Of a stretch of 64,000 bases of DNA, positions 1-64,000 are shown in pieces; the stretch's first letter is position 1; the number at the start of each line of letters is the position of its first letter. Below the pieces are notes generated by a model. It saw nothing but the letters and a program-made list of their open reading frames with translations. It ran no database searches and was not told the origin of the DNA. Made by a program: the position numbers and the translations under genes. The DNA is from an uncultured Actinomycetes bacterium (lineage in GTDB: Bacteria > Actinomycetota > Actinomycetes > Nanopelagicales > Nanopelagicaceae): assembly GCA_903834515.1 (NCBI GenBank), contig CAILJM010000025.1:1-64000 (forward strand), in the 5' to 3' direction.

Positions 1-171
1 GGTGGTCTCTTACACCGCCGTTTCACCCTTACCTCACCGAAATGAGGCGGTTATTTTCTGTGGCACTTTCCTGCGGATCTCTCCGAGTGGCCGTTAGCCA
101 TCACTTTGCTCTGTGGAGTCCGGACTTTCCTCGGTACTTTCGTAACGCGGTGATCCGGGCGACTCTTCAGT
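1..171 (-). ncRNA. rnpB: RNase P RNA (class A), 5' part, cut by window edge
   Basis: On the minus strand the sequence has the conserved RNase P RNA elements in order: GAGGAAAGTCCGGACTCC near 133-116, a CACAGAGCA segment, then GAAAGTGCCACAGAAA, followed by GGTAAGGGTGAAACGG close to the window start. These are core elements of bacterial type A RNase P RNA, the ribozyme that matures tRNA 5' ends. The 3' part lies outside the window. The 5' end is inferred from the promoter just upstream, which places the start near 171. Divergent from moaD. Confidence 0.95.
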
Positions 172-177
172 GGACCA

Positions 178-206
178 AGAATAGGCTAGAAGAGTTAACT
201 CTCCAA
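178..206 (-). promoter_or_regulatory. rnpB promoter
   Basis: Reading leftward, -35 TTGGAG (206-201), a 17-bp spacer and -10 TATTCT (183-178) precede the predicted 5' end of rnpB by about 7 nt. The spacing fits a housekeeping sigma factor promoter. Confidence 0.7.
191..202. repeat. 12-bp perfect palindrome between rnpB and moaD
   Basis: AGAGTTAACTCT is its own reverse complement. It lies in the rnpB promoter spacer and just upstream of the moaD -10 box, so it could be an operator for one or both genes. Whether any protein binds it is unknown. Confidence 0.4.
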
Positions 207-223
207 GATGAGGTGGCCGTGGG

Positions 224-229
224 TATTCT
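224..229 (+). promoter_or_regulatory. -10 box of leaderless moaD promoter
   Basis: TATTCT lies 6 nt before the ATG at 236, which puts the transcription start at or next to the first codon. No SD site lies at normal spacing. This pattern supports ATG 236 over the upstream in-frame TTG at 230. Confidence 0.6.
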
Positions 230-235
230 TTGCAC

Positions 236-472
236 ATGGCAAAAGTTCATCTTTATGCAGCAGCTCGTGCTGCAGCCGGTCAATCACGCCTTGACCTCGA
301 CTCGTCCGACCTTGGTTCGTTGATTAGCGCGCTTGAATCAGAACACCAGAAGTTGCGTGCCGTTCTCCCCATGTGTTCGTATCTACTTAATGGGACGTCG
401 GTGAAAGATCACTCGACCAAGCTCACTCCCGAGGATCAGATAGATGTGCTCCCCCGATTTGCTGGCGGTTAA
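236..472 (+). CDS. moaD: Molybdopterin synthase small subunit MoaD
   Basis: 78-aa ubiquitin-like protein of the MoaD/ThiS family. Its C-terminus ends in FAGG; the terminal Gly-Gly is the site that is adenylated and converted to a thiocarboxylate, and MoaD then donates sulfur to precursor Z within molybdopterin synthase (with MoaE). Activation would come from the MoeZ-like protein encoded at 18754-19899. The start is ATG 236, chosen because a TATTCT -10 box lies 6 nt upstream; the in-frame TTG at 230 is less likely. Its stop codon directly abuts the stop codon of the convergent moaA at 473, with no spacer. The length and the GG end are typical of the family. Confidence 0.9.
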   Translation: MAKVHLYAAARAAAGQSRLDLDSSDLGSLISALESEHQKLRAVLPMCSYLLNGTSVKDHSTKLTPEDQIDVLPRFAGG

Positions 473-1474
473 CTAGCCACCAATTGCAGACATTGGCCGA
501 ACTGGTTGGATGAAGTTTGGCTCGTTGATTCCATGCCCAGGTAGCTTTGCAAGAACCGTTGAGTGGAAGGCCTTGGAAATACTCTCACGCTTTGCCTCAT
601 CCGAGAGATCTGGATTTCGAAGAGTCGCACGTAGATCTGTCTCGGCCATTGAGAAGAGGCAGTTTCTAATCTGGCCATCAGAGGTAAGACGAACGCGATC
701 GCATGACCCACAAAATGGTCTAGTGACGCTTCCGATGATTCCGATAACTTCTGGTCCGCCGTTTACGTAAAACTCCTCGGCAGGTGATGATCCACGATCA
801 TCAACCGGGGTAAGTTCGTAACGGGTGCTCAGATCAGCAAATATCTGATCTGCGGTAATTAAATCTGAACGGCTCCAAATACCACCGGCATCTAGTGGCA
901 TCTGCTCAATGAAGCGAAGGTTCAATCCTTCTTTAAGTGCCCACTCGACGAGCGCAACCGATTCATCGCCATTGATCCCCTTGAGCAATACCGAGTTAAT
1001 TTTTAAAGGTTTCAAGCCGGCTTCGCGCGCTGCATCAATACCTGCAAATACATCATGAATACGATCTCTAAAGGTCAGCGTCTTGAATCGCTCGCGATCG
1101 AGAGTGTCGAGACTGATATTAATTCTCTCGAGACCGGCATCTACCAAAGGTTTTGCAAGCTTGGCTAGTGCCAAACCATTTGTCGTCATCGACAATTTTG
1201 GCGCGTTCTTAATGGCGTTGATTCGGGCGACAATTTCAACAATATCCGGGCGAAGAAGCGGCTCGCCACCAGTAAGCCTGATCTCGTTAATGCCTTCTTC
1301 AACAGCAACTTCAATGACTGTAATCAGTTCATCAGTTGTGAGCAGATTTTCATTAGGGAGCCAAGCGGCGAAATCGTGCGGCATGCAATATGAACAGCGA
1401 AGTGAGCAGCGATCTGTGAGAGATACGCGAAGATCGCGATGGCCTCGACCATAGGTATCGATTAGTTTTGTCAC
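473..1474 (-). CDS. moaA: GTP 3',8-cyclase MoaA (radical SAM)
   Basis: 333 aa. Catalyses the first step of molybdenum cofactor synthesis, the radical S-adenosylmethionine rearrangement of GTP to 3',8-cyclo-GTP. The N-terminal cluster motif CSLRCSYC gives C23, C27 and C30. A LTGGEPL SAM-binding motif follows near residue 68. The second 4Fe-4S cluster uses C255, C258 and C272 (CGSC, then C after 13 residues). The C-terminus ends in IGG, as the family requires. The GTG start at 1474 overlaps the moaE stop (GTGA), so moaA is the last gene of the moaC-mogA-moaE-moaA operon. Every diagnostic residue is present. Confidence 0.97.
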   Translation of the reverse strand: MTKLIDTYGRGHRDLRVSLTDRCSLRCSYCMPHDFAAWLPNENLLTTDELITVIEVAVEEGINEIRLTGGEPLLRPDIVEIVARINAIKNAPKLSMTTNGLALAKLAKPLVDAGLERINISLDTLDRERFKTLTFRDRIHDVFAGIDAAREAGLKPLKINSVLLKGINGDESVALVEWALKEGLNLRFIEQMPLDAGGIWSRSDLITADQIFADLSTRYELTPVDDRGSSPAEEFYVNGGPEVIGIIGSVTRPFCGSCDRVRLTSDGQIRNCLFSMAETDLRATLRNPDLSDEAKRESISKAFHSTVLAKLPGHGINEPNFIQPVRPMSAIGG

Positions 1475-1884
1475 GCGTTATTCACCCACTCATCACTTCC
1501 ATCAGCAAAGACTTGGTACTTCCAAATCGGCAGCTCTTCCTTAACAACATCGACCATTTCATCACACGCAGCAAAGGCTGCCTTTCGATGCTTTGATGCC
1601 ACAACCACAACGAATGCGCTCTCACCGATGGGGATCGAGCCATACCGATGGACGGCAACGGCGCTAACTAAATCATGTTTCTTGGCAATCCGCTCGACGA
1701 TCTCCTCGATCACGCTTTGAGCGGATGGATGTATCTCATAGGTGAGGGCCTTGACCGCTCGCCCATGGTCGTTATCCCGCACATCGCCAGAAAATAGGAC
1801 TACCGCCCCAGATTGATCATTCTTGATTGAGGCAGCGAGGGCGTGGGCATCAAGCTTCTCTTCAGTTACTCGTGCCGTGATCAT
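1471..1884 (-). CDS. moaE: Molybdopterin synthase large subunit MoaE
   Basis: 137 aa from the ATG at 1884. It is the catalytic subunit of molybdopterin synthase, which converts cyclic pyranopterin monophosphate to molybdopterin using sulfur from MoaD. The family signature is visible in the GAVVLFSGDVRDND segment, the TYEIHPSAQ motif, the HRYGSIPIGE strand, the KHRKAAFAACDEMVD helix and the PIWKYQ loop with its lysine. An upstream in-frame codon at 1941 would add 19 residues that do not resemble the family, so I chose ATG 1884. That start overlaps the 3' end of mogA by 23 bp, in keeping with translational coupling in this operon. Confidence 0.95.
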   Translation of the reverse strand: MITARVTEEKLDAHALAASIKNDQSGAVVLFSGDVRDNDHGRAVKALTYEIHPSAQSVIEEIVERIAKKHDLVSAVAVHRYGSIPIGESAFVVVVASKHRKAAFAACDEMVDVVKEELPIWKYQVFADGSDEWVNNA

Positions 1885-2347
1885 GGCCCTCCAACTGATC
1901 GTGGATATGGGATGCAAGTCGCTCAATGATGACGAGGCCATCCTTTACCGCTCCTGGCGAACCAGGCAGATTGATGATCAATGAACTTTTGGTCACTCCG
2001 GCAAATCCACGGGAGAGATCGGTGGTGGGGACTTTCTCTCGTGAGTATGCGCGAAAGGCCTCCAAGATTCCTGGCAGATACTTATCAATGACTGGGGCGG
2101 TCGCCTCTGGAGTCAGATCCATAGGAGAGATACCAGTACCCCCTGTTGTGACAATGAGGTTTGCCTGAGCATCAATGGCTTGCTCAATTGCCGAACGGAT
2201 CATTTCAATATTGTCAGGCAGAACGATCGATGGCGCGACTTCATAACCCAGCGCAACCAGACCTTCAACCAAGATTTGACCCGAACGATCTTCGTAGACA
2301 CCGCTCGAAGCTCGATTGCTCGCGGTGATGACAACTGCGCGCCTCAT
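1862..2347 (-). CDS. mog: Molybdopterin adenylyltransferase MogA/MoaB family
   Basis: 161 aa. Adenylylates molybdopterin before molybdenum insertion by MoeA. The MoCF_biosynth signature TTGGTGISPMDLTPEA is in the first half and the NLPGSPGAV motif near the end. Size and single-domain layout match MogA/MoaB proteins. Its ATG (2347) overlaps the moaC TGA as ATGA, and its own 3' end overlaps moaE. Sequence alone does not separate the MogA from the MoaB subtype cleanly, but since MoeA is present at 16502 the adenylyltransferase role is the expected one. Confidence 0.92.
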   Translation of the reverse strand: MRRAVVITASNRASSGVYEDRSGQILVEGLVALGYEVAPSIVLPDNIEMIRSAIEQAIDAQANLIVTTGGTGISPMDLTPEATAPVIDKYLPGILEAFRAYSREKVPTTDLSRGFAGVTKSSLIINLPGSPGAVKDGLVIIERLASHIHDQLEGHDHGTSN

Positions 2348-2817
2348 GAACGCTTCCAGTGTCCATTTCTTCCGCCATCTTTCTCTTCTACGCGCACGTT
2401 TGTGATCGTCGCAGATGGGTCGAGGGCTTTAACCATGTCAATAATTGTAAGTGCGGTAATTGAGACGGCTGTCAACGCTTCCATTTCAACACCGGTTCGG
2501 TCTGCAATCTTTACCGTTGCAACAATCGCAACACCATCTGATTGCACTTCCAGATCTACTTTTACACTCGAAATAGCGAGTGGGTGACAGAGAGGAATTA
2601 GTTCTGGTGTCTTCTTTGCTCCCATAATCCCGGCAACGCGAGCCGTTGCAAGCACATCACCTTTAGGCGTAGTCCCATCGGCGATCTGTGCGAGAACTTC
2701 TCTGGTCAATAAAACTTTTCCAGAGGCGGTGGCAGTTCTCGTTGTGAGATCGCGATCTGAAACATCGACCATGTGGGCTTCGCCGCGTTCGTTGATATGG
2801 CTTAACTTCTCGCTCAT
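2344..2817 (-). CDS. moaC: Cyclic pyranopterin monophosphate synthase MoaC
   Basis: 157 aa. Converts the MoaA product 3',8-cyclo-GTP to cyclic pyranopterin monophosphate. Family signatures are visible: HMVDVSDRD near residue 15, GIMGAKKTPELIPLCHPL in the middle, and GVEMEALTAVSITALTIIDM toward the end. It is the first gene of a tightly overlapping four-gene operon (moaC-mogA-moaE-moaA). Its ATG lies 6 nt after a TAGGAT hexamer that sits just before the upstream modB stop, so the operon probably has its own leaderless promoter even though modB runs in the same direction. Confidence 0.97.
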   Translation of the reverse strand: MSEKLSHINERGEAHMVDVSDRDLTTRTATASGKVLLTREVLAQIADGTTPKGDVLATARVAGIMGAKKTPELIPLCHPLAISSVKVDLEVQSDGVAIVATVKIADRTGVEMEALTAVSITALTIIDMVKALDPSATITNVRVEEKDGGRNGHWKRS

Positions 2818-2823
2818 TGGAGA

Positions 2824-2829
2824 ATCCTA
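2824..2829 (-). promoter_or_regulatory. -10 box of leaderless moaC operon promoter
   Basis: TAGGAT on the minus strand, 6 nt before the moaC ATG at 2817. It lies just beyond the modB stop codon. Confidence 0.6.
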
Positions 2830-2834
2830 CGGCC

Positions 2835-3626
2835 TTAACGAGCAAATGCCTCGCGCAAGGGTTTTCGTAGTGCGATAACGATCGCCATCGCGATAATCAG
2901 CATTAATAGGCTGAGTGAATAGGCGGTATCGGGGTTGATATCGAGCTCTTGGTAAATCTGCAAGGTCCATGTCTGCGTGGTTCCGCTCAGTGAGCCGGCA
3001 AACATCATGGTCGCTCCGAACTCCCCCAAAACGCGTGCCCAGGCCAAGGCGATGCCAGTGACAATTCCATTGCGCGCCTGAGGGATGCCAATCCACCAGA
3101 AAAGTTGGCCGTCTGTAGCGCGATCAATGAGTGCGGCTTCTTCAACATCTCGAGGCAACTGGCTAAAAGTAGATTCCGTAATAAGTACAAGAAATGGCAT
3201 CGCGACAAATACTCCAGCAAAAATAACAGCCCACGTCGTGAAAGGCATCTGCCAACCCGTCGCGCTGTAAATGTACTTTCCGAGAAGGCCGCCTCGACTC
3301 ATAAGTCCAAGCAATGCAAGCCCTGCGACGGTAGGAGGCAATGCAATGGGAGCAAGAAGAATCGGACGCAACCAATGAGAAATTCGTGCCGGCGAATGTG
3401 AGAGCCACCAGGCAAGCGGGAGCCCCAATACAGCTGAGATAACTATTGCCGCAATCGAGGTAAGTATGGTGAGTCTGATCGCTACAAGTGAGTGATCTAC
3501 GCCGAGCGATGAGAAGAAATGTGCATACGGGACTTTAACCAAGAGTGCGACGAGCGGGAGAATTACTATCAGGCTGGCTAATGCGGTGGCAAGAAGCACA
3601 AGTGGATTACTCCGTCGCCGCATCAT
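2835..3626 (-). CDS. modB: Molybdate ABC transporter permease ModB
   Basis: 263-aa inner-membrane permease with about five to six hydrophobic segments. The EAA loop that contacts the ATPase is visible as VEEAALIDRATDGQLFWW, and the segment EFGATMMFAGSLSGTTQTW is characteristic of ModB/molybdate-type permeases. Two adjacent ATG codons (3626 and 3623) are possible starts. It follows modA by 24 bp and together they would bring in molybdate for the CO dehydrogenase cofactor. The ATPase partner ModC is not next to it or anywhere in this window, so energy coupling must use a gene elsewhere. Confidence 0.93.
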   Translation of the reverse strand: MMRRRSNPLVLLATALASLIVILPLVALLVKVPYAHFFSSLGVDHSLVAIRLTILTSIAAIVISAVLGLPLAWWLSHSPARISHWLRPILLAPIALPPTVAGLALLGLMSRGGLLGKYIYSATGWQMPFTTWAVIFAGVFVAMPFLVLITESTFSQLPRDVEEAALIDRATDGQLFWWIGIPQARNGIVTGIALAWARVLGEFGATMMFAGSLSGTTQTWTLQIYQELDINPDTAYSLSLLMLIIAMAIVIALRKPLREAFAR

Positions 3627-3650
3627 CTGAGAATTGTACTTGGGATCCTT

Positions 3651-4409
3651 CTAGATAGAGGTGACGATAAATCCTGCAGATGCAAGGAACTTCTTCGCTG
3701 AATGGCCGCTGAGGTATGCATAGAAGGTCTTCGCCCAAGCACTCTTCGTCGTAGCTTTGGAATGAGAAATTCCGATTTGATACTGACTCAGCGCAGCGCT
3801 CGGATTGGAAAATGGGATGTACTTCAGCTTGCCAGAGTTGGCCAATACATCGGTCTTGAAGAGAATCGCTGCATCCACTGCCCCGGATAGTAATTTTGCA
3901 GTGGCAGCCGATGCAGTTGCTTCGAGCGAAACAGGATTGGTCGAGATAACCCCTTCACTCTTCAGGGCAGAGTCCGCCGCAATTCCGCATGGAACTGTAT
4001 GTCCGCATTGGAGCCAGGTTACTTTTCCGTTGAGGTCACTCAATTTCGTAATCGTCGAACCTTTGGGAATCGCAAGGACCACTTGGTTTTGAACATAGTT
4101 CTGGGCGGCCGGGAATACAGAAGAAGCCAGAGTCATGCTTGAGGTATCTGCCGAGGCGAAGATATCCGCAGGCGCTCCGGCGTTGATCTGTGAAGCTAGG
4201 GTCGTTGATGACCCGAAAGAAAATTTGATGGATACCTGAGGGTGGGCGGCCATGAATTTGTCGCCCAGCGCTGTGTAGGCCTTGGTCAGGCTAGATGCCG
4301 CATAGACCGTCACCGTTCGAGTGGACTCTGCTTGGGCGCTGGAGTATCCAGCGAGGGCGAGGCACACTGCTAAGGCCGCAACGAGGCTCACTTTACGAAC
4401 GTTTCTCAC
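3651..4409 (-). CDS. modA: Molybdate-binding protein ModA
   Basis: 252-aa periplasmic-type (extracytoplasmic) binding protein. A signal peptide covers about residues 1-27 (hydrophobic core LVAALAVCLALA, then GYSSAQA). The mature start VTVYAASSLTKAY and the GSSTTLASQINAGAPADIFASAD segment are typical of ModA. Oddly, the position where actinobacterial ModA lipoproteins carry the lipobox cysteine holds tyrosine (LALAGY, codon TAC, one base from TGC), so lipid anchoring looks lost and cleavage after AQA by signal peptidase I is more likely. The start is GTG 4409, 6 nt after TAGAAT. First gene of modAB and divergent from the cox accessory operon. Confidence 0.93.
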   Translation of the reverse strand: MRNVRKVSLVAALAVCLALAGYSSAQAESTRTVTVYAASSLTKAYTALGDKFMAAHPQVSIKFSFGSSTTLASQINAGAPADIFASADTSSMTLASSVFPAAQNYVQNQVVLAIPKGSTITKLSDLNGKVTWLQCGHTVPCGIAADSALKSEGVISTNPVSLEATASAATAKLLSGAVDAAILFKTDVLANSGKLKYIPFSNPSAALSQYQIGISHSKATTKSAWAKTFYAYLSGHSAKKFLASAGFIVTSI

Positions 4410-4415
4410 TCATCG

Positions 4416-4439
4416 ATTCTACGCAAACTCCTCAAACTC
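4416..4439 (-). promoter_or_regulatory. modA leaderless -10 box with adjacent direct repeat
   Basis: TAGAAT (4421-4416) lies 6 nt before the modA GTG at 4409. Immediately upstream, GAGTTTG occurs twice with a 9-bp period (4439-4433 and 4430-4424), within the promoter spacer. The repeat is a candidate regulator site; no regulator is identified. Confidence 0.55.
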
Positions 4440-4501
4440 CGCGGGGCCTTCCCAGGCGCATCGAGATTGAATCTTTTTCAAGTGGCGACCAATCCCTCGG
4501 C

Positions 4502-4532
4502 TGATATGCTTCCCATCACACTTTAGAGGAGG
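4502..4532 (+). promoter_or_regulatory. Extended -10 promoter and SD of the cox accessory operon
   Basis: TGA-TATGCT (4502-4510) fits an extended -10 element and predicts transcription from about 4517. A strong SD GAGGAGG (4526-4532) precedes the ATG at 4538. Unlike most units here, this operon therefore seems to have a short leader. Confidence 0.5.
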
Positions 4533-4537
4533 CTGCT

Positions 4538-4795
4538 ATGTCAGTTGAAAGTAACGAAGCACGTCAGCTCCTGCGCTCTATTTGGGATGCACAGGGTCAA
4601 TCATCTGCCGAACTCGATGAGGATTGCAATCCAAATAAGATTTGCCGCAACATGAAGGAAGTAACTTTCGAAGGTTTTGCCGAAGAAGGCGGAGATTTGA
4701 AGAGCGCCTGGCGCAATACCCTCTCCCGCGAAGGAAAGATCAGCACCGGCGGATCACTCGGCGACCTCGTCAACACCCTAACCGAGAAGAAGTAA
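4538..4795 (+). CDS. 85-aa protein of unknown function preceding coxD
   Basis: I do not recognise this family. The protein is acidic and soluble with no membrane segment. It has two cysteines close together (C30 and C36, in CNPNKIC) inside an acidic stretch, and a Gly-rich region near residues 70-75. A strong SD (GAGGAGG) sits 5 nt before ATG 4538, and it is the first gene of the rightward operon that continues with coxD, coxE, the 95-aa ORF and the GIY-YIG-like gene. The location suggests a role in CO dehydrogenase maturation, and the cysteine pair could bind metal or carry sulfur, but that is speculation. Codon use and RBS support a real gene. Confidence 0.75.
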   Translation: MSVESNEARQLLRSIWDAQGQSSAELDEDCNPNKICRNMKEVTFEGFAEEGGDLKSAWRNTLSREGKISTGGSLGDLVNTLTEKK

Positions 4796-4826
4796 GCGCT
4801 CTTCCTCGCGTTTACCTTTAATACTC

Positions 4827-5714
4827 ATGGGCGAAATCAACTCATTTTCCGATCTTACGGTCGAGCAACTTCAATCCGATCTTGGATCCCTTGGCTATAT
4901 CTCAGATCGCGGTCTCACGACATCACTCTTGCTCTCAATGAAGCTTGGACGTCCGATCCTCTTAGAAGGTGAAGTAGGCGTAGGTAAGACCGAACTCGCT
5001 AAGACCGTTGCAAAACTTTATGGCCGCACTTTGATTCGCCTTCAATGCTATGAGGGCATAGACACCAATCAAGCGCTTTACGAGTGGGATTACGCTCGCC
5101 AGATGTTGCAGATCCGATCCATGAACGGAACTCACACCTCGGAGAGTGCTGTCGATGATCTCTTCGGTCCTAAATTCCTCATTGAGCGACCACTCCTTCA
5201 AGCAATTCGTGCTGGCGACCAGTGCGTGCTTTTAATTGACGAAGTTGATCGCGCGGATGATGAGTTTGAAGCCTTCTTGTTAGAACTCCTTTCAGACTTC
5301 CAGATCACAATTCCTGAAATCGGAACCGTTAAAGCTGCTTCTCGCCCCATCGTGATTCTCACCTCGAACCGGACCCGTGAACTCCATGATGCGCTCAAGC
5401 GTCGCTGTCTCTACAACTGGATTGGTTTCCCCGGCGAGGATCAGGAAGTTGCCATCGTCCAATCACGCCTGCCGGGCATAAGCGAACATCTCGCAAATCG
5501 CGTTGTCTCTGCAGTTCATAAGCTGCGCGAGATGGACCTCGAAAAGTCGCCTGGCGTTGCCGAGACTATCGATTGGGTTCAGTCATTGGATGCCATTGGC
5601 GCAGAAGAGCTTTCAGAAACAAATGTCTCCGAAACCCTTGGTGCGGTTATCAAAGGACGTGATGATTTAGAGTTTGTAACCAACAATCTTTCCGAGATTG
5701 TTTACGGTGACTAA
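4827..5714 (+). CDS. coxD: CoxD, MoxR-type AAA+ ATPase for CO dehydrogenase maturation
   Basis: 295 aa. MoxR-family AAA+ protein. Walker A is GEVGVGKT (residues 48-55) and Walker B is LLIDEVD (about 135-141), with a TSNRTRELHDALKRRC sensor/arginine region near 180-195. In Oligotropha, CoxD is a membrane-linked chaperone needed to add sulfur to, and so assemble, the Mo-Cu active site. Here it precedes coxE with an 8-bp overlap, the usual MoxR/VWA pairing. It starts 31 bp after the 85-aa ORF. No clear SD precedes ATG 4827, so coupling to the upstream ORF is possible. The cox identity rests on neighbourhood as well as on the MoxR fold. Confidence 0.93.
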   Translation: MGEINSFSDLTVEQLQSDLGSLGYISDRGLTTSLLLSMKLGRPILLEGEVGVGKTELAKTVAKLYGRTLIRLQCYEGIDTNQALYEWDYARQMLQIRSMNGTHTSESAVDDLFGPKFLIERPLLQAIRAGDQCVLLIDEVDRADDEFEAFLLELLSDFQITIPEIGTVKAASRPIVILTSNRTRELHDALKRRCLYNWIGFPGEDQEVAIVQSRLPGISEHLANRVVSAVHKLREMDLEKSPGVAETIDWVQSLDAIGAEELSETNVSETLGAVIKGRDDLEFVTNNLSEIVYGD

Positions 5715-6837
5715 CTCCGAAGGTTTCGACGAGTTATTTGTCGAGTTTGGACAAACCCTACGACGTGCCGGGCTGGTTATTGGCTCTGATGATGTCATCT
5801 CTTTCTGCCAAGCACTTGGGGAGCTCAATCCAAGTGACATGATGGATATTTACTGGGCTGGTCGAACCACGCTTGTGCGCCGCAGAGAAAATATCCCCAC
5901 ATACAACATCGTTTTTAAATCATTTTTCTTGGAGATCACCGAAGAAGAATCCGATTCCCGGAAGAAAAAAATCAAGGCATCAGTAAACACGAGTACCACA
6001 CTTGAGATTCCCAATGTCGAAGAAGGTCAACCAGGCAACGGTGAAGAAGAGTCCAAGATGGGCTACGTCGCATCAGCAAATGAGATCTATCGCCAGAAGG
6101 CTTTCGCTGAATGCACGCCGGCAGAGATGCAGGCTCTGCGAAAGATGATGAATGCCCTCAAACTCTCTCCCCCTAAACGTCGGACTCGTCGCCAGCAAAA
6201 TGTTCCTTCAGGAAAAAATCTCAACATGCGCAAGATTGTTCGTGAAACGATGCGTGCGCACGGTGAACCTCGCGAACTCTTCTACTCGCGCCGTAAAGAG
6301 AAGTTGCGCCCCGTGATATTTATTCTCGATGTCTCAGGTTCGATGGCGGACTACTCCCGCAACCTCTTGCAACTTGCCTACTCTGCCCGCCGCGCAAATA
6401 CCAAGGTAGAGGTCTTTGCCTTCGGCACCCGACTCACACGTATTACAAAATCTCTCTCCAAACGAAACCCTGATGAGGCTATGGAGCTTGCCGGTCAATC
6501 CGTCTTTGATTGGGAAGGTGGAACTCGTATCGGCGCTAGTATCGGTGAGTTCATCAAGGGATGGGGCCGCACTCGAGTCGGCCGTGGGGCAATCGTTGTG
6601 ATCTGCTCGGATGGCCTGGACCGAGGCGAACCTGCAGCACTTGCCAAGTCGATGGAGGCGCTCTCACGCATCGCTCATCGAGTTGTCTGGATGAATCCGC
6701 ATAAGGGTGACAATCTTGAGTGGGTACCGAACACAATGGGTATGGTTATTGCCGATCCATTTATTGATGAAGTTGTATCAGGACACAATCTCAAGAGTCT
6801 GGAAGAATTCAGTCTTAAGCTCGCATACATCAGATAG
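5707..6837 (+). CDS. coxE: CoxE, VWA-domain CO dehydrogenase maturation protein
   Basis: 376 aa from GTG 5707. The C-terminal half is a von Willebrand A domain with a complete metal-ion-dependent adhesion motif: DVSGS (about residues 208-212), the Thr in WEGGTRIG and the Asp in ICSDGLDRG. The N-terminal half is helical, with a basic central stretch (KRRTRRQQ) before the VWA domain. CoxE works with CoxD in building the [CuSMoO2] centre in Oligotropha. The GTG at 5707 overlaps the end of coxD by 8 bp. A TTG at 5698 is an alternative that adds three residues; I prefer GTG, but the SD is weak for both. Confidence 0.93.
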   Translation: MTNSEGFDELFVEFGQTLRRAGLVIGSDDVISFCQALGELNPSDMMDIYWAGRTTLVRRRENIPTYNIVFKSFFLEITEEESDSRKKKIKASVNTSTTLEIPNVEEGQPGNGEEESKMGYVASANEIYRQKAFAECTPAEMQALRKMMNALKLSPPKRRTRRQQNVPSGKNLNMRKIVRETMRAHGEPRELFYSRRKEKLRPVIFILDVSGSMADYSRNLLQLAYSARRANTKVEVFAFGTRLTRITKSLSKRNPDEAMELAGQSVFDWEGGTRIGASIGEFIKGWGRTRVGRGAIVVICSDGLDRGEPAALAKSMEALSRIAHRVVWMNPHKGDNLEWVPNTMGMVIADPFIDEVVSGHNLKSLEEFSLKLAYIR

Positions 6838-6847
6838 GGGTTCGATC

Positions 6848-7135
6848 GTGAAGTACAGCGTTTCTATCAAGGCCGAAGGCGATCGAGAGATCAAAATCGA
6901 GGAGGTCGTCGAACTTGCTGATGCAGTTGCGATCTACAGCGGTATCGCCGCTGGGGCTGGGACGATGGGCTACGGTGCGCAGATTCTGATTGAAGCCGAT
7001 TACACCGATGAGGCACTTGATAAGGCGATCGAGATCTTTAAGAAGGCTGCAGCCACTGCAAAGCTCCCCGACTGGCCGATCGTTAAAGCCGAAACCATGA
7101 CCGAAGACGAGGACTGGGAAGACGCCTTCGAATGA
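6848..7135 (+). CDS. 95-aa protein of unknown function in the cox accessory operon
   Basis: Not a family I recognise. It starts at GTG 6848 with AGGGG about 8 nt upstream, 10 bp after coxE, and its stop overlaps the next gene as ATGA. The predicted layout is strand-helix-strand-helix (KYSVSIKAEG, IEEVVELADAVAIYSGIAAG, YGAQILIEADY, DEALDKAIEIFKKAAATA), like a small ferredoxin-like fold without cysteines, ending in an acidic tail (TEDEDWEDAFE). A longer reading that begins upstream would overlap coxE extensively and is unlikely. Its place suggests a partner of CoxD/E or of the apo-enzyme. Confidence 0.8.
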   Translation: MKYSVSIKAEGDREIKIEEVVELADAVAIYSGIAAGAGTMGYGAQILIEADYTDEALDKAIEIFKKAAATAKLPDWPIVKAETMTEDEDWEDAFE

Positions 7136-7572
7136 TCCGTCTCGGCTCACTTGCTGGCTACCCATTTGAGGGACCTCGCTCACTCATGGGTTGGGCACCA
7201 CAAAAGATATCGGCTGTCTACGCCGTGATGTGCCTCAATGATCCAGAGAAGAAGCCAAAGGATTTCTCGGTTATCTATGTAGGCCACAGCGCCGACCTAT
7301 CGACAGTTGGTCTCCCACTCAAGCATCCGAAGTCATCGGCATGGGTTAAGCGATCAGGCGATAAATTCAACCTTTATATCTGTTGGTATGAATTCCTCGG
7401 TGGGACAGAGAAGCATCGCGATCAGATCGCCAAAGAGTTGATGGCGGTCTATCAACCGAGTTGTAATGATGAGCAATATGACCAGGCGTGGAAAGAAGAA
7501 TGGATCGGTGAATACTCAAATGCATTCACCGATCCACTTACTACTACTCGCGATCCGAACAATCGCACCTAA
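7132..7572 (+). CDS. GIY-YIG-like domain protein in cox accessory operon
   Basis: 146 aa. The N-terminal two thirds resemble a GIY-YIG nuclease domain: AVYAV (28-32) in place of GIY, IYVGHSADL (48-56) in place of YIG and the following turn, and KELMAVYQPSCN (101-112), which holds the expected catalytic Glu (E102). The arginine normally found in the helix after YIG is missing (residues 57-66 have none), so nuclease activity is doubtful. It overlaps the preceding gene as ATGA and ends the rightward operon, converging on the five small membrane genes. The family call is from motif reading only. A structural or binding role in CO dehydrogenase maturation is possible, but why it sits here is unknown. 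Confidence 0.75.
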   Translation: MIRLGSLAGYPFEGPRSLMGWAPQKISAVYAVMCLNDPEKKPKDFSVIYVGHSADLSTVGLPLKHPKSSAWVKRSGDKFNLYICWYEFLGGTEKHRDQIAKELMAVYQPSCNDEQYDQAWKEEWIGEYSNAFTDPLTTTRDPNNRT

Positions 7573-7605
7573 CTCTTACTAGCTCTAACTAACGAGCCTG
7601 ACAAA

Positions 7606-7971
7606 CTAGTCGATCTTTGCGCCGACACCATCGAAGAGGCGTGAGCGACGATGACCCATCGCTGGGAAGTTTGGCTTGCGGTGTTCTTCATGGTCAGGGT
7701 CTGCGACATATGTAGCCCCAACAACGATTCCTTCAGCCATTGTGTAGAGAAGAGGAAGCGCACCGGCGACAACACCACCTGTGGTGTTAATCCGCTCTAA
7801 GCCAGGCTCGATCGTATCTGCATCGGCCTTGATAGCCCATACAAGATCGGCCGCTTCTTCAAGCTTTGTCGCAACAGCAGCGAGCTGCTTACCGACGATG
7901 AATAGGTAGATCGCAAGTCCTGCGATGAGAGCGACAATGTCAATGACGCTGAAGATCTGTAGACCCTTCAT
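7606..7971 (-). CDS. Small membrane protein 5 of the cox-linked array (121 aa)
   Basis: Last gene of the leftward cox operon. One N-terminal membrane helix (about residues 9-28, IDIVALIAGLAIYLFIVGKQ) is followed by an amphipathic helix with INTTGGVVAGALPLL near residues 61-75, resembling the INRTAEAVDAVL stretch of the gene before it. A charged C-terminal extension with DPDHEEHRK and HRRSR has no counterpart in the other four. ATG 7971 overlaps the previous stop as ATGA. I know no named family. The predicted topology is a single anchor with a cytoplasmic or outside tail; the orientation cannot be fixed from sequence. Confidence 0.75.
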   Translation of the reverse strand: MKGLQIFSVIDIVALIAGLAIYLFIVGKQLAAVATKLEEAADLVWAIKADADTIEPGLERINTTGGVVAGALPLLYTMAEGIVVGATYVADPDHEEHRKPNFPAMGHRRSRLFDGVGAKID

Positions 7972-8243
7972 GAACGCACCTTCTCTAGTACTCGTCCGAG
8001 GAACAAGTGATGCTCTAGGCCTTCTGCCAAGACTGCATCAACTGCTTCTGCGGTTCTATTGATCAATTCAGTGTTCGCGGTATTGGCCTTAGCAGCAGTG
8101 AGGGTTGCGCGAATGTGAGCAACGCGCTTATCAATGGTGCGCACTAATAGCACGAGAATTGTAAGTAGCGCTGCAACCGCAACTACAACAACAGCTCCCA
8201 AGATATTTGCGGTGAGCCAGAGCGTATGGACGCTTGATGACAT
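7968..8243 (-). CDS. Small membrane protein 4 of the cox-linked array (91 aa)
   Basis: One long membrane helix (about residues 10-35, rich in V and A) is followed by a basic edge (RTIDKRVAHIR) and an amphipathic helix containing ANTANTELINRTAEAVDAVLAE. It has the same design as its neighbours and looks most like member 3 (8248-8502), which has NTAALENLNVTIASAHAIV at the same place. A strong SD (GGAGG) lies 8 nt before ATG 8243. Unknown function. Confidence 0.75.
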   Translation of the reverse strand: MSSSVHTLWLTANILGAVVVVAVAALLTILVLLVRTIDKRVAHIRATLTAAKANTANTELINRTAEAVDAVLAEGLEHHLFLGRVLEKVRS

Positions 8244-8247
8244 CTTC

Positions 8248-8502
8248 TCAGCCTCCTAGTTTCGTACGGCCGCGGTTGAGTCCTGCAACAATCGCATGGG
8301 CCGATGCGATGGTGACATTGAGATTTTCGAGTGCGGCGGTATTTTTCTCCGCGCCTTCAAGACCAGTGTTGATCGCCTTTGCCTGTCCACCGATTCGGTG
8401 AGCGAGGAGCAAAATTGGCACAACGAGTGCGACGACTACAAGGACGACAACGGTTGCAATGATGTAACCGAGAAGCCATCCGCTATGTGAGCTAAAGTCC
8501 AT
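8248..8502 (-). CDS. Small membrane protein 3 of the cox-linked array (84 aa)
   Basis: An N-terminal membrane helix (about residues 10-33, valine-rich) is followed by HRIGGQAKAINTGLEGAEK and an amphipathic segment NTAALENLNVTIASAHAIV, ending in basic residues (NRGRTKLGG). It shares the NT-x(5)-LN/IN-x-T pattern with member 4 downstream. SD GGGAG precedes ATG 8502 and the gene stands 10 bp after member 2. Unknown function. Confidence 0.75.
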   Translation of the reverse strand: MDFSSHSGWLLGYIIATVVVLVVVALVVPILLLAHRIGGQAKAINTGLEGAEKNTAALENLNVTIASAHAIVAGLNRGRTKLGG

Positions 8503-8512
8503 GATCTTCTCC

Positions 8513-8740
8513 CTAGATCGATTCCGCGAAATCTCGAACCGGCTTCAAACTTGCATTGACCGATGCGACAGCGGATGGAACGGTTGATGTCTTTGCGACG
8601 ATTACTTGGACTCCTCCATCAAGTGCATCGAGGGTCTTCACTACTGCACGCAGGTGCAATATGACTCGGATTAACCCGAGCGCAGCAGCCGCAATAATGA
8701 GCGTTGCCAAGATCAAAGTGAATACTGCTTCTTGTGGCAT
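8513..8740 (-). CDS. Small membrane protein 2 of the cox-linked array (75 aa)
   Basis: A membrane helix (about residues 6-25, FTLILATLIIAAAALGLIRV) is followed by HLRAVVKTLDALDGGVQVI and a second amphipathic stretch TVPSAVASVNASLKPVRDF. It has the same anchor-plus-amphipathic-helix design as its neighbours, but pairwise similarity is low. SD GAGAGG lies upstream of ATG 8740. Unknown function. Confidence 0.72.
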   Translation of the reverse strand: MPQEAVFTLILATLIIAAAALGLIRVILHLRAVVKTLDALDGGVQVIVAKTSTVPSAVASVNASLKPVRDFAESI

Positions 8741-8749
8741 CTACCTCTC

Positions 8750-9004
8750 CTATCCGAGTAACTTCGAAACTGGGCCGGCGTAGCGAACTGCGCCATTGGC
8801 GACATCTGCAATGACAGCCTCTGTCTTCTTCAATTGCTTTGGTGTGGCATCAAGCTCACCAATGAGTGCAACTCCGCCTGCGAGTGCGTCATCAGCTGCG
8901 CCACGAATACGCTCTAACGGCCCGAGGACCATATTGAGTAGTGCAACAAGTACCGGCACGATCACAACCAAGAGGATGAGATTTCCGATTCCCCATAAGC
9001 TCAT
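8750..9004 (-). CDS. Small membrane protein 1 of the cox-linked array (84 aa)
   Basis: First of the five small membrane genes, directly after coxG (18-bp gap). A membrane helix covers about residues 5-27 (IGNLILLVVIVPVLVALLNMVLG), then LERIRGAADDALAGGVALIGELDATPKQLKKTEAVIADVANGA forms amphipathic helices. SD AGGAG precedes ATG 9004. The DDALAGGVALI stretch resembles the LDALDGGVQVI of member 2, which supports common descent by duplication. Unknown function. Confidence 0.72.
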   Translation of the reverse strand: MSLWGIGNLILLVVIVPVLVALLNMVLGPLERIRGAADDALAGGVALIGELDATPKQLKKTEAVIADVANGAVRYAGPVSKLLG

Positions 9005-9022
9005 TTTCTATCTCCTATCCGG

Positions 9023-9610
9023 TTATCGACGTGCTACTGGTTGATATGGCAAGAAGAAGCGAGCGAAGATACGAGTCGCTGCTCTCTTCACGACTGTGAT
9101 CGCAATAGAAACACCGCTTGCAGCCTTTGGGCCACCTACAGAGTTTGGATCAAGTCCAAGTGAGATCGCCTTCATGCGAGCCTGCATGCTGCCAGCAGTT
9201 TGGTTGACCAAGACTGCGGTGACATCGGCGACCAAGCCACGACCAAATTGCGCAGCCGCACCAGAGATCGTGAGATCAAGTGAGATATTTACACGAGTTC
9301 CTGTGGCTGTCGGAGTAAGTGCTGCAGTGAGATTTGCTTGCGCTTCACCGCGACCCTTTCGATCGGCACCTGATGCTTCGATATTAATAATTTTCTTCGT
9401 GTTGTCGCGGCTCGTTACCTTTGCAGCTCCAGCGAATTCAAGCTTTACAGGACCGGCAGAGATGATGACATCTCCTTCGTAGTGATCCTCGCCAATTTTG
9501 TTGGTGAGATCTGCGCCAGGAATACACGCTGCTACCTGTGGGACATCATCAAAGAACTTCCATACGGCATCGATCTGTTGATCGACGTCGATCGCCTGCG
9601 AGATTAGCAT
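9023..9610 (-). CDS. coxG: CoxG, SRPBCC-family CO dehydrogenase membrane-linking protein
   Basis: 195 aa. A CoxG-type START/SRPBCC domain covers about residues 1-145 (DAVWKFFDDVPQVAACIPGADL, then GDVIISAGPVKLEFAGAAKV and GAAAQFGRGLVADV), typical of CO dehydrogenase subunit G. A C-terminal amphipathic segment near residues 168-188 (SIAITVVKRAATRIFARFF) could touch the membrane. CoxG homologues recruit CO dehydrogenase to the membrane, and a mycobacterial homologue has been reported to carry menaquinone to the enzyme. SD AGGAGG precedes ATG 9610; the start overlaps the end of the xdhC-YHS gene by 7 bp. The next five genes encode small membrane proteins, which fits a membrane-coupling role. Confidence 0.95.
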   Translation of the reverse strand: MLISQAIDVDQQIDAVWKFFDDVPQVAACIPGADLTNKIGEDHYEGDVIISAGPVKLEFAGAAKVTSRDNTKKIINIEASGADRKGRGEAQANLTAALTPTATGTRVNISLDLTISGAAAQFGRGLVADVTAVLVNQTAGSMQARMKAISLGLDPNSVGGPKAASGVSIAITVVKRAATRIFARFFLPYQPVARR

Positions 9611-10575
9611 TTTGCCTCCTGGTTGATGAATGAGGTGGGATCTTTTTCAAAAGTTGCGCGACATCCTGGTGCGCAGAAGTAATAGGTCGTACCTTCAAAT
9701 TCGAAGGGACGATTAGATTTTTCAGCGGTGACGGTCATTCCGCAGACGAGATCGATGACCTCATCGACTTCGATCATGGGGAGCAGTGCTGGACTTGCAG
9801 TTTTTACACTCTGATCAAAAATCCCCGTTGAGCGCAATTGAACCAACTCGGCCAAGATCGCTACCGCGACTTCGCGGTGTGAGGTATGACCAAGATCGAG
9901 TCCGGCAGGAACGTGAATCCGCTCAATCTCGGTAGCAGTGAAACGACGATCGAGGAGGTAATCCAGGACCGCCTTTCCGCGCTTGCGAGATGCAACAACG
10001 CCGAGATAGGCAGGCTTTGAAGCGAGCGCAATCTCTGCAGCCTCTTCATCACCATGGCCCTGTGTGGCCACGACAACGATTGAACTCTCATCGATCGAGC
10101 TGGCTGAGAAGTCATTCATATCGATGAGCTCTACTCGCCAGTCGAGCGCCTGAATTAATTGATTTAGCGTGATAGCCATCGGTGAACGGCCGACAATAAC
10201 GACACGGGGCGCCGCCGCAACTGGCTCTACATAAATCTGAAGTGCACCTTCGCTCTGACAAGCCATCGGAACTGTCATGACGCCATCTGGGACATGCATC
10301 CCTTTGAAGTCAGCTTCCTGGCCGAGCCAGATCAACTGCGCCTTTCCGGCTGCCATAACTTTCTTCGCTTCACGAATGAGGACGGGTTCAGCGCATGCGC
10401 CACCAATCCAACCGTGGAGTTTTCCGTCGCTAGTAATGATCGCTCGCGCGCCACTATGCCCCGAAGAGGGACCTTGGCGCCAGACGACAGTTGCCAAGAC
10501 AAAGGATTCACCATTCTTTGTCAGTTCAACTGCGCGCTCCATGACGCTCATTCCCTCTACGGTGCTCTGTGACAT
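9604..10575 (-). CDS. XdhC/CoxF-type Moco insertion protein fused to a YHS domain
   Basis: 323 aa from ATG 10575 (14 further residues are possible from an upstream codon inside coxL, judged unlikely). Domains in order: XdhC/CoxI N-terminal domain with GWIGGACAEPVLI, where the conserved Cys is kept; Rossmann-like XdhC C-terminal domain (PRVVIVGRSPMAITL, then PAYLGVVASRKRG and GLDLGHTSHREVAVAI); and a C-terminal YHS metal-binding domain (DLVCGMTV, YYFCAPGCRATFEKDPTSF). XdhC proteins deliver matured molybdenum cofactor to hydroxylase apo-enzymes. YHS domains occur in copper and heavy-metal handling proteins, so the fusion could bring copper to the Mo-Cu centre; that link is an inference. It sits 4 bp after coxL, with no SD, consistent with coupled translation. 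Confidence 0.9.
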   Translation of the reverse strand: MSQSTVEGMSVMERAVELTKNGESFVLATVVWRQGPSSGHSGARAIITSDGKLHGWIGGACAEPVLIREAKKVMAAGKAQLIWLGQEADFKGMHVPDGVMTVPMACQSEGALQIYVEPVAAAPRVVIVGRSPMAITLNQLIQALDWRVELIDMNDFSASSIDESSIVVVATQGHGDEEAAEIALASKPAYLGVVASRKRGKAVLDYLLDRRFTATEIERIHVPAGLDLGHTSHREVAVAILAELVQLRSTGIFDQSVKTASPALLPMIEVDEVIDLVCGMTVTAEKSNRPFEFEGTTYYFCAPGCRATFEKDPTSFINQEAKC

Positions 10576-10579
10576 CAGA

Positions 10580-12961
10580 TTAGTTACCGCTCCGAACAGG
10601 TGGCATGCCATAGACATCTTTACCTGTTGTGAGTGCTTCGTAGACGCGGTTTGGCATCAAAGGCATATCAATGTTGCGAACACCCTTGTGGCTAAGCGCA
10701 TTAACGACAGCGTTAACGAATGCAGCTGGTCCAGCAACTGTTGCGCACTCGCCTACGCCCTTTGCACCGATTGGATGGTGTGGGCAAGGTGTGACAACTT
10801 CATAGAGCTCGAACCCTGGAGTCTCCCAAGCTGTAGGCAAGAGGAAGTCCATGTAGTTAGCGCCGATGCAGTTACCTTCTTCGTCGTAAGTTTGGTACTG
10901 CATATTTGCCATCGCATAAGCCTCTGTGAGACCACCCATGATCTGACCTTCAACGATCATTGGGTTGATGCGAACGCCGCAGTCATCTACTGCTACGAAC
11001 TGAAGTACATCCCACACGCCAGTCTCTGGATCGATTTCGACCTTGCAGAAGTAAGCGGCGAATGGCCAGGTGAGGTTTGGTGGATCGTAGTACGCGGTAT
11101 TTTCCAGACCTGGCTCCATGCCATCAGGCATATTGCTGTAGGCGGCCATTGCGCACTCTTGAATCGTCACGCCGCGATCTGAATTTGAACGGACGTAGAA
11201 GCGACCAAGCTCCCACTCGATATCTTCCTCAGATACCTCGAGTAGGTGAGCAGCGATCTTACGTGCCTTGGCGCGGACCTTACGTGCAGCCATAGAGACG
11301 GCCGCTCCGGCAACAGGTGTGCTTCGTGAAGCGTAGGTACCCATACCAAATGGTGCGGTATCAGTATCGCCTTCTTCAACGACAATATCTTCAGCAGGTA
11401 TACCGAGCTCGTGAGCAACGATCTGCGCCCATGTTGTCTCGTGTCCTTGCCCCTGTGTCTTAGCACCGGTGCGAAGAATTGCCTTACCGGTCATATGTAC
11501 ACGAAGTTCAGCTGAATCGAACATCTTGATACCAAGGATGTCGTACTCACGGCTATTTCCTGCGCCAAGTGGCTCAGTCATCGTCGAGATACCGATTCCA
11601 AGAAGCTTGCCGCGCTTGCGCGCCTCTTCCTGTTCCTTAGCGAAGTCCTTATAGCCAATCGCTTCCATACCAACATTGAGGCACTTCTCGTACTGACCTG
11701 AGTCAGTGAGGAAGCCAAATGCTGTGCGGTGTGGGAAGTCGTCATCCTTAACAAAGTTGACGCGGCGGAACTCTGCCTGATCCATACCAAGATCATCAGC
11801 AGCAGCATGCACCATGCGCTCTTGGAAGAACATCGCTTCTGTTACTCGGAATGAGCAACGGTAAGCAACGCCACCTGGAGCCTTGTTGGTGTAATACCCA
11901 GTGGCAAACATATGCGCAGTTGGGATGTCGTAGCAGGCAAATGCTGAGTGCATCAGACCGATCTTGAACTTACTTGGCTGTGCATCTGCAAAGAATGCGC
12001 CGTGATCAGAGATGGTGTTCATGCGTACGCCAAGAATCTTTCCATCCTTGCGAAGCGCCATCTCACCCTTGAGGTAGACATCGCGACCAAAACCGGTTGA
12101 GATCAAGTTGCCGGTCTTATCTTCGATCCACTTTACTGGCTTCTCGGTCAAAATCGAGGCAAGAATCGAGATGACATAGCCAGGATAGACAGGAACCTTG
12201 TTACCAAATCCGCCACCGATATCAGGTGAAACAACGCGGATCTGCTGCTCAGGAAGCTCGGCAACCAATGCAACCGCTGCACGCACGATATGTGGCGCCT
12301 GCGAGGTTACATAAAAAGTAAGTTTTCCTGTAGCACGATCGAAGTCAGCGATCGAACCGCAGCACTCGATTGGTGATGGGTGGGTACGTGGGTAATGCAT
12401 CTCGACCTTGGATACGAGATCTGCATCCTCAAATGCCTTATCGGTACGAGCCTTATCGCCGATTTCCCAGTCGAAGACTTTGTTACCAACTTGGCCAGCT
12501 TTATCATCGCGAATCTGAATCGCATCTTCAGCTGCAGCCTGTACAGGGTTAACAATCGGAGGAAGGATTTCGTAATCCACAACGATCTTGGCACATGCAT
12601 CTTTGGCGATGTATGGATCATCAGCGATAACGGCACAGACTTCTTGTCCCTGGAAGCGGACCTTATCTGTCGCTAGGACAGCTGCTGTGTCGTAAGAGAG
12701 TGTTGGCATCCACGCGAGGTTACGTGCCGCCATCATCTCGCCAGTGAGGACAAGACGCACACCTGGCATATCCCAAGCAGCGCTGGTATCGATTGACTTG
12801 ATGCGAGCATGCGCAACTGGGCTACGCAAGATCTCCATGTGGAGCATGCCAGGTAGCACGATGTCGTCTACATAGTTACCTTTTCCGCGGATGAAGCGGT
12901 TATCTTCGACACGACGACGGCTTGCACCGAGTCCGCCAATTTTGATTTCGTCTAATGACAT
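10580..12961 (-). CDS. coxL: CO dehydrogenase large (molybdenum) subunit CoxL, form I
   Basis: 793 aa. Xanthine oxidase-family molybdenum subunit that holds the Mo-Cu-MCD active site and oxidises CO to CO2. The active-site loop reads AYRCSFR (residues 366-372), the form I signature, with C369 as the predicted copper ligand. The catalytic glutamate is in GAKGVGECA (E738). The glycine-rich PDIGGGFGNK motif (246-255) and the TQGQGHETTWAQI stretch (502-514) contact the cofactor and dinucleotide. The length is typical. SD GGGGCGA precedes ATG 12961. Operon order is coxM-coxS-coxL, as in other aerobic CO oxidisers. All diagnostic residues are present, so this should be a true CO dehydrogenase rather than a form II relative. 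Confidence 0.98.
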   Translation of the reverse strand: MSLDEIKIGGLGASRRRVEDNRFIRGKGNYVDDIVLPGMLHMEILRSPVAHARIKSIDTSAAWDMPGVRLVLTGEMMAARNLAWMPTLSYDTAAVLATDKVRFQGQEVCAVIADDPYIAKDACAKIVVDYEILPPIVNPVQAAAEDAIQIRDDKAGQVGNKVFDWEIGDKARTDKAFEDADLVSKVEMHYPRTHPSPIECCGSIADFDRATGKLTFYVTSQAPHIVRAAVALVAELPEQQIRVVSPDIGGGFGNKVPVYPGYVISILASILTEKPVKWIEDKTGNLISTGFGRDVYLKGEMALRKDGKILGVRMNTISDHGAFFADAQPSKFKIGLMHSAFACYDIPTAHMFATGYYTNKAPGGVAYRCSFRVTEAMFFQERMVHAAADDLGMDQAEFRRVNFVKDDDFPHRTAFGFLTDSGQYEKCLNVGMEAIGYKDFAKEQEEARKRGKLLGIGISTMTEPLGAGNSREYDILGIKMFDSAELRVHMTGKAILRTGAKTQGQGHETTWAQIVAHELGIPAEDIVVEEGDTDTAPFGMGTYASRSTPVAGAAVSMAARKVRAKARKIAAHLLEVSEEDIEWELGRFYVRSNSDRGVTIQECAMAAYSNMPDGMEPGLENTAYYDPPNLTWPFAAYFCKVEIDPETGVWDVLQFVAVDDCGVRINPMIVEGQIMGGLTEAYAMANMQYQTYDEEGNCIGANYMDFLLPTAWETPGFELYEVVTPCPHHPIGAKGVGECATVAGPAAFVNAVVNALSHKGVRNIDMPLMPNRVYEALTTGKDVYGMPPVRSGN

Positions 12962-12975
12962 ATCTCTATCGCCCC

Positions 12976-13503
12976 TTAGTTAGATTCCGCGCGCATTTTT
13001 TCAGCAGCCCAAAGAACTGCCTTCACAATATTTTGATACCCAGTGCAACGGCAAAGATTTCCAGAGAGCGCCCAACGAATTTCATCTTCAGTTGGATTTG
13101 GATTTCTCTCGAGAAGTGCCTTTGCAGACAACATCATTCCTGGTGTGCAGAAACCGCATTGAAGGCCATGCTCTTGCTTAAAGCCTTCTTGGATTGGATG
13201 AAGTTCGCTCGGTGTTGCAAGACCTTCAACAGTTTGAACTTCGCGACCATCTGCCTGGACTGCGAGCATGGTGCAACTCTTTACTGGACGGCCAGCAACA
13301 AGAACGGTGCATGCACCGCAGTTTGTTGTGTCGCAACCCTTGTGAGTTCCGGTGAGATCAAGTCCCTGACGAAGCAGGTCGGCAAGTAGCAGACGAGGCT
13401 CGACATCAAGTGTGCGATCTGTTCCGTTTACATTGACGGTGATGCGACGAACTGGAATGTTGTCGGCAGGAGGAGTTGCAATCTCTTCAAAAAGACTCGA
13501 CAT
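12976..13503 (-). CDS. coxS: CO dehydrogenase small (2x[2Fe-2S]) subunit CoxS
   Basis: 175 aa. Two [2Fe-2S] clusters: a plant ferredoxin-type site with C57, C62, C65 and C77, and an all-helical site with C116, C119, C151 and C153 (CGFC and CRCTGY). It passes electrons from the molybdenum centre in CoxL to the flavin in CoxM. The N-terminus has about 15 residues before the ferredoxin fold begins (RRITVNVNG). ATG 13503 lies 4 bp after the coxM stop. Confidence 0.98.
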
Positions 13504-13507
13504 ATTT

Positions 13508-14377
13508 TTAGGCTACTTTCTCTGCGATTTGGGCAACAAGGATTCGCTTAACAAATGTTTTAACAATCTGACGCTTGTAGTCAGAAGATCCACGGTGATC
13601 GGTACGTGGTTCAGCCTTTGCAGCGACAGCTGCAGCGACAGTATCGATGATCGACTCTGTGAGATCGTGGCCCACGAGAGCAGATGCTTCTTCATTCGCA
13701 TCAATGGTCTTTCCGCCCACGCCAGCGAGGGCGATACCAGCGCGCAATACGCGGTTTCCATCCATATCCAACGCCACAGCAACGGATGCGGTTGCGAAGT
13801 CACCGACGCGACGCTCGAGTTTCAAGTAACCACCACGAGCGACTCCCTTTGGTGCTGGGATAACTGCTTCGATCGCAATCTCGTTGTAGTTAAGTGCATT
13901 TGCATATGGACCAAGAACGAAATCCTTCATATCAATGGTGCGCTTGCCTTTAGGACCTTGCACGACAAGATGGCCACCAAGAGCAATCATTGTTGCAGCC
14001 CAGTCTCCTTGCGGATCGGCGTGGCATACAGAGCCAACGAAAGTTCCACGGGTGCGAACAATTGGATCAGCAACAAGTGGCGCTGCTGCAGCAATGGTTG
14101 GTTGACGTTGAGCAATTTCGGCAGAGTGTTCGAGATCTTCATGGCGACAGAGTGCGCCAATATGAAGTGAACCATCTGCATCAAAGCGGTGATAATCCAA
14201 ACCAGGAATATTGTTGATATCAACGATTTGATCAGGGAATGCAAAGCGAAGTTTTAACATTGGCACCAAGCTCTGACCGCCAGCCAAAATCTTCGCATCG
14301 CCCTTGCCTGCATCAAGAAGTGCGACTGCAGCTTCTATCGTCTTGGGAGATTCGTATTTAAATCGTGATGGATACAT
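13508..14377 (-). CDS. coxM: CO dehydrogenase medium (FAD) subunit CoxM
   Basis: 289 aa. FAD-binding subunit of the molybdenum hydroxylase. The N-terminal FAD motif is AGGQS (32-36), and the second FAD contact region is [18 protein letters not shown] (from about 108), in place of the common TIGGS. The CO_deh_flav_C domain covers roughly residues 170-285. It hands electrons to the quinone pool or to CoxG-bound quinone. SD AGGAGCAAGG precedes ATG 14377. It follows the 77-aa ORF by 25 bp. Confidence 0.97.
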
Positions 14378-14402
14378 TGTGCGACCTTGCTCCTATTCCC
14401 GG

Positions 14403-14636
14403 TTACTTACGCTTTTTATCTGGAACTGCTGTTGGCATTGAATCTGCATCTGGATCTGGACGTGGCTCCTGGTGAGCAGGCCAAGGACCTTGCACAGGCT
14501 GACTTGCAACTTTCATAAATTCTGTAAATTGTGGCCAAGCCCAGATAGTTGGACTTGCACCCTCTTTTGGTGAGTTCTCGATCAATGCAAAGAAACGAGG
14601 ATTACCGCGCTCGTGTCCAGATGATTCAACGGCCAT
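14403..14636 (-). CDS. 77-aa protein of unknown function heading the coxMSL operon
   Basis: Not recognised. Small soluble protein with a Trp-rich centre (TIWAWPQFTEFM, GPWPAH) and a Pro/Asp-rich tail ending in KKRK. No signal peptide, membrane helix or cysteine. SD AAGGA lies 9 nt before ATG 14636, and the predicted cox promoter is 48 bp upstream of the start codon. Being the first gene of the structural operon it could be a CO dehydrogenase-specific factor or a leader-type regulator, but no function can be assigned. Confidence 0.75.
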   Translation of the reverse strand: MAVESSGHERGNPRFFALIENSPKEGASPTIWAWPQFTEFMKVASQPVQGPWPAHQEPRPDPDADSMPTAVPDKKRK

Positions 14637-14683
14637 ATGAAAATCCTTCTTTATCTCTCAGGTGTGGAAGGCATGCGGTGGTG

Positions 14684-14712
14684 AAAGTAACACTCTTGCA
14701 AATGGGTAGCAA
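14684..14712 (-). promoter_or_regulatory. Promoter of the coxMSL structural operon
   Basis: -35 TTGCTA (14712-14707), a 17-bp spacer and -10 TACTTT (14689-14684) predict transcription from about 14677, giving a roughly 40-nt leader with an SD. Unlike most promoters in the window it is not leaderless. The 14713-14779 stretch up to mocA has no other clear feature. Confidence 0.5.
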
Positions 14713-14779
14713 TAGGAAAGTACTCGCAAAACGGACTTTCTTCTGAAGAGATTTTCACGATAAAAGCGTTATAAGAACG

Positions 14780-15340
14780 TTATGAATTCTTTAAAAATGA
14801 TGCGAGATCTTCTGGGGTATCGAGATCATTTCCAGTTGCGAGATCTGCGAGAGGGATGTATCGAATATCGCTGCGCCCCTTGAGAAAATTGCGGGCCCCA
14901 ATATCCCCGCGGGCGCTCTCGATGACCGCCTGCCAATGTTCGCGCCCAATCTTTACCGGATGTCCGGCTCGCCCTTCAAACTCCCCCATCACCAATGTCG
15001 CTGGCTCTAAGGCAACGCGAGCGAGCGCAGGAGCGGTAATCCCCGGGATATCTACCAATGAAATAAGTACAGAATCGTGTTCTTGAAACGCAGAGATGGC
15101 GATGAGTCCAGCGCGGAGTGAACTACCCATACCTTCTTCCCACTCTGGATTTACAACAATGTGGGCGCGCTCGATCTCGCCCACCCATGCACCAAGAACG
15201 ACAAAGACTTCGGTGATTCCAGCATCATGAAAAGCTTTTATAGCTCGATCGACGAGCCGCATGCCATCAATTTCAACAAGTGCTTTTGGTACCCCCATAC
15301 GGGAGCCTGATCCGGCCGCCAAGAGCAATCCAACGATCAT
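14780..15340 (-). CDS. mocA: Molybdenum cofactor cytidylyltransferase MocA-like
   Basis: 186 aa. NTP-transferase (MobA-like) fold. The nucleotide-binding motif is LLAAGSGSRMGVPKAL at residues 5-20, the metal-binding segment is SLVDIPG near 95, and the late motifs are GHPVKIG and the NDLDTPEDL C-terminus. MocA adds CMP to Mo-molybdopterin to give the MCD form used by CO dehydrogenase. This fits the CoxL family, which binds MCD; GMP transfer (MobA) is the alternative but less likely given context. Leaderless start at ATG 15340, divergent from xdhC with only 16 bp between them. Confidence 0.88.
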   Translation of the reverse strand: MIVGLLLAAGSGSRMGVPKALVEIDGMRLVDRAIKAFHDAGITEVFVVLGAWVGEIERAHIVVNPEWEEGMGSSLRAGLIAISAFQEHDSVLISLVDIPGITAPALARVALEPATLVMGEFEGRAGHPVKIGREHWQAVIESARGDIGARNFLKGRSDIRYIPLADLATGNDLDTPEDLASFLKNS

Positions 15341-15343
15341 CGA

Positions 15344-15349
15344 TATACT
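15344..15349 (+). promoter_or_regulatory. -10 box of leaderless xdhC promoter
   Basis: TATACT, 7 nt before ATG 15357. It shares bases 15347-15349 with the -10 box of the divergent mocA promoter. Confidence 0.6.
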
Positions 15350-15352
15350 CTA
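15347..15352 (-). promoter_or_regulatory. -10 box of leaderless mocA promoter
   Basis: TAGAGT on the minus strand, 6 nt before ATG 15340. It overlaps the xdhC -10 box, so the two polymerases cannot bind at once. Confidence 0.6.
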
Positions 15353-15356
15353 AGGC

Positions 15357-16493
15357 ATGCGCGAGATCATCGACGAGATACTTCCTCATTACATCTCACG
15401 TCTTCCCTTTGCGATAGCAACCGTCACTCGTACCTGGAGTTCAGCGCCCCGCCCTGTTGGTGCAGCCATGGCCGTTACGCAAAATGGTGAAGCGATTGGC
15501 AGCGTCTCCGGAGGTTGCGTCGAGGGAGCCGTTCATGAGGCAGCCCTTGAGGTACTCAAGACTGGCGTTCCTCAATTAGTCTCGTACGGCGTCAGCGATG
15601 ACAATGCATTTTCAGTTGGGCTTACTTGTGGTGGCACGATTGAACTCTTTATCCAGCTTATAGATCCACAGAGTTTTGCCGATTTTACCGATGTCGTCGA
15701 GGCAATCTCGTTAAAGAAGGCGATCGCCGTTGCCACGCTCATTAGTGGGGCTGAAGGTATTGGCCGTCGAATCGTTCTTACCCCCGAATCCTCAACTGGC
15801 TCGCTCGGTAATACCGGTCTTGACGAGGCAGTCCTTGAGGGTGCTCGCGGCTTATTGAGCCAAGGCACAACAAAGACTCTCAAAGTCGGCCCACAGGGCG
15901 AGCGACGCGTCGATGATTTAGCAATCTTCGTTGAATCATTCTCTCCGCCACCGCACATGATTGTCTTCGGTGCAATTGATTTCGCAGCCGCCGTAGCTCG
16001 TATCGGAAAATTCATGGGCTATTTCGTCACCGTTTGTGATGCCCGTCCACTCTTTGCCACAAAGCGGCGCTTCCCAGATGCTGATGAGGTCATCGTTGAT
16101 TGGCCCCATCGCTATCTTCCAACGGCTTCCGTCGATGAGCGAACTGTTATTTGCGTCCTCACGCACGACCCGAAATTTGATGTACCAGTCTTAGAGATCG
16201 CACTTCGAAGTAAGGCCGGATATATCGGCGCGATGGGTAGTCGTCGAACCCACCACGACCGCCTCGAACGCTTACGTGAAATTGGTATGACAGATGCAGA
16301 GATCAACCGCCTCCGCTCACCGATTGGCTTAGATATCGGCGCGCGCACACCTGAAGAGACTGCGGTCTCCATCGCAGCCGAAATCATCTCTGATATCGTC
16401 GGAGGAAGTAACCAACCATTACGCGAAGGAACCGAACCTATTCACCGTCGCTCACTCGCAAGTGAAGAAGAGCCTGCGCCAAAAGTTTCTTAG
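15357..16493 (+). CDS. XdhC/CoxI family Moco maturation protein (canonical copy)
   Basis: 378 aa. Two-domain XdhC family protein. The N-terminal domain has WSSAPRPVGAAMAV and the SGGCVEGAV motif with the conserved Cys. The C-terminal Rossmann domain has MIVFGAIDFAAAVARIGKFMG, then GYIGAMGSRRTHHDR and GLDIGARTPEETAVSI. XdhC proteins bind the molybdenum cofactor and hand it, after sulfuration, to the hydroxylase. This is the most canonical of the three copies in the window. It is a single-gene unit that converges on moeA with 8 bp between stops. Confidence 0.9.
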   Translation: MREIIDEILPHYISRLPFAIATVTRTWSSAPRPVGAAMAVTQNGEAIGSVSGGCVEGAVHEAALEVLKTGVPQLVSYGVSDDNAFSVGLTCGGTIELFIQLIDPQSFADFTDVVEAISLKKAIAVATLISGAEGIGRRIVLTPESSTGSLGNTGLDEAVLEGARGLLSQGTTKTLKVGPQGERRVDDLAIFVESFSPPPHMIVFGAIDFAAAVARIGKFMGYFVTVCDARPLFATKRRFPDADEVIVDWPHRYLPTASVDERTVICVLTHDPKFDVPVLEIALRSKAGYIGAMGSRRTHHDRLERLREIGMTDAEINRLRSPIGLDIGARTPEETAVSIAAEIISDIVGGSNQPLREGTEPIHRRSLASEEEPAPKVS

Positions 16494-16501
16494 CGGTATT
16501 G

Positions 16502-17662
16502 CTAGAGACTGATCCAACGAACATCTGTGCCTGCTGCATGCTCACCTGGCTGCACGAGTGCAAAGCCATCTGCCGAAGCTACTCCTCGCAGCATTGCAGA
16601 ATTTAAATACTGAGTCGAAGTAAATATATTTCCATCCAAGTTTCCCGGCAGAAGTCGCGAGAAATTAGCAGCGGTTTTGATTGGTTCAGAGAGTTGTACG
16701 GTCTTTAATCTCTCGTGATTTCGACCAGCGATTGAAAAGAGAACCACTCGCCCAAGTGAAGTGAGTGCAGCGAGCGCTGATTGCGGGTTTCCCGGAAGAT
16801 CCACGAGCGCAACCTTCCTATCGCCCACTTGTAATTCAGAGATCAATATGTGGTAACCAGGACGCATACGAACACAATCGACAAGATATTTCGCCTTGAT
16901 TCGCTCCAGAAGTGGGCGAATGAAATCTTGTGCCCCGTCGGCGGTGCCACCGGTTGTGAAAATAATATCTACATTCGCTAGCGCTCCACTCACCGCGCCA
17001 TGCAGCGTATCGAGATCATCGAGCACAAAGGCCGAGCTCACCATTTCACTTCCATAGCTGCTAATCAACGATGGCAACTGTGGGCCGAGTGCATCTCGAA
17101 TCCCACCATCAAAGGGAACGCCTTCATGAAGTAGTTCATCGCCAAGGAAGAAGATTGCAACTCGTGGAACTTTTCGAACCCTTATCTGGTCGTGACCGGT
17201 TGCTGCGAGCAGACCCACCATTGCAGGTTTTAACTTCTCTCCGGCAGGAATAAGTAAATCTCCGCGCTTACTTTCCAATGCCGCGGGACGAAAGTTCGCA
17301 CCTTCGAGAGCCTCGCCTGAAACTTCGTCGCCAATCTCGGTTGCATCTTCCCAAGGCAGAATTGATGTGCAGCCTTCTGGGATCACACCTCCGGTGCCAA
17401 TTCGCATGCACTCACCAGATTTCAACGCGTATGAACTTCGCTTCCCGGTTGAAACAACGCCGACTTTTTTCCAAGGGGCAGCCCCTGATACCGCCCAACC
17501 ATCCATAGATGATGTTGCATACGCTGGCAGGTCGCACAATGAGAAGAGATCCTCAGCAGTTATTCTGCCGACTGCAGAAGAGATGGCCACGCTCTCAGCA
17601 CCAAGAGCGCTAAAAGATTGTGAGGCAATAGCGAACGCCTCATCAAAACTTCCTTCGCGCAT
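16502..17662 (-). CDS. moeA: Molybdopterin molybdenumtransferase MoeA
   Basis: 386 aa. Inserts molybdate into adenylylated molybdopterin. Signature segments are TSSMDGWAV near residue 50, the IIFTTGGTADGAQDFI MoCF motif near 230, the RMRPG motif and the LVDLPGNPQSAL motif near 290-300. The C-terminal domain IV is present. It is the last gene of the moeZ-xdhC-small membrane protein-moeA operon, with GGGAAG before ATG 17662 as a plausible SD. Confidence 0.95.
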   Translation of the reverse strand: MREGSFDEAFAIASQSFSALGAESVAISSAVGRITAEDLFSLCDLPAYATSSMDGWAVSGAAPWKKVGVVSTGKRSSYALKSGECMRIGTGGVIPEGCTSILPWEDATEIGDEVSGEALEGANFRPAALESKRGDLLIPAGEKLKPAMVGLLAATGHDQIRVRKVPRVAIFFLGDELLHEGVPFDGGIRDALGPQLPSLISSYGSEMVSSAFVLDDLDTLHGAVSGALANVDIIFTTGGTADGAQDFIRPLLERIKAKYLVDCVRMRPGYHILISELQVGDRKVALVDLPGNPQSALAALTSLGRVVLFSIAGRNHERLKTVQLSEPIKTAANFSRLLPGNLDGNIFTSTQYLNSAMLRGVASADGFALVQPGEHAAGTDVRWISL

Positions 17663-17674
17663 GGATATCTTCCC

Positions 17675-17860
17675 TTACTTCTTTGCGGCGAGCAGGTCTT
17701 CTAAATTCTTTAGCCGCTTATGCATGACGAAATGGAAGTAGATCATTCCAATATCAAAGATCACCATCACGCCCATCAGGATCCACATCACATTCATTTC
17801 CATCCGATCACTCGCGACGTTAGCTCCGGTAAGCATTTGCATAGTCGAATTAAATACCAT
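17675..17860 (-). CDS. Small membrane protein (61 aa) between xdhC and moeA
   Basis: One membrane helix, very rich in methionine (NVMWILMGVMVIFDIGMIYFHFVMH, about residues 23-47), followed by a short basic/coiled tail (KRLKNLEDLLAAKK). I chose ATG 17860, which overlaps the upstream gene by 11 bp; ATG 17842 is equally possible and removes six residues. Not a family I recognise. The Met and His residues in the helix could in theory bind metal, but this is weak. Placed in a Moco maturation operon. Confidence 0.65.
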   Translation of the reverse strand: MVFNSTMQMLTGANVASDRMEMNVMWILMGVMVIFDIGMIYFHFVMHKRLKNLEDLLAAKK

Positions 17861-18761
17861 TGATCACAGCTAAGGCTTGCGCCAAAACTGAGATCGCGAC
17901 TTCTATGGGCTTTGCGGCGCCAATGGGAAATCCGGCAGGACCATGAATGCGGGAAAGGTCGGTGATTTCACGATAAGCGAGCCAATCAGCTCGGTTCTCT
18001 TGCATTTTTTGCGAGCCTAGAGCACCGATATATCCAGCTTTGCTTTCAAGTGCATAAGCAAGCGCGCGGCTTGAGCTCTCGACCTCGTGACCGGTAACAA
18101 CGACAGAATCGATGACAGAGAGCGTCGCGCAAACTCCTGCGAAATTATCAGGCCGAGTCTCCATTGCAACCTGCCAGCCCATCGCCTCGGCTAGCCCTGC
18201 AATCGCCTGCGGCATTGGCCCATCCCCATAAATCGCAATCTTTCGTAACGGCACAAAGATGGTGATCTGACGATTTTCAAGGAGAACGGTTGTTGGTTTC
18301 TGGCTTTCAAATTTCTCAACGAGTTCGGGATCTGCCGCAACGATCGAGGCTGAGTTAAAACTCTCGACTTTGGTAATTTCGTCGCCACTTACGTGCAGAT
18401 CAAGTGCAATCTTCTCTCTTTCAAGAAATGATCCCCAAAGATCTGGATCAAAGAGATCTGCTGGCACCACGGCAAATGTGAGGTGAGTTCCCACTGCAAT
18501 TCCTGAAAGAGTGGATTCAAGTGGCGTAACTTCGCACTCCACAATTCGACCTACGCTCAACTTACGCGAGGCGATCTCCGAGAATCTGCCATCGAAGGCG
18601 CCATTGAAGAGTGATCCAAGCTTGCCGCCACCCGGTGTAAAGACAACTGCATCATTGCGATTGCTCGATACTATGGATAAATCTGAAGTGATGAGCCAGG
18701 CGATATCAGCTCTCGTCCTAGAGCGTACGAAGGCGCCGACACTTAACGCGATGTCATACAT
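17850..18761 (-). CDS. Divergent XdhC-family protein (third copy)
   Basis: 303 aa. The C-terminal Rossmann domain is clear (KIAIYGDGPMPQAIAGLAEAMG, then AGYIGALGSQKMQENRADWL and GFPIGAAKPIEVAISV). The N-terminal half is degenerate: at the site of the usual GGC motif it reads GGGKLGSLFNGAFDGRF, without the conserved cysteine. It may act in a complex with another XdhC, or have a different substrate. It overlaps the moeZ-like gene by 8 bp and lies in the same operon as moeA, so a cofactor-related role is likely. Confidence 0.8.
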   Translation of the reverse strand: MYDIALSVGAFVRSRTRADIAWLITSDLSIVSSNRNDAVVFTPGGGKLGSLFNGAFDGRFSEIASRKLSVGRIVECEVTPLESTLSGIAVGTHLTFAVVPADLFDPDLWGSFLEREKIALDLHVSGDEITKVESFNSASIVAADPELVEKFESQKPTTVLLENRQITIFVPLRKIAIYGDGPMPQAIAGLAEAMGWQVAMETRPDNFAGVCATLSVIDSVVVTGHEVESSSRALAYALESKAGYIGALGSQKMQENRADWLAYREITDLSRIHGPAGFPIGAAKPIEVAISVLAQALAVINGI

Positions 18762-19899
18762 GTTGGGAGTATAGATCCCACGCTTGAATCCCGCCCGCCA
18801 AGCTCACGACTTCGGTAAAGCCCGCTTGAAATAATGCGTCCGCGCAGTGCAGGGATCGAACGCCTGATCGACAATACAGAACAATCGGAAGTTCTCGGGA
18901 AATCCTCTCGATTGAGCTGCCATCAAAGATCTCACCCTGCGGAATAAGAGCTGCGCCATCGATATATCCCTGACTCCACTCCTCAACTTCGCGAACATCG
19001 ATAAGTTGGAATTGGGCCGCCGAACTTCTCATTGCAGCCAAGTCGTGGACCGAGATTTCTGGTGTCGCGCCAGCGTTATGTGTGAAGAGCGAGAGAGAGC
19101 AGAAGGATTCATAGTCAGGTAAAAGTTCGCTTTGGGTTGCGTTCTCTCCGCAGAGCGTGCACTCTGGATTTCGATTAAGTGAGATTACTTCGCTCTCTGC
19201 ACTCAAAGCATCATAGGTGAGGACTCTTCCGATGAGTGGATTGCCAACTCCGGTAATCAACTTGATCACCTCGGTGGCTTGTAAAGAGCCGATAGTGCCG
19301 CAGAGCGAACCAAAGACTCCACCAGTTGCACAATTCGGTGCCAACTCTTTCGCGGGTGGTTCAGGATGAAGGCATCGATAACAAGGGCCAGCTGGCGCGC
19401 AAAAAACTGAAACTTGTCCATCAAATCGATATACCGATCCCCATATGCATGGCCGTTTAGCCAAGAAGCAGGCATCGTTTATTAGGTATCGCGTCGCGAA
19501 GTTATCGGTTGCATCGATCACAAGATCATAAGATTCAATGATTTGCAGAGCATTCTCGCGAGTTAAGCCATCTTGATGAAGCACTACATCGATGGCTGAA
19601 TTGATCTTATTAATGGATGCACGTGCACTCTCAGTTTTGAGTGAACCAACATCACCTTCGCCGTGAATGATCTGTCGTTGCAAGTTTGAGAGATCGACAG
19701 AATCGAAGTCGACGATTCCGATCGTACCGACACCGGCTGCTGCCAAGTAGAGAAGAACGGGGGAACCTAGGCCACCTGCTCCGATGCAGAGCACCTTCGC
19801 AGATTTAAGTCGAAGTTGTCCTGCTTCACCGATTCCCGGAAGAACGAGATGACGGCCATAGCGATGCCGCTCATCGGGGGCGAGTTTGGCTTCGTTCAC
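18754..19899 (-). CDS. moeZ: MoeZ-like adenylyltransferase/sulfurtransferase (MoeB domain plus rhodanese)
   Basis: 381 aa from GTG 19899. The N-terminal MoeB/ThiF domain has RHRYGRHLVLPGIGEAGQ and the nucleotide motif GAGGLG (40-45), with zinc-binding pairs CYRC and CTLC. The C-terminal rhodanese domain (about residues 285-381) has the active loop CRSGVRS with C343. Such fusions adenylylate the C-terminal glycine of MoaD-like carriers and then convert it to a thiocarboxylate. An upstream start would add 43 residues unlike the family. GTG 19899 follows TACGCT by 6 nt. Heads the four-gene operon ending in moeA. Confidence 0.92.
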   Translation of the reverse strand: MNEAKLAPDERHRYGRHLVLPGIGEAGQLRLKSAKVLCIGAGGLGSPVLLYLAAAGVGTIGIVDFDSVDLSNLQRQIIHGEGDVGSLKTESARASINKINSAIDVVLHQDGLTRENALQIIESYDLVIDATDNFATRYLINDACFLAKRPCIWGSVYRFDGQVSVFCAPAGPCYRCLHPEPPAKELAPNCATGGVFGSLCGTIGSLQATEVIKLITGVGNPLIGRVLTYDALSAESEVISLNRNPECTLCGENATQSELLPDYESFCSLSLFTHNAGATPEISVHDLAAMRSSAAQFQLIDVREVEEWSQGYIDGAALIPQGEIFDGSSIERISRELPIVLYCRSGVRSLHCADALFQAGFTEVVSLAGGIQAWDLYSQHV

Positions 19900-19905
19900 G
19901 AGTAA

Positions 19906-19911
19906 AGCGTA
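19906..19911 (-). promoter_or_regulatory. -10 box of leaderless moeZ operon promoter
   Basis: TACGCT on the minus strand, 6 nt before GTG 19899. The same hexamer precedes tetR at 63735. Confidence 0.6.
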
Positions 19912-19962
19912 TCCAAATAAATATTTGTGGCGACTTCCGAGAAACTGTACGAAGATAGCGGG

Positions 19963-21552
19963 ATGAATCGAACAACTACTCATCGCGGAATCGTCTACGC
20001 AAAGAAGGGTGGTGCAGCCGCTTCTCAACCGTTAGCGGTCTCAGCAGCGCTGAAGATTCTTGAGGCTGGAGGCTCCTTTATCGATGCTGGGATTGCACTC
20101 TCAGCCGTAATCTCTGTGATTGAACCAGGTGCATCCGGGCTCGGTGGAGATATCTTTCTCGTTACCCACCACGCAGCGACCAGAGAAAATCTGGCATTTA
20201 ATGGCTCAGGTGAAGCACCGCACGGCGCCACTCGAGAAGCATTTGATGGTGAAATCCCGATTCACGGCTTTAAGGCAGCGACTGTTCCGAGCGTGGTCTC
20301 CGGCTGGTTCGCCGCCCACGAACGCTATGGAAAGCTACCTATGGAGCAGATCTTGGCGCCTGCAATCGATTATGCTGAAAATGGATTCCCGGCGAACAAG
20401 GGCTTTATCGGCCGCATTAAGTGGCATCTAGAACAGTACCCAGAGACAACCCTATTTCGTGATCTTGGCATTTCTTCAGATCTGAAACTGGGCGAAGTAG
20501 TGACGAATAAAGAGATGGCGTGGGTCTTACGCGAAATTATCGCCACAGGTCGCCACGCTTTTTATGATGGCTCTATCGCCCAAAAGTTAATTTCTGGAAC
20601 CGATGGTTGGTTTAACGCCGAAGATTTGGCAGCACACAGAACACGGGTCTCTGCGCCGCTTTCAATTAAGTATCGTGATTTTCTTGTCCACGGAAATCCA
20701 CCTCCTACTCAAGGCATGATTTTGATGGAGCAGCTTCTGATCGCAAACTCATTTACGAAATCTGATATGAGTCAGGCAGATTGGTTGCACATGCAGGTCG
20801 AAGCGAAGAAGATCGCATTTAGCGATCGAAACGCAATCATTGCCGACCCAGAGATAACCCCTGTTGATGTTGACTCTATTTTGAATGCATCTCACATCGC
20901 AAAGCGCGCAGCAGGTATCGATATGAGCAAGGCGGATAACCGAAGTGAAAGTCCCGCCGAAGGAAGCGACACGACTTATTTTCTCGTTGCTGACAGTGAA
21001 GGAAATGCTGTTTCTTGGATTCAATCGGTCTTTCATGGTTTTGGCGCATCATGGGTGGTCCCTGGCACGGGAATGATTCTCAATAATCGCCTTACCGGAT
21101 TTAACCTCGATCCCCGCTCACCAAATTACATCGCACCAGGAAAACGTCCGGCACATACGCTTCAGGCATTTACCGTCACAAACCCTGATGGAACTTTGAA
21201 ATATGTTGGTGGCACCCCAGGAGCAAATGTTCAGGTCCAGACAAACTTTCAACTTGTTACTGGCCTGATTGATGAAGGTATGTCGGTGCAGGAAGTCGCC
21301 GAGGCACCGCGGTGGATGCACTTATCCGATCCATCAACTTCTGCAGTCAATGAAGATATCAAGGGAGTTCTCTCTATCGAATCAAGATTTGGCGATGGCG
21401 TCATCGAAGATCTTCGCGGCCGAGGGCATGAGGTTGTTGTTCTCCCAGAGTATGGACATGCCTCCTCGGTTCAAGTCCTAGAGGTACTCCCCTCGGGCGC
21501 CTTTGCAATTGGATCCGATCCTCGCGCCGAGGGTCATGCCGGTGGGATTTAA
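19963..21552 (+). CDS. Gamma-glutamyltransferase family protein
   Basis: 529 aa. N-terminal nucleophile hydrolase family; the precursor is expected to cleave itself before the catalytic threonine in EGSDTTYFLVAD (T337). The start GGAAASQPLAVSAALKILEAGG and the SGLGGDIFLV segment are typical, and the late GGTPGANVQVQTNFQLV motif is present. No signal peptide is visible, so a cytoplasmic amidase or acylase role on gamma-glutamyl or related compounds is as likely as secreted glutathione breakdown. The start is uncertain: ATG 19963 is preferred and GTG 19927 is possible. Divergent from the moeZ operon. Confidence 0.88.
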   Translation: MNRTTTHRGIVYAKKGGAAASQPLAVSAALKILEAGGSFIDAGIALSAVISVIEPGASGLGGDIFLVTHHAATRENLAFNGSGEAPHGATREAFDGEIPIHGFKAATVPSVVSGWFAAHERYGKLPMEQILAPAIDYAENGFPANKGFIGRIKWHLEQYPETTLFRDLGISSDLKLGEVVTNKEMAWVLREIIATGRHAFYDGSIAQKLISGTDGWFNAEDLAAHRTRVSAPLSIKYRDFLVHGNPPPTQGMILMEQLLIANSFTKSDMSQADWLHMQVEAKKIAFSDRNAIIADPEITPVDVDSILNASHIAKRAAGIDMSKADNRSESPAEGSDTTYFLVADSEGNAVSWIQSVFHGFGASWVVPGTGMILNNRLTGFNLDPRSPNYIAPGKRPAHTLQAFTVTNPDGTLKYVGGTPGANVQVQTNFQLVTGLIDEGMSVQEVAEAPRWMHLSDPSTSAVNEDIKGVLSIESRFGDGVIEDLRGRGHEVVVLPEYGHASSVQVLEVLPSGAFAIGSDPRAEGHAGGI

Positions 21553-21576
21553 ACCGCCCTTGAAATAGATCGGTTT
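21551..21576 (+). terminator. Weak terminator-like inverted repeat after the gamma-glutamyltransferase
   Basis: AAACCG and CGGTTT form a 6-bp stem with a 14-nt loop, followed by a short T run. It overlaps the stop codon. The stem is short, so the call is weak. Confidence 0.3.
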
Positions 21577-21581
21577 TTCCG

Positions 21582-21587
21582 TATGGT
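21582..21587 (+). promoter_or_regulatory. -10 box of leaderless tldD promoter
   Basis: TATGGT, 6 nt before ATG 21594. Confidence 0.55.
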
Positions 21588-21593
21588 TGGCCA

Positions 21594-23102
21594 ATGGTTA
21601 TATCTCAACAGGTCGATCAAGATTTCCTAGCACTCCCCCTTGATGCAGTCACAGATTCAGCGATCTCAACAGCGAGGGCGCTTGGTGCCTCACATGTCGA
21701 TGTCCGGATAGAAAGAGTTCGAACTGGCATCCTCGTTATAAGAAATATTGCAACCGAGACACAGAGTGACGATTCCGTATCAGGTGTCGGCGTTCGAGTA
21801 ATTGTCGATGGCTGCTGGGGTTTCGCCTCATCGCCTGAGATCAGCGTCGACATCGCTGCCCAATTAGCAAGAAGTGCAGTTGCAATGGCGAAGACGAGCA
21901 AACCGCTATCGACTGAAGCGATTGCTTTAGCACCAGAACCGATCTACCCACAGAAAACATGGGTAAGTGCTTATGAAATTGATCCGTTTACCGTCAGCGG
22001 TGACGAGCGGATATCTCGACTAACCGGCCTCAACGAAAAGTTGCTCAAAGCTGAAGGCGTTAACTTTGCCGAAGCATTCTCAATGTTTGTAAAGGAGCAG
22101 AAGCACTACGCCGATTCATATGGCACCTCGACTACACAGCAGCGAGTACGAATGCAGACTCAGATTGAAGCAGTAAATGTTGGTGATGAAGGGTTCGTAT
22201 CAATGCGCACGCTCGCACAACCGGCTGGCTTTGGTTGGGAGTGGATGGGTAACAAGCATTGGAACTGGGATGCAGAGATTGATGAGCTACCCACTCTGCT
22301 CGCGGAGAAAGTTGTCGCTCCATCTATCGAGGCTGGTCGCTACGACTTGTTGATTCATCCATCCAACCTCTGGCTCACAATCCACGAGTCAATTGGTCAC
22401 GCAACCGAGCTCGATCGCGCTCTGGGCTATGAGGCCAACTATGCAGGAACCTCGTTTGCCACCGTGGATAAGTTAGGTACTTTGAAGTACGGCTCAGAAC
22501 TTATGAATATTACGGGCGATCGCGTGACTCCTCATGGACTCTCGACCGTTGGCTGGGATGATGAAGGAGTTGAAGCCCAGAGTTGGGATATCGTCAAAGA
22601 TGGCGTACTTGTTGGGTACCAGCTTGATCGTCGAATCGCAGCTCGTGGTGGTCGTGATCGTTCAAATGGTTGTGCATTTGCTGACTCTCCGGCGCATGTA
22701 CCGATTCAGAGAATGCCGAATGTATCGCTGAAGGCGAATCCGCAAGGTCCGGATTTGGCGGGACTTATTGAATCTGTCGAAGATGGCATCATGATTAAGG
22801 GTGATAACTCCTGGTCAATCGATATGCAGAGATATAACTTCCAGTTCACCGGCCAGCAATTCCATAGAATTAAAAATGGAAACCTTGTTGGTCAGGTTAA
22901 GGATGTCGCCTATCAGGCAACGACAACAGATTTCTGGGGGTCGATGAAGCGGGTAGGCAACGAGAGTACGTGGGTCTTAGGTGGTGCATTCAACTGCGGT
23001 AAAGCACAACCAGGGCAAGTCGCTGCGGTAAGTCATGGTTGCCCAGCTGCGGTATTCGATCAAGTCAATGTTCTCAACACACGCGCGGAGGCCGGAAAAT
23101 GA
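21594..23102 (+). CDS. tldD: Metalloprotease TldD
   Basis: 502 aa. Zinc-dependent protease subunit of the TldD/TldE pair, which cleaves modified or unfolded small peptides. The zinc motif is HESIGH (H264, E265, H269) in a LWLTIHESIGHATELD context. The substrate-tunnel region and the C-terminal GGAFNCGKAQPGQ segment match the family. Followed by tldE with an ATGA overlap, as expected for an obligate heterodimer. Start by leaderless pattern. Confidence 0.95.
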   Translation: MVISQQVDQDFLALPLDAVTDSAISTARALGASHVDVRIERVRTGILVIRNIATETQSDDSVSGVGVRVIVDGCWGFASSPEISVDIAAQLARSAVAMAKTSKPLSTEAIALAPEPIYPQKTWVSAYEIDPFTVSGDERISRLTGLNEKLLKAEGVNFAEAFSMFVKEQKHYADSYGTSTTQQRVRMQTQIEAVNVGDEGFVSMRTLAQPAGFGWEWMGNKHWNWDAEIDELPTLLAEKVVAPSIEAGRYDLLIHPSNLWLTIHESIGHATELDRALGYEANYAGTSFATVDKLGTLKYGSELMNITGDRVTPHGLSTVGWDDEGVEAQSWDIVKDGVLVGYQLDRRIAARGGRDRSNGCAFADSPAHVPIQRMPNVSLKANPQGPDLAGLIESVEDGIMIKGDNSWSIDMQRYNFQFTGQQFHRIKNGNLVGQVKDVAYQATTTDFWGSMKRVGNESTWVLGGAFNCGKAQPGQVAAVSHGCPAAVFDQVNVLNTRAEAGK

Positions 23103-24487
23103 TGAGCCCACAAGACATCATTGAAAAGATAACTTCTGCTGCGGATTACGATGATTGCATCGTAATTGTCGAGAGTAAAACCCAAGCAAATCTACGATGG
23201 GCTAGCAGCACCCTCACTACCAATGGTGTGATTGCAACACAGAAAATAACTGTTGTTGCCTTTGTCGCCGTTGAAGGCGGAATGGCTACTGGTTCTGTGA
23301 CTCGCACGAGCGTGGCGGAGAGCGAGATTATTGATATTGCGAAAGCTGCAGGAATTGCCGCTCGAGCAGCAGGAAAAGCTGATGATGCAGCGGAGTTAAA
23401 GCGTGACTTCGCATCTGGCGATTGGAAAGCTGAACACATACCAACGGGACCGGATGTCTTTAGTGGAATCGCGCCAGAGCTCGGCGAAACTTTCCGCCGC
23501 TCGCAATATGATCAGATTGAACTCTTCGGTTACGCCGAACATACTCACGACACCACATGGGTCGGCTCAAAAGGTGGACTTCGACTTCGATTCGATCAAC
23601 CAGATGGCCGAGTTGAGATGACAGGTAAGTCGCATGGACGTTCTCGCTCGACCTGGGAAGGTCGCGCTACTCGAGATTTCAAGAATCTCTCGATCTCGGA
23701 GATTGATCTGGAAATTCGTACTCGGCTTGAGTGGCAAGGTCGCAAATTGGAGTTAGCCGCGGGTCGATATGACACTGTTGCTCCTGCCGGCTCCGTGGCA
23801 GATCTCTACGCATATCTTGGCTGGTTCACGGGTGCAAAGGATGCATTCGAAGGACGCTCTGTATTTTCTGAGCGTGGCCAAGCGGGAAAGACTCGAGTAG
23901 GCGAAACTTTCGCGAAGCTTCCGATAAATATCTACTCCGATCCCCACTACAAAGGACTTGAGTGTTCGCCCATCGTTGTCTCTGGTCTCAGTAGTTCAAT
24001 GAGTTCGGTATTCGATAACGGCCAATCGGCTCCGCGCAATGATCTATTCAAGGATGGCAAACTCGCATCCCTCACCCAGACCCGAGCAACGTCAATTCTC
24101 ACTTCTCTGCCATATACGCCGGCAGGTGGCAACATCATCGTTGATCTTCCTGGCGCAAAGGGTGATCTCAATTCTTTGATAGCCGATGTAAAAGATGGGC
24201 TGCTTCTCACGACTCTCTGGTACATCCGCACCGTTGATCCAACGACGATGCTTCTCACTGGTCTGACTCGTGATGGCGTTTATAAGATTAAAGATGGTGA
24301 AGTGATCGGTGCTGTCAATAACTTCCGATGGAACGAGTCCCCAGTAGAGCTCCTCAATCGAATAAAAGCAGCGAGCGCTACATCAATCACTCAACCTAGA
24401 GAATGGGCTGGTGATGTTGCACGGGCGGCTGCGCCTGCAGTCATATTCGAGCAATTCAATATGTCAACGGTGAGCCCAGGCTCGTAA
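23099..24487 (+). CDS. tldE: TldE/PmbA partner of TldD
   Basis: 462 aa from ATG 23099, which overlaps the tldD stop. Same fold as TldD but without an HExxxH motif, as is usual for TldE, which contributes to the substrate channel. Family segments include LRWASSTLTTNGV near the start, AGRYDTVAPAGSVADLYAYLGW near 220-240 and the IVVSGLSSSMSSVF stretch. An upstream in-frame codon would overlap tldD by 60 bp and is not needed. No modified-peptide precursor or synthetase cluster is seen nearby, so its substrate is unknown. Confidence 0.93.
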   Translation: MMSPQDIIEKITSAADYDDCIVIVESKTQANLRWASSTLTTNGVIATQKITVVAFVAVEGGMATGSVTRTSVAESEIIDIAKAAGIAARAAGKADDAAELKRDFASGDWKAEHIPTGPDVFSGIAPELGETFRRSQYDQIELFGYAEHTHDTTWVGSKGGLRLRFDQPDGRVEMTGKSHGRSRSTWEGRATRDFKNLSISEIDLEIRTRLEWQGRKLELAAGRYDTVAPAGSVADLYAYLGWFTGAKDAFEGRSVFSERGQAGKTRVGETFAKLPINIYSDPHYKGLECSPIVVSGLSSSMSSVFDNGQSAPRNDLFKDGKLASLTQTRATSILTSLPYTPAGGNIIVDLPGAKGDLNSLIADVKDGLLLTTLWYIRTVDPTTMLLTGLTRDGVYKIKDGEVIGAVNNFRWNESPVELLNRIKAASATSITQPREWAGDVARAAAPAVIFEQFNMSTVSPGS

Positions 24488-24491
24488 CGAG

Positions 24492-24513
24492 TTTTACTTC
24501 TCTTTTACTTCTC
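24492..24513. repeat. Tandem 11-bp duplication between tldE and rnhA
   Basis: TTTTACTTCTC occurs twice in tandem and fills most of the 28-bp gap between two convergent stop codons. No hairpin is formed. Confidence 0.6.
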
Positions 24514-24515
24514 GT

Positions 24516-25598
24516 TTACTGGGCTGATCGCTCTGACATAGAGATCAGCGCAGTAAGTCCATCAGATGGCCAGATTTTTATCGTTGTAATACTGCATGGC
24601 GCTACATCAACATGAAAGATGCTTTCGATCGGAGTCTCCAGGGCCACGCAGACGGCGCCCTTCACGACGACATTATGAGTAACAATTGCGACAGTCTTGC
24701 CTGGATACTCAGCAGCGACTTTTCTAAGTGCTACGCCAACACGCTCTGCAACAGCGGCATATGGTTCTCCTCCGCCTTGTGCATACCAAGCGTCAGAGAC
24801 CCAAGCCTTGAACTCGTCGGGGTAGCGCTCTTCAACTTCAGTGGGAGTAAGTCCATCCCATGAACCAAATGATGCCTCAATCCAATCTTCATCAAATAGT
24901 GGATCAAGGTTGACGAATTTCTGAATCTCTTGCGCTGTCTCTCTTGTACGCTGCATCGGGGAGACAACTAAAACATCTGGGTTTCGAGCCGACAACTCTT
25001 GTGCAATCGCCCGTGCTTGTTCGCGTCCTTTTTCGGTGAGCCCGGGATTTGAACCACCTGAACCACTGAAGCGTCGTTCTGGTGTCAAAGGTGTCTCACC
25101 GTGGCGAATCAAGTAGATCGTCGTCGGTATTTCATCTGAGATCAGACGTGAATGAAGAAAATTCTTCTGGGTCGGCTCAAGAACGGGCGCCCCTTGAAGT
25201 TCGCCATCTAGCGCTTTATTTGCCAGACGATCGGCATGAGAATTTTGATCGCGAGGAATCCATGAATATGAAATCAAAGAGGCCGGGTGTATCTCTCGAG
25301 CTCTTTTAGCTAACTCACGCATATCTGGATGTTTGATCTGCCACCGACCTGACATCTGCTCAACGACCAACTTCGAATCCATCTTCACATCGATCGTGGC
25401 TTCAGGATCCAGGGAGTGTGCATACTCAAGTCCTGCAATGAGACCGGAATACTCGGCTACGTTATTTGAGGCAATTCCTAATGTCGCATACAACTCGGCG
25501 AGGATCTTGCCGTTCTCAGTGACAACGGCACCATATGCGGCCGGACCAGGATTTCCTCGAGAGCCACCATCGGCGGTAATCTGAAAATGGCGCGCCAT
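24516..25598 (-). CDS. Bifunctional RNase HI / histidine phosphatase
   Basis: 360 aa from ATG 25598. The N-terminal type I RNase H domain (about 1-140) has the acidic residues in ADGGSRGNPGPAAYG, VAEYSGL, KMDSKLV and SHADRLANKAL. The C-terminal phosphoglycerate mutase-like domain has the IRHGETPLTPERRFSG catalytic loop and a second histidine in VTHNVVV. This matches the mycobacterial Rv2228c type, which removes RNA from RNA-DNA hybrids and has phosphatase activity. Its start overlaps the stop of the zinc-ribbon gene by 1 bp, the conserved actinobacterial order. Confidence 0.95.
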   Translation of the reverse strand: MARHFQITADGGSRGNPGPAAYGAVVTENGKILAELYATLGIASNNVAEYSGLIAGLEYAHSLDPEATIDVKMDSKLVVEQMSGRWQIKHPDMRELAKRAREIHPASLISYSWIPRDQNSHADRLANKALDGELQGAPVLEPTQKNFLHSRLISDEIPTTIYLIRHGETPLTPERRFSGSGGSNPGLTEKGREQARAIAQELSARNPDVLVVSPMQRTRETAQEIQKFVNLDPLFDEDWIEASFGSWDGLTPTEVEERYPDEFKAWVSDAWYAQGGGEPYAAVAERVGVALRKVAAEYPGKTVAIVTHNVVVKGAVCVALETPIESIFHVDVAPCSITTIKIWPSDGLTALISMSERSAQ

Positions 25599-26323
25599 TA
25601 AATACGTACCAATATCCTGCGGCACTCTTCACACCGCAATACCTCATCGACTGCAAGGCTCTTGATTCGCTCAATTTCGATGGCGTTAATCTGAAGGTGA
25701 CAGCCGTCGCACTTGCTTCCGATAAGGAGAGCGGCACCGATTCCATTTGCGGAACCTCTCACCTTTTCATATAGATCATAAAGTGAGCCATCGATCTGCG
25801 GTACAAGTAGGGCCCGATCACTCTTTGCCTTACTTAACTCGGCATCCAATTGAGTCTTTGCATTTTCTAGACGAACATTCAGTTCTAATTCGAGTTGCTT
25901 CAGCCCGACCTCATCACTCGCTAATTCATCAAGACGCTTCTTGACCGAGTCATAGCGCATCATGATTTCAAGCTCGCTATCTTCAAGCTCGGCTTTACGC
26001 TTGGCAAGAGTCGCCAATTCATGCTGAGTCTGTTCTAACTCCTTCGGTGAGGCGCTTCCTGAACTAAGGCGGCCCTCATCCTTCTTCATGCGATCCACGA
26101 CAGCTTCGACATCGACCTCACTTCGACGAAGATCAATTGAGACATCTTCGAGTTCGGTTTCGACAACCTTGAGCTCGACAGCGGCATCCTCTAGACGCTT
26201 GTGAATCGCTTTGATTTGTTCGTGCTCAGGCAGATTGGCAAGTTTTAGACCGCAAGCCATGATTGTCGTGTCGATCTTTTGGAGATCTATGAGCAGATTC
26301 TGGTGGGCTTCAGATGCCTTCAC
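25598..26323 (-). CDS. Coiled-coil protein with C4 zinc ribbon
   Basis: 241 aa. About residues 15-170 form a long heptad-rich coiled coil. The C-terminus has a four-cysteine zinc ribbon, CDGC and CEEC, in a SKCDGCHLQI...LRCEECRRILVR layout. This is the conserved actinobacterial partner of the RNase HI fusion (Rv2229c-like). The function is not settled; a nucleic acid or scaffold role is assumed. GTG 26323 has a good SD (AAAGGAG) 6 nt upstream. First gene of a two-gene operon. Confidence 0.9.
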   Translation of the reverse strand: MKASEAHQNLLIDLQKIDTTIMACGLKLANLPEHEQIKAIHKRLEDAAVELKVVETELEDVSIDLRRSEVDVEAVVDRMKKDEGRLSSGSASPKELEQTQHELATLAKRKAELEDSELEIMMRYDSVKKRLDELASDEVGLKQLELELNVRLENAKTQLDAELSKAKSDRALLVPQIDGSLYDLYEKVRGSANGIGAALLIGSKCDGCHLQINAIEIERIKSLAVDEVLRCEECRRILVRI

Positions 26324-26424
26324 GATCGCTCCTTTGAAGCTATTGGGATCTCAAAGATCTAGATAAATATATGTATTTGTGTGACTCTGACAATGCAAAT
26401 ATTAGGGCACTGAACGCAGATCTC

Positions 26425-26443
26425 CAACCTTAGCCTAACCTAA
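26425..26443 (+). promoter_or_regulatory. DtxR/IdeR-like iron box upstream of sco1
   Basis: The 19-bp DtxR/IdeR consensus TTAGGTTAGSCTAACCTAA is matched at 15 of 19 positions, with the 14 bases at 26430-26443 (TTAGCCTAACCTAA) matching fully. The box covers the -35 region and spacer of the sco1 promoter, where binding would block transcription. The same stretch also forms a CCTTAG/CTAAGG inverted repeat, so another regulator is possible. Confidence 0.45.
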
Positions 26444-26448
26444 GGAAC

Positions 26449-26454
26449 TATTCT
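26449..26454 (+). promoter_or_regulatory. -10 box of leaderless sco1 promoter
   Basis: TATTCT, 6 nt before GTG 26461. The other 26324-26424 bases show only A/T-rich sequence with no further feature recognised. Confidence 0.6.
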
Positions 26455-26460
26455 TAATAG

Positions 26461-27288
26461 GTGAAGACGAAACTGGTGAGAGGAATCGCTCTCTCTTTTC
26501 TCGCTCTCGCTCCACTGGTCCTGCTTGTCTCTTGTAGCTCAAAAACTTCGTATACCGAAAGAAGTAACTTTGACCCCACAACACTCTCAGTTGGGCAGGG
26601 CGCCGCAGCACCTGGTGGAGGCTCGTACCTCAATGCCCCTATCCCTGCCGAGGTTCTTCAGGCCGAACTCTTTGATAGCGCCGGAAAGAAATTTACACTC
26701 GCTTCTCTTCATGGAAAGACGATCGTCATCGCCGATTTTTTGACCTCATGCCAAGAGATCTGTCCGATGACATCAGTGAATATGAGAAATATCGGCGATG
26801 CGATTGCAGCCTCACCACTTAAATCAAAAGTTTCGGTAATCGAACTCTCTGTAGATAGTGAGCGAGATACGCCATCAAGACTTCGTGCCTATAGCGCGAT
26901 CTTTCATGATAACAACTGGCTTATGGCTTCGGGATCCGAAGGAAGTCTTTCGATAATTTGGAAATTCTTCGGCAATAGTTACAGCAAGAACCCATACACG
27001 GCTAAAGAAATGCAATCGCTTCCACCTGATTGGCAAACGGGCGAGAAGAATACTTTTGATATAACTCACACGGATGAGGTGCTCATTGTTAACGCCTCCG
27101 GCTCATGGAGTTGGCTCGATCTAGGAAACCCAAATCCAGGAAAGAGCGTTGTTCCGGATCGCTTGAAGAAATTTTTGAGCGAAGATGGATTAAACAACCT
27201 GGCAAAGCCGCAAGAACCAAGTTGGACCCCAGATGCTGTGCTCTCGGCACTCAGTGCCATAACCAAAACGACGATCTCTTCGAAATAA
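26461..27288 (+). CDS. SCO1/SenC-family copper chaperone lipoprotein
   Basis: 275 aa. Lipoprotein signal with the lipobox cysteine at C25 (VLLVSC). The thioredoxin-like SCO domain carries the copper-binding pair C97 and C101 (SCQEICPM) and the conserved histidine H203 in DITHTDEVLIV. SCO proteins deliver copper to the CuA site of cytochrome c oxidase outside the membrane. The GTG start is set by the TATTCT box 6 nt upstream. A DtxR/IdeR-like box overlaps the promoter. It stands alone, converging on the YCII gene with 10 bp between stops. Confidence 0.92.
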   Translation: MKTKLVRGIALSFLALAPLVLLVSCSSKTSYTERSNFDPTTLSVGQGAAAPGGGSYLNAPIPAEVLQAELFDSAGKKFTLASLHGKTIVIADFLTSCQEICPMTSVNMRNIGDAIAASPLKSKVSVIELSVDSERDTPSRLRAYSAIFHDNNWLMASGSEGSLSIIWKFFGNSYSKNPYTAKEMQSLPPDWQTGEKNTFDITHTDEVLIVNASGSWSWLDLGNPNPGKSVVPDRLKKFLSEDGLNNLAKPQEPSWTPDAVLSALSAITKTTISSK

Positions 27289-27298
27289 ATCTAGAGAG

Positions 27299-27673
27299 TT
27301 ATGGCTGAATCTTCCCAAATTCGGCAAATATTTGATCTCCAACAGCATCATCCATAATGCGTCGTACCTCTTGCGGGCAACGGCAAGATACAGCGATTTT
27401 ATGAGCCCACGCATATGCTTCTTCGTCACTCGATACATTTATAACGGCGAAACCACCCATGTGAATGGGAGTTTGCGCGAGGCCACCCTCCGAAACGGTG
27501 CCATCAAGTGCAACGACAAATGGTGAGTAGCCCATAAAGCCGCCTCCAGATTCCCAAATACCCGCTTCGACGCCGGCTCTCATTACTTCGTGCGCTGCAC
27601 GACCTACTTCCGGAAAATCTTCTTCCGGAAATTTCATATCTCCGTCATTAAATGAGATGAGGTATCGCGTCAT
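27299..27673 (-). CDS. YCII-domain protein
   Basis: 124 aa. Small YCII/DGPF-type alpha-beta domain: MTRYLISFNDGDM at the start, a Gly-rich ESGGGFMGYS strand, then GGFAVINVSSDEEAYAWAHKIA. Relatives are related to muconolactone isomerase-like folds and their function is often unknown. Leaderless start at ATG 27673, 6 nt after TAGAAT, divergent from the HEAT-repeat gene with a 47-bp gap that holds both promoters. Confidence 0.85.
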   Translation of the reverse strand: MTRYLISFNDGDMKFPEEDFPEVGRAAHEVMRAGVEAGIWESGGGFMGYSPFVVALDGTVSEGGLAQTPIHMGGFAVINVSSDEEAYAWAHKIAVSCRCPQEVRRIMDDAVGDQIFAEFGKIQP

Positions 27674-27679
27674 GCTCAG

Positions 27680-27685
27680 ATTCTA
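27680..27685 (-). promoter_or_regulatory. -10 box of leaderless YCII gene promoter
   Basis: TAGAAT on the minus strand, 6 nt before ATG 27673. Confidence 0.6.
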
Positions 27686-27708
27686 CAGAACGAATTTTCT
27701 AGAACTGA

Positions 27709-27714
27709 TAGCGT
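27709..27714 (+). promoter_or_regulatory. -10 box of leaderless HEAT-protein promoter
   Basis: TAGCGT, 6 nt before ATG 27721. Confidence 0.55.
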
Positions 27715-27720
27715 TTTCTT

Positions 27721-28320
27721 ATGGCGACACTCAAAGCTCATCTGGAATCGCCGGATAAGTCCCAGCGTCTGCAAGCAGCTTTAGCGGCCGGCACTTTCCC
27801 TAAACCTGAATATATTGATGACTTGGTGGATCGATGCGCGATCGAGCCGGATTTTTTCGTCAGAGATACTCTCACGTGGGCTCTCATGCGAAATGAAGTG
27901 CCAAAGGTTGTTGCTCGCCTAAAACCCGAATTAATGTCCGAGAATCCTCAGGCAAAAAGTCAGGCGCTTCACACCCTCACCAAAATTGGCGAGAAAGAGT
28001 TCTACTCTCTCATCACCCCAGAGCATCTATTTGATTCTGACGACAAAGTTGCGGCCACAGCCTGGCGAGCCGCTTCAGTCTTAGTACCCGAAGATGAAAA
28101 ATCTGCGCTGACGAGCATTTTGTTGACCCAACTCGGTCGGGGTAATTCTGATGTGCAATTTGATCTCACGCGATTCATCTGCGCCTTGGGCGATTGCATC
28201 ATTGAGCCATTAAAGAACGCCATAAATTCTTCGAAAGAGGAGGTAAGTCTGCACGCAAGATTTACTCTCATGAGATACGAAGAAATGAAATTAGAAGGCG
28301 CTAGGAAAGTGAGAGAGTAA
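27721..28320 (+). CDS. HEAT-repeat protein
   Basis: 199 aa of paired helices. The repeat pattern is visible in PDFFVRDTLTWALMRNEV, NPQAKSQALHTLTKIGE, DDKVAATAWRAASVLVPED and NSDVQFDLTRFICALGD. No catalytic motif, signal peptide or membrane helix. Such proteins act as protein-binding scaffolds; the partner is unknown. Starts by leaderless pattern at ATG 27721. The tRNA-Val gene lies 12 bp beyond its stop on the other strand. Confidence 0.8.
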   Translation: MATLKAHLESPDKSQRLQAALAAGTFPKPEYIDDLVDRCAIEPDFFVRDTLTWALMRNEVPKVVARLKPELMSENPQAKSQALHTLTKIGEKEFYSLITPEHLFDSDDKVAATAWRAASVLVPEDEKSALTSILLTQLGRGNSDVQFDLTRFICALGDCIIEPLKNAINSSKEEVSLHARFTLMRYEEMKLEGARKVRE

Positions 28321-28331
28321 TAAGAAAAATC

Positions 28332-28406
28332 TGGTGGGCGGTGAGGGTTTCGAACCCCCGACATCCTCGGTGTAAACGAGGCGCTCTACCACTGAGCTAA
28401 CCACCC
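28332..28406 (-). tRNA. tRNA-Val (anticodon UAC)
   Basis: On the minus strand the sequence folds as a full cloverleaf: acceptor stem GGGTGGT with ACCGCCC, D arm GCTC/GAGC, anticodon stem CCTCG/CGAGG around loop TTTACAC with anticodon TAC, T loop TTCGAAA, discriminator A and an encoded CCA at 28334-28332. Reads GUA valine codons. Confidence 0.97.
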
Positions 28407-28444
28407 ATTCGGACTTCCGTTGCGGTGGCAAGTAGAAGTACGAG

Positions 28445-28471
28445 CCCCGAACTCTACTAGGCAGTTCGGGG
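28445..28471. terminator. Perfect 9-bp hairpin between ahpE and tRNA-Val
   Basis: CCCCGAACT and AGTTCGGGG form a perfect 9-bp stem with a 9-nt loop (28454-28462). It lies after the ahpE stop and before tRNA-Val on the minus strand. No T run follows in the minus direction, so it would be an actinobacterial U-less type terminator or an RNA-processing structure. Confidence 0.55.
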
Positions 28472-28510
28472 ATTTATGAAATCTTCCGCTATTTCCGGTG
28501 TGACGGTGGG

Positions 28511-28969
28511 CTATAAAGCAGCGAGCGCAGCCTTGTAATCGGCAGCATTACGCGCATCGCCTGGGCCGTTTACTACCTGCCAGCGCAGGACGCCGCTCTT
28601 ATCGACCACAAATGTGCCGCGAATAGAGAAGCCGCGATCTGTATTGAAAACACCATAAGCCTTTGAGACCTCACCGTGCGGCCAAAAATCTGCAAGGAGG
28701 TTGAAGGTGTACTTCTCGGCGTCACCGAATGCTTTGAGTGAGTACATAGGGTCGCACGAAATTGCGAGCAACTCAGTGCCCTCATTTTGATACGAAGCAA
28801 GATCATCACGAAGTGAACAAAGCTCGCCAGTGCAGATTCCTGAAAATGCGAATGGGTAGAAGACAATGACAACATTCTTCTTCCCTCTAAATGAAGCGAG
28901 CTCTACCGATTCGCCAAATTGATTCGTTAGAGTGAAATTTGGTGCTTCTTGGCCAATGGTCAAAGACAT
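28511..28969 (-). CDS. ahpE: AhpE-like one-cysteine peroxiredoxin
   Basis: 152 aa from ATG 28969. Reduces hydrogen peroxide, organic hydroperoxides and peroxynitrite. The peroxidatic cysteine is C46 in FAFSGICTGELC, and C51 is a possible second thiol. The start IGQEAPNFTLTNQFGE is typical. An upstream reading (from 29029) overlaps the previous gene and lacks an SD, whereas GGGGAG sits about 9 nt before ATG 28969. Together with DUF3052 upstream and divergent aceE this reproduces the mycobacterial ahpE-Rv2239c-aceE order. Confidence 0.92.
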   Translation of the reverse strand: MSLTIGQEAPNFTLTNQFGESVELASFRGKKNVVIVFYPFAFSGICTGELCSLRDDLASYQNEGTELLAISCDPMYSLKAFGDAEKYTFNLLADFWPHGEVSKAYGVFNTDRGFSIRGTFVVDKSGVLRWQVVNGPGDARNAADYKAALAAL

Positions 28970-28988
28970 TCTTTTTGCTCCCCGATTT

Positions 28989-29411
28989 CTATAACTTAGT
29001 ACTTTTAGTTGAATTGGATTTCCGTGCAACCAATCGCGTTGCGCTCCAATTGGCAGATGCTAAGAATGACACAGTCTGCGTCAATCCGGCGGTCGGAGCC
29101 GCATCTTGAATATCGGCAGCTTCGACATGGCCATCTTGCCCAACCTTTGGGGTGAGAAGCCAGATCGGTCCGCTCTCAGTTAAATAGGTAAGCGCATCAA
29201 CGAGTTCATCGACCAGATCGCCATCGCCATCCCTAAACCAGAGAAGAACGGCATCAACAACCTCATCCGATTCCTGGTCGAGCAAGGGCGAACCGCTCGT
29301 CCGCGCAATGGCCTCTCTTAGATCTGCGTCACAGTCTTGATCGACCCCCGCTTCGAGGATCAACTGCCCTGCGGCGATCCCCATCCGATCGGCGATCTCG
29401 GCTGCATTCAC
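28989..29411 (-). CDS. DUF3052 family protein
   Basis: 140 aa from GTG 29411. Actinobacterial DUF3052, found upstream of aceE in many genomes; function unknown. Family features are EIADRMGIAAGQLILEAGVDQDCD, the acidic GDGDLVDELVDALTYL stretch and GPIWLLTPKVGQDG. The start is uncertain: TTG 29447 would add 12 residues; GTG 29411 has a possible SD (AGGGTGG) and an AGGGC/GCCCT hairpin (29434-29453) in the leader. Same operon as ahpE, divergent from aceE. Confidence 0.85.
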   Translation of the reverse strand: MNAAEIADRMGIAAGQLILEAGVDQDCDADLREAIARTSGSPLLDQESDEVVDAVLLWFRDGDGDLVDELVDALTYLTESGPIWLLTPKVGQDGHVEAADIQDAAPTAGLTQTVSFLASANWSATRLVARKSNSTKSTKL

Positions 29412-29493
29412 AGGTGCTAGTCCACCCTGATTAGGGCGTTCGCGCAAGCCCTGACGGCGAATATATGGATATTTGCAGGTGAAATTTAGCCTT

Positions 29494-29499
29494 TAAGAT
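29494..29499 (+). promoter_or_regulatory. -10 box of leaderless aceE promoter
   Basis: TAAGAT, 6 nt before ATG 29506, with a possible -35 TTTGCA at 29472-29477 and a 16-bp spacer. Confidence 0.6.
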
Positions 29500-29505
29500 A
29501 AGACC

Positions 29506-32226
29506 ATGAGTTCACAATTCGAAGCCCCTGACCATCTCATCGACCAGCTCGTCGATACAGATCCGAGTGAAACAGCGGAATGGCAGGAGTCCTTCGACGC
29601 GCTCTTAGAGAAGGCTGGGCCGGTCCGAGCCCGTTACATCGCACTTCAAGTCATGCGCCGTGCGCAAGAGAAGAACGTGGGAATCTCGCGCCTTCGCACA
29701 ACTGACTACATCAACACAATTCCTTCTGCAGAAGAGCCTAACTTCCCAGGCGACGAAGCGATGGAGCGAAAGATTCGTGCCTTTGTCCGCTGGAATGCTG
29801 CAGTGATGGTGCATCGCGCACAGCGTCCAGGCGTTGGAGTCGGTGGACATATCTCAACATTCGCCTCATCGGCTTCTTTATATGAAGTTGGTTTCAATCA
29901 CTTCTTTAAGGGTAAGAATCACCCAGGCGGCGGCGATCAGATCTTCTTCCAAGGACATGCAAGCCCTGGCATGTATGCACGCGCATTTGTCGAGGGTCGA
30001 TTCACTGAGCAACAGATGGATGGATTCCGTCAAGAAGTTTCACATGCGGGCGGCGGATTATCTTCATATCCACATCCACGTCTTATGCCAGATTTTTGGG
30101 AGTTCCCAACAGTTTCTATGGGCTTAGGTCCAATCAATGCGATCTATCAGGCGAGATTTAATCGCTATCTTCATGGTCGCGGAATTAAAGATACTTCTCA
30201 GCAACATGTCTGGGCTTTTCTTGGTGATGGTGAGACCGATGAACCTGAATCATTGGGTGCGATCGGCTTAGCTTCGCGCGAAGGTCTCGACAATTTAACG
30301 TTCGTGATCAACTGCAACCTTCAACGTTTGGATGGACCGGTTCGCGGAAACGGCAAGATTATTCAAGAGCTTGAATCGATCTTCGGTGGCGCAGGTTGGA
30401 ATGTCATCAAAGTTGTGTGGGGTCGCGGTTGGGATCAACTCCTTGCTGCTGATCGCGAAGGCGCGCTCGTAGAGTTGATGAACAAGACTCCAGATGGAGA
30501 TTTCCAAACCTACAAGGGTGAATCTGGCGCATATGTGCGCGAACACTTCTTCGGTCGCGATCCACGATGTGCAGCACTCGTAGCGCATATGAGCGATGAT
30601 GAGATTTGGGCGCTCCAACGTGGCGGCCATGACTACCGCAAGCTCTATGCAGCCTATAAATCAGCAACTTCACATAACGGCAGACCAACTGTAATTCTTG
30701 CAAAGACAGTTAAAGGCTGGACTCTCGGATCATCATTTGAGGCGCGCAACTCAACGCACCAGATGAAGAAGATGACGGCAGATGATCTCATTAGCTTTAA
30801 GAATCGCCTAGGTATTCCACTCTCTGATGATTCCATCGATGCGAAGTTGCCTCCTTACTATCGCCCAGCTGAAGATTCACCAGAATTTAAGTACATGATG
30901 GAGCGACGTAACATACTCGGCGGGTCAATTCCATCACGTCGCAAAGCATCTAAGCCGCTGCCTATGCCAGATGAGAAAGCATTCGACTCTGTCCGACGTG
31001 GCTCTGGTCATCAAGGTGTTGCAACGACGATGGCCTTTGTTCGACTCTTTAAAGATCTCGTTAAAGCAGAAGGGATCGGTCCGCGCTTTGTACCGATCAT
31101 TCCTGATGAGGCGCGCACCTTCGGTATGGATTCACTCTTCCCTACCTTGAAGATTTACTCACCGCATGGTCAGACTTACACATCAGTTGACCGCGAACTT
31201 ATGCTCTCGTACAAAGAGTCAACAGCAGGCGTGATCCTGCATGAAGGCATCAATGAAGCGGGGTCGGTTGCTTCCTTCACTGCCGTTGGTAGCTCCTACT
31301 CGACTCACGATGAACCAATGATTCCGATCTACATCTTCTACTCAATGTTCGGATTCCAACGTACCGGCGATGCTTTCTGGGCCGCTGCAGACCAGATGGT
31401 TCGTGGCTTTGTTCTCGGAGCAACAGCCGGTCGAACAACTCTTAACGGTGAAGGACTTCAGCATGAGGATGGGCACTCTCATCTTCTCGCTGCAACGAAT
31501 CCAGCCGTGGTTGCTTATGACCCAGCATTTGCTCACGAAGTTGGTCACATTGTTAAAGACGGCCTTCGCCGTATGTACGGTGAAAATAGCGAAAACGTTT
31601 ATTACTACCTCACGGTATATAACGAGCCAATCATCCAGCCAGCAGAGCCAGAGGACCTTGATGTCGATGGACTGCTCAAGGGCATCTATCTCTACTCCCC
31701 TGCGCGACGCGGTAGCAAGCGAAATGTTCAGATCCTGGCTTCAGGAATAGCGATGCAATGGGCTCTCGCAGCACAGCAGAAGCTACAAGACGAGTGGGAT
31801 ATCAGCGCAAATGTTTGGTCAGTTACTTCTTGGAACGAACTTCGCAGGGATGGCTTAGCAACCGATCGCCACAACCTACTCAATCCTGAGGATCGTCGCA
31901 CTGCATACATCACAAAGAAGCTTGCTGGCCATGAAGGTCCAGTCGTTGCCGTGAGTGATTTCATGCGCGCAGTTCAAGATCAGATTCAGCCATGGGTTAA
32001 GCAACCCTTTTATTCACTTGGCACTGACGGTTTTGGTCTATCTGATACTCGTGGGGCGCTCCGTCGACACTTCAATGTTGATGCAGAGTCAATAACTGTC
32101 GCGGCTATTGCCCAGCTCGTTGAGCAGGGAGAAATTAAGCCAAAGGTATTGCGCGAAGCGATGGATAAGTACAAGATTCATGATGTGAGCGCAGCCGATG
32201 CAGGAAATACTGAAGGCTCGGGATGA
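29506..32226 (+). CDS. aceE: Pyruvate dehydrogenase E1 component, homodimeric
   Basis: 906 aa, typical length. Thiamine diphosphate enzyme that decarboxylates pyruvate and acetylates the E2 lipoyl groups. The ThDP/Mg motif is [12 protein letters not shown] through [10 protein letters not shown] (about residues 240-272). Further family segments are [38 protein letters not shown] and [14 protein letters not shown]. The E2 and E3 genes are not in the window. It leads an operon with glgE (ATGA overlap at 32223) and glgB, an unusual pairing of the acetyl-CoA-forming step with glucan synthesis. Confidence 0.98.
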
Positions 32227-33953
32227 TCTCTCGCTTTCCAGTAGTTGATATCTCACCAACCACCTACTTCGGCGGTGAGTTCGTTCCTGCGAAAGCGATT
32301 CCACATGAAGCAATAACCGTCGGCGCGACAATTATTCGCGAAGGCCATGAAGGCTTTGAAGCCAATGTCCTCCTCATCGACGCCAGCGGAAAAGTTCGAG
32401 CACGCAACCCTATGCGCCTTATCTGGCCAGGCAGTGATCGATACGAAGGAGTCGCTACTCCAACAGATCTAGGTCACTGGTCTTTTGCGATTGACGTTCG
32501 TGATGAAAAGGGAATTCACTCTACCTCTGAGAAATTCCCCATCTATGCCGAGACGCCTCGAGCACTCATCGGATCATGGTATGAATTCTTTCCTCGAAGT
32601 GAAGGTGCAGTAAAGAAGAGTGATGGCAGCATAATCTCAGGGAATTTCCTTACTGCAAAAGAGTCGCTCAAGCGTGTGGCAGATATGGGATTCGACATTC
32701 TCTACCTACCTCCGATTCACCCGATTGGTCTATCTTTTAGAAAAGGCAAGAACAACTCGACGACCGCCCAACCAGGTGAACCAGGAGTCCCATGGGGAAT
32801 TGGTTCAGCCGACGGCGGTCATGATGCAATAAATCCAGAGCTTGGAACACTCAAAGATTTTCAAGAATTTGTTGCCGCTGCAAAGAAACTCAATATTGAG
32901 ATCGCTCTAGATTTAGCGCTTCAATGCTCCCCTGATCATCCATGGGCGAAGAGCCACCAGGAATGGTTTACCAAGCGTGCAGATGGCACGATCGCATACG
33001 CCGAGAATCCGCCTAAAAAGTATCAGGATATTTATCCAATCAATTTTGATAATGATTACAAAGGGCTACTTAATGAAGTTCTTCGAATCATTAGGTTCTG
33101 GATCTCCCAAGGAATCAAAGCTTTTCGCGTCGATAATCCTCACACTAAACCAGTGCATTTTTGGCAAGAATGCATCGCCACTATTAACAAGGAAAACCCT
33201 GAAGTTATCTTTCTCGCCGAGGCATTTACTCGCCCAGCAATGATGCATGCCCTCGGGAAGGCTGGATTCCAGCAGTCCTATACATATTTCACCTGGCGAG
33301 TCACGAAGCAAGAGCTCGTGGACTATGGCACCGAGGTCTCAAAGCAGACGAGCGGATTCTTTAGGCCAAACTTTTGGGTGAATACTCCAGATATCTTGCC
33401 TCTCCATCTACAAAGTGGGAACCCCGCAATTTTTGCACAACGTGCTGTGCTTGCATCAACAATGACACCCTCATGGGGAATGTATGCAGGATACGAACTC
33501 TACGAACATGTTCCATCGAAGGAAGGCGGCGAGGAGTACCTCGACTCCGAGAAGTACGAAATCAAAGTTCGAGATTGGGCAGGTGCAGCAAAAGCTGGTG
33601 CAACCCTCGCACCGTTCATCACGAAACTTAATGCGATTCGCAAGGCGCATCCTGCGCTTCAACGACTTCGTAATCTCGAATTTCATCCCACTGACTCTGA
33701 GATGATCATCGCTTACTCAAAACGCGAGGGGAACGATCTCATTCTCGTCGTAGTAAACCTAGATCCGACAAAGGCACACGAAACCACCGTTCATTGGAAT
33801 CTCTACTTCTTGGGGCTCGATTCACCAGCCTTCGAAGTGACTGATCTTCTCGATGGAAAGAATTATTCTTGGCAGCAGGATACCTTTGTACGGTTAGACC
33901 CAACTCGACCAGTTGGTCGCGTTGCTCATGTCTGCCAAGTGAAGATCAAGTGA
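32223..33953 (+). CDS. glgE: GlgE maltosyltransferase, short form
   Basis: 576 aa. Alpha-1,4-glucan:maltose-1-phosphate maltosyltransferase of glycoside hydrolase family GH13, which elongates alpha-glucan. Catalytic residues are the nucleophile D304 in [10 protein letters not shown] and the acid/base E333 in FLAEAFTRP. Substrate-binding segments [28 protein letters not shown] and YLDSEKYE are kept. It is shorter than the usual 650-700 aa: between the N-terminal beta domain and [11 protein letters not shown] there are only about 20 residues, where larger relatives carry the helical insert (domain S). Overlaps aceE by ATGA and glgB by TGATG. Confidence 0.93.
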
Positions 33954-35869
33954 TGAAAATATTTCGCAAGAAAGTCCAACCTGTCGAACCGCAATTCCCA
34001 CCTGCCGGCTATCTCAACCCCAATTCAACTCTCGGCGAACTCGATCTCTATTTAATTGGTGAAGGTCGCCACGAGCGTCTCTGGAAAGTTCTTGGTGCTC
34101 ACACCAAGCGCGATGCCGATGGAGAACTCCTAGGTACGGCTTTCTCGGTATGGGCACCAAATGCCCGTGCTGTAAGCCTTATCTGCGATCACAACTACTG
34201 GGATAAGCGCACAGACCCGATGATTCCGCTTGGTGGCAATGGAATTTGGGAGATATTTATCCCTGGAGTTGGCGCTGGCACCAGATATAAATTTGCCATC
34301 GAACAACAAGATGGCCGCTGGGTTGACCATGCCGATCCCCTAGCCCAATATGCAGAGATTCCACCAGCGACCGCTTCAATCGTTTACGAAGATCAGTACA
34401 CCTGGAATGACAACGACTGGCTCGCTCGTCGTGAGATCTCTCAGCCATGGCGGTCACCGATCAGCGTCTACGAAATGCATTTAGGATCATGGCGTCCTGG
34501 ACTCTCCTATCAAGAGCTGGCCATTGCGCTCACGGAATACCTCACAACTATGGGCTACACCCACGTTGAGTTTCTGCCGGTAATGGAGCATCCATTTGGT
34601 GGTTCTTGGGGATATCAAGTGACAGGCTTCTTCGCTCCAACATCTCGCTTTGGTTCACCCGATGATTTCAAGCATCTGGTCGACACTCTTCATCGCGCAG
34701 GAATCGGCGTCATTATGGATTGGGTACCGGCGCACTTTCCAAAGGATGAATGGGCCCTCGCTCGCTTTGACGGGACCGCACTCTACGAACATGAGGATCC
34801 GCGATTAGGTGAACATCCCGACTGGGGAACTTTGATCTTTAACTATGGACGAAACGAAGTTCGCAACTTTTTAGTCTCTTCGGCCTTGTATTGGTTGCTC
34901 GAATTTCATATCGACGGCATCCGAGTCGATGCAGTCGCCTCTATGCTCTATCTTGATTACTCGCGCGAAGATGGCCAATGGCTACCTAATAAATTTGGTG
35001 GGCGTGAGAATCTAGAAGCTGTCGCACTACTTCAAGAAGTTACCGCTACTGCATATCGCGAAGCCCCCGGCATTATGATGATCGCCGAAGAATCAACTGC
35101 TTGGGGTGGGGTTACTCGTCCGACCTCCGAGGGCGGCCTTGGCTTTGGATTTAAATGGAATATGGGATGGATGCACGACACTCTCGAGTATGTCGAGCAT
35201 GAACCTGTCCACCGGGTCTATCACCATAATGAGATTACTTTCTCAATCCTCTATGCGTGGTCTGAAAACTTCATGCTCCCGCTCTCACACGATGAGGTAG
35301 TGCACGGAAAGGGCTCGCTCATTGAGAAGATCCCGGGCGATCGCTGGCAGAAACTTGCAACACTTCGTGCGCTCTACGGATTTATGTGGGCTCACCCAGG
35401 AAAGAAACTTCTCTTCATGGGCTGCGACTTTGCGCAGAGCGAGGAGTGGAGTGAGAGTCGCTCCTTGGATTGGCATCTCACTCAATATGAGGAACATTCA
35501 GGGGTTCAGAGATCGGTTGCCGCGCTCAATAAGAATTATGTGGCACTTCCAGCGCTTTGGCAGAAGGACACAACGCCTGAAGGCTTTACGTGGATTGTTA
35601 ACAATGATGGGGCGGGAAATACCCTGGCCTTTACGCGCTGGTCAGATGATGGAAGTGCGCTGGTCTCAATCACCAACTTCTCCCCCGTAGTTCACGAGAG
35701 TTATGCGCTCTCACTACCTCAAAATGGAATTTGGTATGAGGTCTTTAACTCTGATGATGCTTCGTATGGCGGCAGCGGAGTATGTAACCCCGAAATTAGC
35801 GCCCACGCTGTGGAAGTGACTCACCTTCGAGTTCCACCACTCGCAACTATTTGGCTAGCTCGTCGCTGA
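33953..35869 (+). CDS. glgB: Glycogen branching enzyme GlgB
   Basis: 638 aa. Makes alpha-1,6 branches in glucan. Order: N-terminal CBM48 beta-sandwich (FSVWAPNARAVSLICDHNYWD), GH13 barrel with nucleophile D326 in GIRVDAVASMLYLDYSR, acid/base E379 in MIAEESTAWGG, and LPLSHDEVVHGKGS. The extra first N-terminal module found in many GlgB proteins is short or absent. Starts at ATG 33953, sharing one base with the glgE stop; an upstream reading inside glgE has no support. Its end overlaps the convergent MFS gene by 15 bp. Confidence 0.96.
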   Translation: MKIFRKKVQPVEPQFPPAGYLNPNSTLGELDLYLIGEGRHERLWKVLGAHTKRDADGELLGTAFSVWAPNARAVSLICDHNYWDKRTDPMIPLGGNGIWEIFIPGVGAGTRYKFAIEQQDGRWVDHADPLAQYAEIPPATASIVYEDQYTWNDNDWLARREISQPWRSPISVYEMHLGSWRPGLSYQELAIALTEYLTTMGYTHVEFLPVMEHPFGGSWGYQVTGFFAPTSRFGSPDDFKHLVDTLHRAGIGVIMDWVPAHFPKDEWALARFDGTALYEHEDPRLGEHPDWGTLIFNYGRNEVRNFLVSSALYWLLEFHIDGIRVDAVASMLYLDYSREDGQWLPNKFGGRENLEAVALLQEVTATAYREAPGIMMIAEESTAWGGVTRPTSEGGLGFGFKWNMGWMHDTLEYVEHEPVHRVYHHNEITFSILYAWSENFMLPLSHDEVVHGKGSLIEKIPGDRWQKLATLRALYGFMWAHPGKKLLFMGCDFAQSEEWSESRSLDWHLTQYEEHSGVQRSVAALNKNYVALPALWQKDTTPEGFTWIVNNDGAGNTLAFTRWSDDGSALVSITNFSPVVHESYALSLPQNGIWYEVFNSDDASYGGSGVCNPEISAHAVEVTHLRVPPLATIWLARR

Positions 35870-37060
35870 GACCGTTTCTCGACCTAAACGATAGAAAGCT
35901 GCTGTAAGTAATAGACAGATGCCTGGGATCATAAGGGCTGTTGTGATCGACGTTGCCTGAGCAATCCAAGAGACTGCAATCTTTGTAAAGAAGAAGATAA
36001 CGGTATTGAAGAGCGCCATCTGGGCGACAACAAATCCTGCAGGGAATTTCGAATGGCGTGTTGCAATAGTCGTGAACATTGGGGAGATGAATGCCGAACC
36101 GACTCCGCCCAATAAGAAACCAGCGAAGGCGAGTGCCAAGCCAAGGGTGGGATGTTGTGGCGCAATGTGTGAGGCGAGTTGGATGAAGAGAATAAAGGTA
36201 GTTCCGCCAAAGAGCGCACTGTTGCGAATGAGGAATCTCTCTGAGAAGTAACGATAGGCGATATGCAAGTTAAGACGACCAATGATCATGCCGATCATAA
36301 ATGCAATGTAAGGAAGGATGCTCATTGAAGAAGAAGCCTTAATATCTTCCTTGGAGTAGAGCGAGGCCCAATCGTTCGCCGCTACTTCCAAAAGGATTCC
36401 GATAGTGACTCCGGCGAGAATTACTCTCTCCTCTTTGATAAATGTCAGGATCGATTTAATACTTGCCTGAGACTCTGATTGAGATGGCACCTTTGAACCC
36501 GGAACCATGACATCTCTCAATGAGTAAATGCTGTACATCGTTAGTAACCAAATAATTGAGACACCGACATCCACATGCCAGGCGAGGCTCACATGAGAAG
36601 TGATTCCAACAGCGATGACTGCGGTGATAAGTGCGCCTGCAGACCAAGTGCCATGAAGCTTCGGAAGGATCGGAATTCCGCTGAGGCTTTGGCGATGAAG
36701 AGATTGCGAATTAATGGTGATGTGGTACCCAGCCCAGCCCGCTCCTGCCGCAATTTGATCAAGTGCAAAGAGCCAAGTCGAATGAATATGTGGCTGAATA
36801 ATCATTGCCACGTAGAGCCATGTCGCCGCAACGACAAGTACGCGCTTGGTTCCGAAGCGGTGCACGATCTGGCCCATGTAGAGCAGCGAGATAAAAGCGC
36901 CTATCGTGCCAATCGAGAAGAGCGTGCCCAGCGTTCCGTTATTAACATGGAGATTCGCTTTAATATCCGGCGTGCGTGGGGCAATCATCATCACGCCAAC
37001 ACCGAATAGGAAGAATATTAAGCGTGTGTGCAGGGCCTCATGCTTAGAAATAACGATCAT
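35855..37060 (-). CDS. MFS transporter
   Basis: 401 aa with about twelve hydrophobic segments. The loop between helices 2 and 3 has GQIVHRFGTKRVLV, the usual MFS signature. The central hydrophilic loop is around residues 190-210 (GSKVPSQSESQAS). Relatives are often annotated as fucose permease-like or multidrug carriers; the substrate cannot be told. ATG 37060 overlaps the thioredoxin-like gene's stop by 1 bp, and its end overlaps glgB (convergent). Confidence 0.85.
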   Translation of the reverse strand: MIVISKHEALHTRLIFFLFGVGVMMIAPRTPDIKANLHVNNGTLGTLFSIGTIGAFISLLYMGQIVHRFGTKRVLVVAATWLYVAMIIQPHIHSTWLFALDQIAAGAGWAGYHITINSQSLHRQSLSGIPILPKLHGTWSAGALITAVIAVGITSHVSLAWHVDVGVSIIWLLTMYSIYSLRDVMVPGSKVPSQSESQASIKSILTFIKEERVILAGVTIGILLEVAANDWASLYSKEDIKASSSMSILPYIAFMIGMIIGRLNLHIAYRYFSERFLIRNSALFGGTTFILFIQLASHIAPQHPTLGLALAFAGFLLGGVGSAFISPMFTTIATRHSKFPAGFVVAQMALFNTVIFFFTKIAVSWIAQATSITTALMIPGICLLLTAAFYRLGRETVSATS

Positions 37061-37971
37061 CAGAAGAGCGCGCTCGCTAACTTTTGTCTCGCTTTCGCAA
37101 GAAGTGGATCCTCAGGGTCGACCAGAGTAAATAGTACTAACAAATGGTCGCGCACTTTCTTCTTTTCATCGCCAGTAGTCAACTTAATGACTCCGATCAA
37201 TCGTTCTGATGCTCGGGCAAAATCACCCTGTGCGATCTCGCAATCGGCTGCTTGAATCTGTAGTTCAAGATTGCCGAGATCGAGATCAGCCTGCTTGGAT
37301 GTCTCAATAGGGTCAAGACCATCGATGCGTGCGAGAAGCTCAACCTGAGCAAGCCCTAATTTTGCATATTCGTTCGCAGGTGCTCGCTTCAACCAATTGA
37401 GATATTCCTGCTTTGCCGTTGCATAATCTCCGACCTCAAGCGCCTTCATTGCAGATTCTTCTTCGGGTTCAATTCCGGGTTCGGCCTCGGGGGTGGGAAG
37501 CTTCCCGGTTCCCAATCCTTTTTGAGCTGCGAGTTCAAGAACTTTGGTGATCACCGCTCGAACTTGATCCGCTGCCGGGACAGATTCGAAGAGGGGAACT
37601 AACTGCTCTTGAATTATTGCAATCGCGAGTGGAACAGATTGAACTTGGAGCGCTTTTGCGACTGCAGGTTCGGCATCAACATTAACTGTGGCAAATATCC
37701 ACGTCGGGTCCCCTGCTTCGTTTGAATCATCGCTATTGAACTGACGTAACATCGGAAGGAGCGACTGCGCTTGAGTGCTGCGAGGTGACCAACAGAGAAC
37801 GATGGCAACCGCTTCGTGCGATGCTGGAAGAAGTTCGGATATCAGATTATTTTGCGTGAGAACATATCCGAGATCTTCCGGGGCAATGTTCACCGCTGGC
37901 TGGCGAAGTGAGCCCAAATCAAAGGCACCACCAAAATTACCTAAACCTTGAGGAAGTGGTGGCAGGCTCAT
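37060..37971 (-). CDS. Thioredoxin-like TPR protein (CnoX/YbbN type), no CxxC
   Basis: 303 aa. The N-terminal thioredoxin fold (about 30-150) ends with SVPLAIAI in place of the cis-Pro loop. The active-site position reads LCWSPRS (C60, then W61-S65), so the CxxC pair is missing and disulfide exchange is unlikely. The C-terminal part (about 170-303) has TPR-like helices (AMKALEVGDYATAKQEYLNWLKRAPANEYAKLGLAQ). Such proteins act as holdase co-chaperones; in actinobacteria relatives lie beside glgB. SD AGGA lies 7 nt before ATG 37971. In operon with the MFS gene. Confidence 0.85.
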   Translation of the reverse strand: MSLPPLPQGLGNFGGAFDLGSLRQPAVNIAPEDLGYVLTQNNLISELLPASHEAVAIVLCWSPRSTQAQSLLPMLRQFNSDDSNEAGDPTWIFATVNVDAEPAVAKALQVQSVPLAIAIIQEQLVPLFESVPAADQVRAVITKVLELAAQKGLGTGKLPTPEAEPGIEPEEESAMKALEVGDYATAKQEYLNWLKRAPANEYAKLGLAQVELLARIDGLDPIETSKQADLDLGNLELQIQAADCEIAQGDFARASERLIGVIKLTTGDEKKKVRDHLLVLFTLVDPEDPLLAKARQKLASALF

Positions 37972-38001
37972 GGCTCTATCCTGCCAAACTCTGGTAAAGA
38001 T

Positions 38002-39246
38002 TTAATCGAGTACAACAACAGGCTCCTCGCGAAGATTGGTTCCAGAATCGGTTCGAAAGGGGAGAATATTGTGGATGTACTCCTGGGTGGCGAAATCCAA
38101 CCCCAGATCTTTGCCCGCCTTCTCTCCCAGATACCAACGATGCTCCAATATTTCGTGGAACATCTGTGCCGGCTCAACTCTGCCGCGAAGTTCGAGTGGG
38201 ATTTGATCGATGACATGATCAAAGACGATGGTCAACCAGCGGCGCGCCAAGACTTCTGACGAAAGCCCGCTCTTAGCCTCACGCCCCCGGTAGCGGTCAA
38301 AGGATGCGAGCAATCGCTTCGCCTGCAGCTCTTCTGCATCTAGACCAAGGATTTCCTTGAGGCGTTGCTGGTGGTAGCCAGCCTGAACTAACTTAGGAGA
38401 AAACTTCAAGACACCCTTGTCGCCATCCATCGTGACCTCAACTTCTTCAACAGCAAAGCCAAGATCTTGGAGCGAGCGCATCGCGCGCTCAACTGCATGA
38501 CGATCCTTGGGATCGAGAATTTGTGGTTCGTTAAGCGACTTCCAGATACGGTGATAGCGGGCGATGACGCCCTGGCTCGCGCGAATCGGGTCCATTCCGG
38601 GATGCAAGACTCCTGCGATCGCCAAATCTTCGAGCTCTGCCGCGACGTTGAAGAGGGCGATCTCTAAATCATGTTCGCGCTGACCATCGGTGAGTTTGGT
38701 TTGAAACTCACCAGTTTCCGCATCAACGAGATAGGCCGAGTACTCATTCGCATCGCGGCGGAAAAGTGCATTTGAGAGTGAGCAATCCCCCCACCAGAAT
38801 CCAAGAAGGTGGAGCTTCACCAGCAAGAGCGCAAGAGCATTTGCCATCGTGGTAATTTCGTGGGGCGTTACGTTGCTGCTCAGGATGACGCGATACGGCA
38901 GCGAGTAGGCAAGGTAGCGCGTAACGAGAGCAGTAGGGAGTTCATTTCCTCGGGGATCAAGCCGACCTGTGACAACGGCCAACGGCTCAACACAGGGGGC
39001 GCCGCGGGTATTTAGCTCTCTTAGTACCGCATACTCTTTAGTGGAGAACTCCTCGACCGTCTCTTTTACTGCAAAGACATCTTCGTCGCGATCGCCGGTA
39101 CGAACCAAGCGGACAACGTGTCGGGAGATACCTCGCATTGAGGTCAGGCCAGGATCTTCAGGCCAATCCTCAAGGAGTTTCGCCCACGGAAGATCGTAGA
39201 GCGAGATCATCTCAGTACCGCTGCCGGTAATTCTTAATTCGCTCAT
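38002..39246 (-). CDS. DUF4032 (kinase-like fold) protein
   Basis: 414 aa from ATG 39246, chosen over ATG 39264 because GGGGGAG lies about 9 nt before it. The N-terminal half resembles a protein kinase/LPS kinase fold: GISRHVVRLVR, VFAVKETVEEFSTKEYAVLREL with a lysine, then GFWWGDCSLSNALFRRD and AYLVDAETGE, which look like catalytic-loop and metal-loop equivalents. The C-terminal half (about 270-414) is the actinobacterial DUF4032 domain. The substrate is unknown. Confidence 0.82.
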   Translation of the reverse strand: MSELRITGSGTEMISLYDLPWAKLLEDWPEDPGLTSMRGISRHVVRLVRTGDRDEDVFAVKETVEEFSTKEYAVLRELNTRGAPCVEPLAVVTGRLDPRGNELPTALVTRYLAYSLPYRVILSSNVTPHEITTMANALALLLVKLHLLGFWWGDCSLSNALFRRDANEYSAYLVDAETGEFQTKLTDGQREHDLEIALFNVAAELEDLAIAGVLHPGMDPIRASQGVIARYHRIWKSLNEPQILDPKDRHAVERAMRSLQDLGFAVEEVEVTMDGDKGVLKFSPKLVQAGYHQQRLKEILGLDAEELQAKRLLASFDRYRGREAKSGLSSEVLARRWLTIVFDHVIDQIPLELRGRVEPAQMFHEILEHRWYLGEKAGKDLGLDFATQEYIHNILPFRTDSGTNLREEPVVVLD

Positions 39247-39282
39247 GAACCTATTCTCCCCCATTGGACTGGGAAAGAGAGT

Positions 39283-39288
39283 TAAAAT
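39283..39288 (+). promoter_or_regulatory. -10 box of leaderless AI-2E-family permease promoter
   Basis: TAAAAT, 6 nt before ATG 39295. Confidence 0.55.
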
Positions 39289-39294
39289 CAGGAT

Positions 39295-40422
39295 ATGGCC
39301 AATTTAATTCCAAAGATCCCTGGATTAAAGAATCGAAAAGCAGCAACTCCAAAGATAGAAGACCACGGACTGCTTGGTGAGCCCCTTGATCGCGCACATC
39401 CCTTTTACTTTGGCTTCCTTGCCGCATCTGGCGCTGTGATCGCCGTTACATTGTTGCGAGCTCTAGCGAGCGCATCACAAGTCTTCGTACTCATCATAAT
39501 TTCGCTCTTCTTTGCAGCTGGATTAAATCCTGCTGTTAACTTCTTTCAACGTCGGGGCCTCAATAGAGGTGCGGCTGTCAGCGCGATCGTTGCCATCGTC
39601 ATCGCCTTTGTTGCCATCTTTGCATTTGTTGCAATTCCGCCAATCGTCGATCAAGTTAACCTATTGATCAAGAACGCACCTACGCTCGTCTCGAATTTGA
39701 AGAATAATCACACGATAGATGTGCTCAATCAACACTATGGCATCGTCGATTCCATACAGAAAAAAGTCTCTGCCTCGATTCATGATGGTCAATTCGTTGT
39801 CACGGCATTTGGTGGAGTGCTTGGCGTAGGCAAGGCTGTGCTATCAGGGGCGATTGCGATACTGACAATTCTTGTTTTGACGCTCTACTTCTTGGCATCA
39901 CTTCCATCTGTCACAAAAGTGGTCTATCAGTTTGTACCTGCTTCACGTCGCTCACGTGTTGCAAGCCTGAGTGATGCCATCATCGACCGAGTAGGAATTT
40001 TCGTTGGAGGTCAGGCGACAGTTTCGCTGATCGCGGCAATTTATATCTTCCTTGTGGGAGTCATTATCCGAATGCCTTATACGACCGCTCTGGCGCTTCT
40101 CGTATTCTTCTGCGGTTTAATCCCGCTTGTCGGACACATTCTTGGTACTAGCGTCGTGACTCTAATCTGCCTCACAAAATCACCCATGACTGCTCTGATT
40201 GCCTTCATTGCGTACGTGCTCTACATCCAAGTAGAAAATTATGTGATTATGCCGCGCATCATGAAAAAATCATTAGCGATTCCAGGGCTGGTGACGATTA
40301 TCGCCGCTCTTATCGGGACTAGCCTGCTTGGCTTGATCGGCGGCTTACTCGCTGTTCCCATCGCTGCAGCGATCATGCTGATAGTTGATGAAGTGGTCTT
40401 TCCCAAGGCAGATCTTGGCTAG
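39295..40422 (+). CDS. AI-2E family transporter
   Basis: 375 aa with about eight membrane helices in the family layout: two near the N-terminus (about 40-85), one before a hydrophilic region of about 90 residues, then helices to the end. The C-terminal signature VLYIQVENYVIMPRIMKKSLAIPGLVTIIAALIGTSLLGLIGGLLAVP is characteristic. Family members export a range of small solutes or ions (AI-2, Na+/H+ exchange); the substrate here is unknown. Single-gene unit. Confidence 0.9.
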   Translation: MANLIPKIPGLKNRKAATPKIEDHGLLGEPLDRAHPFYFGFLAASGAVIAVTLLRALASASQVFVLIIISLFFAAGLNPAVNFFQRRGLNRGAAVSAIVAIVIAFVAIFAFVAIPPIVDQVNLLIKNAPTLVSNLKNNHTIDVLNQHYGIVDSIQKKVSASIHDGQFVVTAFGGVLGVGKAVLSGAIAILTILVLTLYFLASLPSVTKVVYQFVPASRRSRVASLSDAIIDRVGIFVGGQATVSLIAAIYIFLVGVIIRMPYTTALALLVFFCGLIPLVGHILGTSVVTLICLTKSPMTALIAFIAYVLYIQVENYVIMPRIMKKSLAIPGLVTIIAALIGTSLLGLIGGLLAVPIAAAIMLIVDEVVFPKADLG

Positions 40423-40426
40423 CGAC

Positions 40427-41137
40427 TTACCATTCTGTTGGTAACGGAAGTCGCTCGGGTGCAATTATCCGGACGATCTCAGTCAGAACTCGGTAAACCT
40501 GTAGCTCCCCCACCCACAAATGTTTTCCCTCATCTACATTGATGAGATCTATCTGTTGAAGCTTTTCAAATCTCACCTTTGCTTCCGCCGGACGTAAGTA
40601 ATCATCAAATTCAGGAATGAGCGCAGTTATTGGTCGGCCATCACGACTCCACCATTCAAGGTCAACTTCTTGCGTAGTCATGAGAGTTGGACTCAACAGT
40701 ATGAGCCCTCGAATACGAGGATCGCGAGCATGGCGTAGAGCCAAATCCGTGCCGAAGGACCACCCGATGACCCAGAGCTCGGTTGCCGCACACTCATTGA
40801 AGGCAAAATTAATCGCCGCTTCCACGTCGAGTTTTTCCAGACCGCCATTATCGAAGGCACCTTCAGATTTCCCGGCTGCACTCTCTGTCCCGCGCGTATT
40901 GAAGCGAATAACCTCGACCCCGGCCATAGCGGGAAGTCGATTGCTCGCCTTCTTGTAAATGTGGCTATCCATCATTCCGCCGCCAGTTGGATTGGGATGG
41001 AGGCAGAGTAGGGTCGTTCTGCGTTCGGTTAACGGTTGAGCGACCTCCCCAACGAGCGTGAGGCCATCATCTGTCGTGAATCGGATGGGTCGACGATTCG
41101 CCGGCAAAATACTGCTCGGGCGTATTAACTCTGGCAC
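40427..41137 (-). CDS. Alpha/beta hydrolase
   Basis: 236 aa. Alpha/beta hydrolase fold with the oxyanion region LCLHPNPTGGG, RFNTRGTESAAGKSEGA and the nucleophile elbow GWSFG. The late region has GKHLWVGE with a candidate catalytic histidine. Relatives include dienelactone hydrolase-like and CocE-like small hydrolases; the substrate is unknown. GTG 41137 is 6 nt after TAAACT; the gene diverges from the aldehyde dehydrogenase with a 22-bp gap. Confidence 0.85.
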   Translation of the reverse strand: MPELIRPSSILPANRRPIRFTTDDGLTLVGEVAQPLTERRTTLLCLHPNPTGGGMMDSHIYKKASNRLPAMAGVEVIRFNTRGTESAAGKSEGAFDNGGLEKLDVEAAINFAFNECAATELWVIGWSFGTDLALRHARDPRIRGLILLSPTLMTTQEVDLEWWSRDGRPITALIPEFDDYLRPAEAKVRFEKLQQIDLINVDEGKHLWVGELQVYRVLTEIVRIIAPERLPLPTEW

Positions 41138-41143
41138 GAGAAG

Positions 41144-41149
41144 AGTTTA
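41144..41149 (-). promoter_or_regulatory. -10 box of leaderless hydrolase promoter
   Basis: TAAACT on the minus strand, 6 nt before GTG 41137. It shares bases 41148-41149 with the divergent promoter's -10 box. Confidence 0.6.
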
Positions 41150-41153
41150 CAGT
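41148..41153 (+). promoter_or_regulatory. -10 box of leaderless aldehyde dehydrogenase promoter
   Basis: TACAGT, 6 nt before ATG 41160. Confidence 0.6.
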
Positions 41154-41159
41154 TGAGGC

Positions 41160-42623
41160 ATGAATACAACGACCTTAGTTGATTTTCCGAGTCACGACCC
41201 AGCTACAGGAGAGGTCATCGCTCGCTTTCGAAACTCTTCGAAGGAGGAAGTTGATGCAGCGGTCTCTCGCGCTCGCGCTAGTACCCAGGCATGGCAGGCT
41301 CTTGGCTTTAACGGTCGAAAGAAGATTCTCGTTGCCTGGGATGCGGTCCTCACAAAGCGGTTAGAAGAGTTAGCGGCGCTTGTCGCACGTGAGACTGGAA
41401 AACCTCTGAGCGATGCGACACTTGAGATCTCACTTGCTATTGGGCATCTTGATTGGGCTGCGAAGAACGCATCTAAGTATCTCTCACCTGTATCTCGCAA
41501 TCCCGGTTTGATTATGGCGAATATGAAAGCACGTGTTGAACGTGCACCGTATGGAGTCGTGGGGGTCATCGGTCCGTGGAACTATCCCGTCTTTACACCG
41601 ATGGGATCAATTGCCTACTCGCTTGCAGCTGGAAATACTGTCGTCTTCAAACCGAGTGAATACACGCCTGGCGTTGGTGAATGGCTCGGCGAGACATTTG
41701 CAGAAGTTGCGCCATTTCCTGATATTTTCCAAGTAGTAACCGGTCTTGCTTCTACCGGAGAGGCTTTAACCTCTTCCCAGATCGACAAGATTGCATTCAC
41801 GGGATCGACTCGCACCGCAAAGCGCGTAGCAGCTGCAGCGGGTGAGCGGATGATCCCAACCGTTCTCGAATGCGGGGGTAAAGATCCAGTTATCATCGAT
41901 AAAGATGCGAATATCAAGAAGGCCGCAGAGTTCGCCCTCTGGCTCGCGATGTCGAATGCAGGACAGACCTGCATCGGCGCAGAGCGCGTTTACGTTCACC
42001 ACGAAGTTGCAGATCACTTTATTCGGGAGATCGGCGCAATGGCTGCCGAGATTCACCCCGGGGTCAACAAGAATTACGGACCTGCAACGATGCCATCACA
42101 ACTCAACATTATCCAAAGCCATATCGACGATGCAGCAGCAAAGGGCGCGAAGTTCCTCATTGGTGGAACTGATTCCGTTCAACCTCCGTATGTACAGCCG
42201 ACGATCATGCTTGATGTGCCCGAAGATTCGCTCGCAATTACGGATGAGACGTTTGGGCCGACTCTGACAATTAATCGAGTACACGATATGGATGAAGCGA
42301 TCCGATTGGCGAATGCCACCAAATATGGACTTGGTGCTTCGGTCTGGTCAAGGCGAAATGGCGAGAAGATTGCCTCAAAACTCGTCACCGGCATGGTGTC
42401 GATTAACTCTGTCATTGGGTTTGCAGGGATTGCGACAGTTCCATTTGGCGGCGTAAAAGATAGCGGCTACGGTCGTATTCATGGGCCAGAAGGTCTTCAT
42501 GAATTTACTTATCTTCGATCCGTTGTCAGTGAGCGATTTGCTCTCCCCATCGCCTTCACAACATTTAAGCGGACAAAGTTTGCCGATCGATTCATCACAT
42601 CAGTAATGAAGTTCTTACATTAA
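41160..42623 (+). CDS. Aldehyde dehydrogenase (succinate-semialdehyde dehydrogenase-like)
   Basis: 487 aa. NAD(P)+-dependent aldehyde dehydrogenase family. Catalytic cysteine in SNAGQTCIGAERVYV, general base in LECGGKDP, nucleotide-binding segments VIGPWNYPVF, VFKPSEYTP and FTGSTRTAKRV. Relatives with this layout are succinic semialdehyde or coniferyl-type dehydrogenases, so the exact aldehyde is unresolved. The C-terminus continues beyond the usual domain by about 30 basic/hydrophobic residues. Start set by the leaderless -10 box. Confidence 0.9.
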   Translation: MNTTTLVDFPSHDPATGEVIARFRNSSKEEVDAAVSRARASTQAWQALGFNGRKKILVAWDAVLTKRLEELAALVARETGKPLSDATLEISLAIGHLDWAAKNASKYLSPVSRNPGLIMANMKARVERAPYGVVGVIGPWNYPVFTPMGSIAYSLAAGNTVVFKPSEYTPGVGEWLGETFAEVAPFPDIFQVVTGLASTGEALTSSQIDKIAFTGSTRTAKRVAAAAGERMIPTVLECGGKDPVIIDKDANIKKAAEFALWLAMSNAGQTCIGAERVYVHHEVADHFIREIGAMAAEIHPGVNKNYGPATMPSQLNIIQSHIDDAAAKGAKFLIGGTDSVQPPYVQPTIMLDVPEDSLAITDETFGPTLTINRVHDMDEAIRLANATKYGLGASVWSRRNGEKIASKLVTGMVSINSVIGFAGIATVPFGGVKDSGYGRIHGPEGLHEFTYLRSVVSERFALPIAFTTFKRTKFADRFITSVMKFLH

Positions 42624-42635
42624 GAATTTGCCAGC

Positions 42636-42971
42636 TTAATATCGGGGCGCGTTACGAGTTCGCTCAGTACGCGGTTGGCGTTGAGCTTTCTTGCCCCAGC
42701 ATGGCGTGTGCCAATGGCGGCGACTTTCGATGTCATCTTCTGGCCATGCCACAACATGCGGGGTTGCCGTTGGGATTAATTGATCGCATCCTGGACAGCG
42801 GTATGGCTTCGTTGAGCTCGAGCCCGTAATTCGGCGAACTTTATAGAAACCGTCGGAATGTTCTTCCGTGCTCTCAAAACTTAAGCCAACATCCTCGATA
42901 TTTCGCTCTTCTGCTCCAGACCCTGCACTTCTCCCCTTGTTCTTCTTGGGGTGATTTCTGCGCGGGCTCAC
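42636..42971 (-). CDS. Conserved actinobacterial small zinc-binding protein
   Basis: 111 aa. A basic N-terminus (MSPRRNHPKKNKGR) is followed by a compact module with [24 protein letters not shown] and RRHWHTPCW, whose Cys/His residues (CxxC, HxH, C) could bind one zinc. A conserved actinobacterial family often labelled as ATP/GTP-binding without evidence; the function is unknown. GTG 42971 is the likely start; no clear SD or -10 position decides it. Divergent from the ABC transporter genes with 28 bp between. Confidence 0.85.
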   Translation of the reverse strand: MSPRRNHPKKNKGRSAGSGAEERNIEDVGLSFESTEEHSDGFYKVRRITGSSSTKPYRCPGCDQLIPTATPHVVAWPEDDIESRRHWHTPCWGKKAQRQPRTERTRNAPRY

Positions 42972-42987
42972 ACGCTAATTATGCGGC

Positions 42988-42993
42988 TATTAT
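42988..42993 (+). promoter_or_regulatory. -10 box of leaderless ABC exporter operon promoter
   Basis: TATTAT, 6 nt before ATG 43000. Confidence 0.6.
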
Positions 42994-42999
42994 GGGGAT

Positions 43000-43857
43000 A
43001 TGACATCTCAGCACGCTGCCATCTCGGTAAAGGGGCTGCGCAAAAGCTATGCGGGTAAGGATGCGGTAGCAGGCCTTGATCTTGAAGTCGCCAAGGGCGA
43101 GATCTTTGCAATCCTTGGGCCCAATGGGGCAGGCAAGACGACAACTGTGGAAATTCTAGAAGGTTATCGCAAGCGTGATTCCGGAGAAGTTTTGGTCTTA
43201 GGCGAGGATCCAGAAAACCCACATTCTGGTGAACTCCATTGGCGAAATCGAATTGGAATAGTTCTCCAGTCAGTCAATGATGCCGGCGATCTCAGTGTTT
43301 CCGAGACTCTCCATCACTACGCTCACTATTACTCCCATGCAAAAGATCCAGATTCTGTTATCGGGCTTGTGGGTCTAAGCGAGAAAAAGGATGCGAAGAT
43401 CGCGACGCTCTCTGGCGGACAGCGTCGAAGGTTGGATGTCGCACTCGGCATCATAGGCTCACCTGAGATTCTCTTTCTCGATGAGCCAACTACTGGATTT
43501 GATCCCGAGGCCCGCAGGGCGTTCTGGGAGTTGATTCGCACCCTTCGCGACGAAGGAACAACAATCTTGCTGACCACGCATTACTTAGATGAGGCCGAAG
43601 CTCTCGCAGATCGGGTTGCAGTCATTAATAAGGGCCTCGTCATAGAAGTTGCCTCCCCGGAACTCCTAGGTGGGAGAGCCACTGCATCGGCGACCGTCTC
43701 CTGGAGTGAAGGTGGAAATAGTAGAAGCGAAGAGACAGATTCGCCCACGCGCTTTGTGCAAGATTTGGCAACGCGCTTCAAGGGTGAGATTCCTGATTTG
43801 GCAATCTCGCGGCCTTCACTTGAAGATATCTATCTGAGAATGATTGGTGAGGCATGA
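43000..43857 (+). CDS. ABC exporter ATP-binding protein
   Basis: 285 aa. Walker [13 protein letters not shown] signature [12 protein letters not shown], Walker [13 protein letters not shown], and switch histidine in [11 protein letters not shown]. The C-terminal extension of about 70 residues is typical of exporters of the drug or natural-product type (DrrA/NatA-like). Its stop overlaps the permease start (ATGA). The cargo is unknown. Confidence 0.93.
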
Positions 43858-44636
43858 GCATTCTTAAGCTTGGGGCTCTTCGCGGCCAACTCGAGATTAA
43901 AGAATTTCTTCGTCAGCGTGAATCTGTTGTTTTCACGCTCGCATTTCCCGTGATTCTGCTCTTCATCTTCGGATCAGTATTTAAAAATACGATCGCTCCA
44001 GGGGTGACATTTAGCCAATACTTCGTCGCTGGAATGGTTGCTTCGGGGTTGGTAAATACCGGCTTTCAACAACTCGCTATTGCGATTCCCATGTCTCGAG
44101 ATCTTGGAACTCTCAAGCGACTTCGTGGAACTCCGATGTCGCCAATCTCGTACTTCATCGGGAAGGCCATTGTTGTGACAGCCTCAATGCTCTTTCAAGT
44201 CGCGTTACTGCTTGGTTTTGGTGCACTTCTCTTTGGACTTCATCTTCCAACGTCAGGCATATTGTGGTTGCGATTTACCTGGTTAATTTTGCTAGGAAGT
44301 GCCTGCTCCACTGTCTTAGGGATTGCCTTCTCTTCCGTGCCTAAGAGCGGACGAGGCGCCTCCGCCGTTGTCTCTCCGATAGTGATCGTTCTGCAATTCC
44401 TTTCAGGAGTCTTCTTTGTCTTTTCAGATCTGCCAAAATGGATGCAAGATATCGCAGCGCTCTTCCCTCTTAAGTGGCTCACTCAAGGTATGCGTTCAGT
44501 ATTCCTTCCTTCAGATTTCGCAATGAAAGAAGCTGCTCATTCGTGGGAGCTCGGTAAGACCGCTCTCATACTGGTGATTTGGCTTATCATCGGCACCTTG
44601 CTCTCTATTCGAACATTTAAGTGGTCTGAAGAGTAA
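43854..44636 (+). CDS. ABC-2 type permease
   Basis: 260 aa, six membrane helices in the ABC-2 membrane-protein layout (first near residues 28-45, last near 238-255). Contains the family segment AIAIPMSRDLGTLKRLRGTPMSPISYFIGKA. Pairs with the ATP-binding protein upstream to form an exporter, and its stop shares one base with the start of the secreted protein gene. Confidence 0.9.
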   Translation: MSILKLGALRGQLEIKEFLRQRESVVFTLAFPVILLFIFGSVFKNTIAPGVTFSQYFVAGMVASGLVNTGFQQLAIAIPMSRDLGTLKRLRGTPMSPISYFIGKAIVVTASMLFQVALLLGFGALLFGLHLPTSGILWLRFTWLILLGSACSTVLGIAFSSVPKSGRGASAVVSPIVIVLQFLSGVFFVFSDLPKWMQDIAALFPLKWLTQGMRSVFLPSDFAMKEAAHSWELGKTALILVIWLIIGTLLSIRTFKWSEE

Positions 44637-45538
44637 TGAGAAAATCTCTCTCGCTTCTCATATCACTGGGGCTCCTCTTCCAATTAAGCTCATTCTCGAC
44701 CGCCCTTGCCGCAACCCCTGCAGCGAAGGCAAAAAGTAAAGTAAGTACTCATGCAACCACAAAGAAACCAGTTGCCCATGCAACCACAAAGAAGAAGAGT
44801 GTTACTACGCGCAAAGCGACGGTACGTCATTATTACAAGCCGAAGCGGGTCCCAGTTAAACCCTCGCCATCACCCGTCTGGCCACCCAAGGGATTCGCTT
44901 CAAGCAATGGCGTCTACGCGCTGATTCCTTCTGGGACTCAACTCGTGAGTCTTCTCAGTTCAAAGAAAGCGCTGGCATCCACCGTTAAGCAATGCAAAGC
45001 GATGGCATGCGGTGCGGTCTATGTCGCCTCAGATAGCGCCTGCCTCTATTGGGAGATCAACTCGAAGGTCTATGGACCAAATCCATCAGATGTCACAGCG
45101 ACAATTGAGTATGGAACACTTCGTACCCTCGCTCGAGCTACCAAGAGCCATGAGATATTGCCGGTAATTTTAGTGAGTAACGAACCGCTCTTTCCGCACG
45201 AATCTATAATCCTCAGCACTCTTGGAATTTCTCAAAACAACTTCTATACCCAAATTGCCCAGAGTAAATCTCTGACGCAAATTGCGGGCGCTAAAATCAA
45301 TTCGGTCGTCTCTGCAATCTCGACGGAGGAGTCAAAGGCGATCACCGCACAACTCGCCGCCGGTTCAATTACCAGCGATCAAGCACAAGCACTTCGCGAC
45401 GCTACATCGGTGAGAATTGCTACTGAACTCACAAATTACAACCTAAGCGTCGGAGGCATAACAGTCTCATGTTGGACAGAGGCGCCAACAGAGTCACTCC
45501 CAAGCTCTACCTATTCAATGGCGACTAATCACTTCTAA
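44636..45538 (+). CDS. Secreted protein with Lys/Thr-rich repeats, unknown function
   Basis: 300 aa. Sec signal peptide (about residues 1-26, ending STALA, AA). Then comes a low-complexity basic linker (about 27-80) with the duplicated HATTKKPVA/HATTKKKSV unit, a Pro-rich stretch (VPVKPSPSPVWPPKGF), and a folded domain (about 85-300). The folded part has four cysteines (CKAMAC, CLYW, CW), probably in disulfides, and helix-rich regions such as LTQIAGAKINSVVSAISTEE. Not recognised. The linker suggests wall or anionic-polymer association. In operon with the ABC exporter. Confidence 0.85.
   Translation: MRKSLSLLISLGLLFQLSSFSTALAATPAAKAKSKVSTHATTKKPVAHATTKKKSVTTRKATVRHYYKPKRVPVKPSPSPVWPPKGFASSNGVYALIPSGTQLVSLLSSKKALASTVKQCKAMACGAVYVASDSACLYWEINSKVYGPNPSDVTATIEYGTLRTLARATKSHEILPVILVSNEPLFPHESIILSTLGISQNNFYTQIAQSKSLTQIAGAKINSVVSAISTEESKAITAQLAAGSITSDQAQALRDATSVRIATELTNYNLSVGGITVSCWTEAPTESLPSSTYSMATNHF
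44750..44793 (+). repeat. Two copies of a 17-bp direct repeat within the secreted protein gene
   Basis: CATGCAACCACAAAGAA occurs at 44750-44766 and 44777-44793 (27-bp period). It encodes the repeated HATTKK linker unit. Confidence 0.85.
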
Positions 45539-45548
45539 TCGAGCCCAG

Positions 45549-46124
45549 CTATCGATTAGCCCCTGGTACCCAGAGCTGATCACCAATCGCCTTATTTTCG
45601 ATTCGTGCGAGAACAAAGAGGAGATCTGAAAGGCGATTTAAATATTTCGCCGTGAGTGGATTAACTCCGCCCCCAAATGAGTGAATCGCATGCCAGGTTG
45701 AACGCTCTGCGCGGCGCACAACGGTTCTCGATACGTGAAGGAGTGAGGCAGCAGGAGTTCCCGAAGGCAGAACGAAAGATCGCAAAGGTTCGAGTGAATC
45801 GTTGTAGTGATCGATCTTCTCTTCAAGATAAGTGACTTGTGATTCAAGGACGCGAAGTGGCTCATGGGCAGGGTTGTCGATAACTGGCGTGCAGAGATCG
45901 GCTCCCACATCGAAAAGATCGTTCTGAATGCGGACTAGGAGTTTGATGATCGCCTCGTCGGTTATTTGGCCCAGTGAGAGTGCAACCCCGATAGAAGAGT
46001 TTGCTTCATCTACATCGGCATATGCCTCAAGGCGAGGGTCATTCTTGGAGGTACGTGACATATCCCCTAAGGATGTCGTGCCATCGTCGCCAGTTTTTGT
46101 GTAAATGCGCGTGAGGTTAACCAT
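45549..46124 (-). CDS. Cob(I)alamin adenosyltransferase, PduO type
   Basis: 191 aa. Adenosylates cobalamin with ATP. The ATP-binding start is RIYTKTGDDGTTSLG and the catalytic helix region is SRTVVRRAERSTW with KYLNRLSDLLFVLAR near the end. In actinobacteria it lies next to murA, as here. Leaderless start at ATG 46124, 6 nt after TAGGCT. No cobalamin riboswitch fits, since there is no leader. Confidence 0.93.
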   Translation of the reverse strand: MVNLTRIYTKTGDDGTTSLGDMSRTSKNDPRLEAYADVDEANSSIGVALSLGQITDEAIIKLLVRIQNDLFDVGADLCTPVIDNPAHEPLRVLESQVTYLEEKIDHYNDSLEPLRSFVLPSGTPAASLLHVSRTVVRRAERSTWHAIHSFGGGVNPLTAKYLNRLSDLLFVLARIENKAIGDQLWVPGANR

Positions 46125-46130
46125 GGGATC

Positions 46131-46136
46131 AGCCTA
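46131..46136 (-). promoter_or_regulatory. -10 box of leaderless cobalamin adenosyltransferase promoter
   Basis: TAGGCT on the minus strand, 6 nt before ATG 46124. Confidence 0.6.
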
Positions 46137-46146
46137 GGCGAACAAC

Positions 46147-46152
46147 TAGAAT
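46147..46152 (+). promoter_or_regulatory. -10 box of murA promoter (with leader)
   Basis: TAGAAT predicts transcription from about 46159. This leaves a leader of about 30 nt containing GAGAGGG just before ATG 46192, so the GTG at 46153 right beside the -10 box cannot be the start. Confidence 0.55.
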
Positions 46153-46191
46153 GTGACCACTTGTATTCGCACCTACCGAGAGAGGGCAGGG

Positions 46192-47526
46192 ATGACTGGC
46201 TTGACGAGAAATGCTGGCTCCGGTGATTCCATCGGCGATGCCTTTCGCGTCGTCGGTCCGGCTCGTCTCGTCGGAAAAGTTGCCGTACGTGGTGCTAAGA
46301 ATTCTGCCCTCAAGTTAATGGCTGCATCTCTTCTCGCACCGGGCAAGAACAAACTTCTCAATGTCCCTCATATCGCTGATGTCGAGATCATGGCAGAACT
46401 TCTCGAACGTCTTGGCTGCACTGTTACGCACAACACCGAGGATCACACACTGACAATCGATGTGCCAGAGATTCCTGCACACAAGGCTGATTACGATTTG
46501 GTGCGAAAGATGCGCGCCTCGATAAACGTCCTCGGGCCACTCATCGCCCGCGTAGGTGAAGCAGATGTTGCTCTTCCTGGTGGCGATGCCATTGGTTCAC
46601 GCGGACTGGATTTTCACATTGCTGGGCTGAGAGCGCTCGGCGCAGAGGTGCATTCAGAACATGGGTATGTCATTGCAAAAGCCCCTAATGGACTGGCTGG
46701 CACAAATATCTCACTTGAATTCCCAAGTGTTGGCGCGACTGAAAATCTGATGACGGCTGCGGTTCTGGCCCGTGGTCGCACTGTTATTGAGAACGCGGCG
46801 CGCGAACCAGATATTGCCGATATTGGTGAATACCTCATTGCAATGGGTGCGAAGATCGAAGGGCTCGGAAGCTCGACGATCACCATCGAAGGCGTCGAAA
46901 GACTAAGACCGGCTACTCATGCAACGCTCGCAGATCGAATAGTGACCGGTACTTGGGCATTTGCTGCCGTAATGACCCAAGGTGATATCACAATCATTGG
47001 TGGGCGTCCCGAACACCTAGAAATTCCGCTCGATAAATTAGTGGCAGCCGGCGCTGTTATTACTACAACTCCTGATGGATTCCGAGTGAAGATGGATCGC
47101 AGACCAAGTGCGGTAGATATTGCAACACTCCCCTATCCGGGATTTCCTACAGATTTGCAACCAATGGCAATTTGTATGAATGCAATTGCCCAGGGCCATG
47201 CGATTGTCACGGAGAATGTCTTCGAAGGTCGCTTTATGTTTGTCAATGAATTAAAGCGTCTTGGGGCCACCATCACCGTGGATGGACATCACGCCGCGAT
47301 CAATGGAATCTCTGAACTTTCTGGGGCGCCAGTCTTGGCGACGGATATTCGCGCCGGAGCCGGACTTGTTCTTGCAGGACTTGTAAGTGAGGGCGTAACA
47401 ATTGTCGAGGATGGGTATCACGTAGATCGAGGTTATCCCGATTTTGCAGAAGATCTTCGATCACTCGGAGCGGATGTCACGAGAATCCAACCCAAGTTAA
47501 AAAAGTTATTAAGCGCTCTCACCTAA
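46192..47526 (+). CDS. murA: UDP-N-acetylglucosamine 1-carboxyvinyltransferase MurA (Asp active site)
   Basis: 444 aa from ATG 46192, set by the SD GAGAGG and the -10 box position. Transfers enolpyruvate to UDP-GlcNAc, the first committed step of peptidoglycan synthesis. [15 protein letters not shown] and the flexible loop [15 protein letters not shown] are visible. In the loop, the catalytic cysteine of most bacteria is replaced by aspartate (D132), as in mycobacteria, where this makes the enzyme insensitive to fosfomycin. Its 3' end overlaps the convergent atpC by 18 bp. Confidence 0.96.
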
Positions 47527-47766
47527 TACAGAGACGCGATTTTTTGAGACTGAGATAAAGCCGCCGCGCAGAGCGAACTCGTGAGAGCTGCCATCAACGG
47601 CCTTAATCGAGACGTTTCCATCCACCAAGACTCCAAGGAGTGGAGCATGGTCAGGCAAGATTCCAATGTCACCTTCAAGTGTGCGTGCAGAAACCATTGT
47701 GGCTTCGCCCGACCAGACACGCTTTTCGGGCGAAACTACTTCAACGGTGAGATTGGATGATGCCAT
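47509..47766 (-). CDS. atpC: ATP synthase epsilon subunit
   Basis: 85 aa. Only the N-terminal beta-sandwich is present ([42 protein letters not shown]); the C-terminal helical hairpin that inhibits ATP hydrolysis in longer versions is missing. Last gene of the atp operon; its end overlaps murA. Confidence 0.93.
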
Positions 47767-47769
47767 CTG

Positions 47770-50090
<2,321 letters not shown>

Positions 50091-50096
50091 GAGTTC

Positions 50097-51653
50097 TTAC
50101 TTCACCTCTGAAGAGACGAATTGAACCTTGAAAGCCGTGACTGCTTCTTCGAGTGAGGCAACTGTGTCATCAGTGAGTTCACGCGTAGTTGCGATTACAT
50201 CAAAGATTGAGGCGCGTTCACGAGCGATGAAGTCAAGGAACTCTGATTCAAAGCGGCGAATATCTGCAACAGGAATCGAATCCATCTTTCCAGTGGTTCC
50301 AGCCCAGATAGAAACTGCCTGGCGCTCGACTGAATAAGGTGAGTACTGGCCTTGCTTCAGAAGCTCAACCATGCGAGCTCCGCGCTCGAGTTGCGCCTTA
50401 GAAGCCGCATCAAGATCAGAACCGAAAGCTGCGAAAGCTTCGAGTTCGCGATACTGAGCAAGATCAAGACGGAGACGACCTGCAATCTTCTTGATCGCCT
50501 TGGTCTGAGCCGAACCACCAACGCGTGATACCGAGATACCAACGTTGATCGCTGGACGGACACCGGCGTTGAAGAGATCGGTCTCAAGGAAGCACTGACC
50601 ATCAGTAATCGAAATAACGTTGGTAGGAATAAACGCTGAGACGTCATTTCCCTTTGTTTCAATAATTGGCAGGCCAGTCATTGAACCGCCACCGAGCTCA
50701 TCAGAGAGCTTTGCGCAACGCTCGAGAAGACGTGAGTGTAAGTAGAAGACGTCTCCTGGGTAAGCCTCGCGACCTGGTGGACGACGGAGAAGAAGTGAGA
50801 CTGAACGGTAAGCCTCGGCCTGCTTTGAAAGGTCATCAAAGATAATGAGAACGTGCTGGCCGTTGTACATCCAGTGCTGACCGATAGCTGAACCGGTATA
50901 CGGTGCGAGATATTTGAAGCCGGCAGAATCTGATGCTGGTGCTGCAACGATTGTTGTGTACTCCATCGCGCCAGCAGCTTCAAGAGCGCCCTTTACAGAT
51001 GCGATCGTTGAACCCTTCTGGCCAATAGCAACATAGATGCATTTAACTTGCTTCTTTGGGTCGCCAGTCTTCCAGTTATCGCGCTGGTTGATGATCGTGT
51101 CGATTGCAATTGCAGTCTTACCAGTCTGACGGTCACCGATGATCAATTGTCGCTGTCCACGTCCGATAGCGGTCATGGCGTCAATCGCCTTGATACCTGT
51201 CTGCATTGGCTCTTTAACAGGTTGGCGCTGTACAACTGATGGTGCCTGTAGTTCAAGGGCACGAGTTGTTTCAGCCTTGATCTCACCCTTGCCATCGATT
51301 GGCTCGCCGAGCGCGTTTACTACGCGGCCCAAGAATGCGTCGCCAACTGGAACCGAGAGAATTTCTCCAGTGCGGCGGACTGTTGTTCCTTCTTCGATGC
51401 CGGTGAATTCGCCCAAGATAACGACACCGATCTCGCGAACGTCGAGGTTAAGAGCGAGTCCTAACGTTCCGTTCTCAAACTTCAATAGCTCATTTGTCAT
51501 TGTTGAAGGCAGGCCCTCAACGCGTGCGATTCCATCGCCCGCCTCGGTAACTGTGCCGATCTCATCTCGGGCTGCAGCTCCTGGGTTATATGAAGCAACG
51601 TGCTTTGCAAGTGCGTCGCGAATTTCTTCGGGACGAATTGTTAGCTCGGCCAT
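50097..51653 (-). CDS. atpA: ATP synthase F1 alpha subunit
   Basis: 518 aa. Walker A GDRQTGKT (173-180), arginine-finger segment [11 protein letters not shown], and [14 protein letters not shown] near the C-terminus. ATG 51653 follows GAGGGAA. A 72-bp gap (51654-51725) to atpH holds an imperfect hairpin (around CGAATCTC/GAGAATCG) that might tune expression. Confidence 0.97.
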
Positions 51654-51725
51654 AATGTATTCCCTCTGTCTCTCTTACTAGTCGAATCTCTTCTTGGTAG
51701 AGAATCGAATTCTTGTGATTCGGAC

Positions 51726-52552
51726 TTAAACAGCGAGCGCTCTGCTCGCTTCTGCCAAACGATTGCTGATGGTTCCATCGATGATCTCGTCGGCGAAGCG
51801 AACTTCAATTCCGCCAAGAACTGCTGGATCAATTTCAGTATTGATATGAACTGGTTGGCCCACATGTGATGTGAGCGAGGCAGCAAGGCGTTCTTGTTGC
51901 GCTGGAGTAAGTGCGATCACGCTACGAACGATCGCCACGAGACGGTTGCGACGAGCAGAGACCCCGTGGGCATAAGCCGCAAGTGCAGCTTCGATGCTTC
52001 GGCCACGAGAACCGCCCACGAGCGCTTCAAGGAGTCGAACTGTCGATGCGCTTGCCTTAGAAGAGAAGATGCTCCCGACGAGGGCGCGCTTACGATCGAT
52101 TGAGTCTGCGCGGTCATTTAACGCGAGGCGAAGATCATTATGAGTAACTAATAAGCGAGAGAAGAGGAAGAGCTCCTCCTCTACGCGATCGAGTGAATTA
52201 TCCTGATTGGCCGAAGTAGCTTCTGCTTCTACGGCAATCTGCTCAATCGCATCCGCTATCTCACCCGAGGTGGACCAGCGCAATCCGGCCGCGCTTACAA
52301 GAAGCGAGAGTGCCTTTGCATTCACTTCTTTGCCAAACAAATCATTGATGAGTGCGCTCTTTGAACCATGATCGCGAGCCGGATCTGTAAGCGCGCGACG
52401 CAAACCTACCGATGAGGCAATTGCTGCAAGCGACTTAAAGAGGTCGGCAGATAGTGCGGTGCACTCAGCAGATGAAGCGCCTTTAAGCTGCTCATCTAGT
52501 GCACCGCGAAGCGCCAAAAGTGATTGGCGACTACTACCACCTAATACGATCA

Positions 52553-52553
<1 letters not shown>
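51726..52553 (-). CDS. atpH: ATP synthase delta subunit
   Basis: 275 aa. Peripheral stalk subunit linking F1 and F0. It is longer than the roughly 180-aa enterobacterial form, as common in actinobacteria, but is not fused to a b subunit as in mycobacteria. The C-terminal part RLVAIVRSVIALTPAQQERLAASLTSHVGQPVHINTEIDPAVLGGIEVRF is the typical delta signature. Its ATG shares a base with the atpF stop. Confidence 0.95.
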
Positions 52554-53104
<551 letters not shown>

Positions 53105-53127
53105 TTAACTGATGAGTAAGGATTGAA

Positions 53128-53331
53128 TTAGAGGACGAATGCGAGTACGAGACCGAATAGCGCCAAAGCTTCTGCCAAAGCGAAGCCGAGAAATGCGATT
53201 GGCTGCAAGACTGAACGTGCTTCAGGCTGACGAGCTACACCGTTGATGTAAGCGGCGAAGATTAAGCCAGTTGCGATTGCAGGTCCGATTGCAGATAGGC
53301 CATAACCGACCAGGTTGAGTGTGCCTTTCAT
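53128..53331 (-). CDS. atpE: ATP synthase F0 subunit c
   Basis: 67 aa from ATG 53331. Two membrane helices joined by the polar loop ARQPEA (33-38). The proton-binding glutamate is E54 in [10 protein letters not shown]. The surrounding residues look like a proton-type rather than sodium-type ring, though this is a judgement by eye. The upstream TTG reading adds 14 residues not found in the family; AAAGG is the SD. Confidence 0.97.
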
Positions 53332-53393
53332 CTTTGTTGCCTTTCGTTCGTTGTACTTATTAGCAAATGCCAATAAGGGGTTTGGGTAAAAAG

Positions 53394-54176
53394 TTAGTGC
53401 TCATCCACCAATGCGCCAGCGATGAAGAGTGCTGAGAGGAGGGTGATGATGTAGGCCTGAAGGCACTGCACCATAAATTCGAAGAATGTCATCGCGATTC
53501 CAAAACCGAAGGAGAATGGTGACAAGATCTTCATAAAGAGATGTGAATCGTGGAGCATGTAGTTTCCGCCGCCGATGAAGACGAGAAGCAGAAGGTGGCC
53601 TGCAAACATATTTGCAAAGAGACGCAGTGAGAGTGTCACTGGGCGAATCAAGAAATAGGTAGCAATTTCAATCGGGGTGAGAAGAATGTATGCGAACTTT
53701 GGAACTCCTGGGAGGAATGCGATTCCTTTGAGGTACTTCCCGATTCCTTGCTTCTTGATACCAATCGCATGGAAGATGAAGTAGGAAAAACCGGCGAGGA
53801 CATAAGGGAATGAAACGTGAGACATTGCAGGGAACTGCAAGAACGGAATAATTCCGAATACGTTATTTACAAGAACAAATGTGAAGAGAGTGAAGAGGAA
53901 TGGCACGAACTGCAAGAAGCCGTGACCGATAATCTCTTCTGCAAGATCCTTGCGCACAAAGGCGTAGATGGATTCGCCAACAAATTGGAGCTTGCCAGGA
54001 ACAATTGCAGCTTTACGTGATGCGGCGATGAAGAATATTGAGATAAGGATGATGCTCAAGAATACGAGCAATACTGGTTTAGTCGAGTATGCGCTGTTAC
54101 CAAAAACGGGAGGTAAATTGAAGTCGTTGGTGCTTGGCGGGACGAACCCTGGGCCAGCTACAGCAGACACGAACAC
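53394..54176 (-). CDS. atpB: ATP synthase F0 subunit a
   Basis: 260 aa, about six membrane helices. The essential arginine lies in [18 protein letters not shown]. Other segments include [22 protein letters not shown] and the C-terminal [20 protein letters not shown] 54176 has GGGAG just upstream as SD. The 149-bp stretch 54177-54325 before it holds no gene that I see; it may contain an internal promoter (for example around TAATAG), which is weak. Confidence 0.97.
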
Positions 54177-54325
54177 GCACTCTCCCTTAATCGATCAGCT
54201 AATCCAACAAAAGGTACGAAACTTAATTTTCTATGGGAAGACGGCGTAACCCTATTAGGAGAGCTACAAAATCCAAAACTCAATCAGGGGGTGAAAAAGG
54301 TGATTTTCAGCCCAGATCGCAGCCG

Positions 54326-54520
54326 CTACTCCCGGCCGAAGCGGAGCCAGACGAGATAGATCGAAGCGCCCATTCCGAGCAGGAATCCAACGAGCATGAA
54401 CCAGTGGTGGTGTGGATTGAGCCAGCGATCGAGACCGTAGCCGATGCCACCCCAGATGAGTAGCCCGGAGATCAGGTATCCCAGGATCGACCAGAGTGCG
54501 CCCTCTTCATTTGATGCCAT
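54326..54520 (-). CDS. AtpZ/AtpI-type F0 assembly protein
   Basis: 64 aa. Two membrane helices (about 9-28 and 39-60) with the AtpZ-like core GYLISGLLIWGGIGYGLDRWLN and GFLLGMGASIYLVWLRF. Such proteins assist F0 assembly or ion supply for the c ring. SD AAGGGGG lies upstream of ATG 54520. Confidence 0.88.
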   Translation of the reverse strand: MASNEEGALWSILGYLISGLLIWGGIGYGLDRWLNPHHHWFMLVGFLLGMGASIYLVWLRFGRE

Positions 54521-54531
54521 GACGAGCCCCC

Positions 54532-55005
54532 TTATTCAGCCTTCTTGAGGGGCAATGGTAGCCCGAGCTTGATCTTCATAAATGCACGGATCTCCCCCGC
54601 CAGCCAGGCGGCGGTAATGGCTAGGGCGGTGGCGGCGAAGGCTGGGCGGTTGACGGTCGACGGTGAGGTGAATTTTGTGACGATGAGCAGGAAAGCTCCC
54701 ATCACCATCACCTTGGCAAAGTAGGAGAACATCGCCAGCGCCATCGTTGCAATGGGGTCAAGATTCTTAGAAATGGCACTTATCCCCAAATGGACCGAGA
54801 AGAAGAGGAGCACTGTCAGGCTTGCAAGCAGGGAGCCCCAAGCGCCGGGCCCTTTTTTGAGGGCAATCGAGCCAATAATGCAGAGAACTGTCACTACGAG
54901 GGCGGGCAGAAGGGCGCCTCGCCACATCTGCTCTTCACTAGATGCACTAGATGAGCTAGATGAGCTTGATCCCGAGGCTTCGGAATTCGAATTGAGATTA
55001 GACAA
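54532..55005 (-). CDS. atpI: AtpI-like ATP synthase-associated membrane protein
   Basis: 157 aa, four membrane helices. The N-terminal 25 residues are almost all serine (SGSSSSSSSSASS), encoded partly by a tandem 9-bp repeat. Its position before atpZ/atpB and topology match the AtpI/Rv1303 family, thought to help c-ring assembly. TTG 55005 is the start, with GAGG 6-7 nt upstream. It overlaps the wecA stop by 8 bp. Confidence 0.88.
   Translation of the reverse strand: MSNLNSNSEASGSSSSSSSSASSEEQMWRGALLPALVVTVLCIIGSIALKKGPGAWGSLLASLTVLLFFSVHLGISAISKNLDPIATMALAMFSYFAKVMVMGAFLLIVTKFTSPSTVNRPAFAATALAITAAWLAGEIRAFMKIKLGLPLPLKKAE
54938..54964 (-). repeat. Three tandem 9-bp repeats in atpI
   Basis: CTAGATGMR-type 9-bp unit three times (CTAGATGCA, CTAGATGAG, CTAGATGAG on the plus strand), with a decayed fourth copy. 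Codes for the serine tract; a likely site of length change by slippage. Confidence 0.75.
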
Positions 55006-56098
55006 CTGAAACCTCTTTCTTGGGGGCTTTGCGAAGGGTGTCGGCGATCAAGATCAGAGATCCTGACCCAATTGCTAGCGCCACAACCAAGGCCATCCAG
55101 AGTGGCGCGAAAGCCGCGATCACCGTTGGGAATGCAAAGGTGGCAGCCCAGAGATAGAGAATAAATGTAGTCCTTCGATGAGAATTACCGAGATCGAGTA
55201 AGCGATGGTGCAGGTGCTCACGGTCAGAGGCAAAGGGAGAGCGTCCAGCCCGGACTCTGCGAACAATCGCAAGAATGAGATCAAGAAGCGGTATCGCCAT
55301 AATGGTGAATGGCAGAAGAAGTGGAAGAAGCGCTGAACGAGATCGTGAATCCGAAATTGCGTTCACATCAATCTGGCCAGTGAGAGTGATCGCCGAAGCG
55401 GCGAGTAATAGTCCGAGCAACATCGCACCTGAATCGCCCATAAAGATTTTCGCTGGGTGAAAATTATGTGGCAAGAAGCCAAGACACATTCCGATAACTA
55501 CGGCGGTGATGAGTGAAGGAGCTCCTGCGCGATTAAATCCATTTACCACTGCGAGGACGTAAGAAAAGATAAAGAATGCACTTGCACAAATTGCAACGAT
55601 GCCAGTCGCAAGGCCATCGAGCCCATCAATGAAGTTCACAGCGTTAATTACCGTCATGACAAAGATAACGGTAAGAATTTGTCCGATATTTGCTGGCAGC
55701 GTCAAGATTCCATTGATTGGAAGCCAGAGGATCTGAACCCCGTGCAAGAGAAGAATTCCGCCAGCAAGAGCCTGACCGGCAAACTTGGTAATCGAATCAA
55801 GATCGAATCGATCATCAAGCATCCCTAAAACCATAATGAATGTGCCGGCGAGAAAGATTCCTTGCGCTTCACGTCCAAATGATTTTCCGACGAGCGGAAG
55901 ATGGTTGACGATTAAGAATGTGAGTGACATCGCCGCCCACATGGCGACTCCACCCCAACGTGGCGTAATTGATGCATGCATATCGCGATCTCGAATATCG
56001 ATATATGCGCCCGATCGCATCGCAAGTGATCTGATGATCGGCGTGAGCAAATAGGTAAGTGCTGCCGCAATCAGAACGGTTAAGAGATATTCGCGCAT
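54998..56098 (-). CDS. wecA: Undecaprenyl-phosphate GlcNAc-1-phosphate transferase (WecA/Rfe-like)
   Basis: 366 aa, about ten to eleven membrane helices. Transfers a sugar 1-phosphate from a UDP-sugar to a polyprenyl phosphate, starting wall polymer (arabinogalactan- or teichoic-type) synthesis. Conserved aspartates are in GMLDDRFDLDSITKF, NFIDGLDGLATGI and FHPAKIFMGDSGAMLLG, and the cytoplasmic DREHLHHRLLDLG motif marks the WecA/TagO group. Leaderless start. Matches Rv1302 position upstream of atpI. Confidence 0.93.
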   Translation of the reverse strand: MREYLLTVLIAAALTYLLTPIIRSLAMRSGAYIDIRDRDMHASITPRWGGVAMWAAMSLTFLIVNHLPLVGKSFGREAQGIFLAGTFIMVLGMLDDRFDLDSITKFAGQALAGGILLLHGVQILWLPINGILTLPANIGQILTVIFVMTVINAVNFIDGLDGLATGIVAICASAFFIFSYVLAVVNGFNRAGAPSLITAVVIGMCLGFLPHNFHPAKIFMGDSGAMLLGLLLAASAITLTGQIDVNAISDSRSRSALLPLLLPFTIMAIPLLDLILAIVRRVRAGRSPFASDREHLHHRLLDLGNSHRRTTFILYLWAATFAFPTVIAAFAPLWMALVVALAIGSGSLILIADTLRKAPKKEVSVV

Positions 56099-56104
56099 CT
56101 AAAA

Positions 56105-56110
56105 ATCCTA
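56105..56110 (-). promoter_or_regulatory. -10 box of leaderless wecA promoter
   Basis: TAGGAT on the minus strand, 6 nt before ATG 56098. Confidence 0.6.
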
Positions 56111-56121
56111 AAAGTCAGAGT

Positions 56122-57390
56122 TTAAGCGCGCGGATAGACCGGGAATTGGGCGGTCAACGCATGGACATCGCTACGAATTGCAGCTGCCTTGCTCTCATCG
56201 GCGCCATCCTTTATTGCCCGTGCGATCAAGGATGCGATCTCCTTCATTTGAGGAATTCCCATTCCTTGAGTTGTCGTCGATGGAGTGCCGACGCGAATAC
56301 CGCTGGTAACTGCCGGAGTCTCTGGATCGTATGGGATCGCATTCTTGTTGAGCGTAATACCCGAAAGTCCGCAGCGCTCATCGGCAACTTTTCCAGTTAC
56401 TCCGGTTCTTCGCACATCAATCAGCGCCAAGTGAGTTTGAGTTCCGCCGGAGACTGCGCGCATGCCTTCATCTTCAAGACCAGCGGCAAGCGCCTGAGCA
56501 TTTGCAATGACATTTCGTGCATATTCTTGATATGCAGGTGTCGCGCACTCTTTCAACGCTACTGCCTTGCCGGCAACAGCGCTCATAATTGGCCCGCCCT
56601 GCATTCCCGGGAAGACAGCTTTGTCGAGCGAAGCTGCATGCTCGGCTTTGCTCAGAATCATTCCGCCGCGTGGTCCGCGTAGAACTTTATGTGTTGTAAA
56701 TGAAACGACATCTGCATAAGGGACGGGTGAAGGTATCGCCTTGCCAGCAACGAGGCCGATGAAATGAGCCGCATCGACCCACATGATTGCGCCGACCTCA
56801 TCACAGATTGCACGGACCTTCTCGAAATCAATCAGACTTGGATAAGCGGTGGCGCCCGAGCAGATCATCTTTGGCTTATTAGCAATCGCTAAATCACGAA
56901 GTTCGTCATAATCGATAAGTTCATTATCGGCACGCACACCATACGAGACGATGTTGTACCACTTTCCAGAAAAGTTAACCTTTGCGCCGTGAGTGAGATG
57001 GCCACCGTGTGGCAATGACATGGCGAGTACGGTATCGCCTGGATTTGTAAAAGCTTTATAGACCGCGACATTTGCACTTGCGCCAGAGTGTGGTTGGAGG
57101 TTTGCATGCTCTGCGCCGAAGAGTTCCTTCGCTCGCTCGATGCCGATCGTTTCGACCTTATCGACCTCTTCACAACCGCCGTAATAACGCTTGCCTGGGT
57201 AGCCCTCGGCATATTTATTTGAGAGAGTCGAACCCAACGCGGCAAGAACGGCCGGTGAGGTGAAGTTCTCGGAGGCGATCAACTGAAGGTTGTGACGCTG
57301 ACGCTCCAGTTCAGAGAGGAGAAGCGCTGCGATATCTGGGTCCTGCGCGTTGAGCTGATTGAAATCTGGGCCATAGAAAGTATCGGTCAT
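56122..57390 (-). CDS. glyA: Serine hydroxymethyltransferase
   Basis: 422 aa. Pyridoxal-phosphate enzyme interconverting serine and glycine with transfer of one carbon to tetrahydrofolate. The Schiff-base lysine is K235 in SFTTHKVLRGPRGG. The motif QLIASENFTS, the EGYPGKRYYGGCE loop and HSGASANVAV are visible. Leaderless start at ATG 57390. Confidence 0.97.
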   Translation of the reverse strand: MTDTFYGPDFNQLNAQDPDIAALLLSELERQRHNLQLIASENFTSPAVLAALGSTLSNKYAEGYPGKRYYGGCEEVDKVETIGIERAKELFGAEHANLQPHSGASANVAVYKAFTNPGDTVLAMSLPHGGHLTHGAKVNFSGKWYNIVSYGVRADNELIDYDELRDLAIANKPKMICSGATAYPSLIDFEKVRAICDEVGAIMWVDAAHFIGLVAGKAIPSPVPYADVVSFTTHKVLRGPRGGMILSKAEHAASLDKAVFPGMQGGPIMSAVAGKAVALKECATPAYQEYARNVIANAQALAAGLEDEGMRAVSGGTQTHLALIDVRRTGVTGKVADERCGLSGITLNKNAIPYDPETPAVTSGIRVGTPSTTTQGMGIPQMKEIASLIARAIKDGADESKAAAIRSDVHALTAQFPVYPRA

Positions 57391-57396
57391 GCGAGA

Positions 57397-57402
57397 AGCC
57401 TA
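57397..57402 (-). promoter_or_regulatory. -10 box of leaderless glyA promoter
   Basis: TAGGCT on the minus strand, 6 nt before ATG 57390. Confidence 0.6.
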
Positions 57403-57414
57403 GTTCACGGCGGA

Positions 57415-58080
57415 CTACTCCGAGGTGCGCGCCATGATGGTCGGCAGAACCGCTCGCAATTGGCTCTCTGAAATTGCGCCCTCGCGCATGATCTCAATCC
57501 CGCCCACACTTCCCACGATTGCCCGCCTGAGAATTGTTGAGGCGGGGCCTTCTGGAAGAACCCCCTCATCGACAAAGATTGCGATATCAGAGTCCATGGC
57601 TGGGGTTAATGTGATCTCTCGAATTGCAGCGGCGCCGCGATTGGCTGCGCTCGCCGCCGCGACCGGACCGACATTTGCTACGACCGCTCTCAGGAAATCT
57701 CGTTGTGGAACACGTACGGCGAACTCAGCGAGTTGTCCGCTATCCCCCAGATTCCACTGCAGGCCAGAGTGCGGGGTTAAGAAGAAGGTCAAAAGCCCTG
57801 GCCAGAATGCGCGAGCAAGCTCTTGATAATCCTTATCGAAGTCGAGGGCGAGGCCCTTTAAGACCTCTGACGTTCCGACAAAGATCTGCGAGGCGGTGTT
57901 CTCCTCATCACCTCGCAAGGTGTGCACGCGGGAAATCGCATCGTGACTAAATGCATCACAGATGTACATATAACCGCTTTCGGCGGCGAGAATTGCGATT
58001 CCACCAGAGCGAATCTCGTGGGCAACCTTTTCAACGCTCTCATCGAAGGTGGATTCATTAAGAGTAATACGCGAAGACAC
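57415..58080 (-). CDS. Divergent YrdC/Sua5-domain protein
   Basis: 221 aa. The fold is recognisable by FWPGLLTFFL, AVRVPQRDF, SAANRGAAAIRE and GPASTILRRA, which match the TsaC/Sua5 family that makes threonylcarbamoyl-AMP for tRNA t6A. However, the usual PTETVYGLG motif reads AAESGYMYI and the KxR motif reads TLRG, with the lysine lost. It may be a TsaC that has drifted or a paralogue with another role. GTG 58080, leaderless. Sua5 genes lie near wecA in other actinobacteria, which supports common descent. Confidence 0.78.
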   Translation of the reverse strand: MSSRITLNESTFDESVEKVAHEIRSGGIAILAAESGYMYICDAFSHDAISRVHTLRGDEENTASQIFVGTSEVLKGLALDFDKDYQELARAFWPGLLTFFLTPHSGLQWNLGDSGQLAEFAVRVPQRDFLRAVVANVGPVAAASAANRGAAAIREITLTPAMDSDIAIFVDEGVLPEGPASTILRRAIVGSVGGIEIMREGAISESQLRAVLPTIMARTSE

Positions 58081-58086
58081 TATGGA

Positions 58087-58092
58087 ATCCTA
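58087..58092 (-). promoter_or_regulatory. -10 box of leaderless promoter for the YrdC-domain gene
   Basis: TAGGAT on the minus strand, 6 nt before GTG 58080. It overlaps the upstream hflX stop region. Confidence 0.58.
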
Positions 58093-58093
58093 C

Positions 58094-59545
58094 TTAAGCC
58101 AATTTAATCGCGGCAAGCTTTTCGGCAAGTGAACCATCAACCATCGCATGAATTGTCGTCCCATGCTCGGAATACTCTTCACTCAATATTTCGCCACGCT
58201 CATGAATTGCCGAGACGAGATCACCGCGATTAAATGGAATTGTCGTAGTTACTTCGATGCGAGGGCGCGGTAGCGATGTCTCAATCGCCTTTAAGAGAGT
58301 CTCGATTCCAAACCCGGTACGGGCAGAGAATGCAAAGCTATTCGGCTCTGTCCTAAGAATCTGCATCATTACTTCAGGGGCAGCGATATCAGCCTTATTG
58401 ATAGCGATGATCTCTGTAATATCTCCGCCACCGACTTCGTTTATCACTTGGCGCACAGCGCGAATTTGCTCCATGGGATCTGGATGCGAACCATCAACAA
58501 CGTGAACAATGAGATCTGCCGCTGCAACTTCTTCGAGCGTTGATTTGAAAGCTTCAACTAGCTGGTGCGGCAAATGTCTTACAAATCCGACGGTATCTGA
58601 GAGGGTAAAGACTCGGCCATCTGGACTCTTTGTCTGTCGGGTAGTTGGGTCAAGCGTTGCAAAGAGTGCGTTTTCGACGAGTACTCCGGCATTTGTAAGA
58701 CGGTTCATAAGAGAGGATTTACCGGCGTTGGTATAGCCGGCGATTGCAACAGATGGAATGTTATGGCGGGTTCGCTCTTGGCGCTTGGTATCTCGAGCAA
58801 CCTTCATCTCTTTGATCTCTTTGCGAAGTTTCGCCATCTTGTCATTAATGCGACGACGGTCAGTCTCAATCTTTGTTTCACCTGGACCGCGGCCACCAAT
58901 GCCACCTGCTTGGCGCGAGAGCGAATCACCCCAACCACGAAGGCGTGGCAAGAGATAAGTCATTTGGGCAAGCTCTACCTGAGCCTTTCCTTCTCGAGAC
59001 TTTGCGTGCTGCGCGAAGATATCGAGGATCAGGGCTGTCCGATCAATTACCTTTACTTTGACCTTAGCTTCAAGTGCTCGCAACTGTGCGGGTGAAAGTT
59101 CGCCGTCGCAGACCACGGTATCGGCACCAGTTGCAACCACTGCTTCACGTAGTTCTAGTACTTTGCCAGAGCCAATAAATGTTGAAGGGTCTGCTCGGTC
59201 ACGGCGTTGAATTAAACCATCCATCACCTGCGACCCCGCTGTTTCGGCGAGCGCACCTAACTCCTTCAACGAGTTTTCAGCATCTTGAGCAGTGCCCTCT
59301 GTCCACACCCCAACGAGTACAACTTTTTCCAGGCGAAGTTGTCGGTATTCGGCATCCGATACATCCTGCATTTCGGTGGAGAGTCCATGAACTCTTCGAA
59401 GAGCCTGACGATCTTGTAAATCTTGCTGTTGGCTTTCGGCGTATTCAGCTGAGCTCTCTTGCGCATCAAAATCTGCAGCGATTTGTGCAGATTCGCGCAA
59501 AAGTTGATCGATATCGAGATCGAGTGGTTCTTGATCGCGTGGCAT
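58094..59545 (-). CDS. hflX: Ribosome-associated GTPase HflX
   Basis: 483 aa. N-terminal HflX nucleotide-binding domain (STFIGSGKVLELREAV), glycine-rich linker SRQAGGIGGRGPGETKIETDRR, GTPase domain with G1 GYTNAGKSS, G3 DTVGF and G4 NKAD. Splits or rescues stalled ribosomes. The first 55 residues are acidic and low in conservation. Follows dapF with a 5-bp gap, the actinobacterial order. Confidence 0.96.
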   Translation of the reverse strand: MPRDQEPLDLDIDQLLRESAQIAADFDAQESSAEYAESQQQDLQDRQALRRVHGLSTEMQDVSDAEYRQLRLEKVVLVGVWTEGTAQDAENSLKELGALAETAGSQVMDGLIQRRDRADPSTFIGSGKVLELREAVVATGADTVVCDGELSPAQLRALEAKVKVKVIDRTALILDIFAQHAKSREGKAQVELAQMTYLLPRLRGWGDSLSRQAGGIGGRGPGETKIETDRRRINDKMAKLRKEIKEMKVARDTKRQERTRHNIPSVAIAGYTNAGKSSLMNRLTNAGVLVENALFATLDPTTRQTKSPDGRVFTLSDTVGFVRHLPHQLVEAFKSTLEEVAAADLIVHVVDGSHPDPMEQIRAVRQVINEVGGGDITEIIAINKADIAAPEVMMQILRTEPNSFAFSARTGFGIETLLKAIETSLPRPRIEVTTTIPFNRGDLVSAIHERGEILSEEYSEHGTTIHAMVDGSLAEKLAAIKLA

Positions 59546-59550
59546 CGTCG

Positions 59551-60342
59551 TTACAAGTACTTACTAATATCGTGATCTGCAATGAGTACTGCAGGTCCGG
59601 TGAGAGTGGCATTGCTATGCGAGTCGATATCGACAGTTAATCGACCCCCTGGTGGATTAATGACCCACCGAACAGGAAGTGACTTACGCGTTTTTAGCGT
59701 TGCGGCGAGCGCAACTGCACAGATTCCGGTTCCGCAACTTTGAGTTTCGCCAGACCCCCGCTCGTGCACCCTCATCGCGAGTTCACCATTATCTAAGAAG
59801 GTGACAAATTCGACGTTGACACCATCAGGGTATTCATCTGCTGGTTCAACATTCGGTGGACTCTTCAGATCGCCCGCATCAATAAGATCATCAACGAAGA
59901 CGACTGCATGTGGGTTTCCTGCATTGATGTTATATCCGACCCACTCGTGCTCATTCACCTTCACGGAAATCTCGCCATAAATTTCTTGAACTGATCCCAT
60001 ATTTACCGAGATATCAGCATCGGAGGGAACTGCCATGTACTTCATTCCAGCGCGAGTGTTTATTGCGAAGATTCCCTCGGGTTGGTGACCGCGTTCAACG
60101 AGATAGCGACCCATGACACGAATGCCATTTCCACACATCTCTGCAAGTGAGCCATCGCTATTTCGATAATCCATAAACCATTTGCCATCGCGCTTGATGA
60201 TTCGAATCGTGCCATCTGCCCCGATGCCGCTTTCGCGATTACACATTCTGGCGACCTGGTCAGGCGTGAGTTCATTCTGATCATCAGGATCAAAGAGCAC
60301 GAGGAAATCATTGTGCGTTCCGTGCCCGTAGGTTGCGATCAT
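59551..60342 (-). CDS. dapF: Diaminopimelate epimerase
   Basis: 263 aa. Converts LL- to meso-diaminopimelate for lysine and peptidoglycan. The catalytic cysteine pair lies in AEMCGNGIRV and ETQSCGTGICAVA. Starts at ATG 60342 and overlaps the miaA stop as ATGA. Confidence 0.96.
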   Translation of the reverse strand: MIATYGHGTHNDFLVLFDPDDQNELTPDQVARMCNRESGIGADGTIRIIKRDGKWFMDYRNSDGSLAEMCGNGIRVMGRYLVERGHQPEGIFAINTRAGMKYMAVPSDADISVNMGSVQEIYGEISVKVNEHEWVGYNINAGNPHAVVFVDDLIDAGDLKSPPNVEPADEYPDGVNVEFVTFLDNGELAMRVHERGSGETQSCGTGICAVALAATLKTRKSLPVRWVINPPGGRLTVDIDSHSNATLTGPAVLIADHDISKYL

Positions 60343-61265
60343 CTTTTAATAATAGTTGCTAGAGCACTCTCTAGGCGCATCGAGGTTGATGATTGTGAGG
60401 ATAACCAGGTTATTCGCTCATCCCGGCTGAACCAGGTCTCTTGGCGGCGGACATATTGTCGAGTGGCTCGCTTTGTATCCTCGCGTGCCTCCTCCTCGCT
60501 CATCAGCCCATGCTTCATCGAGATGATTTGGGCGTAACCAATCGCTGCTTGAGCGGTCTTCGCCTCGAGAATGCCTTGATTGATCAACTCTTCAACTTCA
60601 TCAACGAAGCCCAACTCCCACATCTGATCAACCCGCTTGTTGATTCGATCCCCTAGGTCTTCGCGATCCATGGCTAGGCCAATTTGAATTGCATCGGGAT
60701 AGCGCGTCGAGCCTTCGCGTGGCAGATTGCTCGTATATGGCTGACCAGTAATCTCGATCACTTCGAGCGCTCGGATTACTCGACGAATATTTGCAGAAGG
60801 AATCGCAAGCGCCGCCAACGGATCGAGGATCGCCAATCGTGCATGAAGCGCCTCATTTCCCAAAGCCTCAGCTTCATCCGTAATTCGAGCTCGAACCTCT
60901 GGATCGGTATCTGGAAAGTTGAGGTCATCAAGAATCGATTTTATGTAGAGACCTGTACCGCCAACGATTATTGTTGGAATTTCTGATTCTCGTAATTGTT
61001 CAACTTCTCTGCGCGCAAGTTCTTGATACTTTGCAACTGTCATATCTTGATTGACTGGAAAGATATCTAGAAGATGATGCGGAATTCCCATTCGTTCCGA
61101 GAGTGGAACTTTTGCAGTCCCAATATCCATGCCGGAATACACCTGCATTGAATCAGCGTTAATAATCTGCGCATCTAATTTTTCTGCGAGTGCTATTGCA
61201 AGATCACTCTTACCCGTCGCGGTGGCACCGCAGATCACTATTAACGGGTTAGAACTGTTCATCAC
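60339..61265 (-). CDS. miaA: tRNA dimethylallyltransferase MiaA
   Basis: 308 aa. Adds the isopentenyl group to A37 of UNN-reading tRNAs. P-loop GATATGKS (13-20), ADSMQVYSGMDIGTAK, VGGTGLYIKSILD and the RRVIRALEV segment. Its start overlaps recX by 17 bp. In mycobacteria miaB lies between recX and miaA; here the two are fused end to end with no miaB. Confidence 0.96.
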   Translation of the reverse strand: MMNSSNPLIVICGATATGKSDLAIALAEKLDAQIINADSMQVYSGMDIGTAKVPLSERMGIPHHLLDIFPVNQDMTVAKYQELARREVEQLRESEIPTIIVGGTGLYIKSILDDLNFPDTDPEVRARITDEAEALGNEALHARLAILDPLAALAIPSANIRRVIRALEVIEITGQPYTSNLPREGSTRYPDAIQIGLAMDREDLGDRINKRVDQMWELGFVDEVEELINQGILEAKTAQAAIGYAQIISMKHGLMSEEEAREDTKRATRQYVRRQETWFSRDERITWLSSQSSTSMRLESALATIIKR

Positions 61266-61752
61266 CCAATCGTAGTTGATTCATGATCCGAGACATCATC
61301 TGATGTCCAAATCCCTTGCGGGAGAGGAGTGAGGAGATTCGGCGATAGATCACATCTTCATCAAGATGCGAGCAGGAGCGATATTTCTTTTCGGCGAGAG
61401 CAAATGCCATCTCATACTCGGCCTCATCGTCAACTTGCGCGAGTACCTCATCGATTATGTCTGACGCCACGCCTTTCTGGCGAAGCTCTGAAGAGATCAC
61501 TCGTTTACTGAGTTTCTTCTGGCGCTGTCTAGATTCTGACCAGATCTTTGCAAATTCAAGATCATTAAGAAGGCCTTGTAATTCGAGAGAGTCAAGGACA
61601 CCAGTTGCTGACTCTTCATCAGCACCTCGCTTAAGGAGATGCTGATGAAGCTCAGCTCGACTCCGAGCACGTGGTGCAAGCGCATGTAGCGCTACATCCA
61701 TCGCCTCGGAGTACGAGAGTGAACCAGGGCTTGCTATCTGTTGCCGCTGCAA
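61249..61752 (-). CDS. recX: Recombination regulator RecX
   Basis: 167 aa of three helical repeats (ALHALAPRARSRAELHQHLLKRG, AKIWSESRQRQKKLSKRVISSELRQKGV, YRRISSLLSRKGFGHQMMSRIM). Modulates RecA filaments. Lies 3 bp after recA, in the same operon. Confidence 0.94.
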   Translation of the reverse strand: MQRQQIASPGSLSYSEAMDVALHALAPRARSRAELHQHLLKRGADEESATGVLDSLELQGLLNDLEFAKIWSESRQRQKKLSKRVISSELRQKGVASDIIDEVLAQVDDEAEYEMAFALAEKKYRSCSHLDEDVIYRRISSLLSRKGFGHQMMSRIMNQLRLGDEQF

Positions 61753-61755
61753 GGG

Positions 61756-62838
61756 TTAGAACTCAACCTCGGCAGTAGCTTCATCGACTGCAGCAACGAG
61801 TGCTGGATCGATTGCAACCGGTACGTAATGGTCGCGAATCTGCTTCTCGATATCGTTCGCTAGATCGGGATTGTCAAGGAGGAATGAACGAGCATTCTCT
61901 TTGCCTTGTCCAAGCTGATCAGGGCCATAGGTATACCAAGCACCAGATTTCTTCACGACACCGACCTCTACACCAAGGTCAATGAGTGATCCTTCGCGCG
62001 AGATTCCGGTTCCGTAAATGATGTCGAACTCTGCCTGCTTAAATGGTGGAGCCATCTTGTTCTTGACAACTTTGACGCGAGTGCGGTTACCCACGGCATC
62101 TTGACCATCCTTCAAGGTCTCGATACGACGCACATCCATGCGGATAGAGGCATAGAACTTGAGTGCCTTTCCACCGGTAGTTGTCTCAGGTGTGCCAAAG
62201 AAGACGCCGATCTTGTCGCGAAGCTGGTTAATAAAGATCGCGGTGGTATTTGATTGATGAAGTGCTCCGGTGATCTTACGAAGTGCTTGCGACATCAGAC
62301 GAGCCTGGAGACCCATATGCGAGTCACCCATCTCACCTTCAATTTCAGCTCTAGGTACGAGTGCAGCAACCGAGTCAACGACGATGATGTCGAGTGCACC
62401 AGAGCGAACCAACATATCCATGATCTCAAGCGCTTGCTCACCAGTATCAGGTTGCGAAACAAGAAGTGCATCGATATCGACGCCGAGCTTGCGTGCATAC
62501 TCTGGATCAAGCGCGTGCTCTGCATCGATAAATGCAGCGATTCCGCCGGCCTTCTGTGCATTGGCAATCGCGTGGAGTGCAACAGTCGTCTTACCTGAGG
62601 ATTCAGGTCCATAAATTTCTACAATTCGGCCACGTGGTAATCCGCCGATTCCTAACGCGATATCGAGAGCGATTGAACCAGTTGGGATAACCTCCATTGG
62701 TGTCGCTGTGCGATCGCCCATCTTCATGATGGACCCCTTACCGAACTGACGCTCAATTTGGGCGAGGGCTGTATCAAGGGCTTTTCCGCGCTCGGATAAT
62801 TGCTTATCCGTCTTGCTTTCAGATTTATCTGAAGCCAT
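61756..62838 (-). CDS. recA: Recombinase RecA
   Basis: 360 aa from ATG 62838, chosen because AAAGG lies about 9 nt upstream; an upstream TTG-type reading at 62862 adds eight residues. Walker [10 protein letters not shown] (77-85), Walker [13 protein letters not shown], and the DNA-binding loops around QALRKITG. No intein is present, unlike M. tuberculosis. Heads the recA-recX-miaA-dapF-hflX block. Confidence 0.98.
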
Positions 62839-62994
62839 TTTTATACCTTTCTTACTACTCAAACCTTCACGCGATAGGGGCTTTCAACTCGCTAACGGGT
62901 GTGGCGTCTGTACGGTCCCGAAGGTACGGAAGACCACTGACGGCGACGCACTGGGCGACGCGGAACTGTGGAACCGCTCGGGCTGGGCATGAGA

Positions 62995-63016
62995 AGTCTA
63001 CCGAACATCTGTTCGA
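62995..63016 (-). promoter_or_regulatory. LexA (SOS) box and -10 of the recA promoter
   Basis: The plus-strand sequence CCGAACATCTGTTCGA (63001-63016) matches the actinobacterial/Bacillus-type LexA consensus TCGAAC-N4-GTTCGA at 11 of 12 fixed positions. Directly beside it, TAGACT (minus strand, 63000-62995) is a likely -10 box. This gives a leader of about 150 nt before recA (62839-62990), which contains short direct repeats (CCGTAC twice; GCGACGC twice) but no recognised riboswitch. Confidence 0.75.
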
Positions 63017-63038
63017 AAAGCGGCTTTTACTCAAAGAC

Positions 63039-63230
63039 CTATCTCAGCGTGGCGGGCAATTCAGGGTTATGGGCAACAACTCCGCGCCAGATCTCCCCTG
63101 GCTCTAGGCCATCGACCAAGGCCTCATTGACCGTGCGGCCGCCTAGTTCAGCGTGGACCGTGTCACGAGAGTAGGTATCGGGGTCTGAAAAAGCTTCTTT
63201 GAGACGGCTTCGAAGCTCGGTTATGCGCAT
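63039..63230 (-). CDS. DUF3046 protein
   Basis: 63 aa. MRITELRSRLKEAFSD start, then ELGGRTVNEALVDGLEPGEIWRGV: the conserved actinobacterial DUF3046 found next to recA. Function unknown. Directly abuts the tetR stop at 63231. Confidence 0.93.
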   Translation of the reverse strand: MRITELRSRLKEAFSDPDTYSRDTVHAELGGRTVNEALVDGLEPGEIWRGVVAHNPELPATLR

Positions 63231-63728
63231 TTAACTGATCAAGGATGCGAGGCGCTCGGATTGAATCTTCGATTGTTCCTCGGTGAGAGGAGAGGTGATT
63301 TGTGCGATGAGCCAGCGCAGAATGAGGCCAACGGTATTCTCATCAAGACCGAATATTTCAGCGGCAGCACGATGTACCTCTATCCAGAGTGGATGATCTG
63401 AAATGGTCACGAGTGAGATGACATCGTCATGATCGGTCTCAACCATCTTTGCCAGCGCTGCATCTTCTGATATCTGTCGCGAGAGATCATAAAGTGCGAG
63501 AGCACGTGAGGAGGCAGAACGGGCTGATTCGATAAGTTTTTCGACCTCGCTCTTGAGGAGGGCATTCATCAACTCTTCACGATCGCTGAAGTGATTGTAA
63601 ATCGTTGCTCGCGAGACCTCTGCGCGCTCGGCAATATCATTCATGAGTGATTCGTAACTACCAACTTGAGCAATTACCTCTTTAGCGCCAGCCAAGATTG
63701 CGACGCGTGAACGTTGATGAGTTGCCAT
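63231..63728 (-). CDS. TetR-family transcriptional regulator
   Basis: 165 aa from ATG 63728. The N-terminal helix-turn-helix has IAERAEVSRATIYNHFSDREELMNALL (about 33-60). The C-terminal ligand domain is short. An upstream in-frame codon adds six residues; ATG 63728 is chosen because TACGCT sits 6 nt before it. A near-perfect 19-bp palindrome covers the promoter spacer, which suggests autoregulation. Its ligand is unknown. Confidence 0.9.
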   Translation of the reverse strand: MATHQRSRVAILAGAKEVIAQVGSYESLMNDIAERAEVSRATIYNHFSDREELMNALLKSEVEKLIESARSASSRALALYDLSRQISEDAALAKMVETDHDDVISLVTISDHPLWIEVHRAAAEIFGLDENTVGLILRWLIAQITSPLTEEQSKIQSERLASLIS

Positions 63729-63734
63729 TTGTGG

Positions 63735-63740
63735 AGCGTA
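63735..63740 (-). promoter_or_regulatory. -10 box of leaderless tetR promoter
   Basis: TACGCT, 6 nt before ATG 63728, with a possible -35 TGCTTA at 63763-63758 (17-bp spacer). Confidence 0.6.
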
Positions 63741-63741
63741 C

Positions 63742-63760
63742 TTCACGGTTTAACCGTTAA
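63742..63760. promoter_or_regulatory. Palindromic operator in the tetR promoter
   Basis: TTCACGGTTTAACCGTTAA has an inner perfect inverted repeat ACGGTT-T-AACCGT (63745-63757) and near-complete outer arms (one mismatched pair). It occupies the spacer between the -35 and -10 elements and overlaps the stop codon of the upstream clgR-like gene. It is a typical size for a TetR-dimer site. Confidence 0.6.
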
Positions 63761-64000
63761 GCAGCGTCATCCACCACAGTGAGAGCAGGAACTTCGTGGC
63801 TCTTTACTTGGGTGAGCACTTGTGTAAGAAGTGTCGAGAGATTGAGATCTAATGCAGTGCAAATAGCATTAATGAGCTCTGACGAGGCTTCTTTCTGGCC
63901 ACGCTCAACCTCAGAGAGATATCCGAGAGAGACGCGGGCGCTCTTTGCCACATCGCGCAGCGTGCGACCTTGAGCCATCCGCGCAGAGCGCAAGGTGGTA
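63757..64000 (-). CDS. ClgR-like XRE regulator, 5' end cut by window
   Basis: At least 81 residues. Helix-turn-helix of the Xre/Cro type: [47 protein letters not shown], nearly the actinobacterial ClgR signature. ClgR activates clp protease and other proteostasis genes. The open frame continues past the window end, so the true N-terminus is missing. Lies just before tetR, in the ClgR-DUF3046-recA order known from actinobacteria, with a TetR gene inserted. Confidence 0.88.

Follow-up and report, generated by a model that had tools for sequence, protein, structure and literature searches.

Five small one-helix membrane proteins, probably a shared membrane plug, accompany a form I CO dehydrogenase and [NiFe]-hydrogenases of Actinobacteriota

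To our knowledge, the hand-over of electrons from cytoplasmic oxidisers of atmospheric CO and H2 to the quinone pool is known only for CoxG of the M. smegmatis type and for Huc. The window analysed here, a 64,000-nucleotide stretch of actinobacterial DNA taken at its full length, carries an aerobic CO dehydrogenase (CODH) operon in which coxG is directly followed by five short genes, S1-S5. What, then, does such an array do behind the gene of a quinone-carrier-type protein? The initial annotation had suggested a membrane scaffold or docking patch for CODH and CoxG, made by duplication. The array and its surroundings are as follows.

4827..5714, plus strand: coxD-like AAA ATPase, convergent to the array (PF07728; best NCBIfam match a MadB-type ATPase, below cut-off)
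5698..6837, plus strand: coxE-like VWA protein, convergent to the array (PF05762 VWA_CoxE, 165 bits)
7499..7538, minus strand: terminator-like hairpin with a 17-bp stem, just behind S5 and within the 3′ end of a convergent ORF (consensus match only)
7606..7971, minus strand: S5, one-helix membrane protein of 121 aa with a conserved GALPLLY stretch and an RRSR tail
7968..8243, minus strand: S4, one-helix membrane protein of 91 aa with an almost invariant C-terminus, VLxEGLEHHLFLGRVLxKVR
8248..8502, minus strand: S3, one-helix membrane protein of 84 aa, paralogue of S4, whose profile retrieves hydrogenase-linked homologues
8513..8740, minus strand: S2, one-helix membrane protein of 75 aa, sharing DALxGGVxxI with S1
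8750..9004, minus strand: S1, one-helix membrane protein of 84 aa, first in the array and directly behind coxG in 100/101 loci
9023..9610, minus strand: coxG, quinone-carrier-type protein without a C-terminal membrane anchor, ending RIFARFFLPYQPVARR (PF06240, 67.3 bits)
9604..10617, minus strand: coxI-like, an XdhC/CoxI maturation protein with a fused YHS metal-binding domain at its C-terminus (PF13478, PF02625, PF04945)
10580..12961, minus strand: coxL, large subunit of a form I aerobic CODH (TIGR02416, 1099.5 bits, cut-off 991.15)
12976..13503, minus strand: coxS, subunit with two [2Fe-2S] clusters (PF01799, PF00111)
13508..14377, minus strand: coxM, FAD subunit (PF00941, PF03450)

The active-site loop of the window CoxL, as read from the sequence, is AYRCSFR and meets the form I pattern AYXCSFR. 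The YHS domain on the coxI product could bring copper to the Mo-Cu site; coxI is absent between coxL and coxG in some loci (L061, L063 and L064). Moreover, two small plus-strand genes at 6850-7572 follow coxE and converge on S5. Neither has a confident Pfam match, and ORFs of similar size lie after coxE in most related loci.

All five leftward ORFs that had been placed at 7606-9004 are present there on the minus strand. They are tightly packed, with gaps of 18 nt between coxG and S1, 9 nt between S1 and S2, 10 nt between S2 and S3 and 4 nt between S3 and S4, whilst the stop of S4 and the start of S5 overlap by 4 nt (ATGA). Shine-Dalgarno sequences had been noted for most of the five; S1-S4 have purine-rich, SD-like stretches, and S5 is translationally coupled to S4. 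A consensus scan found no minus-strand promoter-like site from coxG to S5, where the initial annotation had seen no gap for another promoter. The unit coxG-S1-S2-S3-S4-S5 is complete and on a single strand in 100 of the 101 actinobacterial loci in which coxG is visible, the sole exception stopping at a contig end, and the small gaps and the 4-nt S4/S5 overlap are conserved across more than 100 loci. Comparison with five relatives gave dN/dS values of 0.04-0.21 in all cases that allowed the calculation. Because of these low values and of small gaps recurring in so many loci, S1-S5 are genuine genes under strong purifying selection.

None of the five matched Pfam or NCBIfam above cut-off. Their sub-threshold matches in Pfam, NCBIfam and PHROGs were mutually unrelated and were put down to helix composition, as were weak matches of S5 to designed coiled-coil tetramers in the PDB. 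The proposed origin by duplication stands for S3 and S4, which are clear paralogues (hhalign 97%); the other members are too diverged for proof. Taken together, these data support the array being part of the cox operon and having been born at least partly by duplication.

At the N-terminus of each protein lies a single, strongly hydrophobic segment (Kyte-Doolittle mean 2.6-3.3), as expected of the one N-terminal membrane helix attributed to it. The two sequence patterns recognised by the initial annotation are likewise there: DALxGGVxxI reads DDALAGGVALI in S1 and LDALDGGVQVI in S2, and NT or INxT is found in S3-S5. Positive charges come after the helix, not before it, in 273/285 homologues, and the predicted topology is therefore N-out, C-in. 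In four of the five proteins the strongest periodicity of the cytoplasmic segment is 102.5-105.5 degrees (about 102-106), a value shown by heptad coiled coils; the shuffle p values are 0.06, 0.01, 0.008 and 0.0005. The S4 cytoplasmic segment showed no significant helical periodicity. A membrane helix followed by a separate amphipathic helix, as first described for all five, fails for S4, which AlphaFold models as one continuous helix of 88 residues (3-90; mean pLDDT 83, pTM 0.44). If straight, the cytoplasmic part of this model would reach roughly 80 Å.

CoxG itself differs from its better-known relatives. It has been described as menaquinone-binding, with a proposed role in electron delivery to the quinone pool (PMC13240472). 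The window CoxG exceeds the PF06240 cut-off of 22.2 bits and thus belongs to the CoxG family, and its AlphaFold model matches M. smegmatis CoxG (8UDS) with an E value of 6e-13 and a TM-score of 0.89 of the target, a CoxG/START-like fold. The 8UDS structure was deposited as 'minus lipid anchoring C-terminus'. Thus family and fold are those of anchored CoxG; the window protein, however, lacks the mainstream-type C-terminal hydrophobic anchor, which is presumably replaced by S1-S5. Its tail is of low hydrophobicity, with a low-confidence helix modelled at 166-186. Amongst mainstream actinobacterial CoxG, 17/18 array-free loci encode a hydrophobic C-terminal helix, whereas 103/105 array-linked CoxG have no C-terminal anchor (a hydrophobic tail is found in 2/105) and 100/105 end in FFxPY or FMxPY. 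One genome, G353 (locus L059), has two CoxG at a single locus: that on the array side is without a hydrophobic tail and the more distant one has it. Moreover, locus L341 encodes a CODH without an adjacent array, and its CoxG has the anchor. The CoxG beside the array has therefore lost the C-terminal anchor of mainstream CoxG. Since the counts come largely from one CoxL clade, this computed anticorrelation of anchor and array may reflect few, or an uncounted number of, independent losses.

The association with form I coxL anticipated by the initial annotation takes the form of confinement to one CoxL subclade. We searched a class-level sample of 395 genomes for both CoxL and S4. Strong S4 matches occurred in 17, every one in a cox operon of a CoxL subclade scoring about 1100 bits; 16 of these genomes have a CoxL of this group, and in the 17th (G377) the contig is cut inside coxL beside the array. 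No array was found beside mainstream actinobacterial CoxL (1250-1480 bits) in 25 loci inspected. A tree of 35 array-linked and 26 array-free CoxL sequences needs a single state change, and, being unrooted, gives no direction. Every array-linked CoxL in this tree has the loop AYRCSFR and the array-free sequences read AYACSFR or AYSCSFR, except L341, which has AYRCSFR; this loop was consequently dropped as a marker rule. Both types can meet in one genome: a single contig of a Nocardioides MAG (L138) carries two coxL genes (at 13837, minus strand, and at 4035, plus strand), of which one belongs to the array type and the other to the mainstream type.

In an order-level sample, 11/151 genomes have form I coxL and the array lies behind coxG in 11/11. 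When run against genome contigs, the S4 profile matched at 146 places, and the 80 that we retained come from Actinomycetes, Acidimicrobiia and Nitriliruptoria. Three titles from the scan name other phyla or archaea (L100, L118 and L137) and look like mis-binned MAG contigs; in L118, the one locus that this check covered, CoxL falls within the actinobacterial clade. Cultured carriers of the array include Frankia nepalensis, Planosporangium flavigriseum and Trebonia kvetii. A search of plasmids with S4 gave no match, and one with a 1l-type small subunit gave only group 1h-like relatives of less than 60% identity.

The array is not exclusive to CODH, as had first been supposed: homologues also accompany [NiFe]-hydrogenases of group 1l/1m type, these groups being assigned by gene layout only. 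In locus L156 a distant S3, S4 and S5 trio is divergent from a [NiFe]-hydrogenase whose large subunit is nearest to the C. necator group 1h enzyme (5AA5), with approximately 40% identity to typical actinobacterial homologues. Five loci of the 1l type (L290, L292 and L298-L300) have five homologues, ordered S3-S4-S5-S1-S2, placed between hydS and hydL, and in L297 the array continues into hydL. In 1m-type clusters, marked by a CooC-type ATPase and a protease, the S1-S2 pair is separate from the S3-S4-S5 trio. Hydrogenase-linked homologues are spread across Actinobacteriota. Homologues away from coxL, which had been regarded as speaking against a docking role, thus do occur, but they lie beside group 1l/1m-type hydrogenases, and the docking idea is therefore widened, not killed. 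A module common to all high-affinity hydrogenases was ruled out, as 20 typical group 1h loci were without the array, and weak S3-profile matches such as those in G414 and G482, where no array is present, were dismissed as chance. Several loci (L279 at 5355-7283, minus strand; also L275, L285, L286, L288 and L293) contain three extra relatives of 200-330 aa, each with a single helix ahead of long INxTAxx repeats and of C-terminal cysteines. In these relatives the positive charges lie before the helix, which suggests the opposite (outside) orientation; the three of L279 had no Pfam match.

Could these proteins be general organisers of membrane domains, with no special tie to trace gases and an apparent link that reflects sampling? 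Part of the module can indeed sit elsewhere. In one family (L277, L283 and L302) the S3-S4-S5 trio adjoins a protein of approximately 1600 aa with an N-terminal DUF255 thioredoxin domain, away from CODH and hydrogenase genes. There is also a weak similarity to DUF948 (PF06103), which likewise combines an N-terminal helix with a coiled coil: one hydrogenase-linked S3 homologue scored 18.8 bits, below the cut-off of 37.2, and S1-S5 themselves gave no match to this family. However, S3-profile matches were found in 34 of the 366 genomes of a phylum-level sample. One was spurious, as judged by its length and score; of the 33 genomes with a credible match, 11 carry it within a cox cluster and about 20 within a hydrogenase cluster, the remainder being in the DUF255 context. 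The DUF255-linked genomes, moreover, also encode CoxL and/or hydrogenase, and one of them (G658) has homologues near a coxL, where CoxG is again without an anchor. We give the general organiser very little credence.

Short membrane proteins of this kind have been seen before. HylTM1-5 were described in 2022 as short proteins, predicted to be transmembrane, of the group 1l [NiFe]-hydrogenase, with no function assigned (PMC9561532, in the part available, citing an earlier study), and the five homologues in our 1l-type loci are evidently HylTM1-5. As with S1-S5, these are five consecutive short one-helix proteins in a block with enzyme structural genes, and four of the positions are homologous to S3, S4, S1 and S2. 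In a profile comparison at positions defined by gene order, HylTM1 paired with S3 at 92.8%, HylTM2 with S4 at 96.5%, HylTM4 with S1 at 96.1% and HylTM5 with S2 at 91.7%, with scores of 38-54 against 28 or less (46% or less) for reversed controls. HylTM3 is split between S2 and S5, and its pairing with S5 is not above reversed controls. The arrangements differ, in that the HylTM block separates the small and large subunit genes and runs S3-S4-S5-S1-S2, whereas the window array stands behind coxG in the order S1-S5 and goes with CODH. The rest of the genome from which the window comes gave no further S3 homologue. However, two more distant cox operons (L294 and L296) have the order S3-S4-S5-S1-S2 and match S3, S4, S5, S1 and S2 at 93-99%. 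Since hydrogenase-type gene order and homology also occur in cox operons, the five-member set is older than its present partners. In the part available, PMC9561532 proposes no function for HylTM1-5 and gives no CODH version. For group 1m it reports two one-helix proteins of 82-92 aa in the enzyme cluster, which match the S1-S2 pair of our 1m-type loci; the S3-S4-S5 trio, divergent or nearby in these loci, goes unmentioned in that part. In the open-access PMC papers that we searched, HylTM is named by one paper only, and we found none that connects proteins of this kind with CODH.

Because the same set adjoins unrelated CO- and H2-oxidising enzymes, S1-S5 are probably a shared plug that ties gas-scavenging enzymes to the cell membrane. 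In the reading that we favour, and which we consider rather probable, the five form one hetero-oligomeric membrane stalk that docks CODH/CoxG or hydrogenase, gives access to menaquinone and replaces the CoxG anchor. Each protein would be one N-out/C-in helix that starts by crossing the membrane and then extends for some 55 residues into the cytoplasm, where it is amphipathic and of the heptad type. The five helices would jointly make a short stalk on which a cytoplasmic trace-gas oxidoreductase docks and through which the docked enzyme would gain access to menaquinone. The partner here would be form I CODH by way of anchorless CoxG, for which S1-S5 would be the landing place, the conserved FFxPY tail of CoxG being the putative contact; in group 1l/1m-type clusters the partner would be the [NiFe]-hydrogenase. 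That the five assemble with one another, bind CoxG or the enzyme and let quinone pass along them is what we infer. The docking patch originally proposed fits in its operon membership, in the single CoxL subclade and in the anchorless CoxG, and fails in its exclusivity for CODH.

A narrower role, as an anchoring or clustering scaffold that keeps numerous enzyme copies on the membrane and leaves quinone transport to CoxG alone, appears unlikely to us. It draws on the presence of CoxG in every CODH version, with the CoxG fold kept, and a docking role would suffice to explain the loss of the anchor. However, no CoxG was seen in the hydrogenase-type clusters inspected, so there the module itself or another subunit would have to supply quinone access, and five distinct conserved proteins exceed the needs of an anchor. 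Somewhat less likely still is that S1-S5 stand outside the working enzyme as membrane-bound assembly factors, serving metal-centre insertion or the maturation of CODH and hydrogenase. Maturation genes do lie nearby in both settings, namely coxI, coxD and coxE here and those for a CooC-type ATPase, HypD and a protease in 1m-type loci. Yet the maturation chemistries of Mo-Cu CODH and [NiFe]-hydrogenase are unrelated whilst the five proteins are the same, neither mainstream CODH nor group 1h hydrogenase needs them for maturation, and in 1l-type loci the array sits between structural genes. Both partner enzymes use sparingly soluble gases that partition into lipid, and the helices might accordingly be imagined as a funnel leading CO and H2 out of the membrane and into the active site. 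This idea, itself purely inferential, we regard as highly improbable, given that other high-affinity CODHs and hydrogenases function without the module and that gas gets to the active sites of such enzymes through channels in the protein.

The quinone-supplying stalk that we prefer has a parallel in HucM of the group 2a hydrogenase Huc, a tetramer whose amphipathic helices form a hydrophobic tube through which the enzyme receives menaquinone from the membrane (PMC10017518). The role proposed here for S1-S5 is similar. HucM, however, is one protein, a homotetramer with an enzyme-binding domain that is peripheral at the membrane, whereas S1-S5 are five distinct proteins, and searches of PDB chains with the S4 and S5 profiles matched no Huc chain. 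A bolder version makes S1-S5 an interchangeable five-helix quinone stalk of a lineage of its own, paired with the unrelated Mo-Cu CODH and [NiFe]-hydrogenase and itself conducting menaquinone; this is possible, and we put it forward tentatively. A module shared by a second CODH type and by group 1l/1m-type hydrogenases would give abundant freshwater, marine and soil Actinobacteriota one common solution to the hand-over of electrons to the quinone pool. Moreover, the HylTM proteins would gain a testable role.
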